Below, in pieces: positions 1 through 64,000 of a stretch of DNA of 64,000 nucleotides. How positions within the stretch are numbered: position 1 is the stretch's first letter; every line of letters starts with the position of its first letter. The DNA lies in contig NZ_JBDJAW010000002.1 of assembly GCF_039649665.1 (NCBI RefSeq), positions 124,001 to 188,000 on the forward strand, written 5' to 3'. This DNA is from Microbispora sp. ZYX-F-249 (GTDB taxonomy: Bacteria; Actinomycetota; Actinomycetes; Streptosporangiales; Streptosporangiaceae). The notes beneath the pieces were generated by a model that worked only from the letters and a program-made list of their open reading frames with translations, was not told where the DNA came from and ran no database searches. Made by a program: the position numbers and the translations under genes.

Positions 1-1582
1 GCCGGGTGTCGCCGGTGACCACCGACACCTTCTCGATCGGCACGCCGAGCTCGGTGGCGGCGATCTGCGCGAACACCGTCTCGTGCCCCTGCCCCTGGGA
101 GGTGAGGCCGGTCGAGACGTGCACCCGGCCGTCGGAGGTGACGTGCACGTGCCCGCCCTCGTACGGGCCGACGCCGGTGCCCTCGACGTAGCAGCCGACG
201 CCGATGCCGATCCTGCGCCCCTCGGCCGCCGCGCGGGCCTTCTCCTGGGCGAAGGAGTCCCAGCCGATCAGCTCCTTGAGCATGCGCAGCGCCTCGGGGT
301 AGTCGCCGCTGTCGTAGATCAGCGGACGCCCGTCCTGGAACGTCAGGCCCTGGTCGTAGGGGAACTCGTCCGGCTGGATGAAGTTGGCCGCGCGGACCTC
401 CGTGCGGTCCCTCCCGAGGTACGCGGCGATCTTGTCCATCGTCCGCTCCATGCAGAACACGCCCTGCGGGCGGCCCGCGCCCCGGTAGGGCGTGACCTGC
501 ACGGTGTTGGTGTAGATCGAGGAGAACTCGACCCGGTAGGCCCCCACCTTGTACGGCCCGAGCAGCTGCGTCGAGGTGATGATCGGCACGATGATCCCGT
601 ACGGCGTGTAGGCGCCGTGGTCGTGCAGGATCTCCACCTCCAGGCCGAGGACGCGCCCGTCGTCGTCGAAACCGACCCGCACGTGCTGGACCTGGCCGCG
701 CTCGTGCGACGACGAGACGAAGTGCTCGCGCCGGTCCTCGGCCCACTTCACCTCGCGGTTCAGCAGCCGGGCCGCCCACGGCACGAGGATCTCCTCGGGC
801 CACGGGTGGACGATCTTGACACCGAAGCCGCCGCCGACGTCCGGCGCGATGACCTCCACCTTGGGCAGCGGCAGGCCGAGCTTGGCCGCGATCGCCATCC
901 GCACGCTCGTGGAGGTCTGGGTGGAGGAGTAGACGCGCAGCGAGCCGTCGTCGGCGTCCCAGCGGGCGTACACGCCCTTCCCCTCCAGGGGGGTGCACGC
1001 GCTGCGCTCGACGTCGAGGCGGAACTCCAGCCGGTGCGGGGCCGCCTCGACCGCCTCCCGCGCCGTCACCCCGCCGTGGCCCGGCACCTCCTGGACGAGG
1101 TGCGCGCCGACGTTGCCCGGCACGTCCTCGTGCACGAGGTGGACGCCGCGCACGGCCTCCTCGATGCCCACGACGGGCTTGAGGATCTCGTAGTCGACCC
1201 GGATCAGCGCGCAGGCGTCCTCGGCGAGGTAACGGTCGCGGGCGACGACCATGACGACCGGCTCCCCGACGTGCCGGACGATCTCCCGGGCCAGCGGGTG
1301 GGCCGTACGGCCGTGGGTGAGCGCGGGGTGCGGGATCAGCAGCGGCAGCGGCTCGGCCAGCGCGCCCGGCAGGTCCTCCCAGGTGTAGATCGCCACCAGG
1401 CCCTCGACGTCGAGGGCGGCCGACACGTCGACGTCGAGGATCCGCGCGTGGGCGTGCGGCGACCTGACGAAGGCGGCGGCCAGCGCGCCCCGGCCCAGGT
1501 CGTCGAGGTAGCGCCCCCGCCCGGTAATCAACCGGGCGTCCTCGCGCCGCCGGACCGGCTCGCCGAACAGCTTCGTCGTCAT
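1..1582 (-). CDS. Molybdenum hydroxylase large subunit (xanthine dehydrogenase/CoxL family), C-terminus off window
   Basis: Large, molybdopterin-binding subunit of a three-part Mo hydroxylase. About 527 residues are visible and the C-terminus, including the active-site Glu loop, lies beyond the left edge. The ATG at 1580-1582 overlaps the stop of the small-subunit gene. The N-terminus (TKLFGEPVRRREDARLITG) is typical of the family. An internal PYRGAGRPQ stretch fits xanthine dehydrogenase-like enzymes, and the AYRCSFR loop of true CO dehydrogenases is absent. The order FAD subunit, Fe-S subunit, Mo subunit with overlapping ends indicates one operon. With the NCS2 permease and PucR nearby, oxidation of a purine such as hypoxanthine or xanthine is likely. 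The substrate is inferred from context, not from residues. Confidence 0.9.
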   Translation of the reverse strand, partial: MTTKLFGEPVRRREDARLITGRGRYLDDLGRGALAAAFVRSPHAHARILDVDVSAALDVEGLVAIYTWEDLPGALAEPLPLLIPHPALTHGRTAHPLAREIVRHVGEPVVMVVARDRYLAEDACALIRVDYEILKPVVGIEEAVRGVHLVHEDVPGNVGAHLVQEVPGHGGVTAREAVEAAPHRLEFRLDVERSACTPLEGKGVYARWDADDGSLRVYSSTQTSTSVRMAIAAKLGLPLPKVEVIAPDVGGGFGVKIVHPWPEEILVPWAARLLNREVKWAEDRREHFVSSSHERGQVQHVRVGFDDDGRVLGLEVEILHDHGAYTPYGIIVPIITSTQLLGPYKVGAYRVEFSSIYTNTVQVTPYRGAGRPQGVFCMERTMDKIAAYLGRDRTEVRAANFIQPDEFPYDQGLTFQDGRPLIYDSGDYPEALRMLKELIGWDSFAQEKARAAAEGRRIGIGVGCYVEGTGVGPYEGGHVHVTSDGRVHVSTGLTSQGQGHETVFAQIAATELGVPIEKVSVVTGDTR

Positions 1583-2073
1583 GCTCCGCCCTCCTCCGAC
1601 TGGATCTCCGCAGCCCGGTGGACGGCCTTGAGGATGTTCTGGTAGCCGGTGCACCGGCACAGGTTGCCCGCCACGGCCTCCAGCGCCTCCTCCTCGGACG
1701 GGGCGGGGTTGTCCCGCAGGAACGCGGTGACCGTGCACAGGAAGCCCGGCGTGCAGAACCCGCACTGCAGGGCGTGGCACTCGGTGAAGGCCCGCTGGAC
1801 CGGCGACGGCTCGCCGTCGCCGCGGGCCAGGCCCTCCACGGTGGTGATCTCGTGACCGTCCGCCGTGACGGCCAATGTCAGGCACGACCGCACCGGCTCA
1901 CCGTCCAGCAGCACCGTGCAGGCGCCGCAGACGCCGTGCTCGCAGCCCACGTGGGTGCCGGTGAGGCCGAGGTCGTGGCGCAGGCAGTCGGACAGCAGCC
2001 GCCGCCCGGGCACCTCCGCCTCCCGCACGACCCCGTTGACCGTCAGCGTCACCCGATGGCGCGTCTCGTTCAC
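1579..2073 (-). CDS. Mo hydroxylase small subunit, two [2Fe-2S] clusters
   Basis: Electron-transfer subunit of 164 residues, the usual length. The plant-type ferredoxin domain carries CEHGVCGAC and a downstream Cys (residues about 43-66). The C-terminal four-helix domain carries QCGFC and CRC (residues about 104-143). Together these give the eight Cys for two [2Fe-2S] clusters that carry electrons from the Mo centre to FAD. It overlaps both neighbours by about 4 bases, a sign of translational coupling. There is no signal peptide, so the complex is cytoplasmic. Confidence 0.95.
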   Translation of the reverse strand: MNETRHRVTLTVNGVVREAEVPGRRLLSDCLRHDLGLTGTHVGCEHGVCGACTVLLDGEPVRSCLTLAVTADGHEITTVEGLARGDGEPSPVQRAFTECHALQCGFCTPGFLCTVTAFLRDNPAPSEEEALEAVAGNLCRCTGYQNILKAVHRAAEIQSEEGGA

Positions 2074-2945
2074 GCTTCCTCCCCGTGGGCCGCCGCGGCG
2101 GCGTCCCGCAGCGCCCGTGCGGCGAGCACCCCGGTGAGGTGCCGCCGGTAGTCCGCCGTCGCGTGGATGTCGCCCTCCGGCTCGACGCGGTCCCGTACGG
2201 CGGCCGCCGCCGCCTCCCAGCCGGCCGACGCGGCGGGCCGCGTGCCGCAGGCCGCGGTCACGTCCACGACCACCGGCACGGGGCCCACGCTCACGCAGGC
2301 GACGCGGGCGGCGGCGACGCGGAGGTCATCGTCCAGGGTGACGGCGGCGGCGACCCCGGCCACCGCGTAGTCGCCGTGCCGCCGGGCCACCTCGTGGAAG
2401 GCCGTGCCCGACCGGGCGGGCAACGCCGGGAAGAACGCCGACACGGCCAGCTCGCCCGGCCGCAGGGCCGACTCCATGGGACCGGTGAAGAACTCCGCGG
2501 CCGGCGCCTCCCGCTCCCCGCCCCGGCTCGCCAGCCGTACGGACCCGCCGAGCAGGGCGAGGACGGCCGGCATCTCGGCGGAGGGATCGGCGTGCACGAG
2601 GCTGCCCACCACCGTGCCGCGGTTGCGGATCACGGGATGGGCGACCAGCCGCAGCGCCTGCCGCAGCAACGGCAGCACGGCGGCGGCCTCGGGTGAGCGC
2701 TCCACCGCGGCGTGCCGGGCCAGTGCCCCGACGCGTACGCCGGCCGGCCCGGCCTCGATCTTGTCCAGGCCGGGCACGCGGTTCACGTCGACGATGTGGC
2801 CGGGCGCGGCCAGCCGCATGTTGAGCAGCGGGATCAGGCTCTGGCCGCCCGCCAGCACCTTCCCGTCCGGCCCGGCCTCGGCGAGGACGTCCAGCGCCTC
2901 GCCGAGGGTGGCCGGGCCGTGGTAGTCGAACGGGGGCGGCTTCAC
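2070..2945 (-). CDS. Mo hydroxylase medium subunit, FAD-binding
   Basis: FAD-binding subunit (CoxM/XdhB-like) of 291 residues, normal for the family. The AGGQSL motif near residues 33-38 is part of the FAD pyrophosphate site, and the C-terminal CO_deh_flav_C domain follows. It passes electrons from the Fe-S subunit to NAD+ or another acceptor. It is the first gene of the visible three-gene operon, about 36 bases downstream of the permease gene, and may be co-transcribed with it. Confidence 0.94.
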   Translation of the reverse strand: MKPPPFDYHGPATLGEALDVLAEAGPDGKVLAGGQSLIPLLNMRLAAPGHIVDVNRVPGLDKIEAGPAGVRVGALARHAAVERSPEAAAVLPLLRQALRLVAHPVIRNRGTVVGSLVHADPSAEMPAVLALLGGSVRLASRGGEREAPAAEFFTGPMESALRPGELAVSAFFPALPARSGTAFHEVARRHGDYAVAGVAAAVTLDDDLRVAAARVACVSVGPVPVVVDVTAACGTRPAASAGWEAAAAAVRDRVEPEGDIHATADYRRHLTGVLAARALRDAAAAAHGEEA

Positions 2946-2981
2946 AGCGCTCGCACCCGCGGCTCGCGCGGCTCCCGCCGC

Positions 2982-4367
2982 TCAGACCGCCGGGTCGCGT
3001 TCGAGCCCGATCTCCCCACCCGAGACCTCCTTCGCTGGTCTGCGCGCGATGGCGCGCAGCAGGTGATAGCCGGCGAGCACCACGATCGTCCCGAGCGCGA
3101 TTCCGGCGAGCGAGAAGTCGCCGGTGATCTGGTGGGTGACCGGGCCGATCGCGAGGATGATCCCCGCGCCGATCGGCACCATGTTCACCGGGTCGGCGAA
3201 GTCCACCCGGTTCTCCACCCAGATCTTCGCGCCGAGCAGACCGATCATGCCGTACAGGATGACCGTGACGCCGCCGAGCACGCCGCCGGGCGTGGCGGCG
3301 ATCAGCGCGCCGAACTTGGGGCACAGGCCGAACAGGATCGCGATGACCGCGGCGATGTAGTAGGCGGCCGTCGAGTAGACCCGCGTGGCCGCCATGACGC
3401 CGATGTTCTCGGCGTACGTCGTGGTGGGCGAGCCGCCGACGGCGGTCGCGACCACGGTGCCCACGCCGTCGGCGATGACCGCCTTGCCCATCTGGGGGTC
3501 GACGTCGGAGCCGGTCATCTGGCCCACGGCCTTGACGTGGCCGACGTTCTCCGCGATCAGGGCGATGACGGCGGGCAGCACGACCAGGATCGCCGAGACC
3601 TGGAACGACGGGGGCATGTTGAAGTGCGGCAGCCCGATCCAGTCGGCGTCGGCGACGGCCTGGAAGTTCACCCGGGGGTGCGTGTCGACCTTCCCGGTGC
3701 CCGCGTTGTAGGCGGTGATGTTCCCGAAGACCTTGTCGGCGAGCCAGGACAGGACGAACCCGAAGACGAGCCCGAGCAGCACGCCGATCCGGCCGAGGAA
3801 GCCGCGGAACAGCACGATGAACACGAACGTCGCGACCATCGTGATCAGCGCGATCCACGGGTCCTGCGGCCAGTAGACGTCGGCCACGACGTACGCCAGG
3901 CCGAAGCCGATCAGCATGACCACGGCGCCGGTCACGACCGGCGGGAAGACGCGATGGATGATCTGCACGCCGAGCACGTGGATCGCCACGCCGCACAGGG
4001 CGAGCACCAGGCCGGCGACGAGGATCGATCCGGTGACGACCCGGTCGACGGCCGGGGTGTCGCCGCCGAACGCCGCCCGCACGGCCACCACGCCGCCGAC
4101 GAACGAGGCCGACGTGCCGAGGTAGCTGGGCACATTCCCCTGGGTGATCAGCAGGAACAGGATCGTCGCGACGCCCGACATCATCACGGCGATGTTCGGG
4201 TCCAGACCCATCACGAGCGGGAACACGAAGGTCGCGCCGAACATGGCGATCACGTGCTGGGCGCCGATGCCGACCATGCGCGGCCAGCTCAGCCTCTCGT
4301 CGGGTTTGACGACCTCCCCGGGCGCCAGCCCTCTCCCGTCGCCGTGCACTGTCCATCTGAAAGCCAT
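2982..4367 (-). CDS. NCS2-family nucleobase permease (uracil/xanthine type)
   Basis: Membrane transporter of 461 residues with about 12-14 hydrophobic segments. Family landmarks are GAQHVIAMFGAT in the first helix and TTTYAENIGVMAATRVYS in the substrate region, which resembles UraA-type uracil permeases more than UacT-type urate carriers. It should import a nucleobase by proton symport. It lies just upstream of the Mo hydroxylase genes in the same direction, so xanthine, hypoxanthine or uracil are all reasonable substrates. Sequence alone does not settle which. A palindrome about 110 bases upstream may control it. Confidence 0.9.
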   Translation of the reverse strand: MAFRWTVHGDGRGLAPGEVVKPDERLSWPRMVGIGAQHVIAMFGATFVFPLVMGLDPNIAVMMSGVATILFLLITQGNVPSYLGTSASFVGGVVAVRAAFGGDTPAVDRVVTGSILVAGLVLALCGVAIHVLGVQIIHRVFPPVVTGAVVMLIGFGLAYVVADVYWPQDPWIALITMVATFVFIVLFRGFLGRIGVLLGLVFGFVLSWLADKVFGNITAYNAGTGKVDTHPRVNFQAVADADWIGLPHFNMPPSFQVSAILVVLPAVIALIAENVGHVKAVGQMTGSDVDPQMGKAVIADGVGTVVATAVGGSPTTTYAENIGVMAATRVYSTAAYYIAAVIAILFGLCPKFGALIAATPGGVLGGVTVILYGMIGLLGAKIWVENRVDFADPVNMVPIGAGIILAIGPVTHQITGDFSLAGIALGTIVVLAGYHLLRAIARRPAKEVSGGEIGLERDPAV

Positions 4368-4478
4368 TTACGCCCCTCTTGCTACTGGGCCGTGGGCCGG
4401 TCGGCCACCCCGCAGGCGTCCCTCCGCGGCGCTTCTAGACCGTTTGGGGCACTTTAGGACTGGCGTGCGCGACAGACA

Positions 4479-4495
4479 TTGGCATGATCTGCCAA
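4479..4495. promoter_or_regulatory. Palindrome TTGGCA-N5-TGCCAA upstream of the permease
   Basis: A perfect 6-bp inverted repeat with a 5-bp spacer lies between the S4-protein gene and the permease. A TTGGCAT half-site recurs at 6807-6813, in front of the AllH gene. PucR boxes in Bacillus contain a CNTTGG core, and CATTGG occurs here. That a PucR protein binds here is inference. The hairpin could instead work at RNA level. Confidence 0.4.
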
Positions 4496-4514
4496 ACCGA
4501 CGGACTCCGGGGCG

Positions 4515-4742
4515 TCACACCACGCGGATCGTGTACCCGTCTCCCGTGACGACCTGGCCCGCCCGGATTTTGCAGGCCTTGCGCAGCTCCACGCGTCCGT
4601 CGACGCGCACCCGGCCCTCGGCGACGAGGTGCTTGGCGGCGCCGCCGCTGTCGGCGATCTGGCAGAACTTGAGGAGATCGCAGAGCGGGATGTGGTCGCC
4701 GTCCAGCTCGAAGGTGATGGCAGGGGCCTTCGCATCGTTCAC
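4515..4742 (-). CDS. Small RNA-binding S4-domain protein (YbcJ-like)
   Basis: A 75-residue protein that is almost entirely one S4 fold, with the characteristic stretch LLKFCQIADSGGAAKHLV followed by EGRVRVDGRVE. Stand-alone S4 proteins of this YbcJ/YaaA type bind RNA and are thought to act on ribosomes or tRNA. It has no catalytic residues and no membrane segment. It probably sits here by chance rather than taking part in purine catabolism. The start ATG is well placed, and the protein is close to the E. coli YbcJ length. Confidence 0.87.
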   Translation of the reverse strand: MNDAKAPAITFELDGDHIPLCDLLKFCQIADSGGAAKHLVAEGRVRVDGRVELRKACKIRAGQVVTGDGYTIRVV

Positions 4743-4756
4743 GCCGCCAGCTTAGG

Positions 4757-4918
4757 CAGTCAGGGAGTGTCCCGCAGATCTCGCCGTAGCGAGGATCGGG
4801 CAGGTGGATGCATCGCCAGGCGGAGGAGGAGCCCATAGCGGAGCTACGGGCGACGACGACAACGCGGCGAGGCGCCGCCTGGGCGACCGCAGTAGGCAAG
4901 AGATCCAAGGGGCACGAC
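4757..4918. repeat. Candidate dispersed intergenic element (MITE-like)
   Basis: This 160-base stretch between the S4-protein and PucR genes has no ORF of its own. It contains nested inverted repeats, for example GCCCaTAGC-gga-GCTAcGGGC. Its texture resembles intergenic elements I associate with several actinomycete genomes. I cannot see a second copy in this window, so the repeat status is from memory and must be searched. Confidence 0.35.
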
Positions 4919-6496
4919 CTAGATGCCCCGCATGCGCAGCACGTGCAGGGCGAGGGTGAGGTTGAGCCGCAGGTGGGCGTCCTCGGTGAAGTTGCCCAGC
5001 ATGCGCTCAAGCTTCCCGATCCGGTAGCGCAGCGTGTTGTAGTGGAAGTGCAGCCGGCGCGCGGTCTCGGCGACGTTGAGGTTGGTCTCCAGCAACGCCT
5101 GCAGGGTACGCCGCAGGTCGGCGTTCTCGGCGTCGTCGTCCCCCGCCAGCGGGCCCAGGGTCTCCCGGACGAAGGCGTGCAGCTCGTCGGTGTCGTTCAC
5201 CAGCGACAGCAGCCGGTAGACCCCCAGCTCGTCGAAGTGGGCGACCGCGCCCGCCCCGTGGAGCTGGCGGCCCACCCTCGCGGCCTTCAGCGCCTGGCCG
5301 TACGCGCCGGGCAGGGCGTCCGCGCCGGAGGCGACCCGGCTGAGGCCGGTGGAGAACGTGCCGTCGGAGACGGCGGCGAGCGCGTCCCTGGCCACCCTGG
5401 CCGGATCGGCGGCCGCCCCGACGATCGCCACGACCTCGTGGGAGAAGCCCGCGACCGCGCCGCGCGGGTCGTGCTTGCGCACCGACGCCTGCCACGCCGC
5501 CAGCATGCGGTCCTGAAGCGGCCGTTCCTCGGCGTCGGGGTCGATCTCGGCGACCAGCACGCTCACCGGGCGCTCCAGGTCCCAGCCGAACGCCTGGGCG
5601 CGCTCGGCCACGCGCAGCCCGCCCCTGCCGGTGAGCACGTCCCGCAGGAAGTCGGCGCGGTACTTGCTCTCGACGGCGGTGACCGCCTCCTGCTTGGTGA
5701 TCACCAGCGCGGCGACGGTCGCGGCGCGCTCCAGGATCCCGATGTCGCTGGGGGTCAGCGTGCCGTGGGCGCTGTAGGCCGCGATCCTTCCGTGGTGGTG
5801 CCCGCCCGCGACGATCGGGACGGCGGCGTGGTGCCCGTCGCCGCCGGCGGGCGTGGCCGCCGGAGTCCGTGCGAGGGCCGCGTTGATCTCCCGCAGCCGG
5901 GCCACCTGCGCGGGCTCCCCCGCGGTGGCGAGAAAGTGGCCGGCGGCGTCGGCCGCCCCCACGGCCACCTGCAGCAGCCCGGCCACCTCCGCCGTGACCT
6001 CGCGCATCCCGCCCCCCGCGAGCACGATCTGCACCAGCGCCCGGTGCGCCTCCTCCGTGCGGGCGAGGATCGCCGCCTGCCGGTTGAGGATGTCGGTGAG
6101 CACCTGGTTGAGGATGTCGTCGAAGCCGACGTCGTTGGGCAGCAGGATCAGCGGGAAGCCCAGCCGGTCGGCCTGCTCGACCATCTCCCCCGGGAGCTCG
6201 TCCAGGTAGCGGCCGAGCTTGATCGCCAGAGCGGCCAGGCCGCGCTCGTCCAGGTCCGCCACGAGCCGGTCGAGTGACTGCGGCGTGTTGCGCAGCGGGT
6301 AGCCCGTGGTGAGCAGCAGCTCGTGCGGCTTCACCCAGGCGAGGATGTCGGGCACCTCCATCACGTTGAGGCGCTGCACGATGCGGTCGAGGCCGCCCCG
6401 GCCGGCGATCAGGCGGGCGTCCGCGAGCGTCGAGACGCCGAGCACCTCCCCCACCGACACGCCGTGGAAGATCGTTCCGGTGCTCGCCAGGCGCAT
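4919..6496 (-). CDS. PucR-family transcriptional regulator
   Basis: Regulator of about 525 residues. The N-terminal PucR ligand domain (residues about 10-130) is followed by a GAF-like or GGDEF-like middle part and a C-terminal helix-turn-helix (NLNVAETARRLHFHYNTLRYRIGKLE). PucR proteins sense purine-degradation intermediates such as allantoin and activate catabolic genes. I place the start at the ATG at 6494-6496 (MRLASTGTIF), because the sequence before it does not look like protein. It lies between the permease/Mo hydroxylase genes and the divergent carbamoyltransferase genes, so it probably controls both. Confidence 0.9.
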   Translation of the reverse strand: MRLASTGTIFHGVSVGEVLGVSTLADARLIAGRGGLDRIVQRLNVMEVPDILAWVKPHELLLTTGYPLRNTPQSLDRLVADLDERGLAALAIKLGRYLDELPGEMVEQADRLGFPLILLPNDVGFDDILNQVLTDILNRQAAILARTEEAHRALVQIVLAGGGMREVTAEVAGLLQVAVGAADAAGHFLATAGEPAQVARLREINAALARTPAATPAGGDGHHAAVPIVAGGHHHGRIAAYSAHGTLTPSDIGILERAATVAALVITKQEAVTAVESKYRADFLRDVLTGRGGLRVAERAQAFGWDLERPVSVLVAEIDPDAEERPLQDRMLAAWQASVRKHDPRGAVAGFSHEVVAIVGAAADPARVARDALAAVSDGTFSTGLSRVASGADALPGAYGQALKAARVGRQLHGAGAVAHFDELGVYRLLSLVNDTDELHAFVRETLGPLAGDDDAENADLRRTLQALLETNLNVAETARRLHFHYNTLRYRIGKLERMLGNFTEDAHLRLNLTLALHVLRMRGI

Positions 6497-6878
6497 CGCG
6501 GGCGGGGCCGGGTCGTTGTGCGATGCCGTCTCCGGTCCTGCTTGCCGGAGGGGATCGCGACGTCCTCGGGTCACTGGTCGCTCACCGCTCCTCGCTCGCG
6601 CTCGCTCCGGCGCATCGGTCGCTCACCGCTCCTCGCTCGCGCTCGCTCCGGCTCATCGGTCGCTCACCACTCCTCGCTCGCTACGCGGGCCGCTCGTACC
6701 TCACGGACCACTCCGCTCACTGCGTCGGGTTCGCTCCGGGGACGTCTTTGGGCGATTGTGCCCGAGCACCGGTCCTGTCAGGAAGAGCCAAGCATTCGGC
6801 CGACTGTTGGCATCTTTCTCCGTACGGAGGGGGGAGACCGGGCTTTAGCGTCGGCAACGACTGGCTTCGGGAGGTCCG
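6497..6878. other. Divergent control region between pucR and the AllH-like gene
   Basis: A 382-base region without a gene. It holds a 41-bp tandem repeat (6576-6690), a TTGGCAT half-site at 6807-6813 and a GGGAGG-type ribosome-binding site just before the GTG at 6879. I could not assign -35/-10 boxes with confidence. Confidence 0.5.
6576..6690. repeat. 41-bp tandem repeat, about 2.7 copies
   Basis: Units begin at 6576, 6617 and 6658, each starting GGTCGCTCACC. The first two are nearly identical and the third decays after about 27 bases. The unit is rich in GCTCGC and lies in the pucR/allH divergent region. It is non-coding as far as I can see. Confidence 0.8.
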
Positions 6879-7781
6879 GTGAGTGTTGGCACGCGCCCGA
6901 GAGCGCGGGCGGCGGCGCCCGCGTCCCGCCCCCCGGCGGCCCCCGCCTACGTGAGCGGCGCCGCGAGTGCGGCCGTACGGCCCGCGCTCGAGGCGCCCCG
7001 CCGCCCGGCCCGGGTGCTCGCGGCCTTTCCCCTCGCGCTCTACCTGGAGATCAGGAGCGAGACCGAGCCGCACGTCGTCGCCGTGGTGACGGGCGAGGCG
7101 ACCCGCCTGCCCAACGCCGTGGTGCTCGCCGGGCGCGTCGAAGGGGTGTCGGCGGGCGACGACGCCTGGGTCGGGGAGGGCTCCGTCGAGGTCGGCGGCC
7201 TGTCGATCCGCGTGCGCCGCTGGTGGGACCCCGCTCCCCCGCTCGCCCCCGCCGACCCCGTACGGCTCGCGGCCGCGCCAGGACTGCTCGGCCGTGCCCG
7301 CGCGGCCTCGCACCGGCGGCCGGGCCTGGACCCCGGCGGCGCCCCCGCGCTGCTGGAGCGCGGCTGCCTGGCGGGATCTCTGCTGGACAGCATCACGGCG
7401 GCCGAGCGGCTGATCGGCCTCGGCCCGGGGCTCACCCCGAGCGGCGACGACATGCTCGCCGGCCTGCTGGTCGCGCTGCGGCATCTCGGCGCGGCGGCGG
7501 GCGTGCCGCGGGCCGTCTGGCTGGCGGACTGGCTGGCCGCCGCGGTCACCTTCGACGCCCGCACCCGGACCACGCCCGTCTCGGCCACCCTGCTGCACTG
7601 CGCCGCCAGGGGGGAGGCGAGCCCGGAGGTCACCGGGGTGCTCCGCGGCGTGGCCGGGCACCAGCCGCTGGAGCCGGCCGTGCACCGCCTGCTCCGCCTC
7701 GGCCACACCTCGGGCGCCGACCTGGCGTGGGGTGTGCAGATGGGCCTGTCCGCCGTCCTCGCTCTCCGGGAGGGCCGTTGA
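6879..7781 (+). CDS. allH: DUF2877 protein, AllH-like oxamate carbamoyltransferase subunit
   Basis: A 300-residue DUF2877 protein. The hallmark GLGPGLTPSGDDMLAG lies near residues 184-199. In E. coli the DUF2877 protein (YlbF, AllH) works with FdrA (AllF) and YlbE (AllG) as an oxamate carbamoyltransferase at the end of anaerobic allantoin breakdown. There it makes oxamate and carbamoyl phosphate from oxalurate. The GTG start has a GGGAGG-like site upstream. The stop overlaps the next start (TTGA), indicating translational coupling. The function is carried over from the conserved gene trio. A different carbamoyl-transfer substrate is possible. Confidence 0.85.
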   Translation: MSVGTRPRARAAAPASRPPAAPAYVSGAASAAVRPALEAPRRPARVLAAFPLALYLEIRSETEPHVVAVVTGEATRLPNAVVLAGRVEGVSAGDDAWVGEGSVEVGGLSIRVRRWWDPAPPLAPADPVRLAAAPGLLGRARAASHRRPGLDPGGAPALLERGCLAGSLLDSITAAERLIGLGPGLTPSGDDMLAGLLVALRHLGAAAGVPRAVWLADWLAAAVTFDARTRTTPVSATLLHCAARGEASPEVTGVLRGVAGHQPLEPAVHRLLRLGHTSGADLAWGVQMGLSAVLALREGR

Positions 7782-9178
7782 ACGACCTTGTCGAGGTGCG
7801 ACCCGGGGTCTACCGCGACTCCGTGACGCTGATGCGGGTGAGCCGGGCACTCACCGGACAGCCCGGAGTGAGCGTCGCCGTCGTCGCGATGGCCACCGAG
7901 CTCAACACGGCTCTCGCCCGCGATCTCGGCTTCGCGGTGCCGCCCGCGACGCCCGGCGACCTGCTGGTGGCGGTGCGGGCCTCCTCCCCCGGGGAACTGG
8001 AGGACGCCGCCGCCGAACTGGAACGACAGCTCGCCGCACGGGCGCCGGCGAGCGGGACGCGGGACGAGGCGCCGCCGCGCACCACCCGGTCGGCGGCGCG
8101 GGCCTTCGACGCGACGCTGGCGCTGGTGAGCGTGCCGGGCGAGCACGCCTTCGCCGAGGCGCTCGACGCCGTGGAGGCCGGGCTCTCCGTGATGATCTTC
8201 AGTGACAACGTGCCGGTGGAGCAGGAGATCCTGCTCAAGGACCGGGCCCGGGCCAAGGGCGTGCTCGTGATGGGGCCCGACTGCGGCACCGCCGTCGTCG
8301 GCGGTGCCGGTCTGGGCTTCGCCAACGTCCTGCGCCCCGGGCCGGTGGGCGTCGTGGCCGCCTCGGGAACGGGCGCGCAGCAGGTGACGAGCCTGCTCGA
8401 CCTCGCCGGCGTCGGCGTGTCCCACGTGCTCGGCGTGGGCGGCAGGGACCTGTCCGCCGAGGTGGGCGGGCGCTCGGCCGTGCAGGCGCTGCGCGCGCTC
8501 GACGAGGACCCGGCGACCGAGCTGATCGTGCTGGTCTCCAAGCCCCCCGCCCCCGAGGTGGCCCGTGCCGTACGGGACCTCGACCTGGCGACGCCGGTCG
8601 TCGCCGCGCTGCTCGGGCCCGGGCAGGACGACCTCACCACCGCCGCGGAGAAGGTGCTGCGCGCCCTCGGCCGCGACGTGCCCGAGTGGCCCTCCTGGCC
8701 CGCACCCCGCGCGGCCCGCCTTTCCGCGCCGCACGGCGCGGACGCGGCGGGCGACGGCGCGGTGCGGCGCGGGCCCCGGGGTCTCTACGCCGGCGGCACG
8801 CTGTGCGCGGAGGCCGCCCTGGTCGCGGGCGACGGCGAGTTCACCGACTTCGGCGACGACTCCTACACCCGGGGCCGGGCCCATCCGATGATCGACCCGG
8901 CGCTGCGCCTGGAGGCGCTGCGCGGTGTGGCTTCCGGCGTCGTGCTGATGGACGTCGTGCTCGGGCACGGCGCCGACCCCGACCCGTCCTCCTGGCTCGC
9001 GCCCGCCGTACGCGAGGCCGTGGCCCAGGGCGTGGACGTGGTCGTGGCCCTCGTCGGCACCGACGGCGACCCGCAGGGGCTGCGCGCCCAGGCCGCCCGG
9101 CTCAACGAGGCCGGGGCGGCGGTCTTCACCTCCAACGCCGCGGCCGCCCGGCACGCCCGCCTCCTGGCCGGCGGGTGA
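7778..9178 (+). CDS. fdrA: FdrA-family protein (AllF), acyl-CoA-synthetase-fold subunit
   Basis: A 466-residue protein of the succinyl-CoA ligase/ATP-citrate lyase fold. The N-terminus (VYRDSVTLMRVSRAL) matches FdrA. A Rossmann-like segment with MGPDCGTA (residues about 165-172) and ASGTGAQQV (about 198-206) follows. I chose the TTG at 7778, which overlaps the AllH stop and has GGGAGG upstream, because the FdrA N-terminal domain begins there. It is one of three proteins needed for oxamate carbamoyltransferase activity in E. coli. It sits between the AllH and AllG homologues here, as in other clusters. Confidence 0.88.
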   Translation: MNDLVEVRPGVYRDSVTLMRVSRALTGQPGVSVAVVAMATELNTALARDLGFAVPPATPGDLLVAVRASSPGELEDAAAELERQLAARAPASGTRDEAPPRTTRSAARAFDATLALVSVPGEHAFAEALDAVEAGLSVMIFSDNVPVEQEILLKDRARAKGVLVMGPDCGTAVVGGAGLGFANVLRPGPVGVVAASGTGAQQVTSLLDLAGVGVSHVLGVGGRDLSAEVGGRSAVQALRALDEDPATELIVLVSKPPAPEVARAVRDLDLATPVVAALLGPGQDDLTTAAEKVLRALGRDVPEWPSWPAPRAARLSAPHGADAAGDGAVRRGPRGLYAGGTLCAEAALVAGDGEFTDFGDDSYTRGRAHPMIDPALRLEALRGVASGVVLMDVVLGHGADPDPSSWLAPAVREAVAQGVDVVVALVGTDGDPQGLRAQAARLNEAGAAVFTSNAAAARHARLLAGG

Positions 9179-9212
9179 CGGGCGTGGCCGCGCCGACCAG
9201 GATCGGAGCCCG

Positions 9213-10598
9213 ATGACCCTCTCCATGCTGTACGGCGAGCCACGGGTGGTCACCGTGGGGGCGCAGGTGCTGGGCGAGGCGCTGGAGCGGCAGGCCGTGC
9301 CGCGCTGTGAGGTCGACTGGCGTCCGCCGCTGCCGGGCACCGCCCCGGCCCTCGCCCGGGTGCTCGCCGACCCCCGCCGCGAGGGCGCCAACGCCACCGC
9401 CGTCGGCAGGATGCTGTCGGCGCGGCCCATGCTGACCGGCGTACGCCCGGCACACGCGGTCCTGGGCCTGCGGGCCGGGGAGTTCTTCCACGCCGGTCCC
9501 CCGATCACCTGGGAGCGCGCCTCCGGGCCGATGCGCGGGGCGCTCACCGGGGCGATGCTGTTCGAGGGCCTGGCCGCCACCCCCGAGGAGGCGCAGGACC
9601 GCCTGGCCTCCGGCGCGGGGATCGGCCTCGACTCCTGTCACCACCACCGCACGGTCGGCCCCATGGCGGGCGTCGTCAGCCCCTCGATGTGGATGCTGGA
9701 GGTGACCGACGCCGAGCACGGCGGCACGGCGTACTGCTCGCTGAACGAGGGGCTGGGCAAGGTCCTGCGCTACGGCGCGTACGGACCCGAGGTCATCGGC
9801 CGGCTGCGCTGGATGGGCGAGGTGCTGGGGCCGGTGCTGGCGGCGGCGCTGGAGCGCTGCGGCCCGCTCGACCTGCGCACGCTCATCGCCCAGGCGCTGC
9901 AGATGGGCGACGAGCTGCACAACCGCAACCGCGCGGCGACGTCCCTGCTGGTACGCGAGATCGCGCCCGCGATCGTGGAGGCCGCTCCGGACCGCGCGGC
10001 CGAGGTGCTGCGTTTCATCAATGGAAATGATCATTTCTTCCTGAACGCGGGAATGGCGGCGGCGAAAGTCAGCGCCGACGCGGCCCGCGGCGTACCCGGA
10101 TCGAGCCTGGTCGTGGCCATGGCGCGCAATGGAACGGATTTCGGAATACAGGTGTCGGGCCTCGGCGACCGGTGGTTCACCGGCCCGGCCGGGGTGCCCG
10201 ACGGCCTGTACCTCGGGGGGTACGGCCCGGACGACGCCAATCCCGACATCGGCGACTCCACGATCACCGAGACGGCGGGCCTGGGCGGCTTCGCGATGGC
10301 GGCGGCCCCCGCGATCGTCCGGTTCGTCGGCGGCGAGGTGTCCGACGCCGTCGCGGCCACGACCTCGATGTACGAGATCACGATGGCCGAGCACCCGGCG
10401 TACCAGATTCCCGGGCTGGGCTTCCGCGGCACGCCGGCCGGCATCGACGTGGCGCTCGTGGGCCGAACCGGTTCACTGCCCGTCGTCAACACCGGGATCG
10501 CGGGCCGGATCGCGGGAACCGGGCAGGTGGGAGCGGGTCTGGTCAGTCCGCCGGCCGAGGCCTTCACGGCCGCTCTCGACGCGCTGGCGGATGCGTGA
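9213..10598 (+). CDS. allG: DUF1116 protein, YlbE/AllG-like
   Basis: A 461-residue DUF1116 protein, the expected length for YlbE-type proteins. It has the Cys- and His-containing stretch SCHHHRTVGPMAG and a long conserved C-terminal half (GNDHFFLN, ARNGTDFGIQ). It completes the AllH-FdrA-AllG trio and follows fdrA by 34 bases in the same direction. A carbamate kinase, which would turn carbamoyl phosphate into ATP and is often the next gene, is not present here. The next gene is a kinase of a different kind. Confidence 0.86.
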   Translation: MTLSMLYGEPRVVTVGAQVLGEALERQAVPRCEVDWRPPLPGTAPALARVLADPRREGANATAVGRMLSARPMLTGVRPAHAVLGLRAGEFFHAGPPITWERASGPMRGALTGAMLFEGLAATPEEAQDRLASGAGIGLDSCHHHRTVGPMAGVVSPSMWMLEVTDAEHGGTAYCSLNEGLGKVLRYGAYGPEVIGRLRWMGEVLGPVLAAALERCGPLDLRTLIAQALQMGDELHNRNRAATSLLVREIAPAIVEAAPDRAAEVLRFINGNDHFFLNAGMAAAKVSADAARGVPGSSLVVAMARNGTDFGIQVSGLGDRWFTGPAGVPDGLYLGGYGPDDANPDIGDSTITETAGLGGFAMAAAPAIVRFVGGEVSDAVAATTSMYEITMAEHPAYQIPGLGFRGTPAGIDVALVGRTGSLPVVNTGIAGRIAGTGQVGAGLVSPPAEAFTAALDALADA

Positions 10599-10714
10599 AT
10601 TCCCTTTGACCGTCATCAGACCGTAATATCGTCGTCAACCTCAGATATCCGATGCAATTCGCACGGTCCGTTCGGGGGATCTTGCGGATCGAGCGTGAAT
10701 TGGGGACCTTATCT

Positions 10715-12925
10715 ATGACGACGGATCGCCTGCTCGGTATGGTCCCCCCTATGCCAGAGGGTCAGGGACCTGTGGGCCGAGTCCCCTCCGGGGGCGTGCC
10801 CGAAGGGCAGGGACGTCTCGTCGGCCGGCGCTACCGGCTGCTGTCCCCGGTGGGCCGCGGCGGCATGGGGATGGTCTGGCACGCCCACGACGTGCTGCTG
10901 GACCGGGACGTCGCGGTCAAGGAGCTGCTCCTGCCGTTCGGGCTCGACCAGACCGGCGCGCAGACCGCGCATCGGCGGATGCTGCGTGAGGCGCGCTCGG
11001 CCGCCCGGCTCAGCCATCCCGGCATCGTCACCGTCCACGACGTCGTGGAGGAGGACGGGCGGCCGTGGATCGTCATGGAGCTCGTCCGCGCCTGGTCCCT
11101 GGAGCAGGCCGTGCGGCAGAGCGGGCCGCTGCCGGTCGTGCAGGCCGCCGAGATCGGCATCCGGGTGCTCGACGCGCTGCGTCACGCCCACGCCGCCGGC
11201 ATCCTCCACCGGGACGTGAAGCCCGGCAACGTGCTGCTCACCGCCGACCGCGTGGTGCTCACCGACTTCGGCATCGCCGCCATAGAGGGCGACGTCACGA
11301 TCACGCAGACCGGGCTGCTGATGGGCTCGCCGGCGTACATCCCGCCGGAGCGCCTGCAGGGCCGCCCGATCACCCACGCCGCCGACCTGTGGTCCTTCGG
11401 CGCGACGCTGTACGCCGCCGTGGAGGGCCGCCCGCCGTACGAGGGACCGGACGCGGTCGCCGTGCTCGGCGCGGTGCTGACGCAGGAGCCCAACCGGCCC
11501 CGCCGGGCGGGGGCGCTGCTGCCGGTCATCGAGGGCCTGCTCCGCAAGAACCCGGCCGACCGCCTTCCGGCCGCGCAGGTCGCGGAGATGCTCGAGCGCG
11601 TGCTGCACAGCCACGGCGCCGGGCTGCCGGGGCGCGCGGGGACGCCGTCCTCGGTGCCGACGCCGCAGGACTCCACGCCCGCGGGCCTGCTGCCGCCGCT
11701 CGACATCCCCTCGGGGCCGCTGCCCTCGCGCATCATCGAGACGCCCTCGGGGCCGGTCCGCGTGCCGCTCACGGCGGAGAGCCTGCCCGGCGGCGCCGCG
11801 CCGCGCCCCGCCGAGTCCCACTCCGTGGACGTCCGGCCCGACGAGCCCGCGTACGAGCCTCCGGGCGCGTTCGGGCCCGTGGCCGCCTTCGGGCAGGTGT
11901 CCTCCCCCGACATGGCCTTCGACGCGCTGTCGTCCCCCTCGGGGTCGACGCACGCGCCCGAACGGCCGAGGGAGGCCATGTGGCCGACGCCCACCTCGGG
12001 TGACATGCCGGGCGACCTGGGCGCGACCGCGCAGCCGCCGCACCGGCCGGGGCAGTACGCGGCGTCCCCGCAGCCGGCCGCCCCGATGCGAACGGGCGCG
12101 GCACAGGCCGGCGCAGTACAGACGGGCGCAGTACAGACGGGCGCAGTACAGACGGGCGCAGTACAGACGGGCGCAGTACAGACGGGCGCTCTTCAGGGTG
12201 ACGGCTCCGAACCGGCCGCGGAGGTCACCGGCCCGCACCGGCCCCGGGTCGGGCGCAGGCGCAAGGAGCGGGCCGACGAGGTCCCCGGCTCCGAGGGCAG
12301 GTCGAAGCTCCTCCCGGTCGTGGCCGGTGTGGCCGTGATCGCGGTGATCGTCGCGATCGTGCTCGTGCTGCTGCCGAGCGGTCCGGACGACGACGAGACC
12401 GCGGTCGCCCGCCCGGACGCCACGACGGCGGCGGCGACCTCCTCGGCCGGCACGAGCGACGCGCCGTCCGAGCGCCCGCTGTCGGCCGTACGCGTGCCCG
12501 AGGGCTACCGCCAGGTGACCGAGGGCGGCGTGTCGCTGGCGGTGCCGGAGGAGTGGTCCGCCGCGGTCGAGGACGGGACCGTCAGGCTCACGGGCCCGAA
12601 GGACAGCGGGCAGAGCATCACGATCAAGAGGATCCCGGACGGCGGCCTCACGGCGCTGCGGGCCGCCGAGCAGAACCTCGACATCAAGGACTTCACCGAC
12701 TACACGCAGATCCAGTTGCGCCAGGTGGACTACCGCTACCCCGCGGCCGACTGGGAGTACACCTACACCAACACCAGCGAGGTCACCGTCCACGCGGTCA
12801 TCCGGTATCTGGAGACGACCGGCGGGCGCGCCTACGCGATCATGTTCGCCTCGCCCGACTTCGACTGGAACGAGTCCGCCGCACCGGTGCGGCAGGCCCT
12901 CTGGAGCACCTTCCGCCCCGCGTGA
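10715..12925 (+). CDS. Membrane Ser/Thr protein kinase with extracellular C-terminal domain
   Basis: Hanks-type kinase. The GRGGMGMVW glycine loop, AVKELLL lysine, HRDVKPGN catalytic loop and DFGIAA metal loop are intact, so it should be active. A long Pro/Gly-rich linker follows, with an in-frame pentapeptide repeat, then one membrane helix (VVAGVAVIAVIVAIVLVLL, near residues 535-555 of the chosen reading). The last 140 residues form an extracellular domain. The start is uncertain: ATG 10715, ATG 10739 and GTG at 10772 or 10796 are all in frame. TTATCT at 10709-10714 may be a -10 box, which would favour a later start. The outside ligand is unknown. Confidence 0.9.
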   Translation: MTTDRLLGMVPPMPEGQGPVGRVPSGGVPEGQGRLVGRRYRLLSPVGRGGMGMVWHAHDVLLDRDVAVKELLLPFGLDQTGAQTAHRRMLREARSAARLSHPGIVTVHDVVEEDGRPWIVMELVRAWSLEQAVRQSGPLPVVQAAEIGIRVLDALRHAHAAGILHRDVKPGNVLLTADRVVLTDFGIAAIEGDVTITQTGLLMGSPAYIPPERLQGRPITHAADLWSFGATLYAAVEGRPPYEGPDAVAVLGAVLTQEPNRPRRAGALLPVIEGLLRKNPADRLPAAQVAEMLERVLHSHGAGLPGRAGTPSSVPTPQDSTPAGLLPPLDIPSGPLPSRIIETPSGPVRVPLTAESLPGGAAPRPAESHSVDVRPDEPAYEPPGAFGPVAAFGQVSSPDMAFDALSSPSGSTHAPERPREAMWPTPTSGDMPGDLGATAQPPHRPGQYAASPQPAAPMRTGAAQAGAVQTGAVQTGAVQTGAVQTGAVQTGALQGDGSEPAAEVTGPHRPRVGRRRKERADEVPGSEGRSKLLPVVAGVAVIAVIVAIVLVLLPSGPDDDETAVARPDATTAAATSSAGTSDAPSERPLSAVRVPEGYRQVTEGGVSLAVPEEWSAAVEDGTVRLTGPKDSGQSITIKRIPDGGLTALRAAEQNLDIKDFTDYTQIQLRQVDYRYPAADWEYTYTNTSEVTVHAVIRYLETTGGRAYAIMFASPDFDWNESAAPVRQALWSTFRPA
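12110..12189 (+). repeat. 15-bp tandem repeat encoding (Gln-Thr-Gly-Ala-Val)n
   Basis: Five near-perfect copies of the 15-bp unit GGCGCAGTACAGACG lie inside the juxtamembrane linker of the kinase. The unit keeps the frame and encodes QTGAV. A variable-number linker is likely. Confidence 0.9.
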
Positions 12926-12938
12926 TCCCCGGCAGGGG

Positions 12939-14579
12939 TCACTTCGCGTCGGCGTAGCAGCTGACGGCCACCGCCTCCATCGGGAAGCGGACCGTGGTGT
13001 CGCCGAACAGCAGCCGGGTCGCCTCCTCCGCCGCCTGCCCCACGGCCTCGCGGACCTCGCCGGCCAGGTCGAGCGGGCAGTGCACCATCACCTCGTCGTG
13101 CTGGAAGAACACCAGCCTCGCCGCGTCGGGCAGGAGCCCCCGCAGCACCGCGAGAAGCGTCAGCGCCCACTCGGCCGCCGTGGCCTGCACGACGAAGTTG
13201 CGGGTGAACCTCCCCCGGTCCCTGGCCGCCCGGGCGCCCTCGGGACCGGCCACCAGGCGCCGCCATCGCTCGGACGGGGGCGGGCAGGTGCGGCCCAGCC
13301 AGGAGCGCACCAGCCGCCCTTCCTCCCCCGCGCGGGCGGCGTCCTCCACGAACGCGTACGCCTTGGGGAACCGCTGCCGCATGACGGCCAGCAGCTTGGA
13401 GGCGTCGCCGCTGGTCCCGCCGTACATCGCGGACAGCATCGCGATCTTGGCCGACTCGCGGACCCCGCCGAACGCCTGGGCCAGCGCGGCGTACAGGTCG
13501 ATCTCCCCGGCGGCCCGGGCGAGCCCGCGGTCGCCGGACAGCGCGGCCAGCACCCGGGGTTCGAGTTGCGCGGCGTCGGCCACTACGAGCGTCCAGCCGT
13601 CGTCGGCCACCACGACCCTGCGCATCACCTTGGGGATCTGCAGCGCCCCGCCGCCGCTGGTGGCCCACCTGCCGCTCACCACCCCGCCCACGACGTACTC
13701 GGGGCGGAAGCGGTGGCCGCTGACCCACTGCGCGGCCCAGGTCCAGCCGTGGAAGCTGTACAGGCGGGCCAGTTCCTTGTACGCCAGCAACGGCGCGACG
13801 GCCGGGTGATCGACCGTCTTCAGCACATGGGAGCGGGTGGACGGGATCTCGATCCCCGCGGTCTTGAACGCCCGGACGATCTGCTGCGGGGAGTCGGGGT
13901 TGACGTGGTGACCGAAGGCGGCCGACACCTCGCCGGCCAGCGCCTGGAGCTTGGCGGGCCGCATGCCGTGGGCGGGGCGGGGCCCGAGCAGGTCGGTCAG
14001 CAGCGCGTCGTGGACGTCCTCGCGCCACGGCATGCCGTCGTGGGCCATCTCCGCGGCGACCAGCGTGCCGGCCGACTCGGCGGCGACCAGCAGGCGGAAC
14101 CGCCCCGGATCGGGCGTACGCGCGACGCGGCGGCGCTGGTCCTCGAACACCTCGGCGACCATGTCGGCCTCGGGGACGTCGTGCCCGGGCGGCGCGGGCT
14201 CGAACAGGCTCGCCTGCGTGCCGCCCGCCTGATGCCCCTCCGCGGCCTCGTGGGGGTCGTCGGGCACGGGGAGGCCGTGCAGGCGCGCGTAGGCCGCACG
14301 GACCTGCCTGGGCTCCCCGTAACGGCCGTCGGCCGCCAGCAGCAGTCCCTCGGTCAGCGCGACGTCGTGGCAGCGCGACAGCCGTACGCCGGCGGACAGG
14401 AGCGCCGGGTAGACGCGGCGCGCGTCGGCCCACACCCAGCGGGGCCGCGAGGCGGCCTCCAGCGACCGCACGGCCGCCGCGAGGTCGGGCACCCTGCTCG
14501 CATGCGCCGCGTGCCCGTTCTCGCCGAGGGGCCGGATCGTCCCGCCTCCCTCGGCGTCGGCCGCGACCACAACGTGCAC
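12939..14579 (-). CDS. PolA-like DNA polymerase (3'-5' exonuclease/polymerase family), short form
   Basis: A 546-residue family-A polymerase without a 5' nuclease domain. Motif A reads VADAAQLEPRVL with Asp near 335. The O-helix region contains AKIAMLSAMYGG, and motif C reads FFQHDEVMVH with Asp near 495. Both catalytic Asp are therefore present. The N-terminal 170 residues sit where the proofreading domain should be, but I see no clear DxE exonuclease motif, so proofreading may be lost. The start is GTG at 14577-14579. The gene converges with the kinase. Proteins of this kind are a second Pol I-like enzyme in many actinobacteria, with role unclear (repair or translesion is inference). Confidence 0.88.
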   Translation of the reverse strand: MHVVVAADAEGGGTIRPLGENGHAAHASRVPDLAAAVRSLEAASRPRWVWADARRVYPALLSAGVRLSRCHDVALTEGLLLAADGRYGEPRQVRAAYARLHGLPVPDDPHEAAEGHQAGGTQASLFEPAPPGHDVPEADMVAEVFEDQRRRVARTPDPGRFRLLVAAESAGTLVAAEMAHDGMPWREDVHDALLTDLLGPRPAHGMRPAKLQALAGEVSAAFGHHVNPDSPQQIVRAFKTAGIEIPSTRSHVLKTVDHPAVAPLLAYKELARLYSFHGWTWAAQWVSGHRFRPEYVVGGVVSGRWATSGGGALQIPKVMRRVVVADDGWTLVVADAAQLEPRVLAALSGDRGLARAAGEIDLYAALAQAFGGVRESAKIAMLSAMYGGTSGDASKLLAVMRQRFPKAYAFVEDAARAGEEGRLVRSWLGRTCPPPSERWRRLVAGPEGARAARDRGRFTRNFVVQATAAEWALTLLAVLRGLLPDAARLVFFQHDEVMVHCPLDLAGEVREAVGQAAEEATRLLFGDTTVRFPMEAVAVSCYADAK

Positions 14580-14679
14580 TCCACCAGCGTGCCAGGCGCC
14601 ACCGACAGTTCATCCGCCGGTCGGTTTCGCGGTCCCGCTGCGTGATCGGTCCCGCCGCCCGCGAGGACGCCGTACGAGG

Positions 14680-16179
14680 TCAGAGCGGGATCTCGACCTC
14701 GTCCTCCAGCGGGGGCTCCTCCTCCTGCGGCAGGCAGCCCGTGGCGGCGAAGCAGCGCAGCCGGATCGTGTCCCCGGTGACCGACAGGTGGAGGAAGCTC
14801 TTGAAGAAGGGCGGCGTGTCCCAGTCGGACAGTTCGGAGATGTACCGATGGAAGACCCGGCCCACCGGCAGGCGGAACGGCATCGGCCAGCCGCCGAGCA
14901 GCCGGGCCGCCCACCTCACCCGCGCGCCGGTCGGCGCACCCGGCGTGGGCCGGGGCGGGGCGTTGCCGATGCGCCGGGACATCAGGGCCAGCCCCTCCTC
15001 GGGGGTGATGTACAGCCCGCGCAGCCGCAGCCTCCTGCTGTAGAGCAGGCTGTAGAACGACAGCGAGTCGCCGCGCAGGGGATAGCACTTGAAGTCGTCC
15101 TCGTGGACGCCACCGGCGTCCACCCGGGGGATGGTGTGGGTCGCGTGCATGAACGCCCCGCCGCCCCCGGACACGACGTACTGGATGAGCCGGCCCTCCG
15201 CGCGGACCGGGTAGCGCTGGTAGTTGTGCACGTCACCGCCGATGGCCGCGACGTAGTTGTGCGCCGGGTCGCGGACCACGTCGTCCACCGTGCCGCCGCC
15301 CTCGATGGGACAGGGGTGGTAGGCGTTGTTGACGTAGATCGGCTTGCCGGTGATCAGGATCTTCGGGCGGGGGTCGGCGGAGACCCGGCGCAGCCACTCG
15401 CCCTGCTCGCGGTCGAGCGTGCCCTTGATGCCGGTGTCGATGCCCACGAGCAGCAGGCGGCCGGTGTCGAGCACCCAGTAGGGCCCCGGCAGCGCCGGCC
15501 CGGGGCCGGGCCGCATCTTCCTGGCCTCCGCGAGGGCGTCCTCGTCGATCGTCTCGGGTTTCCTCCACAGCAGCCCGCGCAGTCCGCCGGGCGACAGGCG
15601 GAATCCACGGTTCTCCGCGGACAGGGGGCGGGCGTCGCAGAAGACCCGCATGAAGCCGCCGAGCCCGTCGTACCAGTCGTGGTTGCCGGGCACGGCGAAG
15701 ATCGGGGCCGGGTAGTCCTGGTACGGCCGGAAGAACTTGTCGCGGTACTCGTTGCCGGAGCCGGTCGGGTAGATCACGTCGCTCGCGATGACGGCGAACG
15801 CGGTGCCCTCGCCGAGCTTGAGCAGCCCGGGCACCACCGCGTACTGCGAGGCGTCGCCCTCTCCGGTATCGCCGAGCACCAGGAACGAGAACTCCTCGCC
15901 CGGGTCGAGGCGCACCCGGAAGTCCTCGTCGACGCCGCGCTCGCGCTGTGCGGCCACCCAGCGGCGGCGCACCTCCGGCGAGGGGTCGCCGAAGATCTGG
16001 GCGAGGACCTCGTTGCGCGAGCGCCACAGCGTCACGGGGTTCAGCCAGCTGAAGGAGTTCCGGTCGGGGCGCAGCGCGTCGAAGGAGCCGATCTCCTGGC
16101 AGTCCCAGCCCGCTCCCGCCTGCGACACCCGTGACGAGACCTGCTTCCCCCGCGCGGCGGCCGCGCCCACATCGACCAT
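14680..16179 (-). CDS. Calcineurin-like metallophosphoesterase
   Basis: A 499-residue phosphoesterase. The metal-site motifs are visible in order: LGDTGEGD (near residue 95), GNHDWYDG (near 170) and GGDVHNYQRY (near 315). The catalytic dimetal centre should therefore be intact. I see no signal peptide, so it is probably cytoplasmic. The C-terminal 130 residues are family-specific and end in an acidic tail. Upstream lies the FAD oxidase gene in the same direction, about 90 bases away. The substrate is not recognisable. Confidence 0.85.
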   Translation of the reverse strand: MVDVGAAAARGKQVSSRVSQAGAGWDCQEIGSFDALRPDRNSFSWLNPVTLWRSRNEVLAQIFGDPSPEVRRRWVAAQRERGVDEDFRVRLDPGEEFSFLVLGDTGEGDASQYAVVPGLLKLGEGTAFAVIASDVIYPTGSGNEYRDKFFRPYQDYPAPIFAVPGNHDWYDGLGGFMRVFCDARPLSAENRGFRLSPGGLRGLLWRKPETIDEDALAEARKMRPGPGPALPGPYWVLDTGRLLLVGIDTGIKGTLDREQGEWLRRVSADPRPKILITGKPIYVNNAYHPCPIEGGGTVDDVVRDPAHNYVAAIGGDVHNYQRYPVRAEGRLIQYVVSGGGGAFMHATHTIPRVDAGGVHEDDFKCYPLRGDSLSFYSLLYSRRLRLRGLYITPEEGLALMSRRIGNAPPRPTPGAPTGARVRWAARLLGGWPMPFRLPVGRVFHRYISELSDWDTPPFFKSFLHLSVTGDTIRLRCFAATGCLPQEEEPPLEDEVEIPL

Positions 16180-16272
16180 GGAAACAATCTTCGCGTCTCC
16201 ATCGCCTCGACCGGCAAGATTTGCCCGAACTGAGCGGTCTCCGCGGGAAGAGCGAAGATCGGCGGGGAGAGG

Positions 16273-17871
16273 CTAAGGAATCAGCACCCCCGGGTTGAGG
16301 ATCCCGTCGGGGTCGAGCCGTTCCTTGATCCCCCGCAGGATCTCGCCGCCCAGGTCGCCGATCTCCGCGGCGTACGCCTCGCGGTGGTCGCGGCCGACGC
16401 CGTGGTGGTGGGAGATCGTGCCGCCCGCCCCCACGATCGCCTCGTTCGCGGCCCGCTTGGCCGCCGCCCACTGGGCGAGCGGGTCGGCGGTCTGCGCGGT
16501 CACCACGGTGAAGTACAGCGAGGCCCCCGTGGCGTAGACGTGGGAGATGTGACACATGACCAGGGGCGAGCCCAGCGCGCCGTGCAGGGCGAGCCGTACG
16601 GCGTCGTACAGGCGCGGCAGGTTCGACCAGAAGCCGGCGGTCTCCAGCGTCTCCACGGTCGCCCCGGCGGCCAGCAGGGAGTCACGCAGGTAGGGCGCGG
16701 AGAACCGGCCCCGCGCCCACTTCTCCCCCGGCTCGGGCCCCAGGTGGACGCCGCCCGCCTCGATCAGCACGGCGGCGACGCGGTCCCGCCGGTGGGCCAC
16801 GTCGCCCGGGGCGCCCTCGAAGCCCGCCACCAGCAGGCAGCCGGAGTCGCGGCCGGCCGCGCCGAGATCGGCGGGCTTGGCCAGCCCGACCATGGTCTCG
16901 GTCTCGTCCGACAGCCGCAGCACGGTGGGGGGCGGCCCCTCCTGGGCGAGCCGCCGCACGGCCGCCGTCCCCGCCGCGAAGCTCTCGAACCGCCAGCCCT
17001 CGTACGCCCTGACGGCCGGGGTGCGGTGCACCCGCAGCCGCAGCGAGGTGATCACCCCGAGGGCGCCCTCGGAGCCCAGGAACACCTGGCGCAGGTCGGG
17101 CCCGGCGGCCGACCTGGGCGCGCGGCCGATCTCCAGCGTGCCCCGGGGCGTCGCGACGGTCAGACCGGCGACCATGTCGTCGAACCTGCCGTATCCGGCC
17201 GAGGCCTGCCCGCTGGACCTGGCCGCCGCGAACCCGCCGAGCGTCGCGTACTCGTACGACTGGGGGAAGTGCCCGAGCGTCAGCCCGTGCCCCGCGAGCA
17301 GCTGCTCGGCCTGCGGCGCGCGCAGGCCCGGCTCCAGCTCCGCGACCATGGACACCGGGTCGACGGAGACGAGCCGGTCGAGCCGGGTCAGGTCGAGCGC
17401 GACCACGCCCGCGAAACCCCGCCGGGCCGCCACGAGCCCGCCGACCACCGAGGTGCCACCGCCGAACGGCACCACGGCCACCCGGTGCTCCGCGCACAGG
17501 CGCAGGACGGCGGCCACCTCGTCGTGGGAACCGGGAAGCACGACCGCGTCGGGCGCGTCCGAGGCGTCTCCCGCGCGCATGAGCAGCAGGTCGGGGGTGG
17601 ACTTGCCCCGGGTGTGGCGGATGCGGGCGTCGTCGTCGGCCCGCACGTGCTCGTCCCCCACCACCGTGGCCAGCGCCGCCTGGACGGGCGGCGGCAGTGC
17701 CACGGGCGGCAGCCGCACCTCGCCGAAGGTCGCCGCCGGCGCGGCGGGCGCGCGGACGCCGAGGAGCTCCGCGAGCAGGTCGCGCACCGGCGCGGGAAGC
17801 TCGGCGGCCTTGGCGGGATCGCCCCAGCCCGACCAGAGCATGGGTTCCGCCGAGGTGAGAGGGGTTTCCAT
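16273..17871 (-). CDS. FAD-binding oxidase, alkyl-dihydroxyacetonephosphate synthase-like
   Basis: Flavoprotein of the VAO/FAD_binding_4 family, 532 residues from the preferred ATG at 17869-17871, which has GGAGG ten bases upstream. The FAD pyrophosphate motif PFGGGTSVVGG lies near residues 130-140. GHFPQSYEYATLGGFAA and RSSGQASAGYGRFDD match the AGPS-type subgroup. HHHGVGRDH near the C-terminus supplies the conserved His stretch. The divergent neighbour is glpD, sharing a 57-base control region with a palindrome, which suggests a joint role in glycerol 3-phosphate or ether-lipid metabolism. The exact substrate is unknown. Confidence 0.85.
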   Translation of the reverse strand: METPLTSAEPMLWSGWGDPAKAAELPAPVRDLLAELLGVRAPAAPAATFGEVRLPPVALPPPVQAALATVVGDEHVRADDDARIRHTRGKSTPDLLLMRAGDASDAPDAVVLPGSHDEVAAVLRLCAEHRVAVVPFGGGTSVVGGLVAARRGFAGVVALDLTRLDRLVSVDPVSMVAELEPGLRAPQAEQLLAGHGLTLGHFPQSYEYATLGGFAAARSSGQASAGYGRFDDMVAGLTVATPRGTLEIGRAPRSAAGPDLRQVFLGSEGALGVITSLRLRVHRTPAVRAYEGWRFESFAAGTAAVRRLAQEGPPPTVLRLSDETETMVGLAKPADLGAAGRDSGCLLVAGFEGAPGDVAHRRDRVAAVLIEAGGVHLGPEPGEKWARGRFSAPYLRDSLLAAGATVETLETAGFWSNLPRLYDAVRLALHGALGSPLVMCHISHVYATGASLYFTVVTAQTADPLAQWAAAKRAANEAIVGAGGTISHHHGVGRDHREAYAAEIGDLGGEILRGIKERLDPDGILNPGVLIP

Positions 17872-17893
17872 GTCCGTGACGCCTCCAGGTAGG

Positions 17894-17907
17894 TTACTCA
17901 AGAGTAA
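17894..17907. promoter_or_regulatory. TetR-type palindrome TTACTC-AA-GAGTAA
   Basis: A perfect 6-bp inverted repeat with a 2-bp spacer lies midway between the divergent FAD-oxidase and glpD starts. TTACT...AGTAA is a common half-site pattern for TetR-family repressors. No TetR gene is in the window, so the regulator would be encoded elsewhere. Confidence 0.55.
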
Positions 17908-17928
17908 TCCCCAAGTAGTGGAGAGGAC

Positions 17929-19455
17929 ATGAACTCCTCACTCAACGCCGCCAGGCGCCTCTGGGAGATCGGTGAGGCGCGCACCGACGTCGTCGACGTG
18001 CTCGTGGTCGGCCTGGGGGCGACGGGGGCCGGAGCGGCGCTCGACGCCGCCTCACGCGGGCTTTCTGTGGCCGCCGTCGACGCCCACGACCTGGCGTTCG
18101 GCACCTCCCGGTGGAGCTCGAAGCTGATCCACGGCGGGCTGCGCTACCTCGCGAGCGGGCAGGTCGGCGTGGCCTGGGAGAGCGCGGTGGAGCGCGACGC
18201 CCTGCTGCGCTTCACCGCGCCCCATCTGGTCTCCGCCCACCCGTACCTGCTGCCGCTGACGCCGGCCGTCCCCCGGGCCCGGGCCTCGACCGTCATGGCG
18301 GGGTACCGCCTGGGCGACGCGCTGCGGGCCGCCGCGGGCACGCCGCGGCGGCTGCTGCCGGGCCCCCTCCGGCTCGGGGCGGAGCGGGCCCTCGCGCTCG
18401 CCCCGGCCCTGCGCGCGGACGGTCTGCGCGGGGCGCTGCTGTCGTGGGACGGCCGGGTGGTGGACGACGCCCGCCTGGTCGTCGCGCTGGCGCGTACGGC
18501 CGCCGCCCACGGCGCCCGGATCCTCACCCGCTGCCGGGCGCTGACGCTGGCGGGGGACGGCGCCCGGGTGCGTGACGAGCTGACCGGCGAGGAGTTCGAC
18601 ATCCGGGCCCGCGCGGTGATCAACGCGACCGGCGTGTGGGCCGGTGGGCTGACGCCGTCGGTGGCGCTGCGCCCCTCGCGGGGCACGCACCTCGTGTTGC
18701 GCCCCGGGGCGCTCGGCCCGCTGCGCGCGGGACTGCACGTGCCGATCCCCGGCGAGCGCGCCCGCTTCGCGCTGGTGCTCCCCCAGGCCGACGGCCGCGT
18801 CTACGCCGGGCTGACCGACGAACCGCTGGACGGGCCGATCCCCGACGTCCCCGAGGCGCCCGAGAGCGACGTCGCGTTCCTGCTCGACGTCCTCGGGACC
18901 GCGCTGGACCGGCCGCTGTCCCGCGCGGACGTCGCCGCCGCCTTCGCCGGGCTGCGGCCCCTGGTGGACACGGCCGGCACGGCCGACGCGGCCGGCTCTG
19001 CGGACGCCGCCGGCGGGCCGACGGCCGACCTGTCCCGCCGTCACGCCGTGCTGCGCTCGCCGGACGGCGTCGTGACGGTCGTGGGCGGGAAGCTCACCAC
19101 CTATCGGCGGATGGCCGAGGACGCCGTCGACGCCGCGTGCCCGCACGCGCGCGCGAGCCGTACCGCGCGCCTGCCCCTCGTCGGGGCCGGACCGGTACGG
19201 CCGGGCACGCCCGGGCGGCTGGCCCGCAAGTACGGCTCGGAGGCCTGGGCGCTGCACGAGCTGATGCGCGAGGACCCCGCGCTGGCCGAGCCGGTGGCGC
19301 TGGGGATCACCCGGGCCGAGCTGGTGTGGGCCGTGCGCCACGAGGGCGCTCTGGACGCCGCCGACCTGCTGGACCGGCGGACGAGGATCGGCCTGGTCCC
19401 CGAGGACCGGGCGGCGGCCCTCCCTGCCGCCGAGGCCGCCCTCGCCTACTCCTGA
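17929..19455 (+). CDS. glpD: Glycerol-3-phosphate dehydrogenase (FAD-dependent)
   Basis: A 508-residue flavoprotein that oxidises sn-glycerol 3-phosphate to dihydroxyacetone phosphate and passes electrons to the quinone pool at the membrane. The dinucleotide motif VVGLGATGAGAALDAASRG is at residues 25-43. FGTSRWSSKLIHGGLRYL (about 56-73) is a GlpD signature, and VVGGKLTTYRRMAEDA near residue 390 closes the FAD domain. The start ATG has GAGAGGA upstream. A short Ala/Gly-rich insertion near residue 350 (TADAAGSADAAGG) is unusual. Confidence 0.93.
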   Translation: MNSSLNAARRLWEIGEARTDVVDVLVVGLGATGAGAALDAASRGLSVAAVDAHDLAFGTSRWSSKLIHGGLRYLASGQVGVAWESAVERDALLRFTAPHLVSAHPYLLPLTPAVPRARASTVMAGYRLGDALRAAAGTPRRLLPGPLRLGAERALALAPALRADGLRGALLSWDGRVVDDARLVVALARTAAAHGARILTRCRALTLAGDGARVRDELTGEEFDIRARAVINATGVWAGGLTPSVALRPSRGTHLVLRPGALGPLRAGLHVPIPGERARFALVLPQADGRVYAGLTDEPLDGPIPDVPEAPESDVAFLLDVLGTALDRPLSRADVAAAFAGLRPLVDTAGTADAAGSADAAGGPTADLSRRHAVLRSPDGVVTVVGGKLTTYRRMAEDAVDAACPHARASRTARLPLVGAGPVRPGTPGRLARKYGSEAWALHELMREDPALAEPVALGITRAELVWAVRHEGALDAADLLDRRTRIGLVPEDRAAALPAAEAALAYS

Positions 19456-19590
19456 CGCGCATCCCCCACTGCCGCTCGCCCTCGCTTGCCGATGAAATGC
19501 GAGGATTCGGGCGACTGCGACTACATCCGGACAATTGCGGATTTAATGGGGATTTACGGCCCCGCCCCCGCACCCTCTTCCGCAAGTCGC

Positions 19591-19609
19591 TAAGGTAAGT
19601 CTTACCTAA
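19591..19609 (+). promoter_or_regulatory. IdeR/DmdR1 iron box
   Basis: TAAGGTAAGTCTTACCTAA matches the 19-bp IdeR/DtxR consensus (TTAGGTTAGGCTAACCTAA) at 15 of 19 positions and keeps its dyad symmetry. It lies 27-45 bases before the next ATG, where a bound iron-loaded repressor would block transcription. Confidence 0.8.
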
Positions 19610-19635
19610 GAAACGCGAGAGAAGGACGGGACCGG

Positions 19636-20541
19636 ATGGCCAACGGGTGCGAGCACCCCGCCGCCTGCCACTCGGGGGAGGCGCCGATCCTGGCGAGCGC
19701 GACCAGGAAGGGCCGGTTCTGGCTGCTCATCGAGCACACGGGACCCTGGGCCGCGGAGCTGGAGGAGTGCCGGCTGCCCGAGGACGTCCACCGGCTGATC
19801 TCCCGCGCCAGGGCACTGGACATCCGGCCGCAGCTGATCCGCCGGCCCGGCCGCCGCGAGCCCCTCACGGGCCCCCTGCACGTCTACGTCGCCGCCGCCG
19901 CGGTGGACCACCCGTGGCTCGCGGAGGGCTTTCTGGAGCACCCCGACGATCTTGACCTGGGCGCTCTCGTGCACGGAGTGGTTCCGGAGTCCTGCATACT
20001 GGTGAACGAGCCGATGTACCTGGTCTGCACGCACGGCAGGCACAACGCGTGCTGTGCGCGTCTCGGACTCCCGCTGGCCCGGTTCCTCGACGAGAACCTG
20101 CCCGGCGAAGTGTGGGAAACCACACATGTCGGCGGCGATCGATACGCCGCCAACCTCGTATGCTTGCCACACGGGCTTTACTACGGCAGCATGTCTCAGG
20201 CTGCTGCGATCGCGGCGGCAAACGCGTACCGGCACGGCGAGGTCGTCCTCGACCGTTTCCGGGGACGCGCGGGTATCCCTGAGCCACTGCAGGCCGCCGA
20301 GCACTTCGTCCGGGCGCACACCGGCGAGATCTCGGTCGGCGGGGTGGCCGTGGAATCCTCCCGGTCGGTTGACGACACCACGATCTCCGTCGTGCGGCGC
20401 ACGACGGAGCGTGGGACGTCGCGATTCCGAGTCGTGGTCGAACCCGCGGTGTTCACGGCACCGTGCGGGATGACTTGCGCCGATGGAATCCCGACCTACA
20501 GGTTGGCCGAGCTGAGCGAGCTCACGCCGGTATTGACCTGA
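19636..20541 (+). CDS. Sucrase/ferredoxin-like family protein, probably iron-repressed
   Basis: A 301-residue member of the sucrase/ferredoxin-like family (thioredoxin-like fold). The two signature regions are CTHGRHNACCARLG (residues about 135-148) and THVGGDRYAANLVCLPHGLYYG (about 164-185). The Cys and His in these could hold a [2Fe-2S] cluster as in thioredoxin-like ferredoxins. The N-terminal CEHP...CHSG adds Cys. It stands alone behind an iron box, so it is probably made when iron is scarce. A role in redox steps of iron release or in sparing iron is inference. No siderophore genes are in the window. Confidence 0.85.
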   Translation: MANGCEHPAACHSGEAPILASATRKGRFWLLIEHTGPWAAELEECRLPEDVHRLISRARALDIRPQLIRRPGRREPLTGPLHVYVAAAAVDHPWLAEGFLEHPDDLDLGALVHGVVPESCILVNEPMYLVCTHGRHNACCARLGLPLARFLDENLPGEVWETTHVGGDRYAANLVCLPHGLYYGSMSQAAAIAAANAYRHGEVVLDRFRGRAGIPEPLQAAEHFVRAHTGEISVGGVAVESSRSVDDTTISVVRRTTERGTSRFRVVVEPAVFTAPCGMTCADGIPTYRLAELSELTPVLT

Positions 20542-20657
20542 GGGCTCCTGCCCGGAGCCGGGAACACCACGGCCTATCCCGGCGTTGGCACAAGGGACGC
20601 CACAAGCGTCCAAAGCGGCACGAACACTGAAATACCTCTCACCAAAGGTGGTTTCTC

Positions 20658-20972
20658 ATGTCTCAGGTACGTCGGCAGCTCGCCCGCCCGCGCCCCAGCT
20701 GGGGTTGGCAGGATGATGCCGCGTGCCGGGGAGAGGACCTGGTGCTGTTCTTCGGTCCTGACGGTGAGCGTCAGCCCGAGCGCGACATCCGGGAGCGCAA
20801 GGCCAAGGCCATCTGCGCTCAGTGTCCTGTGCGAGCGGAGTGCCTCGACTACGCGCTCTCCCGGCCGGAGAAGTACGGCACGTGGGGCGGCCTCAACGAG
20901 GACGAGCGCGCGTCCGAGCGTCGCCGCCGCATGCGCCGCGCCGCCAGCGCCGGCATCAGCGCCGTCGCCTGA
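20658..20972 (+). CDS. WhiB-family [4Fe-4S] transcription factor
   Basis: A 104-residue WhiB-like protein. The four cluster Cys are at residues 23, 53, 56 and 62 (DAACRGE, CAQCPVRAEC). The GTWGG turn at 74-78 and the basic tail RRRRMRR form the DNA-binding end. Such proteins bind the primary sigma factor and respond to redox or NO. Start ATG follows AAAGGTGG. The gene is monocistronic and ends in a strong hairpin. The Cys spacing and GxWGG turn put it with the WhiB1/WblE or WhiB2 type, but I cannot name the paralogue safely. Confidence 0.93.
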   Translation: MSQVRRQLARPRPSWGWQDDAACRGEDLVLFFGPDGERQPERDIRERKAKAICAQCPVRAECLDYALSRPEKYGTWGGLNEDERASERRRRMRRAASAGISAVA

Positions 20973-21303
20973 GCGTTTCCCCCTTCCCCGACACGCGTCA
21001 CCACTGGGCGCCCCGCGTTCCGTCCCCCTGAGCGGGAGGACGGCGCACCCGGGGCGCCCTTCGCGTTGTCTTCCGTCACGCCGCGGCCGGTGGGCACACC
21101 ACGCCTCGGTGAGCCGGCCGCCGGCGGACGGACGGCGCGAGCAGTGCCGGGTCGCGCGGGCCCATGTCCCGCGCGACCCGGCACGCAGCGCCCCCATAGC
21201 GCCTTCACAGGGGCACGGCCCGCGTACGGCGGCCGCGCCCGCGTCGTCCTCACGCCCGGGTCATACCCGCGGCCGGAGCGGAAGGCACCCCCGAGTCGCC
21301 GTC
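20973..21303. other. Intergenic region between convergent whiB and rsgA
   Basis: 331 bases with no supportable gene. The left part holds the whiB terminator hairpin. The remainder is GC-rich sequence with several short inverted repeats and no recognisable protein. Confidence 0.6.
21006..21059 (+). terminator. Long hairpin terminator after whiB
   Basis: Outer arms GGGCGCCCCG and CGGGGCGCCC pair perfectly. An inner CGTCC/GGACG stem lies between them. It stands 34 bases after the whiB stop and has a T-rich tail (cttcgcgttgtctt). Confidence 0.75.
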
Positions 21304-22404
21304 CTACGGGCGGTTGATGCCCCGCATCTGCTTGTGGATGATCTTCCACTTGCGGGTCTCCTCGGCCCGCAGCCGGGCGTCGGTCCGGCGGGCCATCCAG
21401 GCGGCCTCGCGCTGCAGCCTGTTCCAGCTCTCCAGCCGCCGCTCGGGCAGTTCGCCCGACTCCACCGCGGCCAGCACGGCGCAGCCCGGCTCCTCGTGGT
21501 GACGGCAGTCGGAGAACCGGCAGCCCTCGGCCAGTTCCTCGATGTCGGCGAAGACCAGGCCGACGCCCTCGCTCATCTCGTACAGTCCGACCCGGCGGAT
21601 GCCGGGGGTGTCGATGACGAGCCCGCCGCCGGGCAGCGGGATGAGCTGCCGGTGGACGGTCGTGTGCCTGCCCCGCCCGTCGGCGGCCCTGACCTGCTGG
21701 GTCTCCATGACCTCCGTGCCGGCGAGCGCGTTGACGAGCGTCGACTTGCCCGCGCCCGACGGGCCGAGGACCACGGCGGTCCCGGCGGCGCCGAGGTGGG
21801 CACGCACCAGCTCCACCCCGTCGCCGGTGAGTGAGCAGACCGGGTGGACGTCGACGCCCGGCGCCGCCGCCGCGACGTCGGCGAGGAGATCGCCGATTCC
21901 CTGCTCGAAGAGATCGGCCTTGGTGACGAGCACGACCGGACGGGCGCCGCTCTCCCAGGCGAGCGCCACGAGGCGCTCGATCCGCCCGAGATCGGCGAAG
22001 TCGGTGGCGTGCATGGACGGCTCGGCCACGAAGACCACGTCGACGTTGGCGGCCAGGACCTGCCCCTGACCGTCGCCCGACAGCCCTCCGCGCGAGTCGC
22101 GGCTCACCCCGCCCCGGACGAAGGCCGTACGGCGGGGCAGCACCTCGGCCAGTTCGTAGCGGCCCTCATCGAGCCGGGCGAGCGCGACCCAGTCCCCCAC
22201 GCACGGAAGCTCGAGCGGATCGGCGGCCGCGGCCCTGCGGACGCGGGCGCCGAACCGTGCCTGATGGGTTCCGTCGGCGGCGATGACCTCGGCGGCGCCC
22301 CGGTCGACCCGCGCCACACGCGCGGGAACGGCGCCGCCGGGCAGGTCGGGGAGCTGCTCCGCGAGCCCCTCGTGCCAGCCGAGAAGAGAAAGATCGTTGA
22401 ACAC
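21304..22404 (-). CDS. rsgA: Ribosome small-subunit-dependent GTPase A
   Basis: Circularly permuted GTPase of 366 residues that helps mature the 30S subunit. The OB domain (residues about 40-110) comes first. The GTPase motifs follow in permuted order: VTKADLF (G4), GPSGAGKSTLVNAL (G1), and DTPGIRRVGL (G3). The C-terminal zinc site is CRFSDCRHHEEPGC (three Cys, one His). The start is GTG at 22402-22404 with no good ribosome-binding site. Instead a 17-codon ORF and a hairpin lie just upstream. Confidence 0.93.
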   Translation of the reverse strand: MFNDLSLLGWHEGLAEQLPDLPGGAVPARVARVDRGAAEVIAADGTHQARFGARVRRAAAADPLELPCVGDWVALARLDEGRYELAEVLPRRTAFVRGGVSRDSRGGLSGDGQGQVLAANVDVVFVAEPSMHATDFADLGRIERLVALAWESGARPVVLVTKADLFEQGIGDLLADVAAAAPGVDVHPVCSLTGDGVELVRAHLGAAGTAVVLGPSGAGKSTLVNALAGTEVMETQQVRAADGRGRHTTVHRQLIPLPGGGLVIDTPGIRRVGLYEMSEGVGLVFADIEELAEGCRFSDCRHHEEPGCAVLAAVESGELPERRLESWNRLQREAAWMARRTDARLRAEETRKWKIIHKQMRGINRP

Positions 22405-22450
22405 TGCTGGTGAACACCCTTCGAAGACCGGGTGTCCCAGCGAGAGGAGA

Positions 22451-22504
22451 CTAGGCGGGCACCCGGGAGTTGACGGACGGCATGGTCGTCAGAAAGACCC
22501 GCAT
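22451..22504 (-). CDS. 17-residue leader ORF upstream of rsgA
   Basis: ATG at 22502-22504, preceded by the strong site GGGAGGTGAGGACT, opens a short ORF encoding MRVFLTTMPSVNSRVPA and ending in TAG. A hairpin with arms ACACCC/GGGTGT (within about 22416-22437) lies between this stop and the rsgA GTG. A promoter-like TTGCGG...TACTGT lies upstream. The ribosome-binding site is much better than that of rsgA itself, so a regulatory leader is likely. What it senses is unknown. Confidence 0.55.
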   Translation of the reverse strand: MRVFLTTMPSVNSRVPA

Positions 22505-22641
22505 AGTCCTCACCTCCCTGGTTCCGGCCGCGCGGATCGCGGCGATGGGGGAACAGTAGCAGCCCTTCAGCCGCTCCCCGCAACCGAATTAATCCGCTTC
22601 ATCACGCCGCAGGCGATTCGGCTGACCGCCCGGTACGAGAA

Positions 22642-22670
22642 CGGCTCCCCGCCACCTTCGCGGGGAGCCG
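22642..22670 (-). terminator. Terminator hairpin after glyA
   Basis: Arms CGGCTCCCCGC and GCGGGGAGCCG pair perfectly around a 7-base loop, about 20 bases past the glyA stop. It separates glyA from rsgA. Confidence 0.8.
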
Positions 22671-22689
22671 TCACGGTCGATCCGGGTGA

Positions 22690-23949
22690 TCAGGACAGGC
22701 CGGGCGCGGGGAACCGGCTCGTCAGCTCGGTGACCTCGCCGTGCACCCGCGCGATCACGTCCTCCGCGTCGCCCTTGGCCACGGCGGTGACGACCTCGTC
22801 CATCCACGCGGCGATCTGGCGCATCTCGGCCTCGCCCATCCCCCGGGAGGTGACCGACGGAGTGCCGATGCGGATGCCCGACGGGTCGAACGGCTTGCGC
22901 GGGTCGAAGGGCACCGTGTTGTAGTTGGTCTCCAGGCCCGCCCGGTCGAGCGCCTGCGCGGCCGGCTTGCCCCCGACGCCCTTGGACGTGAGATCCATCA
23001 GGATCAGGTGGTTGTCGGTGCCACCGGAGACCAGGTCGAAGCCCCGGGCGAGCAGCTCGTCGGCGAGCGCCTTCGCGTTCTTCACGATCTGCGCGGCGTA
23101 CGTCCTGAAGTCCGGCTGGGCGGCCTCGCGCAGGGCGACGGCGATGGCGGCGGTGGTGTGGTTGTGCGGGCCGCCCTGCAGGCCGGGGAACACGGCCTTG
23201 TCGAGCGCCTTGCCGATCTCCTCGGAGGTCGCCATGAGCATCGCGCCGCGCGGGCCGCGCAGGGTCTTGTGGGTGGTCGTGGAGATCACGTCGGCGTGCC
23301 CGACCGGGGAGGGGTGGGCGCCCCCGGCGACCAGGCCCGCGATGTGGGCGATGTCGGCCGCCAGCACCGCGCCGACCTCCTTGGCGATCTCCGCGAAGGC
23401 CGGGAAGTCGATGGTGCGCGGGATCGCGGTGCCGCCGCAGAAGATCAGCTTGGGCCGGTGCTCGAGCGCCAGCGCGCGCACCTCGTCCATGTCGATGCGG
23501 CCGGTGTCGCGGCGCACGCCGTACTTGACGGAGTTGAACCACTTGCCGGTGGCGGACACCGACCAGCCGTGGGTGAGGTGGCCGCCGAACGGCAGGCCCA
23601 TGCCGAGCACGGTGTCGCCCGGGCTCAGGAACGCCAGGTAGACGGCGAGGTTGGCGGGCGAGCCCGAGTAGGGCTGGACGTTGGCGTGGCTCACGCCGAA
23701 GACCGACTTGGCCCGCTCGATCGCCAGCGTCTCGATCTTGTCGATGACCTGCTGGCCCTCGTAGTAGCGCTTGCCCGGGTAACCCTCGGAGTATTTGTTG
23801 GTGAGGACGGTCCCGGTCGCCTCCAGGACGGCCTTCGACACGTAGTTCTCGGACGCGATCAGCTTGACGGTGTCGGCCTGCCGCCGCTCCTCCGCCCTGA
23901 TCAGTTCGGCGATCTCGGGATCGACGACGTTCAGCGAGTTCTCAGCCAT
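22690..23949 (-). CDS. glyA: Serine hydroxymethyltransferase
   Basis: A 419-residue PLP enzyme that interconverts serine and glycine while charging tetrahydrofolate with a one-carbon unit. The PLP lysine is in STTTHKTLRGPRG (about residue 230). The substrate motifs YSEGYPGKRYYEG and SGSPANLAVY are intact. The start ATG at 23947-23949 (MAENSLNV) has GAAGGAAGG upstream. The reading frame stays open further upstream, but that part is the riboswitch. Length and motifs are normal, so this is a working housekeeping copy. Confidence 0.96.
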   Translation of the reverse strand: MAENSLNVVDPEIAELIRAEERRQADTVKLIASENYVSKAVLEATGTVLTNKYSEGYPGKRYYEGQQVIDKIETLAIERAKSVFGVSHANVQPYSGSPANLAVYLAFLSPGDTVLGMGLPFGGHLTHGWSVSATGKWFNSVKYGVRRDTGRIDMDEVRALALEHRPKLIFCGGTAIPRTIDFPAFAEIAKEVGAVLAADIAHIAGLVAGGAHPSPVGHADVISTTTHKTLRGPRGAMLMATSEEIGKALDKAVFPGLQGGPHNHTTAAIAVALREAAQPDFRTYAAQIVKNAKALADELLARGFDLVSGGTDNHLILMDLTSKGVGGKPAAQALDRAGLETNYNTVPFDPRKPFDPSGIRIGTPSVTSRGMGEAEMRQIAAWMDEVVTAVAKGDAEDVIARVHGEVTELTSRFPAPGLS

Positions 23950-23979
23950 TGCGCCTTCCTTCTCCACGTCGACTCTTCG

Positions 23980-24078
23980 GCGGCGACCCAGGCGCACGGC
24001 CTCCGCGAATTCGCTCCCCGGTGGTGCCCCACCTAGCGACGCGCCACAGCAGCACGTCAGCGCCAGTCGCGATGCCTC
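23980..24078 (-). promoter_or_regulatory. ZTP (pfl-motif) riboswitch upstream of glyA
   Basis: Read on the minus strand, the glyA leader has the conserved pieces of the pfl motif in order. CGACTGGCG is at about 24061-24069, ACCACCGGGGAGC at about 24013-24026, and GCGCCTGGG at 23987-23995. A variable hairpin lies between the first two. ZTP riboswitches sense the purine intermediate ZTP/ZMP when 10-formyl-folate is short, and glyA is a known target. The ATG is 31 bases further on. No terminator is visible, so control of translation start is likely. Confidence 0.82.
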
Positions 24079-24120
24079 CAACCCTATCCGAGCGCGCCTC
24101 GCCGGAGAGCCGAGTGCGGC

Positions 24121-25563
24121 TCAGCCGTCGGAAATCGACACATTCCGGAAGACGCCCAGGCGGGGGATGTCGACGTCCACCGACTCCGCCTCCTCCGGCA
24201 CGGACGTGTAGACCGCGTAGAACCGCTTCTCCTCACCGGAGCGCACCGACGTGACCCCGGAGCTGCACAAGCACGCGCCGTCCTTCCAGGTGGGGTAGAG
24301 GGGCTCCTTGCTCCCCGGCGTCGTCAGGCCGACCTGGGACACCGAGTAGTCGAGCGCACTCCTGCCGAAGTCGTCCATGAATATCCAGGCGTTCGGACCC
24401 CTGTTCGTGAGCGCCCAGCTCAGCCGGACGTCGCCGTCGCGCAGCCGGACCGCTTCGGTGATCTGGACCCGCATCGGATTCTTATCGATCTCCATCTCAC
24501 GGGTGGTCGCGGGCGTGCCGGGAAGGTTGCCCTCCGGCTCCCACGGCCGGGTGATCACCAGCGCCGTCGCGGCGGCGACGAGGGCGAGCAGCGCCGCCGT
24601 GAGGTACGGCCACCGGCGCCGCCCGCGCCGGTCCGGCGGAACGGGAGCCGCGAGCGTGGCGGCCGGGGCGACGACCGGGGTCCAGGTGTCCCCGACCACC
24701 CGGGTGGCCGTCTCGATCCCGGCGCTCTCGCGGCCGAGCAGGGCGTCGAGGAGCCCCTGGGCGGTGGGGCGGCGGGCCGGGTCCTTGTCCAGCGCCCGCT
24801 CCACCAGCGGCCGCAGGCGCTCGTCGAGGCCGTCGAGCCGCGGCGGCCGGGACACCACGCGGAAGAGCACCTCGGCCGGGGTGCCGCCGCCGAACGGCGG
24901 GCCGCCGGTGCCGGCGTACGCGATCACGCACCCCCAGGCGAAGACGTCGGCCGCCGCGGTGATCGGCTCGCCGTTCGCCTGCTCCGGGGCCATGTAGGCG
25001 GGAGTGCCCACGACGGACCCGGTCCTGGTGGCGTCGGCGTCGGCCAGCCGGGCGATGCCGAAATCGATCACTTTGGGCCCGAGCACGCCGAGCAGGATGT
25101 TCGACGGCTTCAGATCCCGGTGCACGACGCCGGCCGCGTGGATGGCGACCAGGGCGGTGGCCGTCGCGACGGCCAGGGCCTGCAGGCTTCCGCCGGTGAG
25201 CGGGCCGCGGTCCCTGATCAGCGAGCCGAGGTCGGGCCCTTCGACGTATTCGGTGACGATATAGGCCTGGTCGCCGTCCACTCCGGAGTCGAGCACGGCC
25301 GCGGTGCAGAACGGGGCGACGCGCTGGGCGGCCTGCGCCTCGCGGGCGAACCTGCGCCGGAACTCCGGCCCGGCCGCCAGCTCCGGGCGCATGATCTTGA
25401 TCGCCACCGGCCGGCCCGACCGGTCACGGGCCAGGTGGACGATTCCCATGCCGCCCTCCCCGAGCCGCCGAAGCAGTGTGTACCCCCCGATCGAAGGCCG
25501 CGCCGACCGCGGGGACGTCGACGCATCGTCAGTGGGAGGAATCGGCGCCGTCACCTGCCCCAT
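24121..25563 (-). CDS. Membrane Ser/Thr protein kinase with DGxCLCS ectodomain (copy 1)
   Basis: A 480-residue kinase. Gly loop GEGGMGIV, Lys near 56 (AIKIM), HRDLKPSN and DFGIARL are intact. A membrane helix (about residues 325-345) separates it from a 130-residue extracellular domain with DGACLCS and a C-terminal VPEEAESVDVDIP pattern. Its upstream neighbour is a paralogue with the same domain, 61 bases away, so the pair arose by duplication and may be co-transcribed. Start ATG at 25561-25563 (MGQVTAPIPP). Earlier in-frame sequence overlaps the paralogue. The ectodomain probably senses something outside the cell, perhaps through its Cys pair. Confidence 0.9.
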   Translation of the reverse strand: MGQVTAPIPPTDDASTSPRSARPSIGGYTLLRRLGEGGMGIVHLARDRSGRPVAIKIMRPELAAGPEFRRRFAREAQAAQRVAPFCTAAVLDSGVDGDQAYIVTEYVEGPDLGSLIRDRGPLTGGSLQALAVATATALVAIHAAGVVHRDLKPSNILLGVLGPKVIDFGIARLADADATRTGSVVGTPAYMAPEQANGEPITAAADVFAWGCVIAYAGTGGPPFGGGTPAEVLFRVVSRPPRLDGLDERLRPLVERALDKDPARRPTAQGLLDALLGRESAGIETATRVVGDTWTPVVAPAATLAAPVPPDRRGRRRWPYLTAALLALVAAATALVITRPWEPEGNLPGTPATTREMEIDKNPMRVQITEAVRLRDGDVRLSWALTNRGPNAWIFMDDFGRSALDYSVSQVGLTTPGSKEPLYPTWKDGACLCSSGVTSVRSGEEKRFYAVYTSVPEEAESVDVDIPRLGVFRNVSISDG

Positions 25564-25624
25564 GGTGGCGGATAGATCAGTCTTTCGCGACGGATTCCCG
25601 GACTGTACGGAAGACGTGGTCCGG

Positions 25625-27100
25625 TCATCCGTCTTGGATCGGAACGTCGGCGAGGAGCCCGAACCCCGGGACGTCGAGGCCCACGGTCTCCAGGTCCTCG
25701 GGGACACCCGTGTACGTGGCGTAGAGAGGGACCACGTCGCCCGGCTGCAGCCAGTGGGCCGGAAGCGTGCTGCACAGGCAGCCTCCGTCCTTGCTCGCGG
25801 GCGTGAACTTGGAGCCGCTGGGCGGATCGACGAGGGCGGCGCCCGACACCTGGTCCCCGAACAGATCCTTGGGCCACCACTGGTTGCCGTCCTTCAAAGT
25901 GACCGTCAGCTGCACACTCACCGAGGTCCCCCGCCGACGGACCGCGTCGACGGTCAGGTGGAGCGAGGAACCGTTGAACGTGGCGTCCCGGACCGTCAGC
26001 GGGCCCTTCGGCTCGGTCCCGCCGCCGCCGAAGGGCCGCGACGTCAGGAGCAGAGCCGCGGCCGCCACCGCGAGCGCCCCGCAGACCGCCGCCACCGGCG
26101 CCCAGCGGCGGCGGTCCCGCCGGTCCGAGCCGGCTTCCGCGCCCGCTTCCGTTCCCGCTCCCGGGCCGGTTCCCGCGCCGGCCGCCCTCACGCCGTCCCG
26201 CGCGGCGCCCGCGCGGCGGGTCGTCTCGGCGGGGGCCGCCCAGATGTCGCTGACGATCCTCGTGGCGGCCTCGACCGCCACCTCCTCCCGGCCGAGCAGC
26301 CGGTCGAGGAGCCGCTGGGCGCTCGGCCGCCGGCCGGGGTCCTTGTCCAGCGCCCGTTCGACCAGGGGCCGCAGGCGCTCGTCGAGCCCGGTCAGGTGCG
26401 GCACGTGGTGCGCGACCCGGTAGAGGACCTCGGGCGCGGCGCCGCCGCCGAACGGCGGCCTGCCGGTCGCGGCGTACGCGATCACGCAGCCCCAGGCGAA
26501 GACGTCGGCCGCGGAGGTCACCGGCTCCCCGCGCGCCTGTTCCGGGGACATGTAGCTGGGCGTCCCGATCACGGTCCCGGTCCGTTCGGCGAGCATGTCC
26601 GCGAGCTGGGCCACGCCGAAATCGATCACCCGGGGGCCGAGGGGCGAGAGCAGGATGTTGGACGGCTTGAGGTCGCGGTGCACGATCCCCGCCCTGTGGA
26701 TGGCGGCGAGGGCGGTCGCGACGCCGACGGCGAGCGCGTCGAGGTTGGAACCGGAGAGCGGGCCCTGTGCGTCGATGACCGACGACAGGTCGGGGCCGTC
26801 GACATACTCGGTGACGAGGTAGTGCCGGTCGCCGTCCCGCCCGGCGTCGAGGAGCGGCGCGGTGCAGAACCTGGCGACCCGCTGGGCGGCCTCCGCCTCC
26901 TTGCGGAACCGCGTCCGGAACTCCTCCTGGGCGGCCAGCTCCGGCCGCATGACCTTGAGCGCCACCTGGCGGCCCCGCGGGTCCCTGGCGAGATAGACGA
27001 TGCCCATGCCGCCCTCCCCCAGGCGGCGTACGGGGACGTAGGGGCCGATCGTGCGCCGGTGGGTCGCGGTGGGGTCACCGGCGGAAGGCTGCGCGTCCAT
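25625..27100 (-). CDS. Membrane Ser/Thr protein kinase with DGxCLCS ectodomain (copy 2)
   Basis: A 491-residue paralogue of the next gene downstream. The kinase motifs (GEGGMGIV, ALKVM, HRDLKPSN, DFGVAQL) are complete. The single membrane helix is followed by an ectodomain with DGGCLCS and VPEDLETVGLDVPGFG, aligning with copy 1. I favour the ATG at 27098-27100 (MDAQPS), which has GGAAGG nine bases upstream. An ATG at 27107-27109 is too close to that site. The gene follows the YihY-type gene by about 30 bases in the same direction. Confidence 0.9.
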   Translation of the reverse strand: MDAQPSAGDPTATHRRTIGPYVPVRRLGEGGMGIVYLARDPRGRQVALKVMRPELAAQEEFRTRFRKEAEAAQRVARFCTAPLLDAGRDGDRHYLVTEYVDGPDLSSVIDAQGPLSGSNLDALAVGVATALAAIHRAGIVHRDLKPSNILLSPLGPRVIDFGVAQLADMLAERTGTVIGTPSYMSPEQARGEPVTSAADVFAWGCVIAYAATGRPPFGGGAAPEVLYRVAHHVPHLTGLDERLRPLVERALDKDPGRRPSAQRLLDRLLGREEVAVEAATRIVSDIWAAPAETTRRAGAARDGVRAAGAGTGPGAGTEAGAEAGSDRRDRRRWAPVAAVCGALAVAAAALLLTSRPFGGGGTEPKGPLTVRDATFNGSSLHLTVDAVRRRGTSVSVQLTVTLKDGNQWWPKDLFGDQVSGAALVDPPSGSKFTPASKDGGCLCSTLPAHWLQPGDVVPLYATYTGVPEDLETVGLDVPGFGLLADVPIQDG

Positions 27101-27132
27101 CGACGCCATCCTTCCACCGCTATCGGTATGGA

Positions 27133-28101
27133 TCAGCCTTTACCGGACTTGCGGTGATGGTGCTCGTGCCGGCTGGCGCCGCCGAGCGGCCACAGCCGGT
27201 CCACCTCCGCGTTCAGCGTCGCCCCGATGAGCACGGCGAGCGCGGTGATGTAGAGCCACAGCAGCACGGCGATCGGCGCCGCGAGCGAGCCGTAGATCGA
27301 CAGCGGGGTGAACCACGCCGCCAGCACCTCACGCAGGAACGCGGCGCACACGATCCAGATCACCAGCGCCAGCACGGACCCCGGGGTCTCGCGCCACCAG
27401 CGCGTCCGGTGCGGCACGCTCACGTGGTACAGCACGGTCAGCGCCAGCACCGAGCCGATCACCACCACGGGCCAGTAGAGGACGTTCACGAGCACGGCGT
27501 ATCTGGGCAGAGCGTTGGACATCAGGGTCGGCCCGATGACCAGGATCGGCATGACGACCAGCCCGATCAGCAGCGCGGCGACATAGAGGATGAACGACAG
27601 CACCCGGGTGCGGATGATCCCCCGGGTCTCCCCCAGCCCGTACGCGATGGATATCAGGTCCACGTACACGAACAGCGCACGCGAGCCGGACCACAAAGAC
27701 AGCAGGAAGCCGACGGAGATCAGCGAGACCTGTCCGCCGCTCAGCACGTCGGCGAGCAGCGGCTTCACGACCCGCTCGACGGTGTTGTGCGTGAACAGCA
27801 GCTCCGACTGGGCCACGACCCAGTCCCTGATCTCTCCGACGGTGGACTCGCCGATCAGCCCGCTGAGGTGACCCATGACGCCGAGCAGCCCGAGCACGAA
27901 CGGCGGCAGCGACAGCAGCGCGAAGAAGGCCGCCTCGCCCGCGAGGCCGGTCACCCGGTAGTCGACGCCCGCCATCGTGGTCGCCTTGACGAGAGACCAG
28001 ATGTTCGTGCCGCGCAGCCACGTCAGGCGCGCCCGCGCAATGGTCATGCCCTTGCGCGTGAGGCGCCGCGGCCTGCGCGACGGCGCGTCCGTGGAGGTCA
28101 T
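27133..28101 (-). CDS. YihY/BrkB-family inner-membrane protein
   Basis: A 322-residue protein with about six membrane helices and the family landmark GLAGEAAFFALLSLPPFVLG near the first helix. A short cytoplasmic tail rich in His (RHEHHHRKSGKG) closes it. It was once annotated as ribonuclease BN, but the family are membrane proteins of unknown role, sometimes linked to cell-envelope integrity or transport. I start at the ATG at 28099-28101 (MTSTDA). It is the first gene of a possible three-gene unit with the two kinases, so its activity could be phosphorylation-controlled (inference). Confidence 0.86.
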   Translation of the reverse strand: MTSTDAPSRRPRRLTRKGMTIARARLTWLRGTNIWSLVKATTMAGVDYRVTGLAGEAAFFALLSLPPFVLGLLGVMGHLSGLIGESTVGEIRDWVVAQSELLFTHNTVERVVKPLLADVLSGGQVSLISVGFLLSLWSGSRALFVYVDLISIAYGLGETRGIIRTRVLSFILYVAALLIGLVVMPILVIGPTLMSNALPRYAVLVNVLYWPVVVIGSVLALTVLYHVSVPHRTRWWRETPGSVLALVIWIVCAAFLREVLAAWFTPLSIYGSLAAPIAVLLWLYITALAVLIGATLNAEVDRLWPLGGASRHEHHHRKSGKG

Positions 28102-28283
28102 GGCACCCAATCGGTCATGAGATCTGGGCTCTACCCGCTGCCGGGGCGCTTAGTACGTGACCTGCGAGCGGATTGTCGCCGCCCAGGATAGGGGCCTCTG
28201 CCCTCCTCTCGCGAGGATCCCTCACGAACCGGTCACCGCGCGCCCCTGTCATCCGGCCGTGACAGGGGGTGAACAATGGAGAC

Positions 28284-28418
28284 ATGATCTGCCCAGCGTG
28301 CAGGGAGCACCGGCACGAGGAGTGCCGTGGCGGGTCCTGGTGCGACTGCCAGCACCAGGAGCCGTCCGAGAAGGACCACGAGGCCGAGCCGCCGGAGAAC
28401 TGGATACGCAAGGGGTGA
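28284..28418 (+). CDS. Small Cys-rich protein, 44 residues
   Basis: A short ORF that begins MICPACREHRHEEC and continues with WCDCQH, then an acidic end (EPPENWIRKG). GGAGAC stands just before the ATG. CxxC...C...CxC suggests one bound zinc. It resembles small conserved actinomycete proteins of unknown role that I have seen annotated as hypothetical. It precedes the sulfite reductase region but is separated from it by its own downstream promoter. Confidence 0.65.
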   Translation: MICPACREHRHEECRGGSWCDCQHQEPSEKDHEAEPPENWIRKG

Positions 28419-28466
28419 CGACCCCGCGTCACATTGCCGTCACAATCCCGCATCCTGGACACGAAC

Positions 28467-28495
28467 TTGGACATCCAGGATCTCAGAGGTATCGT
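28467..28495 (+). promoter_or_regulatory. Sigma-70-type promoter for the sulfur operon
   Basis: TTGGAC at 28467-28472 and TATCGT at 28490-28495 are separated by 17 bases, ideal spacing. The expected start falls at about 28502-28503, on the A of the leader ATG, so the leader peptide would be translated from a leaderless mRNA. Confidence 0.6.
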
Positions 28496-28502
28496 TTGGG
28501 AC

Positions 28503-28586
28503 ATGCCAGCGGACCCGTTGCTCGTCGTGCGACGCCACGTCGATCTCCTGCGTGTCCGTAGCGCGATCTGTATCGACGCCGGCTGA
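28503..28586 (+). CDS. Cysteine-type leader peptide, 27 residues
   Basis: The ORF ends in RRHVDLLRVRSAICIDAG. The RRHVDL...SAIC pattern is the one found in actinobacterial leader peptides in front of sulfur-assimilation genes. The Cys codon lies five codons before the stop, so ribosome stalling at low Cys-tRNA could change folding of the 150-base leader before sulfite reductase. No ribosome-binding site is needed if it is leaderless, as the promoter position suggests. Confidence 0.8.
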   Translation: MPADPLLVVRRHVDLLRVRSAICIDAG

Positions 28587-28733
28587 CCGTCGCCCTCCGC
28601 TGATCCATCCGGGCGCTCGGCCAGGCGTCGTTTTCGTATGCCCTCACACTCGACGGCGAGGTGAGAGGCCGCCTGCGCCGGCGTCCCGCCGAACACCGAT
28701 CTCAGACCGAGCCTCGGAGAAGGACGTGTGCCC

Positions 28734-30416
28734 ATGAGCACCCCGGCCCGCCCGGCGAACCGCCATCACAAGCGCCCGCGTGGCGAAGGTCAGTGGGCTC
28801 TCGGTTACCGTGAGCCGCTGAACAAGAACGAGGAGAACAAGAAGGCCGACGACGGGCTGAACGTCCGTCAGCGGATCATCGACATCTACTCCAAGCGCGG
28901 CTTCGACTCCATCGACCCCGCCGACCTGCGCGGCCGCTTCCGCTGGTACGGCCTGTACACCCAGCGCAAGCCGGGCATCGACGGCGGCAAGACGGCCGTC
29001 CTGGAGCCCGAGGAGCTCGACGACCGCTACTTCATGATCCGCATCCGGACCGACGGCGGCCAGCTCAGCCTGGAGCAGCTCCGGGTGATCGCCGACGTCT
29101 CCAACGACTACGCCAGGGGCACCGCCGACGTCACCGACCGGCAGAACATCCAGCTCCACTGGGTGGAGATCGAGTCGGTGCCGGACATGTGGACGCGGCT
29201 GGAGGCCGTGGGCCTGTCCACCACCGAGGCGTGCGGCGACACCCCGCGCGGCATGCTCGGCTGCCCCCTCGCGGGCATCGACGCCGACGAGGTGATCGAC
29301 GGCCGGCCCCAGCTCCAGGAGATCCGCGAGCGGTACATCGGCGACCCGGCGTTCTCCAATCTGCCGCGCAAGTTCAAGACCGCGATCAGCGGCTGCGCCG
29401 CGCACTGCACGGTTCACGAGATCAACGACATCGCGTTCGTCGGCGTGCTGAACGAGCAGGGCGAGGCCGGCTTCGACCTGTGGGTGGGCGGCGGCCTGTC
29501 GACCAACCCGATGTTCGCCAAGCGGCTCGGCGTGTTCGTCCGGCCCGAGCAGGCCCACGAGGTGTGGGCCGGGGTCACCGGCATCTTCCGCGACTACGGC
29601 TACCGGCGGCTGCGCGGCAGGGCGCGGCTGAAGTTCCTGATGAACGACTGGGGCCCGGAGAAGTTCCGCGAGGTGCTGCAGACCGAGTACCTCAAGTACG
29701 AGCTGCCCGACGGCCCGGCCCCCGCGGCGCCGCGCGGAGACCGGCGCGACCACGTCGGCGTCCACCTCCAGCGTGACGGCAACTACTACGTGGGCTTCGC
29801 GCCCCGGGTGGGCCGGCTCAGCGGCGACCTGCTGCACCGCATCGCCGACATCGCCGAGCGCCACGGGTCCGGCCGGGTGGCGACGACGGTCGAGCAGAAG
29901 ATGGTCATCCTCGACGTCGCGCCCGACCGGGTGGACTCGATCGTGGCCGAGCTGGAGGCCGCGGACCTGCGGGTCAACCCCTCCACGTTCCGCCGTCAGA
30001 CGATGGCCTGCACCGGCATCGAGTACTGCAAGCTCGCGATCGTGGAGACCAAGAACGCCGCGTCCGAGCTGATCGACGAGCTCGAGCGGCGACTGCCCGA
30101 CTTCGCCGCGCCGCTGACCATCAACATCAACGGCTGCCCGAACTCCTGCGCCCGCATCCAGACGGCCGACATCGGCCTCAAGGGCCAGCTCGTGGTCAAC
30201 GACAGGGGCGAGCAGGTCGAGGGCTACCAGGTGCACCTGGGCGGCTCGTTCGGCCTGAACCCGAGCTTCGGCAGGAAGGTCCGCGGCCTCAAGACCACGG
30301 CCGAGGACCTGCCCGACTACGTCGAGCGGGTCGTGCGCAACTACGAGAAGCAGAAGGACGAGGGCGAGTCCTTCGCCGAATGGGTCAAGCGCGCCGACGA
30401 GGCCGACCTCAAGTGA
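28734..30416 (+). CDS. sir: Assimilatory sulfite reductase (ferredoxin-type, siroheme/[4Fe-4S])
   Basis: A 560-residue nitrite/sulfite reductase. Cluster and siroheme Cys are at about 426, 432, 468 and 472 (ACTGIEYC and NGCPNSC). The two half-domains repeat as usual. ACGDTPRGMLGCP near residues 162-174 corresponds to the region with the Tyr-Cys link in mycobacterial NirA. It reduces sulfite to sulfide with electrons from ferredoxin. Its neighbours, APS reductase and a siroheme chelatase, make sulfite rather than nitrite the substrate. The start ATG follows AAGGA by nine bases. The stop overlaps the next start. Confidence 0.92.
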   Translation: MSTPARPANRHHKRPRGEGQWALGYREPLNKNEENKKADDGLNVRQRIIDIYSKRGFDSIDPADLRGRFRWYGLYTQRKPGIDGGKTAVLEPEELDDRYFMIRIRTDGGQLSLEQLRVIADVSNDYARGTADVTDRQNIQLHWVEIESVPDMWTRLEAVGLSTTEACGDTPRGMLGCPLAGIDADEVIDGRPQLQEIRERYIGDPAFSNLPRKFKTAISGCAAHCTVHEINDIAFVGVLNEQGEAGFDLWVGGGLSTNPMFAKRLGVFVRPEQAHEVWAGVTGIFRDYGYRRLRGRARLKFLMNDWGPEKFREVLQTEYLKYELPDGPAPAAPRGDRRDHVGVHLQRDGNYYVGFAPRVGRLSGDLLHRIADIAERHGSGRVATTVEQKMVILDVAPDRVDSIVAELEAADLRVNPSTFRRQTMACTGIEYCKLAIVETKNAASELIDELERRLPDFAAPLTININGCPNSCARIQTADIGLKGQLVVNDRGEQVEGYQVHLGGSFGLNPSFGRKVRGLKTTAEDLPDYVERVVRNYEKQKDEGESFAEWVKRADEADLK

Positions 30417-30568
30417 CGACCGAGAGGGCCGCGCCGTTCTACTGCCCGTACTGCGGCGAGGAGGACCTGGAGCCCTACGTGACCGAGGAGGAGAGCCACG
30501 GATGGTACTGCAGGTCCTGCGCCCGCGCCTTCCGGGTGAAATTCCTCGGCCTCGGCGTGCGTTCGTGA
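30413..30568 (+). CDS. Zinc-ribbon small protein between sir and cysH
   Basis: A 51-residue protein starting at GTG 30413, whose TGA-overlapping start couples it to sir. CPYCGEEDLEP and WYCRSCARAF give a CxxC...CxxC zinc ribbon. A small protein at the same place is conserved in actinomycete sulfur operons and has no known role. It could help assemble the reductase Fe-S/siroheme enzymes or act as a small regulator (both inference). Confidence 0.82.
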   Translation: MTTERAAPFYCPYCGEEDLEPYVTEEESHGWYCRSCARAFRVKFLGLGVRS

Positions 30569-30628
30569 TCCCAGAAGGCTTTCGTCCAATCATCCGATGA
30601 ATCAGTGAACGACGTGTGAGGAGTAACG

Positions 30629-31357
30629 ATGTCGGTGGCGGAGATAGAGGCAGGACTGGAGCGGCAGCGGGCCACGCTGGACCTCCAGGGCATCGTGGAG
30701 TCCGCGGCGCGCTTCCTCGAGGACGCGCCCGCCCGGGAGATCATCCGTTGGGCCGCGGCCACCTTCGGCGACCGCCTCTGTCTCACCTCGTCGATGAGCG
30801 ACGCCCTGCTGATCGACCTGGTCAGCAGGGTCAAGCCCGGCGTCGACGTGCTGTTCATCGACACCGGCTACCACTTCGCCGAGACCATCGGCACCCGGGA
30901 CGCGGTCGAGGCGGTCTACAAGGTCAACGTGATCAACGTGAAGCCGTCCAGGACCGTCGAGGAGCAGGACCGCGACCTCGGGCCGCGCCTGTACGGGCGC
31001 AACCCCGACCTGTGCTGCTACCTGCGCAAGGTCGAGCCGCTCAACCGGGCGCTGGAGCCGTACCTCGCGTGGGTGTCGGGCATCCGCCGCGACGAGTCGC
31101 CCACCCGCGCGAACACCAAGGTCGTGGAGTGGGACGCCAAGCGGCAGATGGTCAAGGTCAACCCCATCGCCCGGTGGACCCAGCAGGACGTCGACAACTA
31201 CATCGCCGACAACGGGGTTCTGATCAACCCGCTGCACTACGACGACTACCCCTCGATCGGCTGCGCCCCCTGCACCCGCCGCGTGGCGCCGGGCGAGGAC
31301 CCGCGCAGCGGCCGCTGGGCCGGCCTCGGCAAGATCGAATGCGGCATCCACCTGTGA
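30629..31357 (+). CDS. cysH: Assimilatory adenylyl-sulfate (APS) reductase
   Basis: A 242-residue reductase. The paired Cys at 129-130 (DLCCYLRK) and CAPC at 212-215 hold a [4Fe-4S] cluster, which marks an APS-type rather than PAPS-type enzyme. The catalytic Cys is in the tail, KIECGIHL (238). It reduces APS to sulfite with thioredoxin. The stop overlaps the GTG of the chelatase gene. Genes for sulfate activation (cysD, cysN, cysC), which often follow, are not in the window. Confidence 0.94.
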   Translation: MSVAEIEAGLERQRATLDLQGIVESAARFLEDAPAREIIRWAAATFGDRLCLTSSMSDALLIDLVSRVKPGVDVLFIDTGYHFAETIGTRDAVEAVYKVNVINVKPSRTVEEQDRDLGPRLYGRNPDLCCYLRKVEPLNRALEPYLAWVSGIRRDESPTRANTKVVEWDAKRQMVKVNPIARWTQQDVDNYIADNGVLINPLHYDDYPSIGCAPCTRRVAPGEDPRSGRWAGLGKIECGIHL

Positions 31358-32097
31358 CCGTCCCGCACGAAGGCGCGCCGCTGGTCGCGGTGGCGCACGG
31401 GTCCCGCGACCCGCGCGCCGCCGCGACCGTGGAGGCGCTGCTCGACGGCGTACGGCGGGCGCGGCCCGGCCTGGACGTCCGCGCCGCCTATCTCGACCAC
31501 GCCCCGCCCTCGCTGCCGCAGGCGCTGTCCGGGCTGGACGAGGCCGTCGTGCTCCCCCTGCTGCTCACCGCCGCCTACCACAGCCGCGTGGACATCCCGG
31601 CGGCGCTGCGGGAGGCGGCCGGACGCACCCCGCGGCTGCGGGCCGTCTGCGGACCCACGCTCGGCCCGCATCCGCTGCTCGTCCGGGCCCTCGAACGCCG
31701 TCTCACCGAGGCCGGCGTCGAGATCGGCGACCCGGAGACGGCCGTGGTGCTCGTCTCGGCCGGCTCCAGCGACCGCCGGGCGAACGCGACGATCGCCGCG
31801 GTCGCCCGCGAGTGGGCGCTCACCCGCCCCTGGTGGTCGGTCACCGCCGCCTACGCCTCGGCCGCCGCGCCCACGCCCGGGGACGAGGTCGTACGGCTGT
31901 CGCGCGCGGGCGCCCCGAGGGTCGTGGTGGCGCCCTACCTGCTGGCCCCCGGCCACTTCGCCGACAAGGTGGAGCGCGACGCCCTGGAGGCCGGCGCACA
32001 CGCCGTGGCCGGCGTCCTCGGCCCCGCCCCCGAACTGGTCGCGCTCCTGCTCGAACGGCACGCCCAGGCCGTCCGCGCCGCTTCCGAAGCCGCCTGA
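31354..32097 (+). CDS. Sirohydrochlorin chelatase (CbiX/SirB type)
   Basis: A 247-residue protein with two copies of the CbiX fold. VAVAHGSRDPRA near residues 11-22 and TAAYHSRVD near 70 supply the metal-site His of the first half. The second half (YLLAPGHFADKV, near 193) keeps a His as well. It inserts iron (or cobalt) into sirohydrochlorin, here most likely to supply siroheme for the sulfite reductase. GTG start overlaps the cysH stop. It is the last gene of the operon and converges on the hydrolase gene. Confidence 0.88.
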   Translation: MTVPHEGAPLVAVAHGSRDPRAAATVEALLDGVRRARPGLDVRAAYLDHAPPSLPQALSGLDEAVVLPLLLTAAYHSRVDIPAALREAAGRTPRLRAVCGPTLGPHPLLVRALERRLTEAGVEIGDPETAVVLVSAGSSDRRANATIAAVAREWALTRPWWSVTAAYASAAAPTPGDEVVRLSRAGAPRVVVAPYLLAPGHFADKVERDALEAGAHAVAGVLGPAPELVALLLERHAQAVRAASEAA

Positions 32098-32128
32098 CGC
32101 CCTACGCGCTACGGCGTGCCGGAAGGGT

Positions 32129-33511
32129 TCACGGGCTGGTGCACGTGATGGAGGGCATCGACGGCGTACCGGTGCCGAGGAAGCCGAACGTGCTCGAGCC
32201 GGACGCGGGGATCGAGCCGTTGTACGAGGCGTTCGTCACTCTGACGGCGGAGCCGTTGACGCTCAGCGTGCCGTTCCACACCTGGTTGATCGTCTGGCCG
32301 CCGCTCAGCGTCCAGCCGACGGTCCACCCGTTGATCGCCGAAGTGCCCGCCGTCACCGTCACCTCGCCCTGGAAGCCCCCGGACCAGGAGTTCACCGTAC
32401 GGTAGCTCGCCGTGCAGGCGCGCGACGCCGACGGGCTGGCGGACGGCGACGGCGACGGCGAAATCGGCGGGCTTGCGGACGGCGACGTGGACGGGCTGGC
32501 GGGCGGGCTGGCGGACGGCGACGTGGACGGGCTGGCCGACGGTGACGACCCGCCCGGCGGCACGTACGGGCACTTGCTCCGGTACATCGAGACGTTGGCG
32601 GAGTCCGCCAGTTGCGGGCACAGGAACTGGGTGTACCGGGTGTCGTCGTCGAGGAAAATCTTCAACCAGGGGATCAGCACCCGCATCTCGGTGGTGTTCG
32701 CGCGGGTCGCGAACAGGTGGTCCACACCGGTGATCTCCACCCACGCGCTCGGCGTCGAAGCCGGGATGGTGGTGTACAGCCCGTTGAGGTAGGACCGTGT
32801 GACGGTCGTGTCCCTCTCGCCCGAGATGAACATCGTCGGCACGCGGTCGTTGTACAGGCTGTAGTCCCCGACCGGCGAGCCGGGCGCGAGTCCGACCGCG
32901 GCCTTCAGCGTGGGCCGCCGGAGCAGCGCGGACAGGACGCCTGCCCCGCCCGCGGAATGGCCGACCACCGACAACCGGTTGGGGTCGACCCGGTCGCGCA
33001 CCGCGCTGCGCTGGGTGAGGTAGTCCAGCGCGGCGAGCAGCTGGGTTCCCCGGGCGTCCGCGCTGTCGGTGCGGCTGTTGGTCTCGATCCCGATCACTAC
33101 GAAGCCGAAGGACGCGAGCCAGGGGCCCATCCACGCTTCCTCGTTGGCGAACAGGGCGGAGTAGCCCGGCACGATCGCGACGCCGCCGAAGGTCCCCTGA
33201 CCGGTGTCCGTCGGGTAGTAGATCACACCGCTGCCGAAGCCGTTCCCGGGCGGCACGCTGATCTGCGCGGTGGCGAACGTCCCCCGGGTGGCCGACACGC
33301 TGGCCAGGGTCGGGTTGGGACCCCGCTGATAGGGATTGTCGGCGGCCGATGCCGCGTGAGTCGCGATGGTCATCGAGAGCAGCCCGAGAACGGCCACCGT
33401 CGCGGCCGTCACGCGGTGCATCAAGCGGTGCATCAAGCGGCGTCCCCGGCCGGGCGGCGGCCCGAGTGCGTCGGCGGCACCATACAGAGATTCGCTCACA
33501 TGTCTTCGCAC
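32129..33511 (-). CDS. Secreted cutinase/polyester-hydrolase-fold enzyme with C-terminal CBM2
   Basis: A 460-residue secreted alpha/beta hydrolase. GTG at 33511 has GAGGAGG nine bases upstream. A long basic N-region and a hydrophobic core end at about residue 56 (THAASA). NPYQRGPNPT and DTRYTQFLC are hallmarks of the Thermobifida cutinase/LCC family of PET-active enzymes. The predicted triad is Ser186 (GHSAGG), Asp234 and His265. Cys298 and Cys314 should form the conserved C-terminal disulfide. A Ser/Pro linker (about 317-362) joins a cellulose-binding CBM2 with its surface Trp. Departures from PET-degrading relatives are Ala for Met in GHSMGG and Gly211 where they have the subsite Trp. Polyester activity is therefore uncertain. 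Plant cutin or suberin esters are likely alternatives. Confidence 0.9.
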   Translation of the reverse strand: MRRHVSESLYGAADALGPPPGRGRRLMHRLMHRVTAATVAVLGLLSMTIATHAASAADNPYQRGPNPTLASVSATRGTFATAQISVPPGNGFGSGVIYYPTDTGQGTFGGVAIVPGYSALFANEEAWMGPWLASFGFVVIGIETNSRTDSADARGTQLLAALDYLTQRSAVRDRVDPNRLSVVGHSAGGAGVLSALLRRPTLKAAVGLAPGSPVGDYSLYNDRVPTMFISGERDTTVTRSYLNGLYTTIPASTPSAWVEITGVDHLFATRANTTEMRVLIPWLKIFLDDDTRYTQFLCPQLADSANVSMYRSKCPYVPPGGSSPSASPSTSPSASPPASPSTSPSASPPISPSPSPSASPSASRACTASYRTVNSWSGGFQGEVTVTAGTSAINGWTVGWTLSGGQTINQVWNGTLSVNGSAVRVTNASYNGSIPASGSSTFGFLGTGTPSMPSITCTSP

Positions 33512-34122
33512 CGTTGTGTTCCTCCTCGTCAGACTCTGACATCAGCCGGCTCGGCGGCCTGGCCGGCGGCCGCGGTCACCGCGACGGCGACGCCGTGGAA
33601 TCCGCCGGCCGGCACTGCGGATCGGCTCAGGAGCCGGCAGCGGCTCGGAGCCGTCGGGCGGCTCCGGCCCGGTAGCGCGCTGCCGGGTCGCGGTCCGCTT
33701 CCCGCACCCCGCACTTCGCCGAGGGTCCGGCCGTCGCTGGACAGCTCGCGGAAGAACGTGCGGGGATTTCGCCGAGGGTGGACCCGGCGGGGTCCGGCGG
33801 CCCTGCCGGTGTGGGGGTCGGCCCGGACCGCCGGCGATATGGCCGTCGGATGGTGCCGGGCCCCGCGGCCGGCGCCTCTGCTGCGGGTACGTGACGTCCC
33901 GGCTGCGAAAGGTGATGCGTACCGGCGCTGTCGGGCGTGCCGATCCGATGTGGGGAGACGCCTCGCCGGCCGGGACCTGTCGCGACGGCCGCGCACCGGC
34001 GGCTCCTGCTTCCGGCGCCGCAGGCGAATGACCTTCCGGCTCGGGAGCCCCGGGCCGGGAGGAGCACCGTTCCGTGGTGCGCTCGGGTCGTACGGCGCCC
34101 GGTCACGCGCGTGACGTCTCGT

Positions 34123-34136
34123 TGTTAGCGCTCACA
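34123..34136. promoter_or_regulatory. LacI-family-like operator TGTTAGCGCTCACA
   Basis: A 14-bp near-palindrome centred on AGCGCT, the pattern used by actinobacterial LacI-family repressors of polysaccharide-degradation genes. The nearest gene reading away from it to the left is the CBM2 hydrolase, about 610 bases off. No gene starts close to the right. It may be an orphan site. Confidence 0.45.
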
Positions 34137-34414
34137 TTTTGTCTGCCGGTCGAGCCCCTCTCCGCCGGGGTGGACAGCGGTGGTGTCGGGCGGAGCAAAC
34201 ACGAGGTCAAGCGCCACTGTCAAGCGCCCGGCGTACGGGTTCGCGTCGCCCCATGATTGCGAGCGTGGGCTGACTGGGCGTTAGCGTGAGGCCGCCCGCC
34301 GAAGCGGCGTCTCCCACGGTGAAATTTTCATCATGCTTCCTCGCCCGGGGCACAACTGGAGGGCATGTCAGGGCGGCGCTCCCGCCCCTTGCGCGGCGGC
34401 GCGCATGCCGCCTC

Positions 34415-34459
34415 AGAGCGAGCCGGACCAGAGCGAGCCGGACCAGAGCGAGCCGGACC
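34415..34459. repeat. 15-bp tandem repeat, three copies
   Basis: AGAGCGAGCCGGACC is repeated three times exactly, just beyond the stop of the DUF1707 gene. I see no coding role. Confidence 0.85.
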
Positions 34460-34472
34460 GGGGCGGCCCGGA

Positions 34473-35162
34473 TTAGTGCAGGCCGTGGCGACCGCGGTCG
34501 GGCAGGTCGTATCCGCCGTGGCCCGGGCGCTGCCGGCGCTCCTGCCACCACTCGCTCCAGGCGAACCAGCCGCGCTTGATCGGGTCGGCCCGGGAGTCTC
34601 CGATGATCTTCACGTCGCCCATGAGCACGTACGCCGTGACCTTGACGACGGGGGCGGACTGGCCGCGCGGGGCCTCGACCACCTGAACCTTCTTGTCCCC
34701 CAGGATCGTGACTCCGGACAGCTCGACGTCGACGCCGTCCGGCACGATGATCTTGACGTCGCCCATCACGCACGTGGCGACGATGTCCACCTCACGCCCG
34801 CGCACCTCGGCCTCGCGCAGGTCGAGGACCACGTCGCCCATCACACAGACCGCGCCGATGCCGTCGTCGATCCGCCACGTGCCGGTCCTCTTGGCGTCGC
34901 CCAGCACCGCCACGATCCACTTGCGCGCCCTGCTCCCCCGGGCGGCCGGCGCCACGGGAGCGGAGACCGGGGCGGCACCCGGCAGGTCGGCGGTGATCTG
35001 GGCGAGCTCGCCGTGGGTCTGCGCCAGGTAGGCGGCCTCGGTACGCTCGGTCAGTTCGGCGAGGGTCAGCCGTCCCTCCGCGGACGCCACCCGCAGCCGC
35101 TCCACCACGGACTCGCGTTCGGCGTCGGATGCCCGCATTCCACCCGGATCAGTCACGCCCAT
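34473..35162 (-). CDS. DUF1707 protein with LiaF-like cell-wall-stress domain
   Basis: A protein of about 229 residues. The N-terminal DUF1707 motif (MRASDAERESVVERLRVASAEGRL) is at about residues 9-32. The middle part has repeated VMGDV turns (CVMGDVVLDL, CVMGDVKIIV, VLMGDVKIIG), the beta-helix pattern of the LiaF C-terminal domain that senses envelope stress. The Trp-rich tail (GWFAWSEWWQERR) may sit at the membrane. There is no clear signal peptide. The start is the ATG at 35160-35162, and a GTG six bases later is possible. A role in envelope stress is by family analogy. Confidence 0.82.
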   Translation of the reverse strand: MGVTDPGGMRASDAERESVVERLRVASAEGRLTLAELTERTEAAYLAQTHGELAQITADLPGAAPVSAPVAPAARGSRARKWIVAVLGDAKRTGTWRIDDGIGAVCVMGDVVLDLREAEVRGREVDIVATCVMGDVKIIVPDGVDVELSGVTILGDKKVQVVEAPRGQSAPVVKVTAYVLMGDVKIIGDSRADPIKRGWFAWSEWWQERRQRPGHGGYDLPDRGRHGLH

Positions 35163-35286
35163 CACCGTATCCCGGCCGGCGCCGCTCCCCTATCCTCCTC
35201 GGGAACGATCCCGGAACCCTTCCAGGGTGCGGCGGGAGGACGATCCCTGACGACGACGCCGCCCGGGGCTGTGTGAGCATGGAATC

Positions 35287-36849
35287 GTGACCCGCAGCAG
35301 GTTGCTCGAGGCGATAGCGGGAGGGGACGTCGCGCGGGTGGCGGCGATGCTGCACCCGGACACCGCCGTGAACCCCGCTCAGGGAACGACGCCGCTCTAC
35401 CGGGCGGCGGTCGCCGGTCACCACGACATCGTCAGGCTGCTCCTGGAGTACGGCGCCGACCCCGACCGGCCGAGCGGAGGGCACGAGGAGGGCCTTCCGC
35501 TCTGCGCGGCGGCGTGCTGGGACCACGCCGAGACCGTGCAGGCGCTGCTCGACGGCGGCGCCGACCCCGACGCGGCGGAGGAGGGCGGCTGGACGGCCCT
35601 GCTGTGGGCCGCGGCCAACGGCAACCTCGAGTCGGCCGACATCCTGCTCGACGCGGGGGCCGACCCCGGCCGGGCCGACGACGACGGCGACACCCCGCTG
35701 ACGCTGGCCGCGATCTTCGGGGCGTACGGGATCGTCTGGTCCCTCCTCGAACACGGCGCCGATCCGTCCGCGCCCGGCTGGGACGGCGCGACCCCGCTGG
35801 AGATCTCCTCACGGCTCGCGGCGGCGGATCTCGAAGCCATGCTGCGCGAGGAGGTCTCCGCGAGGGTGGAGGGCGAGCACACCGTGCTGGTGGCGCACGG
35901 CTCCGCGCCGGACGGCACCCGGCGGGTCACGGTCGAGGCGCGGGGCGCCGACGGCGGCTACTCGATCACCCGCCAGCGCGGCCACGCCGCCGTCGCGACG
36001 GTCCTGGAGTCGGCGCTCGGCCTGCGGCCGTCCGCGGACGTGCTGCTCAGGCGGGTGCTGCCGTACCGCGACCTGGACGAGGACGACGAGACGTGGTGGG
36101 CGGCCGTCCACGCGCTGCAGTCCCGCCACGACGAGGAGACGTTCCTCGCGCTGACCCGGCTGTGCGAGAGCGACGACCCGGTGGAGCGGGAGTTCGGCGT
36201 CGACGTGCTCGCGGAGTTCGGCCAGGAGACACGGCCCGGCCGGGAGAGGGTGGTCGGTCAGGAGACGGGAGTCGGCCAGGAGACGCGGCCCGGCCGGGAA
36301 ACGGTGATCGGCCGGGACGCGGGGCGCGCTCCCTACCGGGACCGCACTCTGGCGATCCTCCGCGACATGGCCCGGCACGAGAGCGAGCCGGCGGTCGTCG
36401 AGGCGCTGCTGCACGCGTTCGGCCACCACGCCGACGAGCGGGCGCTCCCCGAGGTGCTGGACATCGTCAACAGCCCGGGCCGGAAGCCGACCGTCCACGA
36501 CCCCGTCGCGCTCGCCGCGGTCCTGCCGCCGGACGACGAGGACGGGCTGGCCACGCTGATCCGGCTGAGCGAGTGCCCCGACGACGAGGTGCGCGACTGG
36601 GCGACGATGGGGATCGCGGGCCTGGCCGCCGACAGCGCCCGTATCAGGGAGGCCCTGACCACGCGGCTGGCGGACCGCGATCTGACGACGGTGGCCGAGG
36701 CCGCGCGGGGCCTGGCCGGGCGCGGGGACCGGCGCGCGCTCGACGGGATCCACCGGGTGCTGTGCGAGGCGGGGGCCGACCAGGACTACGCCCGCGATCT
36801 CGCCCTGGAGGCGGCCCAGGAGCTCGGTCTGGAGATCTCGGGCGCCTGA
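35287..36849 (+). CDS. Ankyrin-repeat protein with HEAT-like C-terminal half
   Basis: A 520-residue protein. Four to five ankyrin repeats (residues about 1-185) carry TPLYRAAVAGHHDIVRLLL- and TALLWAAANG-type units with GADP turns. The second half has helical HEAT-like repeats (ERALPEVLDIV, DDEVRDWATMG, RRALDGIHRVL). Between them is an Arg/Glu/Gly-rich stretch in which GQETRPGRE occurs twice, from a short in-frame DNA repeat near 36220-36320. There is no signal peptide or membrane helix. It is probably a protein-interaction scaffold whose partner is unknown. The start GTG at 35287 has little ribosome-binding sequence. Confidence 0.86.
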   Translation: MTRSRLLEAIAGGDVARVAAMLHPDTAVNPAQGTTPLYRAAVAGHHDIVRLLLEYGADPDRPSGGHEEGLPLCAAACWDHAETVQALLDGGADPDAAEEGGWTALLWAAANGNLESADILLDAGADPGRADDDGDTPLTLAAIFGAYGIVWSLLEHGADPSAPGWDGATPLEISSRLAAADLEAMLREEVSARVEGEHTVLVAHGSAPDGTRRVTVEARGADGGYSITRQRGHAAVATVLESALGLRPSADVLLRRVLPYRDLDEDDETWWAAVHALQSRHDEETFLALTRLCESDDPVEREFGVDVLAEFGQETRPGRERVVGQETGVGQETRPGRETVIGRDAGRAPYRDRTLAILRDMARHESEPAVVEALLHAFGHHADERALPEVLDIVNSPGRKPTVHDPVALAAVLPPDDEDGLATLIRLSECPDDEVRDWATMGIAGLAADSARIREALTTRLADRDLTTVAEAARGLAGRGDRRALDGIHRVLCEAGADQDYARDLALEAAQELGLEISGA

Positions 36850-36981
36850 CCGGACCCGGATCCCGCCCGGTGTTTGTCCCGGCCGCCCGGAGTGTTGAGA
36901 TGGAGTCCCGGCAATACCGGACTCCCCGCATCGTGGACGTCCCGGATGGACGATTCCCGGCATCGACCGCAGGAGGACCCA

Positions 36982-38592
36982 GTGACCCACGAGGTGACCA
37001 ACCAGGTGCCCCCGCTGACCGGCCACGACGTCTCGGCCGATCACGCGCTGCTGGAGGGGCTCGCCAGGGAGGGGGCGGACTGGGCGACCGGAGAGCTGCG
37101 ACAGCTCGGCCTGCTGGCCGGCTCGGCGAAGGCGCAGGAGTGGGGGCGGCTGGCCAACGAGCACCCGCCCGTCCTGCGCACCCACGACCGGTACGGCAAC
37201 AGGATCGACGAGGTCGAGTTCCACCCGGCCTGGCACGAGCTCATGGCGGTCGCGGTCGAGAGCGGTGCGCACGCCGCGCCCTGGACGTCGGCACGGCCGG
37301 GGGCGCACGTCGCCAGGGCCGCCAAGTTCTTCACCTGGTCCCAGGTCGAGGCCGGGCACGGCTGCCCGATCTCCATGACGTACGCCGCCGTGGCCGCGCT
37401 GCGGCACTCGCCGTCGCTGCGGGCGGAGTGGGAGCCGCTGCTGGCCTCCCGGACGTACGACTTCGGGCTGCGCCCGCCGCAGGACAAGCGGGGCGTGCTG
37501 GCCGGGATGGCGATGACCGAGAAGCAGGGCGGCTCCGACGTGCGGGCCAACACCACGCGCGCCGAGCCGCTGGGCGACGGCAGCTTCGCCCTGACCGGCC
37601 ACAAGTGGTTCAACTCCGCCCCGATGTGCGACGTGTTCCTGGTGCTGGCGCAGGCCCCGGGCGGGCTGTCGTGCTTCCTGCTCCCCCGCGTGCTGCCCGA
37701 CGGCACCCGCAACGCGGTGCGGCTGATGCGGCTGAAGGACAAGCTCGGCAACCGGTCGAACGCCTCCGCCGAGGTCGAGTACGAGGGCGCCGTCGCCTTC
37801 CTCGTCGGCGAGGAGGGCCGGGGCGTCCGCACGATCATCGAGATGGTGAACATGACCAGGCTCGACTGCGTGATCGGCTCGGCCGCCGGCATGCGGTACG
37901 GGCTGGCGCAGGCGCTCCACCACGCCCGCCACCGCACGGCGTTCGGCCGGACGCTGGCCGAGCAGCCGCTGATGCGCTCGGTGCTCGCCGACCTGGCGCT
38001 GGAGTCCGAGGCGGCGACCACGCTCATGACGCGCCTGGCGGGGGCGACCGACCGGGCGATCCGGGGCGACGCGGCCGAGGGCCTGTTCCGGCGGGCCGCG
38101 CTCGCCGCGGCCAAATACTGGGTGTGCAAGCGGGCGCCGGTCCACGCGGCCGAGGCGCTGGAGTGCCTCGGGGGCAACGGCTACGTCGAGGAGTCGCAGA
38201 TGCCCCGGCTGTTCCGCGAGTCGCCGCTGAACGGCATCTGGGAGGGCTCGGGCAACGTGGCCGCCCTCGACCTCATGCGGGTGCTGGCCAGGGAGCCGGA
38301 GGCGGTCGAGGCGTTCTTCGCCGAGGTGGCGGCGGCCGGGGACAGACGGGTCGCCGACGCGGCCGAGCGGGCGCTCAAGACGCTCGCCGGCGCGGGAGAG
38401 GCCGACGCGCGCCGGGTGGCCGAGGAGATGACGCTGGTCCTGCAGGCGTCCCTGCTCGTACGGCACGCCCCCGCCGCGGTGGCCGACGCGTTCTGCGCCT
38501 CGCGCCTGTCCGGCGACTGGGGACGCGCCTTCGGCACGCTGCCGCCGGGCCTCGACCTCGACGCGATCCTCGACCGCGCGGCGCCGGCGTGA
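36982..38592 (+). CDS. Acyl-CoA dehydrogenase family protein, AidB-like
   Basis: A 536-residue flavoprotein. FAD-binding acyl-CoA dehydrogenase motifs are AMTEKQGGSDVRANTT (about residues 182-197), HKWFNSAPMCDVFLVLA (about 210-226) and GIWEGSGNVAALD near 420. Length, the GLRPPQDKRGV stretch and the extra N-terminal domain match AidB, the flavoprotein made during the adaptive response to alkylation in E. coli. The start is GTG 36982, with AGGAGG nine bases upstream. No other alkylation-response gene is adjacent, so involvement in DNA protection is by homology only. Confidence 0.88.
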   Translation: MTHEVTNQVPPLTGHDVSADHALLEGLAREGADWATGELRQLGLLAGSAKAQEWGRLANEHPPVLRTHDRYGNRIDEVEFHPAWHELMAVAVESGAHAAPWTSARPGAHVARAAKFFTWSQVEAGHGCPISMTYAAVAALRHSPSLRAEWEPLLASRTYDFGLRPPQDKRGVLAGMAMTEKQGGSDVRANTTRAEPLGDGSFALTGHKWFNSAPMCDVFLVLAQAPGGLSCFLLPRVLPDGTRNAVRLMRLKDKLGNRSNASAEVEYEGAVAFLVGEEGRGVRTIIEMVNMTRLDCVIGSAAGMRYGLAQALHHARHRTAFGRTLAEQPLMRSVLADLALESEAATTLMTRLAGATDRAIRGDAAEGLFRRAALAAAKYWVCKRAPVHAAEALECLGGNGYVEESQMPRLFRESPLNGIWEGSGNVAALDLMRVLAREPEAVEAFFAEVAAAGDRRVADAAERALKTLAGAGEADARRVAEEMTLVLQASLLVRHAPAAVADAFCASRLSGDWGRAFGTLPPGLDLDAILDRAAPA

Positions 38593-38680
38593 GCCGACCG
38601 GCCATGCCGGTGAGCCCGGCGCACCGGCGGCGGCGTTAAGGTCACTGTGGATAGGCTCCGCTTACTGAAGGGATATCGCC

Positions 38681-39109
38681 ATGGCGACCACTCGTACCGC
38701 GACGACGCAGTGGAAGGGCGCGCTGCTCGACGGTTCGGGCACCGTTTCGCTCGACTCCTCGGGGGTCGGCACCTTCGACGTCTCCTGGCCCTCCCGGGCG
38801 GAGGAGGCCAACGGCAAGACGAGCCCGGAGGAGCTGATCGCCGCCGCCCACTCCTCGTGCTTCTCGATGGCCCTGTCCAACGGCCTGGCCAAGGCGGGCA
38901 CGCCGCCGCAGTCGCTGGAGACCCGCGCGGACGTGACCTTCCAGCCGGGTGAGGGCATCACCGGCATCGTGATCTCCGTCCGGGGACAGGTGCCCGGCAT
39001 CTCGGCCGAGGACTTCCAGCAGGCCGCCGAGACGGCCAAGGCGAACTGCCCGGTGAGCAAGGCGCTCGCCGGCACGACGATCAGCCTCAAGGCCGAGCTC
39101 GTCGGCTGA
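38681..39109 (+). CDS. OsmC-family peroxiredoxin
   Basis: A 142-residue OsmC protein. The two redox Cys are at 60 (AAHSSCFSM) and 123 (KANCPVSKAL), and Glu51 (EELIAAAHS) is in place. Such enzymes reduce organic hydroperoxides. GAAGGG-type sequence precedes the ATG. The gene is followed nine bases after its stop by a strong terminator, so it is transcribed alone or with the acyl-CoA dehydrogenase gene. Confidence 0.93.
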   Translation: MATTRTATTQWKGALLDGSGTVSLDSSGVGTFDVSWPSRAEEANGKTSPEELIAAAHSSCFSMALSNGLAKAGTPPQSLETRADVTFQPGEGITGIVISVRGQVPGISAEDFQQAAETAKANCPVSKALAGTTISLKAELVG

Positions 39110-39117
39110 GCGTCAGC

Positions 39118-39154
39118 GGGAGCCCCCGCCGGACCCGATCCGGCGGGGGCTCCC
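39118..39154 (+). terminator. Strong terminator after osmC-like gene
   Basis: Arms GGGAGCCCCCGCCGG and CCGGCGGGGGCTCCC pair over 15 bases around a 7-base loop. Confidence 0.88.
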
Positions 39155-39223
39155 GCGTTCCCGCGCGAGAGCAGGGGGCGTCGCGGGTGCACGATTCGCC
39201 CCGGCAGTGGAGAATGAGGTTAC

Positions 39224-41341
<2,118 letters not shown>

Positions 41342-41509
41342 TCCACGCGGCCCCGCGCATGGGTGACCGGCGCGCCCGAAGCCGATGAGGGCGAAGCGGA
41401 GCAGGCTCCCGGGCCCTCCATGGACCCCGTACGAGCGAGAGCGGTAGGGACGAACGCGGCATTGACCCCCATAGGGGACTATCCCGCCCAGTTCGTTACG
41501 CTCAAGCGG

Positions 41510-42601
41510 GTGACCAGGACATCAGTGCAGGCCGGCCTGCCGCCGAAGCCCCGGGCGGCGGTGGTGCGGGACGCCCTCGGGGTGGGCACGGCCGTCGGCC
41601 TGTCCGGCTTCGCGTTCGGCGTCACCTCCGCGGGCGCGGGGATGAGCGTCGCGCAGACCTGCGTGCTGTCGCTGTTCGTGTTCACCGGGGCCTCCCAGTT
41701 CGCGCTGGTGGGCGCGCTCGGCACCGGCGGGAACCCGCTCGCCGCCGCGGCCGGGGCGCTGCTGCTCGGCGTCCGCAACGCCTTCTACGGGCTGCGGCTG
41801 TCGCAGTTGCTGGGGCTGCCCGCGGCGGTCCGTCCGTTCGCCGCGCAGTGGGTGATCGACGAGACCTCCGCCGTGGCCCTGGCCCAGCCCGACCGGCGCC
41901 TCGCCCGGCTCGGGTTCACGGTCACCGGGGCCAGCCTGTACGCCGGCTGGAACATCACCACGTTCCTGGGCGCGCTGGGCGCCTCCGCGCTGGGCGACCC
42001 GGCGGCCTGGGGGCTCGACGTCGCCGGTCCGGCCGTCTTCCTCGCCCTGCTCCTCCCCATGCTCCGGGGCCGCTCCACGGCGGCATCCGATGCTGCCGGG
42101 ACCGATGCTGCCGTCCCCGGCGGCGTTGCGGACCAGCGGCCGATCGCGACGACGGGCCCGGCGGGCACGGGTACGTCCGGGGGCACGGCGAGGAGCACGG
42201 TAGGAAGCACGGTAGGGGGCACGCCAGGAGGCACGCCAGGAGGCACGGCGAGGAGCACGGCCTTCCCGTGGCAGGAGGCGGCGGTGGCGGCGCTGGCCGT
42301 CGTGCTGGCCCTCGCCTGCGTGCCGTTCGTCCCCGCGGGCGTGCCGGTGCTGGTGGCCGTGCTCGCCGCACCGGCCGTGCTGGCCGTGTCCCGGCTCCGT
42401 GCCCGCCACAGTTCCCGCCGCTCGCCCCGCCACAGTTCCCGCCGCTCGCCCCGCCACAGTTCCCGCCGCTCGCCCCGGCTCAGTGCCGGCCACAGTGCCG
42501 GCCACAGTGCCGGCCACAGTGCCGGCCACAGTGCCGGCCACAGTGCCGGCCACAGTGCCCCCCGCAGTGCCCGCCGCTCGCCCCGAGGAGAACGCCGATG
42601 A
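41510..42601 (+). CDS. azlC: AzlC-family branched-chain amino-acid exporter subunit with repeat-built tail
   Basis: An AzlC protein of 363 residues, where about 230-250 is normal. The core (residues 1-185) has the typical [22 protein letters not shown] and VRNAFYG segments. A Gly/Thr-rich insertion (about 190-255) comes from 12-bp DNA repeats and precedes the last membrane helices. A 65-residue Arg/Ser/His-rich tail is encoded by 24-bp and 12-bp tandem repeats. Start GTG 41510. The stop overlaps azlD (ATGA). AzlCD pairs export branched-chain amino acids or analogues. The tail may have grown by slippage. Confidence 0.86.
42404..42564 (+). repeat. 24-bp and 12-bp tandem repeats in the azlC 3' end
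   Basis: Three exact copies of a 24-bp unit starting CGCCACAGTTCCCGCC (42404-42475) are followed by six to seven copies of a 12-bp unit CAGTGCCGGCCA. Both lengths are multiples of three, so the frame is kept, encoding RHSSRRSP and SAGH repeats. Confidence 0.95.
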
Positions 42602-42903
42602 TCTGGGCCGCGATCGTGGTCACCGCCGCCGGGTGCTACGCCGTGAAGCTGCTCGGGCTGTCGGTCCCGGCGGCGGTGCTCGAACGACCGCTCGTACGCA
42701 GGCTGGCCGCGCTGGTGCCGATCGCGGCGCTGGCCGCGCTGATCGCCCTGCAGACCTTCGCCGACGGCCGCACGCTCGTCGTCGACGCCCGGGCCGCCGG
42801 GCTCGCGGCGGCGGCCGTCGCCCTGCTGCTGCGCGCGCCGTTCCTGGTGATCGTCGCGGTCGCCGTCGTCGTCACCGCCGCCGTCCGCGCCCTCACCGGC
42901 TGA
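42598..42903 (+). CDS. azlD: AzlD-family exporter subunit
   Basis: A 101-residue membrane protein with three to four helices and the usual AzlD layout (Tyr-Ala-Val-Lys early, then [20 protein letters not shown]). It is the small partner of AzlC. ATG overlaps the azlC stop, and GAGGAG stands eight bases upstream inside the repeat-free end of azlC. The pair has no visible regulator gene beside it. Confidence 0.9.
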
Positions 42904-42999
42904 CCCGCCGCGCCGTCCGCGCCGTCCGCGCCGCCCGCGCCGGCCGGGAACCGGGCCGTCCGCCACCCGCGTGGCGCGGCCGGCGCCGCGGCAGGACGG

Positions 43000-44109
43000 T
43001 CAGCGGGCGAGGATCTTGTCGAGGTCGTAGCTCACCGGGCGGTCGAGCTGGTCGTAGGTGCAGGACGCGGGAGTGCGGTCCGGGCGCCAGCGGCGGAACT
43101 GGGCGGTGTGGCGGAACCGGTCGCCCTCCATGTGGTCGTAGGCCACCTCGACCACCCGTTCGGGCCGCAGCGGGATGAACGACAGATCCTTCTTGGCGTT
43201 CCACCGCGACACGGCGCCGGGCAGGCGCTGGCCCTCGGCGCCGCCCGCGGCGACCTCGGCCCAGTGCCCCCACGGATGCTCGCTCAGGTCCCGCACCCGG
43301 TACGGCGCGAGCTCCTCGACGAGTTCCTCACGGCGCTTCATCGGGAACGACGCCGCGACGCCCACATGGTGCAGACGGCCGTCCGGCGAGTAGAGCCCGA
43401 GCAGCAGCGACCCGACGACCGGGCCGGACTTGTGCTCGCGGTAGCCCGCCACCACGCAGTCGGCCGTCCGCTCGTGCTTGACCTTGAACATCACGCGCTT
43501 GTCCGGCGTGTACGGCTGGTCGCCCGGCTTCACGACGATGCCGTCGAGGCCGGCGCCCTCGAACGCGTCGAACCACTCGGCGGCCCGGCCCTCGTCCCGG
43601 GTGACCGGCGTGAGCCGTACGGACCGGCCCGCGCCCGCCAGCGCCTCCTCCAGCCGGGCCCTGCGCTCGGAGAACGGGGCCTCCATGAGGTCCTCGGCCG
43701 CGGTGGCGAGCAGGTCGAAGGCGACGAAGGACGCGGGCGTGTTCTCGGCCAGCAGCCGCACCCGGGACTGCGCGGGATGGATGCGCTGCTGCAGCGCGTC
43801 GAAGTCGAGCGACTGTCCCCTGATCAGCACGATCTCGCCGTCCACGACGCACTTGGGCGGCAGCTCCCGTTTGACGGCCTCGACCAGCTCGGGAAAGTAG
43901 CGCGTGAAGGGCCGCTCGTTCCTGCTGCCCAGGAAGACCTCGTCGCCGTCCCGGAAGACGATGCAGCGGAAGCCGTCCCACTTCGGCTCGTAGTAGAGCG
44001 TGCCGTCCTGCTTCGGCAGCGCCTTGACGGCCTTGGCGAGCATCGGCGCGACCGGCGGCACGACCGGCAGTTCCAAGTCGGGGATCTGCGGCTCAACCGG
44101 CTGCTTCAT
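43000..44109 (-). CDS. ligC: ATP-dependent DNA ligase, LigC type
   Basis: A 369-residue ligase. The adenylation Lys43 is in EPKWDGFR (KxDG). Further nucleotidyl-transferase motifs are VVDGEIV (III), FVAFDLLA (IIIa), GLDGIVVKP (IV) and [15 protein letters not shown] (V). An OB domain follows. Length and sequence fit LigC of mycobacteria and streptomycetes rather than LigD. LigC works with a stand-alone Prim-Pol in short-patch repair in mycobacteria, and such a polymerase is encoded 3.9 kb away. The start ATG overlaps the end of the reductase gene by 17 bases, so the two are co-transcribed. Confidence 0.92.
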
Positions 44110-44830
44110 CCTGCGCCTCCCTGATGTATCGGCAGAAGAGGAAGCCGTCCTCTTCGAGCACCTGGGCGAGGGTCAGCGGCGTGTGCGATGCGACGCCGTC
44201 CAGTATGCGCGCGGCGTCGCCGCCGGTCAGCAGCGGGCTCACGGTCAGCGCCAGCTCGTCGACCAGGCCGGCGGCGGCGAGCTGCGCGTTCACCCGGGGG
44301 CCGCCCTCGCACAGGACGCGGCCGAGCCCCCGGTCGCGCAGCTCGCTCACGGCGGTCGCGAGATCGACCGCCTCGTCGCCCGCGACGATCAGGTCGGCCC
44401 TCCCGGCCGCCTCCTCGCGCCGGTCCTTCGGCGCCGACTCCGTCGTGATCACGATCGTGCGGGCGTACGGCTCGGCCTCGGTGAACAGCGGGGCATCGAG
44501 GTCGAGGTCGAGGCGGCGGGTGACGACGGCGATGGGCGGCGCCGGGTGCCTGCCCTCCCGCAGGGCCCGCCACGACTCGCGGGGGCGGGCCGGGCGGTAT
44601 CCCTCCGTGCGGACCGTCGCGGCCCCGGCCAGCACCACGTCGGCGAGGCCGCGCAGCAGCCCGAAGATGCGCTTGTCGGCCCGGCCGGACAGTCCCTCCG
44701 AATGGCCCTCCACCCAGGCCGCGCCGTCGGCGCTGGCCACCATGTTCAGGCGCAGCCAGTGGTCGCGCGGGTAGGCGTAGGCGGCGGGGATGTCCGGCTC
44801 GTCCTCGGAGTAGGGGTGGATGCGGCGCAC
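44093..44830 (-). CDS. RibD C-terminal-domain reductase (pyrimidine reductase family)
   Basis: A 245-residue stand-alone RibD_C reductase with no deaminase domain. Family motifs are LNMVASADGAAWVEG (about residues 27-41), ADVVLAGAATVRTEGY (about 62-77) and VLCEGGPRVNAQL (about 180-192), which bind NADPH and the ribitylamino-pyrimidine type substrate. GTG at 44828-44830 has AGGAAGC upstream. Co-transcription with ligC is unusual and unexplained. It may be a dihydrofolate-reductase-like enzyme of other use. The presence of a full riboflavin pathway cannot be judged here. Confidence 0.86.
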   Translation of the reverse strand: MRRIHPYSEDEPDIPAAYAYPRDHWLRLNMVASADGAAWVEGHSEGLSGRADKRIFGLLRGLADVVLAGAATVRTEGYRPARPRESWRALREGRHPAPPIAVVTRRLDLDLDAPLFTEAEPYARTIVITTESAPKDRREEAAGRADLIVAGDEAVDLATAVSELRDRGLGRVLCEGGPRVNAQLAAAGLVDELALTVSPLLTGGDAARILDGVASHTPLTLAQVLEEDGFLFCRYIREAQDEAAG

Positions 44831-44962
44831 GCTTCCTACAGTGGCACACCACACCGACAAGACCGCCCGCGACGCCCGCCTTCCCACCGCTTCCCTTCCG
44901 GCTCCCCGTCCGGCTTGGTCCGCCCGTCCGGTTTCGGCGGTTCGCCCCATTCGCCGGACGGC

Positions 44963-44981
44963 TTTGCCATGCGATGGCAAA
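44963..44981. promoter_or_regulatory. Palindrome TTTGCCATGCGATGGCAAA
   Basis: Perfect 8-bp arms with a 3-bp spacer, 39 bases before the DUF574 methyltransferase ATG and 133 bases before the divergent reductase GTG. It looks like a dimer operator covering the promoter. Confidence 0.6.
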
Positions 44982-45019
44982 ATGATCAACAAACCACCGG
45001 GGACGGGGAGGCGCGGGCC

Positions 45020-45868
45020 ATGACCCAGTACGACGAGTACAGCGAGTACGGCGAGTACGGCGAGTACGGCGAGGCACCCTCGGGCGTCGATCCGAACACT
45101 CCGAGCGTCGCGCGAATGTACGACTACTTCCTGGGCGGTAAGGACAACTTCGAGGCCGACCGCGAGGCCGCGAAGAAGCTGATCGCCCTCGTGCCGAACC
45201 TGCCCGAGTTCGCCCGGGCCAACCGCGAGTTCCTCGGCCGCGTCGTCCGGTTCCTCGCCGAGGAGGGGATCGACCAGTTCCTCGACGTCGGCGCAGGGCT
45301 GCCGACCCAGCAGAACGTGCACCAGGTCGCCCAGGCCGTGGCCCCGCAGGCCCGCGTCGTCTACGTGGACAACGACCCGATCGTGCTGGCGCACGGCCGC
45401 GCGCTGCTCGCCGGCAGTCCCGGCGCCGTCGTCGTCCGGGGCGACATCAACGACCCGGAGGCGATTCTCGGCGACCCGGACCTGCGGGCGCACCTCGATC
45501 TGTCCCGGCCGGTCGCCGTGCTGATGCTCTCGGTCCTCAACGTCGTACCGGACGACGCCCGGGCGGAGGCCATCGTCGCGGCGTTCCGCGCGGCCATGGC
45601 GCCCGGGAGCTACCTGGTCGTGTCCCACGGATACACCGGCGAGGTCGGCAGCGCGACCGACCGGGAGGTGCGGGAGGTGTACCGCGGGTCGAGCGCGGGG
45701 TCGTCCAAGCCCCGCGACCACGCGCAGATCGGCGCCTACTTCGACGGGCTGGAACTGCTCGAACCGGGGATCGTGCCGGTGGCCGCCTGGCGGCCGGAGC
45801 GGGAAGCGGAGGCCGAGATCGACCTCAGCCGCCCGAACATCCTCGCCGCGGTCGGACGCGTTCCCTGA
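45020..45868 (+). CDS. S-adenosylmethionine methyltransferase, DUF574 family
   Basis: A 282-residue DUF574 (Methyltransf_19) protein, a family much expanded in filamentous actinomycetes. NTPSVARMYDYFLGGKDNF near residues 30-48 is the family signature. LDVGAGLPTQQNVHQVAQ (near 92) is the SAM motif, and VVYVDNDPIVLAHG (near 113) the acidic loop. The N-terminus has a short Tyr-Gly-Glu repeat from a 9-bp tandem duplication (GAGTACGGC). ATG 45020 follows GGGGAG. The methyl acceptor is unknown. In Streptomyces such genes are often under BldB/WhiJ-like control systems. Confidence 0.88.
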   Translation: MTQYDEYSEYGEYGEYGEAPSGVDPNTPSVARMYDYFLGGKDNFEADREAAKKLIALVPNLPEFARANREFLGRVVRFLAEEGIDQFLDVGAGLPTQQNVHQVAQAVAPQARVVYVDNDPIVLAHGRALLAGSPGAVVVRGDINDPEAILGDPDLRAHLDLSRPVAVLMLSVLNVVPDDARAEAIVAAFRAAMAPGSYLVVSHGYTGEVGSATDREVREVYRGSSAGSSKPRDHAQIGAYFDGLELLEPGIVPVAAWRPEREAEAEIDLSRPNILAAVGRVP

Positions 45869-46179
45869 GCCGGTTCCCGAAGGCGCTCCCGCGGCCGTGT
45901 CCGGGCGGCGGCTCCCGCCCGGACGCCTCGGCCTGCTCGGGGAAAGCAGAGCGTGAGGGGCCGTCCCGGCCCGCGGCCGGTCCGTCTCACGGCCGACCTC
46001 ATGGCCGGACCCCATGCCCGGCTTCATGGCCGACCTCATGCCCGACTTCATGGCCGACTTCATGGCCGACCTCATGGCCGACACGGCGCCAAATGCACGG
46101 TCCCCGCGGCCGCACCGTTCTAGTCTTTCCGCCCGTCGGAACAGGCCACGGGAGCCGATGGTATTCGGGGGGCGGACAT
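45869..46179. other. Intergenic region with a 12-bp repeat array
   Basis: 311 bases before the tyrosinase-like gene. It holds the repeat array at 45991-46083 and a 90-base probable promoter region after it. I see no gene. The ATG- and CAT-rich repeat creates meaningless open frames on both strands. Confidence 0.6.
45991..46083. repeat. 12-bp tandem repeat, seven to eight units
   Basis: Degenerate units of GGCCGACCTCAT follow one another, with C/T and G/C changes and one 13-base unit. The array lies about 100 bases before the tyrosinase-like ATG. Confidence 0.9.
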
Positions 46180-47100
46180 ATGCGGGGGCCGAGCAGGCGG
46201 GACGTGCTGGCGTCGGCGGTGTGGGGCACGGCGGCGATCGCGTTCGGAACGCGCGGGACGGCGGCGTACGCGGACCCAGCCCGGCCGCAGGCCGGGCTAC
46301 GAGCCGGCGATCTGACCATCCGCCGGCGGGCCGGCGACATGACTGCGGCGCAGTGGGCGGCGTTCGTCCGGGCGGTGCACGCGCTCAAGTCGCGGGGAAC
46401 CTACGACGCGCTGGTCCGGACCTACGCGGACGGCTTCGCGGCCACCCACGCCAACGGCTTCTTCCTGCCCTGGCAGCGCAGATACCTCCTGCACTTCGAG
46501 CGGGAACTGCAGCGTGTCGATCCGGCCGTGTCCGTGCCGTACTGGGACTGGCCCCTCGACGGCCGGGCGCCGGCGCGCTCGGCGATGCTGTCGAAGGAGT
46601 ATTTCGGAGGGAACGGCAGTGCCGCGCGCGATCACGCCGTGCTCGACGGCGCGTTCGCCGGATGGACGGCCAAGATCCCGCGGGCGCATCCGCTTCGGCG
46701 TTCCTACGCCGACGGCGCGACGATTCCCCCGTGGGCGACCTCCGAGGTCATCGGGAACATGCTGAAAAATCCGGATTTCCAGGTGTTCAACATGCAGTTG
46801 GAGATCCACATAGGAGCGGTGCAGATGGGCATCGGGGGCGACCTGGCCCAGCCCGCCGCCCCGAACGACCCGCTGTACTGGGTCGTCGCCTGCTTCGGCG
46901 ACCTGCTCTGGCACATGTGGCGCTCCCGCCATCCCGGGGCCCCGACCCGGTCGGCGTACGGGAACGTCACCGAGGAGAGCGGGCTGCCGCGGTACGGCGA
47001 CACGGTCGCGGACGTCCTGGACATCGAGAAGCTGGGCTACCGCTACGACGCGGCGTGGCCGCGCGCACGCCGAACGGCGAGGTTGCCCCGCCCCCGGTGA
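46180..47100 (+). CDS. Tyrosinase-fold protein with most copper ligands missing
   Basis: A 306-residue protein exported by a likely Tat signal (SRRDVLASAV, cut near residue 31). The scaffold is clearly tyrosinase: FLPWQRRYLLHFERELQ, VSVPYWDWPLDG and PNDPLYWVVACFGDLLW line up with the Streptomyces enzyme. Of the six copper His, CuA positions read Tyr82, His90, Gln99, and CuB positions read Gln206, His210, Ala237 (the HH pair is Val-Ala). Only two ligands remain, so a normal dicopper site cannot form. No MelC1-type copper chaperone is adjacent. It may be a binding protein or an enzyme with a different cofactor. Start ATG 46180. Confidence 0.85.
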   Translation: MRGPSRRDVLASAVWGTAAIAFGTRGTAAYADPARPQAGLRAGDLTIRRRAGDMTAAQWAAFVRAVHALKSRGTYDALVRTYADGFAATHANGFFLPWQRRYLLHFERELQRVDPAVSVPYWDWPLDGRAPARSAMLSKEYFGGNGSAARDHAVLDGAFAGWTAKIPRAHPLRRSYADGATIPPWATSEVIGNMLKNPDFQVFNMQLEIHIGAVQMGIGGDLAQPAAPNDPLYWVVACFGDLLWHMWRSRHPGAPTRSAYGNVTEESGLPRYGDTVADVLDIEKLGYRYDAAWPRARRTARLPRPR

Positions 47101-47118
47101 GGGCCGGGGCCGCACGCG

Positions 47119-47151
47119 ACCCGGCCGGTCCCCCGGGGGAACCGGCCGGGT
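47119..47151. terminator. Bidirectional terminator hairpin
   Basis: Arms ACCCGGCCGGT and ACCGGCCGGGT pair perfectly between the convergent tyrosinase-like gene and the small minus-strand gene. Confidence 0.8.
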
Positions 47152-47169
47152 GCGTCGCGGCCCGGCGCG

Positions 47170-47433
47170 TCAGGCCCTGGTGCCCGTGGTGGCGCGGGCC
47201 CGGCCGGCCGTCTGCGCGACGGCCTCCTTCTCCCTCTCCTGCGCCTGCGCCTGGCGTGCGGACCTGGAGAGGTCCTCCAGCTCGTGCGCGGTCTCCTCGA
47301 ACTCCTGCGCGGCCTCCCGGCTCATCCTGCTGACGAGCCTGCGGCCGCGGACGGCCATGTCCTCGTACACCTCGCCGGCCTTGGCCAGGGCGTAGGGGCC
47401 GACGCCGGCGAGGGCGCAGAACGGCTTGGACAT
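47170..47433 (-). CDS. Small protein, 87 residues, helical
   Basis: MSKPFCALAGVGPYALAKAGEVYEDMAVRG starts the protein. A charged, probably coiled-coil helix (EAAQEFEETAHELEDLSRSARQAQ) and an Ala/Thr/Arg tail follow. AAGAGGATCACC precedes the ATG at 47431-47433. The N-terminal half resembles small actinomycete proteins annotated as hypothetical or heparin-binding-like. I do not recognise a function. It has no membrane helix. Confidence 0.65.
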   Translation of the reverse strand: MSKPFCALAGVGPYALAKAGEVYEDMAVRGRRLVSRMSREAAQEFEETAHELEDLSRSARQAQAQEREKEAVAQTAGRARATTGTRA

Positions 47434-47565
47434 GGTGATCCTCTTGACCGGTGTTGTCACTTGGTCACTCTCCATAAATATCGGTCTGGCGGCGGCTTCC
47501 ACCTGTTCGAGTCAGGGGAGAACGGCCCGCTCTCCTCGCCGGACGCGCGGCCGGGGCCCCGGCGG

Positions 47566-47733
47566 TCAGGAAGGCGGCGTGCCGAGGGACTGCGTCCCGG
47601 ACCTGATGTTGTCGGCGGCCTGCGCCGGACTGATGTCCGCGGCCCTGGAGGCCTTGCGCAGATCCGTCCAGGTGATGTGGTCGGGATTGCCGTGGTCGTC
47701 GTCAGGGTCGCCGCAGCCGCAGCTCAGGCACAT
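47566..47733 (-). CDS. Small conserved Cys-containing protein, 55 residues
   Basis: Starts MCLSCGCGDPDDDHG and continues with HITWTDLRKASRAADISPAQAADNI. The Cys-Gly-Cys-Gly start followed by acidic residues and His is a pattern I know from conserved actinobacterial hypothetical proteins, and it could bind a metal. ATG at 47731-47733, stop TGA at 47566-47568. Function unknown. It is too short for most gene finders. Confidence 0.72.
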   Translation of the reverse strand: MCLSCGCGDPDDDHGNPDHITWTDLRKASRAADISPAQAADNIRSGTQSLGTPPS

Positions 47734-47991
47734 CCGGGTGTCTCCCCCCGCTCGGTCTCGTGCAAGGCGGCCCCGCCCCCGGCAGCGGTGCGAGGGCGAG
47801 GCGCTTGGGTGTTCCAGGTTCGTCCGTGTGCGGTCTTGCCCGGGGACGAACGCCCGCTCCCCCGTGGGCGAGCGCTCACCAGGACCATCCCCGCACCCGC
47901 CTCCAGGGACACCGGGCGGGAATGCAAGAGCCGATCAAGAGCGGAGCCGGGCGGACAAAAGCCAGATCGTGCCGGCGTACGGCACGGAGGG

Positions 47992-49005
47992 TCACCCGGC
48001 CGCGTCCGCACCTCCGGCAGGCCTGGCCTTGCTCGGCTGGACCCGCCTCGGCTCGCCGGGCATCTTCGGGTAGTTCGGCGGGTACGGCATGTCGCCCCGT
48101 TCGTCGGCGTCGTACCACTCCAGCAGCGTGCCGATGTCGCAGGCCCGGTCGTCGATCGCCCGCTGCACGTCGCCCAGCTTGGCGAACCGCTCCGGCATCG
48201 TCCTGATGTCGAAGTCGCGCGGGTCGCAGCCGGCCAGCTCCTCCCACGTCACGGGGGCGGAGACCCGCGCGTCGGGCCGCGCGCGGACCGAGTAGGCGGC
48301 CACCACCGTGCGGTCGCGGGCGTTCTGGTTGTAGTCGATGAAGACCTTCTCCCCCCGCTCCTCCTTCCACCAGGCGCTCGTCGCGAGGGGCGAACGCCGC
48401 TCGACCTCGCGGGCGAAGGCGATCGCGGCGTACCGCACCTCGGTGAAGGTCCAGCGGGGCTCGATGCGCACGTTCACGTGGATGCCCCGGCTGCCCGAGG
48501 TCTTCGGGAAGCCCGTCATGCCCAGCTCGTCGAGGATCTCCTTGGCCGTGAAGGCCACCGTGCGGGCCTGCTCGAACGAGGTGCCGGGCTGCGGGTCGAT
48601 GTCGATGCGCAGCTCGTCGGGGTGGTCGAGGTCGGCCCGGCGGGCGTGCCAGGGGTGGAAGTCGATCGTGCCGAGGTTGGCGCACCACGCGATGGCGGCC
48701 ACCTCCGTCGGGCAGAACGCGTCGGCCGTGCGCCCGCTGGGGAAGCGCACCGTGACGGTCTCGATCCAGTCGGGATGCCGGGGCATCCGCTTCTGGTAGA
48801 TCGCGTCGGTGCCGACGCCGTCGGGGTGCCGCTTGAGGTAGGTCGGCCGCTCCCGCAGGGCGCGCAGCACGCCGTCCCCCACGCTCACGTAGTACTCCAC
48901 CAGGTCGCGCTTGGTGGCGCCGATCTCCGGGAAGTAGACCTTGTCCGGGTTGGTGACCTTGACCGTGCGGCCACCCACCTCTATCTCGATGTACGGCGAA
49001 GCCAT
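47992..49005 (-). CDS. LigD-type polymerase domain, stand-alone (Prim-PolC-like)
   Basis: A 337-residue archaeo-eukaryotic primase-type polymerase. The catalytic pair is Asp135 and Asp137 (RIDIDPQPG), with the third Asp near 223 (FIDYNQN). TSGSRGIHV near residues 170-177 is the conserved nucleotide-binding loop. TNPDKVYFPEIGATKRDLVEYY is the typical N-terminus. It carries no ligase or nuclease domain, unlike LigD. In mycobacteria a stand-alone Prim-PolC fills short gaps for LigC, and the ligase here is 3.9 kb to the left. Insertion of unrelated genes between the two is noteworthy. The C-terminus has a lysine/alanine-rich tail. Confidence 0.9.
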   Translation of the reverse strand: MASPYIEIEVGGRTVKVTNPDKVYFPEIGATKRDLVEYYVSVGDGVLRALRERPTYLKRHPDGVGTDAIYQKRMPRHPDWIETVTVRFPSGRTADAFCPTEVAAIAWCANLGTIDFHPWHARRADLDHPDELRIDIDPQPGTSFEQARTVAFTAKEILDELGMTGFPKTSGSRGIHVNVRIEPRWTFTEVRYAAIAFAREVERRSPLATSAWWKEERGEKVFIDYNQNARDRTVVAAYSVRARPDARVSAPVTWEELAGCDPRDFDIRTMPERFAKLGDVQRAIDDRACDIGTLLEWYDADERGDMPYPPNYPKMPGEPRRVQPSKARPAGGADAAG

Positions 49006-49409
49006 GGACCGACCCTATAGCGAGGAGGGGGTCCGTCCCGGGCTGCCGACGGCGGCCGGACCGGGCGCTCCCACGGCCGCGCCCTACCGGCGCAGGCACG
49101 TGGTCGCGTACGGCGCGCTCGCGTTCGGCTGCGCCGTACGCGACGGGACGGACCACGACGGCCGCCCGTGGGCGGCCTCCTCTCACCGTCCGGCGGCGTC
49201 CAGCACGGGTCGGGTGCTTCGCCGCCCTGACGGCGGTGCGGGCGACCGCCCCCGCGGGTGCGGCGATCGGCCCCTCGTCAGTGAAGACGCCGGAAGACCG
49301 GGGAAAGGATGCCTCGCACCGCGAACATCTGCCGGGAAGATCCCCGGCCGCCGCGGGGTTCCTCAGTTCGTAATCCCCGCGAGGGGCCACAGAAGGCAGG
49401 GTGGTGAGC
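49006..49409. other. Intergenic region with a long hairpin
   Basis: 404 bases without a gene between the divergent polymerase-domain and msrB genes. A hairpin with arms GCGTACGGCGC and GCGCCGTACGC (49106-49141) stands alone near the left end. The right end has AT-richer promoter-like sequence (cagttcgtaatcc) before msrB. Confidence 0.55.
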
Positions 49410-49811
49410 ATGGAGAAGATCGTCAAGAGTGACGCCGAGTGGCGCGCGCGGCTTTCCCCCGAGGAGTACCGGGTCCTCCGGCAGGCGGGGACGGAGCGCC
49501 CGTTCAGCGGCGAGTACGTCGACACCAAGACGGTCGGCGTCTACTCCTGCCGCGCGTGCGGGGCGGAGTTGTTCCGGTCGGAGACCAAGTTCGAGTCGCA
49601 CTGCGGCTGGCCGTCGTTCTACGAGCCGTCGGAGTCGGACGCCGTCACGCTGCACGAGGACGACTCGCTCGGCATGCGCCGGGTGGAGGTCCGCTGTGCC
49701 CGCTGCGACTCGCACCTCGGGCACGTGTTCCACGGCGAGGGCTATCCCACGCCGACGGACGACCGGTACTGCATCAACTCCGTGAGCCTGACCCTGCGGC
49801 CGGCCGGCTGA
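49410..49811 (+). CDS. msrB: Peptide-methionine (R)-S-oxide reductase
   Basis: A 133-residue MsrB that repairs methionine-R-sulfoxide. Zinc Cys are at 47, 50 (CRAC) and 96, 99 (CARC). The catalytic Cys is 121 (RYCINSVSL), and Cys65 (ESHCGWPSF) fits the resolving position. [12 protein letters not shown] is conserved. ATG 49410 and an in-frame GTG at 49401 are both possible starts. It lacks the MsrA domain and a signal peptide, so it is cytoplasmic. Confidence 0.95.
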
Positions 49812-49814
49812 ACG

Positions 49815-50420
49815 TCACTTGGGCTTGGGGTAGGTGACCCGGCAGTCGTCGTCGTCCGGCCCGAGGACGTTGGCGAGGACGGGATTGCCGTTCTCGCCGA
49901 ACCGGGACTGGACGAACACGACGGGGTTGGCCTCCCCGCGCTCGGCCAGGTACTCCAGGCCGCGCTTGCACAGCGTGATCGCGGTCTTGGAGTTGTCGGC
50001 GTTCTCCGGCAGGTTCGTGTAGATGCGCAGGTAGCCGCCCTCGGTGCGGATGTCCTTGACCCGCTTGGCCGGCTTGTCGTTCCACCTGCTGCGGAAGTAG
50101 GCCTCGGCCTTCGTGTCGGTGTACTTCGACGGTCCCGAGGCCTTGTGCTCGGCCGCCTTTTTGTCCTTCTTCTCCCGCTCGGCGTCGGACTTCTCGCCGG
50201 TGTCGACGCTCGCGACGGTCAGCTCCCCCGCCGGGGAGGCCTGCGGCGCGGGCGCGGCGACCGCGCGCTGTGGTGGAGCCGCGTCGGACCGGGACAACGG
50301 CCAGGCGATCGCGGCGGCCCCGACGGCGAAGGCGGTCACCCCCAGCGACACCTCGACGACGTGCGAACGGGCCCGCCTCTTGCGGCGGCGCCCCCTGGAA
50401 CGTGCCAGCCCGCTTGCCAC
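49815..50420 (-). CDS. Membrane-anchored protein of unknown function
   Basis: A 201-residue protein with a very basic N-terminus (RSRGRRRKRRARS), one hydrophobic segment (about residues 22-43) that anchors it with the C-terminus outside, a charged Lys/Glu/Ala stretch (about 75-95), and a compact C-terminal domain of about 100 residues (AYFRSRW...LRIYTNLPENADNS...TLCKRGLEYL...DDDCRVTYPKPK). The two Cys in that domain could form a disulfide. GTG 50420 is the start. It converges on msrB with three bases between stops. I do not recognise a family. Confidence 0.75.
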   Translation of the reverse strand: MASGLARSRGRRRKRRARSHVVEVSLGVTAFAVGAAAIAWPLSRSDAAPPQRAVAAPAPQASPAGELTVASVDTGEKSDAEREKKDKKAAEHKASGPSKYTDTKAEAYFRSRWNDKPAKRVKDIRTEGGYLRIYTNLPENADNSKTAITLCKRGLEYLAERGEANPVVFVQSRFGENGNPVLANVLGPDDDDCRVTYPKPK

Positions 50421-50565
50421 TCTGCCTCACATAGACGTCGATCCTTCGTCACAGTATGGCAAAGACTTCCGGCAGCCAAGACCGTTCCCGACGCTTCGCG
50501 CAAGGTCCACCAGAATGTCCCTTCTGAAACGGGTCGTGGTGCCCGCCGTTCGGAGGGGAGGGTGC

Positions 50566-52413
50566 GTGCCGGCCGTCATGTCCTGGCTCGTGTTCGGGCT
50601 GGCCTGCGTCCTGGTCGCGGCGGGCGCCGCGCTGGGCGGCGCCGACCCCGTGGACGCGGCGGTCGCGCTCGGCTTCACCCCGCTCGGCGCCTACCTCCTG
50701 TCCCGCCGCCAGGGCGGGGCGGTGGGGCCGTGCTGCCTGGTGACCGTGCTCGGCGCCGTCGCCTACTTCGCCGACTCCTACTCCGCACGGCCCGGCCTGC
50801 CGGGCGCCCGCTGGGCCGCCTGGGTGGGCACGTGGACCTGGGCCCCCGCCCTGCTCACCGTGGGCGGCGTCCTGCTGCTGCTCGTGCCGGACGGCCGCCT
50901 GCCCGGGCGGGCCTGGCGGCCGGTGGCCGCGACGGGGGCGGCCGCCACGACGGCCTTCACGGTCGTGGCCGCGCTCGTGCCGGAGGGAGCCGACCGGCCG
51001 TTCTCCGTCGGGGCCCTCGCGCCGGTGCGCGACGCGCTGCCGGTGGTCGTCCTGATCCTGGCCGCGACCTCGCTCGCCTGCGCGGCCGGGCTCGTCGTCC
51101 GTACGGCACGGGCGCAGGGCGAGCAGCGCACCCAGCTGCTGTGGATCTGCCTCGGCGCCGCCGCGTTCGTGGCCGGGGTCTTCCTGCCGGCCGTCGTCCG
51201 GCTGCCCGCCGCCGGCGTGCCGTTCATCCTGGCCCTGCCGGCCTGCGTCGGCGTGGCGATGCTCCGCCACGACCTGTACGGGACCGGCCCGTGGCTGCGC
51301 CGCGCGCTGACCCTGGGGCTGCTGGCGGGAGCGCTGGCCCTGCTGTACTTCACGGTCGACGGGCTCACCGGGGCGCACGTCGCCGCCGCGGCGGCCGTGG
51401 CGGTCGCGGTCGAGCCGCTGCACCGCTGGCTGCGCCGGGCCTCCGGCCGCATCCTGTACGGCGGCGGGCCGGACCCCGAGGCCGTCCACGCCCGGCTGGG
51501 CGCCCGCCTGGCCGCGACCTCGGAGCCCGGGGAGATCCTGTCCGCCGTCGCCGACGCCGTGGCCGAGGCGACCCGGGCCCCGTACGTACGGGCCGAGCTG
51601 GGCGCGCCGGGCGAGCCGCTCAAGGTCGTCGAGCGGGGAACGCCCGCTCCGCTCGGCGTGTCGGTGCCGCTGCGCTTCCAGGACGAGATCCTCGGCGCCC
51701 TGGGCGCGTCGGGAGGCGACGCACGGGTGCTCGCCCCGCTCGCGTCGCACGCCGGGGCCGCGCTCGCCGCCGCCCACCGCGCCGCGGCGCTGCAGCGCTC
51801 GCGGACGCTGCTCGTCACGGCCAGGGAGGAGGAGCGACGGCGGATCAGCAGGGACCTGCACGACGGGCTGGGCGCCTTCCTGGCGGGCATCGGCTTCACC
51901 GTGGACGCCGCGGGCAACGCGCTCAAGACCGACCCGGAGCGGGCCCGCGGCCTGCTGACCCAGATCAGGACCCAGGTCGCCGAGGCCGGCGCGGGCGTAC
52001 GCCGCCTGGTCCGGGGGTTGCGGCCGCCCGAACTGGCCCAGCTCGGCCTGTCCGGCGCCGTGGAGCACACCGCGGCGACGCTGGGCGACGGCGGGGTCGA
52101 GATCGAGATCACCGCGCAGGACGTGGGCGGCCTGCCCGCCGCCGTGGAGGTCACGGCCTACCTGGTGGCCCGCGAGGCGCTCACGAACGCGGTGCGCCAC
52201 GGCGCGCCCCGCCGCTGCGCCGTACGGCTGGGCCGGGTCGCGGGCGGGGTCGAGCTGAGCGTCCGCGACGACGGGCGGGGGCTCGGGCCGCAGGCCGTTC
52301 CGGGAGTCGGCCTCACCTCGATGCGGGAGCGGGTGGAGGAGCTGGACGGAAAACTGACGATCGAGGCCGCTCCGGGCGGCGGAACGGTGGTGACCGCGTG
52401 GATTCCCCTGTGA
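50566..52413 (+). CDS. Membrane sensor histidine kinase (HisKA_3, NarL-type)
   Basis: A 615-residue kinase. About eight membrane helices (residues about 5-260) form the sensor, a GAF-like cytoplasmic region follows, then the dimerisation helix with the phosphorylated His near 432 (EERRRISRDLHDGLGAFLAGIGF). The ATPase domain has REALTNAVRHGAP (N box) and DDGRGLG. GTG 50566 is the preferred start, because GGAGGGGAGG is placed just upstream. An ATG at 50515 is an alternative. The stop overlaps the response regulator. The signal sensed is unknown. Confidence 0.92.
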   Translation: MPAVMSWLVFGLACVLVAAGAALGGADPVDAAVALGFTPLGAYLLSRRQGGAVGPCCLVTVLGAVAYFADSYSARPGLPGARWAAWVGTWTWAPALLTVGGVLLLLVPDGRLPGRAWRPVAATGAAATTAFTVVAALVPEGADRPFSVGALAPVRDALPVVVLILAATSLACAAGLVVRTARAQGEQRTQLLWICLGAAAFVAGVFLPAVVRLPAAGVPFILALPACVGVAMLRHDLYGTGPWLRRALTLGLLAGALALLYFTVDGLTGAHVAAAAAVAVAVEPLHRWLRRASGRILYGGGPDPEAVHARLGARLAATSEPGEILSAVADAVAEATRAPYVRAELGAPGEPLKVVERGTPAPLGVSVPLRFQDEILGALGASGGDARVLAPLASHAGAALAAAHRAAALQRSRTLLVTAREEERRRISRDLHDGLGAFLAGIGFTVDAAGNALKTDPERARGLLTQIRTQVAEAGAGVRRLVRGLRPPELAQLGLSGAVEHTAATLGDGGVEIEITAQDVGGLPAAVEVTAYLVAREALTNAVRHGAPRRCAVRLGRVAGGVELSVRDDGRGLGPQAVPGVGLTSMRERVEELDGKLTIEAAPGGGTVVTAWIPL

Positions 52414-53051
52414 TCAGGCTGCTCGTCGTCGACGACCACCCCGTGGTCCGCGACGGCCTCGGGGCGCTGATGTCGACCGTGGAGGGCATCGAGGTCGTCG
52501 CGGTGGCCGAGGACGGCCGCCGGGCGCTCGCGGCCGTCCGCGAGCACTCCCCCGACGTCGTGCTGATGGACATCGCGATGCCGGAGATGGACGGCATCGA
52601 GGCGACCCGGCGCCTGTCCGCCGGGCCCCGCCCGCCCAGCGTGATCATGCTCACGATGTCGGACGACGACCTGTCGCTGCTGGCGGCCGTCCGCGCGGGG
52701 GCGAGGGGCTACCTGCTCAAGAACGCCGCCCAGGACGACGTGGTCGCCGCGGTGCGCGCGGCGGCCCGTGGCCAGGCCGTCTTCGGGACCGGCGCGGCCG
52801 AGGCCGTGATCAAGCTGCTGCACGCGCCGCCCCGGGTGTCCGCGCGGCCGTTCCCCACGCTCACCGAGCGGGAGTACGAGATCCTCGAACTCGTCGCGCA
52901 GGGGTTGGGCAACCAGGCGGTCGCGGCGCGCCTGGGCGTCAGCGCGAAGACCGTGGCCAACACCATGTCCGGCGTCCTGGTCAAGCTCGGCGTGCGCGAC
53001 CGCGCCGAGGCGGTCGCCGCCGCGCGGGCGGCGGGGCTCGCGACGGGCTGA
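52398..53051 (+). CDS. NarL/LuxR-family response regulator
   Basis: A 217-residue regulator, partner of the kinase encoded directly upstream. The receiver has VVDDHP, phospho-Asp in VVLMDIAMPEMDG (near residue 58), and Lys in YLLKN (near 109). The LuxR helix-turn-helix is TLTEREYEILELVAQG...AKTVANTMSGVLVKLGV. The start is GTG 52398 inside the kinase gene, and GTG 52410 is also possible. It may control the membrane-protein gene 120 bases downstream. Confidence 0.93.
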   Translation: MDSPVIRLLVVDDHPVVRDGLGALMSTVEGIEVVAVAEDGRRALAAVREHSPDVVLMDIAMPEMDGIEATRRLSAGPRPPSVIMLTMSDDDLSLLAAVRAGARGYLLKNAAQDDVVAAVRAAARGQAVFGTGAAEAVIKLLHAPPRVSARPFPTLTEREYEILELVAQGLGNQAVAARLGVSAKTVANTMSGVLVKLGVRDRAEAVAAARAAGLATG

Positions 53052-53172
53052 GCCGGTTCCCGCGGGCCCGGGAGGCGTTCCCGGCCCCGCGGGACCATCG
53101 GCTCCTCCGGCCGGGAACGTCGCGGCCCGAATCTGGACGGGCAACGACATCACCCTCCGGAGGAGAAACGCC

Positions 53173-53793
53173 ATGGACGCCACCGCGTCGCCCCGCACTC
53201 CCGCCACCGCGCACCATTCGGCCGCGCGTACGGACGACCCGGCGGGCGGAAGGCCAGCCGTCGCCCCGGTCGCCGTCGCCCCGGTCGTCGCCGCCGCGGC
53301 GTCGCTGACGCTCGGTGTGACGCAGATCCTGCACACGCAGACGGTGCCGTTCGCCTCGGCGGGCGACTACGTCGCCGAGGGCGCGTACGCCCTCTACCTG
53401 ATCGCGGCGATCGGGGCCGTCCTGGCCCTGCGCCGCGTCCACCGCCCGGCGCGGGGCTGGGGGCGGACCGGCGACGCCGGGGCGCTGCTGTACGGCCTCG
53501 GCCACGCGGTCGTGGCGGTCCCGGTGACCGCCACCTTCGTCCTCGCCGTCAACCCGCCGGACCCGCTCGGCGCGCTGTACGCGCCGGGGATCGTGCTGTG
53601 GCTGGCCGGCCTGGTCCCGCTCGCGGTCGCGGCCTTCCGCTGCGCCCTGGTTCCCCGTGCCGTCGCCGTCGCCCTCCCGGCGACGCTGCCGCTGACGATG
53701 GCCCTGGGCACGACGGGTCCCCTGGTCGAGGCCCTGACCTGGGCGGTCCTGGCGTTCGCGATCGTCAGGGCAGCGCGGCGACGAGCTCACTGA
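53173..53793 (+). CDS. Multi-pass membrane protein of unknown function
   Basis: A 206-residue protein with a 30-residue hydrophilic start and five to six predicted helices (for example [46 protein letters not shown]). GGAGGAG stands seven bases before ATG 53173. It follows the two-component genes and is probably regulated by them. The last nine codons overlap the end of the convergent hemQ gene by 29 bases. I do not recognise a family. Confidence 0.75.
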
Positions 53794-54466
53794 CCGGCTT
53801 GCGGGTGCCGGTGTAGAAGGGGATCTCGACCCTGGTGTGCCGCCTCGCCTCGGCTCCGCGCAGGTGGCGCATCAGGTCGACGATGCGGTGCAGTTCGTCG
53901 GCTTCGAAGGCCAGCATCCACTCGTAGTCGTTGAGGGCGAAGCAGGCGACCGTGTTGGACCGCACGTCGGGGTAGTCGCGGGCCATCTTCCCGTGCTCGG
54001 CGAGCATCCTGCGGCGCTCGGAGTCCTCCAGCAGGTACCACTCCAGGGAGCGTACGAAGGGGTAGACGCAGACGAAGCCCCTGGGCTCCTCCTCGGCGAG
54101 GAAGGCCGGGATGTGGGACTTGTTGAACTCGGCCGGGCGGTGCAGGGCCATGGCCGACCAGACCGGCTCGCTCGCGCGGCCGAGCGTGGTGCGGCGGAAG
54201 CGGGTGTAGGTCTCCTGCAGGTCCTCGGGCGAGGGGGCGTGCCACCAGAACATGAAGTCGGCGTCGGCGCGGAACCCGGCGACGTCGTAGCAGCCGCGGG
54301 TCGTCACGTCCTTGCCCGCCGCCTGCGCGAGCAGTTCCTCGACCTCGTCGGCCACGCCGTCGCGGGCGGCGGGAAGCTGGTCGCGCAGCCGGAAGACCGA
54401 CCACATCGTGTATCGGATGACCAGGTTGAGATCGCGTGCCTTGGGCCGCGGGGCAGGCTCCGTCAT
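53765..54466 (-). CDS. hemQ: Coproheme decarboxylase (HemQ/ChdC)
   Basis: A 233-residue chlorite-dismutase-fold enzyme that completes heme b from coproheme with hydrogen peroxide. The catalytic Tyr is in [14 protein letters not shown] (near residue 133), and the heme His is in [10 protein letters not shown] (near 158). [19 protein letters not shown] is typical of the actinobacterial N-terminus. It lies 87 bases downstream of the cgoX gene, the enzyme acting earlier in the coproporphyrin-dependent pathway, in the same direction. Confidence 0.94.
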
Positions 54467-54553
54467 GCCTCCATTCTGCCGGTACGACGTGGTGGTCCGG
54501 CCGCCGGGTGCCTGCGGGCGGGACGCGCGGGCGGCCGGACGCCGCGCGTCCGG

Positions 54554-55981
54554 TCAGGCGCCGGAGGCCGCCGCCCGGCCGCCCCGCAGGTGCTCCACGA
54601 CGAGCTTGGCGGCGGTGCGGGCGGTCGCGACGCACGCGGGGATGCCGAGCCCCTCGTACGCCGCGCCGCAGACGGCGAGGCCGGGCTGCCCGGCGATCGC
54701 GGCGCGCACCCGCGCGATCCGGTCGAGGTGGCCCACGTCGTACTGCGGAAGCCCGCCGCCCCAGCGGGTGACCCGGGTGTCCAGCGGCAGGCCCCGCACG
54801 CCCATGATCTCGGCCATCTCGTTCATCGCCAGGGCGGTCAGCTCGGCGTCGTCGCGCTGGAGCACGAGCTCCTCGCCCAGGCGGCCGACCGAGCACCGCA
54901 CGATCATGACGTTGCGGTCGGCCTCTGCCAGGTGCGGCCATTTGACGCTGCTGAACGTCGCGGCCTTGACCGGCCTGCCCTCGACCGGCGGCACGAGGTA
55001 GCCGCTGCCCTCGGGCGGCTCGGGGAAGGCCGTGCGGGGATAGGCGAGAGTGATGATCGCCATGCTGGCGTACTCGATCCCGGCCAGTTCGGCCGCCGCC
55101 TTCGGCACCTCACGCCCGAGCAGGCGGGAGGCGGGCCGCGCGGGGACCGCCAGGACGACGGCGTCGGCGTCGATGACCTCCGCGTCCCTGGTGGGACCGG
55201 TGACCAGCCGCCAGCCCTCCGGCGTGCGGATCAGGTCGCGTACGGTGACGCCGGTGCGGATCTGCGCGCCGGACTCCTTCGCCACGGCGGCGGGCAGCGC
55301 CCCCAGGCCGTTCCTGAGCGTGGTGAACACCGGCCCGGCGTCCGCGGGCGCCTCCGCGGCGATGCTCCTGGCCGCCTGCAGCAGCGACCGCTCGGTGCGG
55401 GCGGCGGCGGCGATGCGCGGCATGGTCGCGTCCAGCGACAGCATGTCGGCCCGGCCCGCGTACACGCCGCCGAGCAGCGGCTCGACCAGCCGGTCGACGA
55501 CCTCGCCGCCCATCCGGGCCCGGATGTAGGCCGCCACGGAGACGTCGCCGGTCACGAGCGTGGGCGGCAGGAACTGGTCGAGGGGCACCCGGGCGAGCCC
55601 GGCCGGCGACAGGACGCCCGAGCGCGCGAGCGCGACCACGTCCGAGGGGACGCCCATGACCTGCTGCCTCGGCAGCGGGCGCAGCGATCCGCGCGACAGG
55701 ACCGCGGCCCGGGTCGTGCCCGGATCCACCAGGTCGTCGCCGAGGCCGGCCAGCCGGGCCAGTTCCTTGCCCTCGGGCCGCCGCGCCAGCATCGACTCGG
55801 CGCCCGCGTCGACCTCCACCCCCGCCACCTGCGAGGCGTACAGCTTGCCGCCGACCCTCGGCGCCGCCTCCAGCACTGTGATCCGCAGGCCGGCGTCGGC
55901 CCGGTTCAGGTGCAGCGCCGCGGCCAGACCCGCGATGCCCCCGCCGACGACGACCACATGACGACCCGCAATCCCGTCCAT
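54554..55981 (-). CDS. cgoX: Coproporphyrinogen III oxidase (HemY/CgoX type)
   Basis: A 475-residue flavin oxidase of the HemG/HemY family. The N-terminal FAD motif VVVVGGGIAGLAAALHLNRA is at residues 9-28. GAESMLARRPEG (near 57) and the C-terminal GLAVCGAAYEGLGIPACVATAR, which closes the FAD site, are intact. In actinobacteria this enzyme oxidises coproporphyrinogen III, feeding HemQ, whose gene is next. The start is ATG at 55979-55981. Confidence 0.94.
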   Translation of the reverse strand: MDGIAGRHVVVVGGGIAGLAAALHLNRADAGLRITVLEAAPRVGGKLYASQVAGVEVDAGAESMLARRPEGKELARLAGLGDDLVDPGTTRAAVLSRGSLRPLPRQQVMGVPSDVVALARSGVLSPAGLARVPLDQFLPPTLVTGDVSVAAYIRARMGGEVVDRLVEPLLGGVYAGRADMLSLDATMPRIAAAARTERSLLQAARSIAAEAPADAGPVFTTLRNGLGALPAAVAKESGAQIRTGVTVRDLIRTPEGWRLVTGPTRDAEVIDADAVVLAVPARPASRLLGREVPKAAAELAGIEYASMAIITLAYPRTAFPEPPEGSGYLVPPVEGRPVKAATFSSVKWPHLAEADRNVMIVRCSVGRLGEELVLQRDDAELTALAMNEMAEIMGVRGLPLDTRVTRWGGGLPQYDVGHLDRIARVRAAIAGQPGLAVCGAAYEGLGIPACVATARTAAKLVVEHLRGGRAAASGA

Positions 55982-56194
55982 GGGGAAAAACTATCGGCCC
56001 GTACGCGCGGCTCCCGCACCGGCGCGGGGCGTGTCCGCAGGAAAGCGGGCACCTCGCCACCACAGAAAGAGCACAGATAGTTACCCATCGGAACAATGCC
56101 CGACAAAGGGGCCGAGAAGGCAAGATTCTCAGAAACTTTTCACCTGTTGGGCAAAAAGTAAGGGTTCGCTGTAATAAAGTTGATGTCGTCGGAG

Positions 56195-56214
56195 CAGAAG
56201 TAGAGTCACTTCTG
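56195..56214. promoter_or_regulatory. Palindrome CAGAAGT-N6-ACTTCTG before the ROK gene
   Basis: Perfect 7-bp arms with a 6-bp spacer, 43 bases before the ROK-regulator ATG, in a locally AT-rich control region shared with cgoX. A site for the ROK protein itself is the simplest reading. Confidence 0.5.
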
Positions 56215-56256
56215 GCACGCATCCTGATCCCCGACCCGAAGAGCGGCGTGAAGCGA

Positions 56257-57435
56257 ATGACGGCTCGCCCCGAGAACCCGCACCAGGCGCGGCTCCTGCG
56301 CCTCCTGCGTCAGGACGGCGCGCGCTCGCGCGCCGAACTCGGCGAGGTGGCCCGTCTGTCACCCTCGAAGCTCGCACTCGAGCTCGACCGGCTCACCAAG
56401 CTGAACCTCCTCGAAACCGGCGGCCTCGCGGCCTCGCGTGGCGGGCGGCGGTCGGGCATCGTGCGGATCGCCTCGCACCTGCGTTTCGTCGGCATCGACA
56501 TCGGAGCCACGTCCATCGACGTGGGGGTGACGAACGGCGAGCTGGAGGTGCTCGGTCACCTGTCGAAGCCGGCGGACGTGCGAGACGGCCCCGAGGCGGT
56601 GCTGGAGCAGGCCCTCGAACTCGTCGGCAAGCTGCGCACCGGCGAGACGACCGAGATCCACGGCGTCGGAATCGGGGTGCCCGGTCCGGTGAGTTTCCTC
56701 GACAGGACGCCGGTCTCGCCCCCGATTATGCCGGGCTGGGACCGCTTTCCGGTCCGGGAGTCGCTGAGCCGGGAGTTCGGCTGCCCGGTGCTCGTGGACA
56801 ACGACGTGAACATCATGGCGCTCGGCGAGCTGCACGCCGGGCTCGCCAGGGCCGTCGGCGACTTCCTGCTCGTGAAGATCGGCACCGGCATCGGCTGCGG
56901 CATCGTGGTCGACGGCGAGATCTACCGCGGGGTGACCGGCAGCGCCGGCGACATCGGCCACATCCGGGTGTCGGACGACGGCCCCCTGTGCACGTGCGGC
57001 AACACCGGCTGTCTCGAGGCCTACTTCGGCGGCGCGGCGCTGGCCCGCGACGCCCTGGCCGCGGCGGAGTCGGGCGACTCCCCCTTCCTCGCGGAGCGTC
57101 TCCTGCACGAGGGCACGCTGACGGCCGAGGACGTCGCCGCGGCCGCCGCCTCGGGCGACGCCGCCGCCGTACGGATGATCCGCGAGGGCGGCCGGCACGT
57201 GGGCCTCGTGCTCGCGTCCCTCGTGAGCTTCTTCAACCCCGGCCTGGTGATCATCGGAGGCGGGGTCGCCGGTCTCGGTCACGCGCTGCTGGCGGAGATC
57301 CGCAGCGTCGTCTACCAGCGCTCGCTGCCGCTGGCCACCGGCAATCTCCCCATCGTCTTGTCCGAGCTGGGCGAGACGGCCGGGGTCATCGGGGCCACCC
57401 GCCTGATCAGCGACCACGTCTTCTCCGCCGAGTGA
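56257..57435 (+). CDS. ROK-family transcriptional regulator/sugar kinase fold
   Basis: A protein of about 393 residues. The N-terminal winged helix (QARLLRLLRQDGARSRAELGEVARLSPSKL) is followed by the ROK domain with DIGATSIDVGVT (ATP loop), VDNDVNIMALGE, GDIGHIRV and the zinc motif CTCGNTGCLE. Kinase and sugar-binding residues look intact, unlike in some pure repressors. Start ATG 56257 or GTG 56248. It ends convergently with the Ebo-type operon, separated by a terminator, so it need not control that operon. Its ligand is probably a sugar or sugar phosphate. Confidence 0.9.
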   Translation: MTARPENPHQARLLRLLRQDGARSRAELGEVARLSPSKLALELDRLTKLNLLETGGLAASRGGRRSGIVRIASHLRFVGIDIGATSIDVGVTNGELEVLGHLSKPADVRDGPEAVLEQALELVGKLRTGETTEIHGVGIGVPGPVSFLDRTPVSPPIMPGWDRFPVRESLSREFGCPVLVDNDVNIMALGELHAGLARAVGDFLLVKIGTGIGCGIVVDGEIYRGVTGSAGDIGHIRVSDDGPLCTCGNTGCLEAYFGGAALARDALAAAESGDSPFLAERLLHEGTLTAEDVAAAAASGDAAAVRMIREGGRHVGLVLASLVSFFNPGLVIIGGGVAGLGHALLAEIRSVVYQRSLPLATGNLPIVLSELGETAGVIGATRLISDHVFSAE

Positions 57436-57438
57436 GCC

Positions 57439-57459
57439 GCGCGGCACCGCGTGCCGCGC
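57439..57459. terminator. Short hairpin after the ROK gene
   Basis: GCGCGGCAC and GTGCCGCGC pair around a 3-base loop, directly after the stop. Confidence 0.6.
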
Positions 57460-57476
57460 TCCCTCCGGACGCGCAG

Positions 57477-57507
57477 CGGCCGCCGTCCCCTGCCGGGACG
57501 GCGGCCG
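57477..57507. terminator. Bidirectional terminator between ROK gene and eboF
   Basis: Arms CGGCCGCCGTCCC and GGGACGGCGGCCG pair over 13 bases around a 5-base loop, 16 bases from the eboF stop. Confidence 0.88.
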
Positions 57508-57522
57508 TTCCGCGTGATCCTG

Positions 57523-58848
57523 TCAGCCCTTCAGCAGCTGGGTGAGCAGGCCCTTGACCTCGGTCGCGGCGTACGCGTCCTTGTCGAAGGGGCCCAGCAG
57601 CACCGGCCCGTCCGCCGCCGCGTCGGGCAGCCGGCCGTGGCTGCCGCGCACCGGCGCGGGATCGAGCGGCACCACCGACATCTTGTAGCGCATGCCCGCC
57701 TTCTTGCGGGCCAGCGCCGCGCCCGCGCGCAGCTTCACCAGCGGGTCGTTGGGATCCATGAACAGCTCCGCCGGGTCGTAGCCGGGCTTGCGGTGGATCT
57801 CCACGAGCTTCGCGAAGTCGGGCGCCCGGTCGTCCGAGAGCCAGTAGTAGTAGGTGAACCAGGCGTCCGGGTCCGCCACGGCGACGAGGTCCCCGGCCCG
57901 CTCGTGGTCGAGGCCGTACCTCGCCTTGCCCTCCTGGTCCAGGACCTCGTCCACCCCCTGCAGCTCGGCCACGACGTCACGTACGCGGGGCAGGTCGGCG
58001 GTGTCGTTCACATAGACGTGGGCGACCTGGTGGTCGGCGACCGCGAAGGCCCGCGAGGCCCAGGGGTCGAGATACTCCATGCCGTCCTGGGTGTAGACCT
58101 CCAGCAGGCCGGCCCGGCGCAGCGCCCGGTTGACGTCGACCGGGCGGGAGGCGTTGGTGATGCCGTACTCCGACAGCACGACGACGGTGGCGTCCTCCCG
58201 CAGCAGCGGCGCGAGCGCGGCGTCGACCTCACGGGCCGCCGCGATCGCCTGCGGCGCGTCGGGCCCGAAACGCTGCAGGTCGTAGTCGAGGTGCGGGATG
58301 TAGACCATGAGCAGGTCGGGCCGCTCCTTCGCGAGGATCCGGCGGGCGGCCGCGATGATCCACTTGGACGAGGTGATGCTCGCCGTCGGTCCCCAGTAGG
58401 TGAACAGCGGGAACTCGCCCAGCTCGCCCACCAGGTCGTCGTGCAGCGACGGCGGCCTGGTGTAGCAGTCGGGCTCCTTGCGCCCGTCGGCGTAGTAGAT
58501 CGGGCGCGGGGTGACGATGAAGTCGCTGGAGCCGCCCATGGCGTACCACCAGCAGACGTTGGCCGTGCGAATCCCGGGCACCGCGTCCCACAGCTGCTCG
58601 CCCTGGATCAGCCGGTTGTGCTGCCGCCACAGGAAGACCTCGCCGAGGTCCCTGAAGTACCAGCCGTTGCCGACGATGCCGTGGTCGCGCGGCATCAGGC
58701 CGGTCAGCAGGGTGGCCTGCACGGAGCAGGTCACGGCGGGCAGGACGGGCTTCAGGGACGCGGCGGCCCCCACTTTGGCCACGTTCGGCATGTGCGCCAG
58801 CAGGCGCGGGGTCAGGCCGACGACGTTCACGACGACGACGGGCGCCAT
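57523..58848 (-). CDS. eboF: EboF: alkaline-phosphatase-superfamily protein
   Basis: A 441-residue type I phosphodiesterase/nucleotide-pyrophosphatase-like protein. The nucleophile region is PAVTCSVQATLLTG (Thr near 40). VYIPHLDYDLQRFGPD (near residue 192) keeps the Asp and an internal acidic pair. The first metal Asp (DG) is replaced (VVNVVGLTP), and the usual DHGM reads SEYGI. To my memory both are traits of the EboF family, so this may be a specialised phosphatase rather than a broken one. HRKPGYDPAELF and PVRGSHGRLP are further conserved stretches. It is the last gene of the operon. Its ATG overlaps the eboE stop. Confidence 0.86.
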   Translation of the reverse strand: MAPVVVVNVVGLTPRLLAHMPNVAKVGAAASLKPVLPAVTCSVQATLLTGLMPRDHGIVGNGWYFRDLGEVFLWRQHNRLIQGEQLWDAVPGIRTANVCWWYAMGGSSDFIVTPRPIYYADGRKEPDCYTRPPSLHDDLVGELGEFPLFTYWGPTASITSSKWIIAAARRILAKERPDLLMVYIPHLDYDLQRFGPDAPQAIAAAREVDAALAPLLREDATVVVLSEYGITNASRPVDVNRALRRAGLLEVYTQDGMEYLDPWASRAFAVADHQVAHVYVNDTADLPRVRDVVAELQGVDEVLDQEGKARYGLDHERAGDLVAVADPDAWFTYYYWLSDDRAPDFAKLVEIHRKPGYDPAELFMDPNDPLVKLRAGAALARKKAGMRYKMSVVPLDPAPVRGSHGRLPDAAADGPVLLGPFDKDAYAATEVKGLLTQLLKG

Positions 58849-59960
58849 CAGATCTCCTTAAGTCCGAGGGCGGCGAGCCGCCGCCGGGTCCAGTCCAGCT
58901 CGGCCGCGACGCCCTCGGCGACGTCGACCGGGCCGGGCAGCACGCTCCAGGTGTAGGTCTCGACCTCGAGGTGCCGGGTGAGGGGCGCGTCCGGGGAGGC
59001 CAGGAGGCGTTCCAGCAGGTCCTCCAGGTACGGGGCCGTCGTGGTGAGCGGCGGCGGGGCCGCGGCGTGCAGGGGCATGTGGAAGTGCGTGCGCCACGGC
59101 AGGTCCGCCGGGAGCCCCCCGGCCAGTGCCTCCGGCAGGTCGTCGGCGTAGCCGGCCGCGCAGCGGGTCTGGTGGAGGTACCGCTCCTCCTCGTACGCCG
59201 CCAGGGCGGACTGGCCGCCCGGCGGCGCCTCGACGGCGGCCGACACCTGGAGCTTCACGATCGGCAGCCCGAGGGCGGCGGCGTCGGCGGGCTCCTCGAG
59301 ACCGACGGCGAGGTGGCAGGCGTCGAGGCAGACGCCGATGTGCTCGGGGTCGGTGCCGCCCAGCAGCGCGACGGCCTGGGGGGTGGTCTCCACGATGCAG
59401 CCCGGTTCCGGCTCGAAGGCGACGCGGATCGTCTTGCCGGTGCGCTCGGCCAGCGCGCGCAGGCCCCGGGTCAGCGCGCCCAGGTTGGCCTGGACCGCCG
59501 CGGCCTTGTCCGGCGTCCAGTCCGTGCGCCAGGCGAGGGGCAGCGTCGAGATCGAGCCCTCGGTCACGTCGTCCGGCAGCAGCGCGGTGAGGATCTCGGC
59601 CAGGTCGAGGGTGTAGGCGAGCCGTTCCGGCTCGGCCCAGTCGGGCCGGTACACCCGGAGCTTCACGACCTGGTCGTGGAAGCCCTGGTAGGGGAAGCCG
59701 TTGAGGGTGACCACCTCCAGCCCCAGCTCGTCCAGCCGGGCGCGCAGCCGCGCCAGCTCGGCGGGGTCGGCCCGCAGCGCCCGCGCGGCGCGGGACGACA
59801 GCCACAGCCCGAGGCCCAGCACCGGCGCGCCGGTCAGCGCCCGCACCCGGGCGGCGACCCCGGACAGCTGTCCGTGGATCCCGTCGAGGTCCTCGGCGGG
59901 ATGGACGTTGGTGCAGTAGGCCAGGTGGACGACGGAACCGGAGGGATGCAGCAGGCGCAT
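58848..59960 (-). CDS. eboE: EboE: TIM-barrel metabolite-traffic protein
   Basis: A 370-residue protein of the xylose-isomerase-like TIM-barrel type. VHLAYCTNVHPAED (near residue 12), TLNGFPYQGFHD (near 98), VAFEPEPGC (near 194) and CLDACHLAVG (near 224) are barrel-strand motifs with Glu, Asp and His that could bind a metal. HFHMPLH near 295 adds His. NCBI calls this family metabolite traffic protein EboE. No enzyme activity has been shown to my knowledge. Start ATG at 59958-59960, two bases after the eboB stop. Confidence 0.87.
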   Translation of the reverse strand: MRLLHPSGSVVHLAYCTNVHPAEDLDGIHGQLSGVAARVRALTGAPVLGLGLWLSSRAARALRADPAELARLRARLDELGLEVVTLNGFPYQGFHDQVVKLRVYRPDWAEPERLAYTLDLAEILTALLPDDVTEGSISTLPLAWRTDWTPDKAAAVQANLGALTRGLRALAERTGKTIRVAFEPEPGCIVETTPQAVALLGGTDPEHIGVCLDACHLAVGLEEPADAAALGLPIVKLQVSAAVEAPPGGQSALAAYEEERYLHQTRCAAGYADDLPEALAGGLPADLPWRTHFHMPLHAAAPPPLTTTAPYLEDLLERLLASPDAPLTRHLEVETYTWSVLPGPVDVAEGVAAELDWTRRRLAALGLKEI

Positions 59961-59962
59961 GG

Positions 59963-60805
59963 TCAGCGCGTCCCGCGCAGGATCGTGTTGCCCTCGTAGT
60001 CGCCGCCGGACTCGACGTCGTCCAGGTGCAGGCGCCCGCTCTGGCCGTAGAACTCCACCGGGTTCTGCCACAGCACCCGGTCGACGTCCTCGTCGGTGAA
60101 CCCGGCGGCCAGCATGGCCTCGCCGACCTCTCGGGTCTTCAGCACGTCGCTGCGCCCCCAGTCGGCGGCGGAGTTCACGATCATCCGCTCGGTGCCGTAC
60201 TCCTTGAGGATCGCCACCATCCGGTCCGGGTCCATCTTGGTGTCCGGGTAGATGGAGAAGCCCGCCCAGCACCCGGCGTCGCGGACCATGCCGACGGTCA
60301 GCTCGTTGAGGTGGTCGACGAGGACCTTGCCCGGATCCATGCCCTTGACCACGTCGAGCGTGCGCCGGGTCCCGGCCGCCTTGTCGCGGTGCGGCGTGTG
60401 CACGAGCACCGGCAGGCCGTGCTCCTCGGCCAGCGCGAGCTGGGCCTCGAAGACGCGGTCCTCCTCCGGCGTCACCGAGTCGTAGCCCACCTCGCCGACC
60501 GCCACGACGCCGTCCTTCAGCAGGTAGCGGGGCAGCTCGTCCAGCACGCCCTGGCAGCGCGGGTCGTTGGCCTCCTTCGGGTTGAGCGCGAGCGTGCAGT
60601 GGTGGCGGATGCCGTACTGCGCGGCACGGTAGGGCTCCCACCCCAGCAGCGCGTCGAAGTAGTCGAGGAAGCTGCCGACGTTCGTACGCGGCTGGCCGAG
60701 CCAGAACGCGGGCTCCACGATGGCACGGACCCCGGCGGCGTACATGCGCTCGTAGTCGTCCGTCGTGCGGGACGTCATGTGGATGTGGGGGTCGAAGATC
60801 CTCAT
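59963..60805 (-). CDS. eboB: EboB: TatD-like metal hydrolase
   Basis: A 280-residue amidohydrolase-fold protein. The metal motif HxH is DPHIHM (residues 5-10). Glu is in VGEVGYDS (near 104), His in VLVHTPHRD (near 135) and VDHLNE (near 165), and Asp in SAADWGRSD (near 215). All ligands for two metals are therefore present. TatD proteins are DNases or hydrolases of unknown substrate. In Ebo clusters this one is always paired with EboC/EboE. It lies six bases downstream of eboA. Confidence 0.88.
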   Translation of the reverse strand: MRIFDPHIHMTSRTTDDYERMYAAGVRAIVEPAFWLGQPRTNVGSFLDYFDALLGWEPYRAAQYGIRHHCTLALNPKEANDPRCQGVLDELPRYLLKDGVVAVGEVGYDSVTPEEDRVFEAQLALAEEHGLPVLVHTPHRDKAAGTRRTLDVVKGMDPGKVLVDHLNELTVGMVRDAGCWAGFSIYPDTKMDPDRMVAILKEYGTERMIVNSAADWGRSDVLKTREVGEAMLAAGFTDEDVDRVLWQNPVEFYGQSGRLHLDDVESGGDYEGNTILRGTR

Positions 60806-60811
60806 CGGGAA

Positions 60812-61315
60812 TCAGAGCCTCTCGAGAACGTCGGGGGGAACGGACCGTCCGGCCGCACGGCGCTCGGCGGCGAAGTCGGCGAGCATGCGCCGCAGTTCGT
60901 CGTCGAAGCGCCGGTCGAGGCCCTCGACCGACGCGAGCGGGACGGACATGAAGACGCACTTGAGCACGCCCTGGCGGAAGGCGTGGTCGTCCAGCCAGGC
61001 CGAGCCGTACGGGCCGAGCGCGGCGGCGACCAGCCGGGTGTCGTTGGTGCGCAGGGCGTCGTGGACGAGCGGGAGAGCGGCCGGACCGAGGTCGAGCTGC
61101 GGAAGCGACTCCAGGATCTCCAGCCGCTCCCCCGCGTCGCCCTGCCAGTAGAGCTTCGTGATGGCGGCCACCGGGTCCGGCAGGGCCTTTGTGAGCGCTC
61201 TCAACAGCTCGGCGCGGGCGCCGGGGCCGCCCTCACGCGCGGCCCGGGGGAACAGCGCGTGGACGGTCTCCGGGTCGCGCTCAACGTCGGCTACGGCCTG
61301 CGCCAGCCAGGTCAT
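60812..61315 (-). CDS. eboA: EboA-domain protein
   Basis: A 167-residue all-helical protein. LYWQGDAGERLEILESLPQL (near residues 55-74) and TNDTRLVAAALGPYGSAWLDDHAFRQGVLKCVF (spanning about 90-122) match the EboA domain of unknown function. No catalytic motif is visible. The N-terminus overlaps the end of the TIM-barrel gene by 35 bases. As the cluster's defining small protein it may hold a complex together (inference). Confidence 0.84.
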   Translation of the reverse strand: MTWLAQAVADVERDPETVHALFPRAAREGGPGARAELLRALTKALPDPVAAITKLYWQGDAGERLEILESLPQLDLGPAALPLVHDALRTNDTRLVAAALGPYGSAWLDDHAFRQGVLKCVFMSVPLASVEGLDRRFDDELRRMLADFAAERRAAGRSVPPDVLERL

Positions 61316-62132
61316 GGGCCCTCCTCAGGAATTCGATCGACCTTCGCGCCACGTCGGGCGCCGCGTGGCTGTGCCTGGCCAGCTCGACGGCGACCAGCCC
61401 GCCGAAACCGTCGAGCGCGGCGAGCACGGGCGGGAAGTCGATCTCGCCCTCGCCGAACTCGAGATGCTCGTGGACACCCCGCCGCATGTCCTCGATCTGT
61501 ACGTGCACGAGGTACGGCAGCGCCCGCTCGACGCATTCGGGCACGTCGTACGGCTCCAGGCAGCGGCAGTGCCCGATGTCGAGGGTGAGACCGAACCTCG
61601 CGTGGCCGCCGAGCAGGCCGCGCAGCCGTTCGTATCCGGCCAGGTCCGCCACGAGCATCCCCGGCTCGGGCTCGAACCCGAGCATGACGCCCACCTTGTC
61701 GGCCTCGCCGAGCAGGCGCTCGCAGTGCCGTACGAGCCGGTCCCAGGCCTCGGCCTCGGGCACCTCCGGCGGCCGGATGCCGCTCCACAGGTGCACCACG
61801 GGAGCGCCGAGGTCGGCCGCGATCCGCATCGCCTCGCGGATGAAGTCCACCCGCGCCCCGGCCTCGTCGTGCAGCAGCGTCGGGAAGTGCTTGCGCCGGG
61901 GGTCGAGCGTGTACCTGCCGCCCGTCTCCACGGCGAGGGCCAGGCCGAGCCGCCGCGCCAGCGCCGCGATCCGCCCGACCTCAGCCGGAGAGGCGCCGGG
62001 CATGAGGTGCCCGTGGTCGAGCGTGACCGCCGCGCCGGTGTAGCCGAGGTCGGCGAGCACCTCCAGCGTCTGGTCGAGCGGGTGGTCGCGGAAGCCGTTG
62101 GTGCAGTAGGCCCAGTTCATGAGCACGCTCAC
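61281..62132 (-). CDS. Sugar phosphate isomerase/epimerase-like TIM-barrel protein
   Basis: A 283-residue AP_endonuc_2-type barrel. WAYCTNGFRDHPLDQTLEVL starts the first strand. FEPEPGM (near 158), TLDIGHCRC (near 186) and HVQIEDM (near 216) supply the usual Glu, Asp/His and Glu metal ligands. It shares the CTN start and EPEPG with EboE, so both are members of one fold family recruited to this operon. GTG at 62130-62132 overlaps the stop of the prenyltransferase gene. It is probably an isomerase on an inositol- or sugar-type intermediate (inference). Confidence 0.86.
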   Translation of the reverse strand: MSVLMNWAYCTNGFRDHPLDQTLEVLADLGYTGAAVTLDHGHLMPGASPAEVGRIAALARRLGLALAVETGGRYTLDPRRKHFPTLLHDEAGARVDFIREAMRIAADLGAPVVHLWSGIRPPEVPEAEAWDRLVRHCERLLGEADKVGVMLGFEPEPGMLVADLAGYERLRGLLGGHARFGLTLDIGHCRCLEPYDVPECVERALPYLVHVQIEDMRRGVHEHLEFGEGEIDFPPVLAALDGFGGLVAVELARHSHAAPDVARRSIEFLRRAHDLAGAGRSRR

Positions 62133-62974
62133 GATGTGGCCACCTTCGCCGACAGCCAGCGGCCGGCCGGCAGCGCGGCCAGCAGCGCCGCCGCCTGGGC
62201 GAGCCTGCCCCGCCCGGCCACCGCCGCCGCCTGCAGCGGGATCAGGCCGAGGATGCTCATCCGCACCGCCTGCCGCACCTGCCCGGGGTCGGGGTCGGCG
62301 CGCAGCGCCAGCTGGGCACGGCCGGCCGTGGCGAGGTAGCCGGCGATCATCGCGGCCGCGCCCAGCCGCCCCTGCGTGTCCCCGTTCCGGCAGGCGACGG
62401 CGGCCAGCGCCGCGGACGCGCCGGTCGCGGCCAGCGCCTGGGTGACGATCGCGGGGGTGGCGCCGTCGACCTCGGCCGTGCCGAGCACGGTGAGCCCGTA
62501 GGTGTGCGCGCCGACGGCCAGCGCCATGGGGGCGGCCGCCCGGGTGTCGGGGCCCGCCCCGAGCAGGACGTCGAGCGCGCGGCAGGCCGCCATCGAGGCG
62601 GGGCCCGCCGGGGTGTGCTTGAGCTTCAGGTCGTAGGCCCACACAGAGCCCGCGAGCAGGCTCGCGACCGCGAGCCCGCGACGCCCGCCGAAGACCGCGG
62701 CGGCGGCCACCCCGGCGCCGGTCAGGGCGACGGCGAGGCCGAGCGCCCCTTCCGGCCTGATCCTGCCGGAGGGGATGGGGCGTTCCGGGCGCTCCTTCGC
62801 GTCGAGCTTGCGGTCCGACCAGTCGTTGAGCGCCATGCCGGCCCAGTAGAGCAGCACCGACGCGGCGGCGAGACCGGGCCGGGCCGACCGCCCGGCCACC
62901 GCCGCGCCCGCCAGCGTGTCACCGGGGACGGACAGCGCGGCGGGCGCGCGGACCAGCTCCAGCCAGGCCCTCAC
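62129..62974 (-). CDS. eboC: EboC: UbiA-family prenyltransferase (SCO3242 type)
   Basis: A 281-residue membrane protein with eight to nine helices. The first aspartate motif is NDWSDRKLDAKERPERP (residues about 50-66). The second, usually DxxxD, is reduced to DLKLKHTPAG (near 115). UbiA enzymes attach a prenyl chain to an acceptor. The acceptor here is unknown, perhaps the inositol- or cyclitol-like product of the first operon gene. It overlaps both neighbours by four bases, so the operon is tightly coupled. Confidence 0.9.
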   Translation of the reverse strand: MRAWLELVRAPAALSVPGDTLAGAAVAGRSARPGLAAASVLLYWAGMALNDWSDRKLDAKERPERPIPSGRIRPEGALGLAVALTGAGVAAAAVFGGRRGLAVASLLAGSVWAYDLKLKHTPAGPASMAACRALDVLLGAGPDTRAAAPMALAVGAHTYGLTVLGTAEVDGATPAIVTQALAATGASAALAAVACRNGDTQGRLGAAAMIAGYLATAGRAQLALRADPDPGQVRQAVRMSILGLIPLQAAAVAGRGRLAQAAALLAALPAGRWLSAKVATS

Positions 62975-64000
62975 GGCCGTTCACCTGAGATCGATTGGGC
63001 GAAGTCGACCAGCCGGGCGTACTGGGTGGGCAGGTCGTGTCCCGCGCCGCCCAGCGGGTCCTTGAAGAAGTAGCCGAGCTCGGGGAGCACGCCGCTGTGC
63101 CCGGCCTCGTGAGCCCGCGCGACGAGGCGGGCGAGGTCGAGGACGAGCGGGGCGGCCAGCGTCGAGTCGCAGCCCTGCCAGGTGAACTGCATGGTCATGC
63201 GGACGCCGAGGAATCCCTCGAAGGTGATGTGGTCCCAGGCGGTCTTCCACTCGCCGAGGTCGGCGACGTAGTCGATGTGCGTCAGGCCCTCGACGTCCTC
63301 GCCCACGATCGCGGGGACGGCGCGCGCCTTGCTCGCCGACTTGCTCGCCCGGGCCGCGGGGTCGGCCAGCGTGGCGCCGTCGCCGCCGCCGAGCAGGTTG
63401 AGCCCCGACCACGAGCGCACGCGCAGCGCACGGCCGGCGAACATCGGCGCGAGCGCGCTCTTGACCAGCGTCTCCCCGGTCTTGCCGTCACGTCCCGCGT
63501 ACGGCACGCCGTTGCGCCGCGCCAGCTCGTCCAGGGCGGGCGGCGTCGGGCCGGCGGACGGGGTGAACGCGACGTAGCCACAGCCGGCGGTGAAGGCCGC
63601 GTAGGCGTACAGGGAGCTGGCGGGCAGCGGGTCCTGCCCCGACGCGAGCGCCTCCTCCAGGTCGGCGAGGCGCGCGTACGGCACCTCGGCGGGAGGCTCG
63701 GTCGACGACACGTCCACCACGACGACGTGGGACAGGCCGTGCCGTTCCCGGAAGTCCGTGATGTCGGCGGCCAGCCGCCGCGCGGCGTCGGCCTGGCTCT
63801 CCTCGCCGGGCACGTAGCCGTGCCTGCTCTCCGCCTCCGCAGCGTCGATGTCCGCGGCGAGCAGCGTCGTCAGGACGGGGGGGAACACTCCCGCCTGGGC
63901 GAGCATCTCGGCTCTCTTTCGCAGCGGGGTCCCGACCACGTCGTGACCGCCGAACACCAGGTCGCCGAGGGAAGCGAAGCCCCCCGGGAAGCCGGCGGCC
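62971..64000 (-). CDS. Inositol-1-phosphate synthase homologue, N-terminus off window
   Basis: At least 343 residues of the myo-inositol-1-phosphate synthase family. The frame stays open to the right edge (GDLVFGGHDVVGTPL), and the N-terminal NAD motif lies beyond. LVKSALAPMF (near the middle), GLNLLGGGDG and the IDYVADLG...WDHITFEGFLG block match the catalytic half, including Lys residues of that region. It isomerises glucose 6-phosphate to inositol 1-phosphate by an NAD-linked step in characterised members. It is the first visible gene of the Ebo-type operon, in the place where other Ebo clusters carry a 3-dehydroquinate-synthase-like EboD. A second housekeeping ino1 is expected elsewhere. 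Confidence 0.87.
   Translation of the reverse strand, partial: AAGFPGGFASLGDLVFGGHDVVGTPLRKRAEMLAQAGVFPPVLTTLLAADIDAAEAESRHGYVPGEESQADAARRLAADITDFRERHGLSHVVVVDVSSTEPPAEVPYARLADLEEALASGQDPLPASSLYAYAAFTAGCGYVAFTPSAGPTPPALDELARRNGVPYAGRDGKTGETLVKSALAPMFAGRALRVRSWSGLNLLGGGDGATLADPAARASKSASKARAVPAIVGEDVEGLTHIDYVADLGEWKTAWDHITFEGFLGVRMTMQFTWQGCDSTLAAPLVLDLARLVARAHEAGHSGVLPELGYFFKDPLGGAGHDLPTQYARLVDFAQSISGERP

What the first reader, a model, noticed from the sequence alone, without database searches (positions are those of the whole stretch)
32129..33511. PET-hydrolase-like cutinase fused to a cellulose-binding CBM2
The catalytic domain is close to Thermobifida cutinase/LCC-type enzymes but has GHSAGG in place of GHSMGG, Gly at the substrate-clamping Trp position, and a CBM2 behind a Ser/Pro linker. 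The combination suggests action on plant cutin or suberin held on cellulose, with an open active site.
Basis: partly seen in the sequence, partly recalled or inferred. Interest (0 to 1): 0.75.

Follow-up and report, generated by a model that had tools for sequence, protein, structure and literature searches.

The report
Cellulose-tethered PETase-family esterase
A soil bacterium, probably a Microbispora, encodes what looks like a secreted enzyme related to plastic-degrading PET hydrolases, with a changed active site and a cellulose-binding tail, which probably cuts ester bonds in plant cell walls rather than plastic.

Summary
On the minus strand, 32129-33511 encodes a 460-aa protein: signal peptide, PF12740 (PETase) domain, Ser/Pro linker, C-terminal CBM2. 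The catalytic triad is intact; Met166 (LCC numbering) is Ala and the clamp Trp190 is Gly. That branch holds three solved structures (61-66% identity), two named PET hydrolase. Among sampled branch members, 35 of 39 carry CBM2 or a ricin-type (CBM13-like) lectin; one further is fused to a GH10 xylanase. None of 35 sampled Trp-clamp relatives shows CBM2 or ricin (two are cut off at their C-terminus). The Ala166/Gly190 form has further coupled changes, usually including two extra loop residues, and recurs in Streptosporangiaceae, Micromonosporaceae, Pseudonocardiaceae and others. It probably acts on ester-linked plant polymer beside cellulose or xylan, with weak PET activity. Natural CBM13-fused PET hydrolases are already published, so this is a new variant of a known kind. 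Substrate and cleft shape are untested.

The parts
32129..33511 (-). Whole coding sequence, 460 aa; GTG start with AGGAGG upstream
   Evidence: the VRRxVSE(S/T) beginning recurs in L009, L012, L013 and L101 but not in L010, L011, L014, L015, so the start is likely, not settled
33344..33511 (-). Long signal peptide, residues 1-56, predicted cleavage ASA|ADNPYQ
   Evidence: my reading; no signal-peptide program was run
32561..33343 (-). Catalytic alpha/beta-hydrolase domain (PF12740)
   Evidence: model matches 9o9w at Z 44.2, rmsd 0.8, 257 residues
32954..32956 (-). Nucleophile Ser186 (LCC S165)
32951..32953 (-). Ala187 in place of LCC Met166 (oxyanion-hole and subsite I position)
32942..32944 (-). 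Ala190 in place of LCC Gly169
32879..32881 (-). Gly211 in place of the clamp LCC Trp190; start of the longer loop
33161..33163 (-). Tyr117, the other side of the clamp (LCC Tyr95), retained
32810..32812 (-). Catalytic Asp234 (LCC D210)
32717..32719 (-). Catalytic His265 (LCC H242)
32417..32560 (-). Ser/Pro-rich linker, residues 318-365
   Evidence: most of it has pLDDT under 50 in the model
32132..32416 (-). CBM2 with aromatics Trp376, Trp412, Tyr430 and cysteines 366 and 457

Best explanation
This is a secreted serine esterase of the PETase family (PF12740). A CBM2 holds it on crystalline cellulose, and a flexible Ser/Pro linker lets the catalytic domain sweep nearby ester-linked plant polymer, most likely suberin, cutin or wall-bound fatty and phenolic esters, alongside the many other CBM2-bearing proteins the host encodes. 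Shown: domain order, intact triad, loss of the Met/Trp half of subsite I, a branch separate from Thermobifida/LCC, and recurrent pairing of that branch with carbohydrate-directed modules. Inferred: secretion, cellulose binding, plant polyester as substrate, and weak rather than strong PET hydrolysis.
For: Domains. Triad and substitutions. Separate branch, 42 rows against 11 with support 100/100. In one search, 35 of 39 non-Trp proteins have CBM2 or a ricin-type lectin; of the other four, two end at a contig end (L030, L032), one is a GH10 fusion (L043) and one is bare (L033). None of 35 Trp-clamp proteins shows either domain (Trp read), two of them cut off at the edge of the fetched stretch. 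In family f7, 28 of the 30 proteins read carry CBM2, ricin-type or GH10 domains, GH10 confirmed by Pfam in five. The CBM2 aromatics line up with those of 1exg. The same genome gives 52 further places beyond this gene and its paralogue, nearly all over the linker and CBM2; of four hosts read, one is a GH43 and one a GH5. Disrupting subsite I lowers activity in known enzymes: PHL7 F63A to 16%, LCC Y95, W190 and V212 mutants below 48%, IsPETase M161A to 52% on BHET (passages of PMC10076380).
Against: No substrate test exists. The neighbouring genes look like sulfur assimilation and other unrelated functions (named by eye). No CebR-like site lies near the gene. CBMs are also fused to cutinases to raise PET binding (passages of PMC6536475), so the module does not prove a plant substrate. 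Two of the three solved branch members are named PET hydrolase.
Confidence: 0.55

Rival explanations
1. It is a hemicellulose or lignin-carbohydrate esterase (acetyl, feruloyl, glucuronoyl or fatty ester on xylan) rather than a polyester hydrolase; the pocket has lost the polyester clamp to admit a polysaccharide-bound ester.
For: Related domains of the same branch are fused to GH10 xylanases in at least seven proteins (L040, L043; L120, L122, L123, L124, L126). The Met/Trp side of the clamp is lost.
Against: All seven GH10 fusions carry the Phe/Tyr-type site, none the Ala/Gly type. The weak Pfam match of L120 to acetyl xylan esterase AXE1 is in my view only general alpha/beta-hydrolase similarity. 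The nearest solved relatives are named PET hydrolase or lipase.
Confidence: 0.25
2. It is an ordinary polyester/PET hydrolase with a binding tail; the substitutions change rate but not substrate class.
For: 60% identity and Z 44.2 to 9o9w, which is named PET hydrolase; 66% identity to 9xv7, named C3 cluster PET hydrolase. Type III PETases work without the canonical clamp (passages of PMC12442448 and PMC13396203).
Against: 306 bits against a cut-off of 520 for the BHET hydrolase equivalog. Clamp mutations lower PET activity in known enzymes. Type III enzymes differ at the other side of the clamp and keep Tyr at the Trp site.
Confidence: 0.17
3. It is a general secreted lipase/esterase for soluble or emulsified lipids, the CBM2 only keeping it near the food source.
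For: Streptomyces exfoliatus lipase 1jfr shares the fold (Z 43.1). 9xv5, a branch member, is named lipase.
Against: Binding modules are kept across most sampled members of the branch, which argues for a solid substrate.
Confidence: 0.08

Closest known systems
PDB 9xv7 (C3 cluster PET hydrolase) and 9xv5 (lipase)
   Same: Same branch in the trees; 66% and 63% identity; non-Trp clamp
   Different: They keep Met166 and have Phe or Tyr at 190; the loop is two residues shorter; the solved chains of 266-267 residues hold only the catalytic domain
PDB 9o9w, alpha/beta-hydrolase of Actinoplanes sp. DH11
   Same: Best structural match, Z 44.2, rmsd 0.8 over 257 residues
   Different: Tyr clamp, Met166 (alignment)
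CBM13-bearing PET hydrolases of Norton-Baker et al. 2025 (PMC12455559; author name recalled)
   Same: Natural PET-hydrolase domains with a carbohydrate-binding module on one branch; the authors also propose cutin and suberin (passages; section 16 part 1)
   Different: CBM13 rather than CBM2 in the passages seen; whether any has the Ala166/Gly190 site could not be checked, since supplements were not available
LCC, Thermobifida cutinases and other type I PETases
   Same: Fold, catalytic triad, Tyr95, a C-terminal cysteine pair
   Different: 48% and 44% identity; LCC T96, M166, G169, W190, A213, P214, H218, F243 and N246 are all changed; no CBM2 or ricin domain seen in 35 sampled Trp-type relatives, two of them cut off at the C-terminus
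Engineered cutinase-CBM fusions
   Same: Same design idea (passages of PMC6536475; that the CenA module named there is a CBM2 is recalled)
   Different: Those are man-made; here the fusion is natural and recurs across species

Membership tests
PF12740 PETase family | Profile match over the curated cut-off across the whole domain | tested here: met
   270.1 bits against 28, profile positions 2-263 of 263
PF12740 PETase family | Ser-Asp-His triad in the GxSxG context | tested here: met
Type I PET hydrolase (LCC-like) | Tyr/Phe-Met-Trp in subsite I | tested here: not met
   Tyr kept, Met is Ala, Trp is Gly; definition from passages of PMC11219463
Type I PET hydrolase (LCC-like) | His164 and Phe243 in subsite II | tested here: not met
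   His164 kept, Phe243 is Leu; PMC11219463 notes that PHL7 also has Leu there
Type II PET hydrolase (IsPETase-like) | Second disulfide near the active site | tested here: not met
   Only Cys298 and Cys314 lie in the catalytic domain; definition for type IIb, for type II
Type II PET hydrolase (IsPETase-like) | Extended loop | not tested
   loop length at that site was not measured
Type III PETase | Gln after the nucleophile and Thr at the Tyr87 site | tested here: not met
   Ala and Tyr instead; definition from PMC13396203 passages
NCBIfam NF051441 BHET hydrolase | Score over the equivalog cut-off | tested here: not met
   306 bits, cut-off 520
CBM2 (PF00553) | Profile match over cut-off | tested here: met
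   81.4 bits against 24
CBM2a subfamily (cellulose type) | Three surface aromatics and Gly, not Arg, three residues after the first Trp (rule recalled, from no call) | tested here: met
   Trp376, Trp412, Tyr430 align with the 1exg aromatics; motif W-S-G-G
CBM2a subfamily (cellulose type) | Binding to crystalline cellulose | not testable with these tools
   needs a pull-down assay
C3 cluster of PET hydrolases (name from PDB 9xv7) | Sequence-cluster assignment of the original authors | tested here: inconclusive
   Same branch as 9xv7; I did not see a paper that defines the cluster
Cutinase or suberinase | Release of fatty acids from cutin or suberin | not testable with these tools
   needs assay

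The most novel reading that the evidence does not exclude
The Phe/Tyr/Gly-clamp branch is a plant-cell-wall ester-hydrolase lineage in its own right, built into cellulase and xylanase systems by fusion to CBM2, CBM13-like lectins or GH10. The Ala166/Ala169/Gly190 plus long-loop site would be a second pocket architecture that arose more than once, or moved as a cassette, for a wall-bound ester that is not an aliphatic polyester; PET activity in the branch would then be a side effect.
Probability: 0.3. Interest if true: 0.65.

Novelty: new variant of a known kind. Interest (0 to 1): 0.45.

Why it matters
PET hydrolases are heavily engineered, yet their native substrates are poorly known (my general knowledge). 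A branch in which carbohydrate-directed modules, including a fused xylanase, go with loss of the Trp clamp gives a direct way to ask what these enzymes do in nature. It also offers ready-made natural CBM2 fusions and a pocket that has discarded residues thought important for aromatic polyester.

Tried and rejected
Cellulose-response regulation: a CebR-type box (recalled consensus) was searched in the window; the single two-mismatch site is at 61190, far away and at chance level. Gene context: of 17 loci tested with flanks of about 5 kb, only L009 kept the window's neighbours, so the neighbours say little about function. Single origin of the Ala166/Gly190 site: with the motif columns left out the best trees split it, p-AU 0.023 for 25 against 28 rows but 0.063 for 33 against 52 rows in a quicker tree. 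Half-domain trees also split it, with few well-supported branches, while the middle segment, which contains the motif, joins it at 94. I leave open two origins, exchange of a segment, or one origin with reversal. Pocket shape: the model (mean pLDDT 83.1; 72 in the block of ten residues that begins the Gly190 loop) supports the fold, but no coordinates were available. Paper searches for natural CBM2 or GH10 fusions (4 listed; 20 of 45 listed; none; 3; 8 of 26 listed) showed none that I recognised as such from the listings; this is weak evidence of absence, and most subscription journals are missing from that library. I searched for no paper on 9xv7 by its cluster name.

Sampling limits. L009-L054 came from peptide patterns of the window protein, one inside the CBM2, which favours CBM2-bearing relatives; L045 (partial) and L046-L054 (CBM2 only) were left out of the counts. 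The Trp-type rows, except the own paralogue, came from the best PF12740 hits in the window's family, which favours canonical enzymes; they were screened for CBM2 and ricin only, not for other domains, apart from four; two (one copy each in L057 and L074) are cut off at the C-terminal edge. The Trp-type rows were not screened. Of the 39 non-Trp proteins, 37 came or the own genome and 2. In family f7 only the 29 best-scoring loci were read (30 proteins). One search used 53 of the 86 rows. In one search three rows labelled MG-G are a reading error of that script; one search reads them as Tyr or Phe. L101 has Ala166 and Gly190 but keeps Gly169, and L097 and L104, fetched with the presumed Ala/Gly loci, turned out to be Tyr and Phe types. 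In one search the loop pattern failed for four of 17 rows, the window protein among them; its loop was counted by eye.

Full report
Observation. The frame 32129-33511 on the minus strand encodes a 460-residue protein. Pfam finds PETase PF12740 at 56-315 (E 2.5e-80) and CBM_2 PF00553 at 366-454 (E 6.7e-23). Between them lies a Ser/Pro-rich linker, and the N-terminus looks like a signal peptide ending ASA|ADNPYQ (my reading; no program run). The GTG start has AGGAGG upstream; its VRRxVSE(S/T) beginning recurs in L009, L012, L013 and L101 but not in L010, L011, L014 and L015. The window lies in an 8.78 Mb genome whose nearest named relative at this gene is Microbispora sp. H13382 (92% best segment), so the host is probably a Microbispora.

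Active site. Aligned to LCC (sequence checked against 4eb0), the triad Ser165, Asp210, His242 and the clamp residue Tyr95 are kept, while Thr96 is Ser, Met166 Ala, Gly169 Ala, Trp190 Gly, His191 Ser, Ala213 Val, Pro214 Thr, His218 Tyr, Phe243 Leu and Asn246 Thr. In one search, 24 of 24 proteins with Ala166 also have Ser96, Ala169 and Gly190; the 13 with Phe or Tyr at 190 and the 35 with Trp have Thr96, Met166 and Gly169. A later sample gave one exception, L101, with Gly169. From the clamp position to the next Val-Pro the loop is 13 residues in this protein (counted) and in L022 and L027, 12 in L018, 11 in the Phe/Tyr rows and most Trp rows measured, 10 in LCC.

Phylogeny. In an 86-row tree the non-Trp proteins form one branch with support 100. 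With the motif columns removed, the 53-row careful tree keeps it at 100/100, apart from 11 Trp-type rows that include LCC, a Thermobifida-type protein (L080) and the genome's own second PETase-family protein. PDB entries 9xv7, 9xv5 and 9o9w fall inside the branch. Identities: 66% to 9xv7, 63% to 9xv5, 61% to 9o9w, 50% to the paralogue, 48% to LCC, 44% to L080, 41% to IsPETase. Whether the Ala/Gly site arose once is open (p-AU 0.023, 0.063).

Modules. Of 39 non-Trp proteins, 24 have CBM2, 11 a ricin-type lectin domain and 4 neither: L030 and L032 stop at contig ends, L043 is a GH10 fusion, L033 is bare. None of 35 Trp-type proteins shows CBM2 or ricin; two of these are cut off at the C-terminus. 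In family f7, probably Micromonosporaceae, 50 of 200 genomes carry a match at E 1e-90; 30 proteins from the 29 best loci were read: 9 CBM2, 14 ricin-type, 5 GH10 and 2 neither, one of the two at a contig end. Pfam confirms GH10 plus PETase in L040 and L043 and in L120, L122, L123, L124 and L126. The counts overlap and are biased by how loci were found (see Tried and rejected). In a phylum-wide sample 8 of 396 genomes matched at E 1e-70; only two of them, the own genome and G353, gave members of this branch, the other six being Trp-type in the tree. The branch is thus concentrated in a few families.

CBM2. The nearest solved modules are 6f7e and 1exg (that 1exg is the C. fimi module is recalled). 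Trp376, Trp412 and Tyr430 line up with the aromatics of 1exg. Gly follows the first Trp at +3, which by a recalled rule marks the cellulose type rather than the xylan type. The own genome gives 54 places, 52 besides this gene and its paralogue, nearly all over the linker and CBM2 (150 of 174 candidates scored). Of four hosts read, one is GH43 with CBM6, one a GH5 cellulase, one a CotH-type protein and one has only a weak sortilin-type match.

Structure. The model of the mature protein has mean pLDDT 83.1; most of the linker is under 50 and the block that begins the Gly190 loop is 72. Foldseek and VIA-align rank 9o9w first, Z 44.2, rmsd 0.8 over 257 residues. This fixes the fold, not the cleft.

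Function. Known enzymes lose activity when subsite I is changed (PHL7 F63A to 16%; LCC Y95, W190 and V212 mutants below 48%; IsPETase M161A 52% on BHET; passages of PMC10076380), yet type III PETases work with a different subsite (passages of PMC12442448 and PMC13396203). Weak PET activity is thus likely, but none cannot be assumed. The recurrent pairing with cellulose-, lectin- and xylan-directed modules points to an ester in plant cell walls. A 2025 study reached a similar view for CBM13-bearing PET hydrolases (PMC12455559: passages, section 16 part 1). Bacterial cutin and suberin hydrolysis is reported for Sub1 of Streptomyces scabies, which that paper likens to fungal cutinases (passages of PMC7104285).

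Verdict. The finding is real and a new variant of a known kind. Added here are the branch placement, the coupled Ser96/Ala166/Ala169/Gly190 site, and the link between non-Trp clamps and carbohydrate-directed modules including GH10. The open cleft and the substrate remain to be tested.

Noticed in passing
L120, L122, L123, L124, L126 (family f7); also L040 and L043: Natural fusions of a GH10 xylanase with a PETase-family domain. The five f7 proteins end in a further 116-120 residues after the PETase domain in which Pfam reports nothing at E 1e-5.
   Followed up: partly
L002 (own genome, contig C6): The same genome holds a second, canonical PETase-family gene with GHSMGGGG and Trp at the clamp and no CBM2 or ricin domain.
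   Followed up: partly
L097 1-1434: A same-genus genome (G097) also carries a Tyr-clamp PETase-family protein with ricin-like repeats (my reading), on a long branch of the tree.
   Followed up: partly
L037 and L038: Kutzneria buriramensis, source of the published Kubu-P, carries both a Phe-clamp and an Ala/Gly-type member, each with a ricin-type domain. Whether either is Kubu-P was not determined.
   Followed up: no
window 28728-32097: Sulfur-assimilation genes (sulfite reductase-like, PAPS reductase-like, CbiX-like; named by eye) run towards the esterase gene; the two genes end about 30 bases apart.
   Followed up: no
window 35287-36849: Ankyrin-repeat-like protein (by eye) with an internal run of GQETRPGRE-like repeats.
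   Followed up: no
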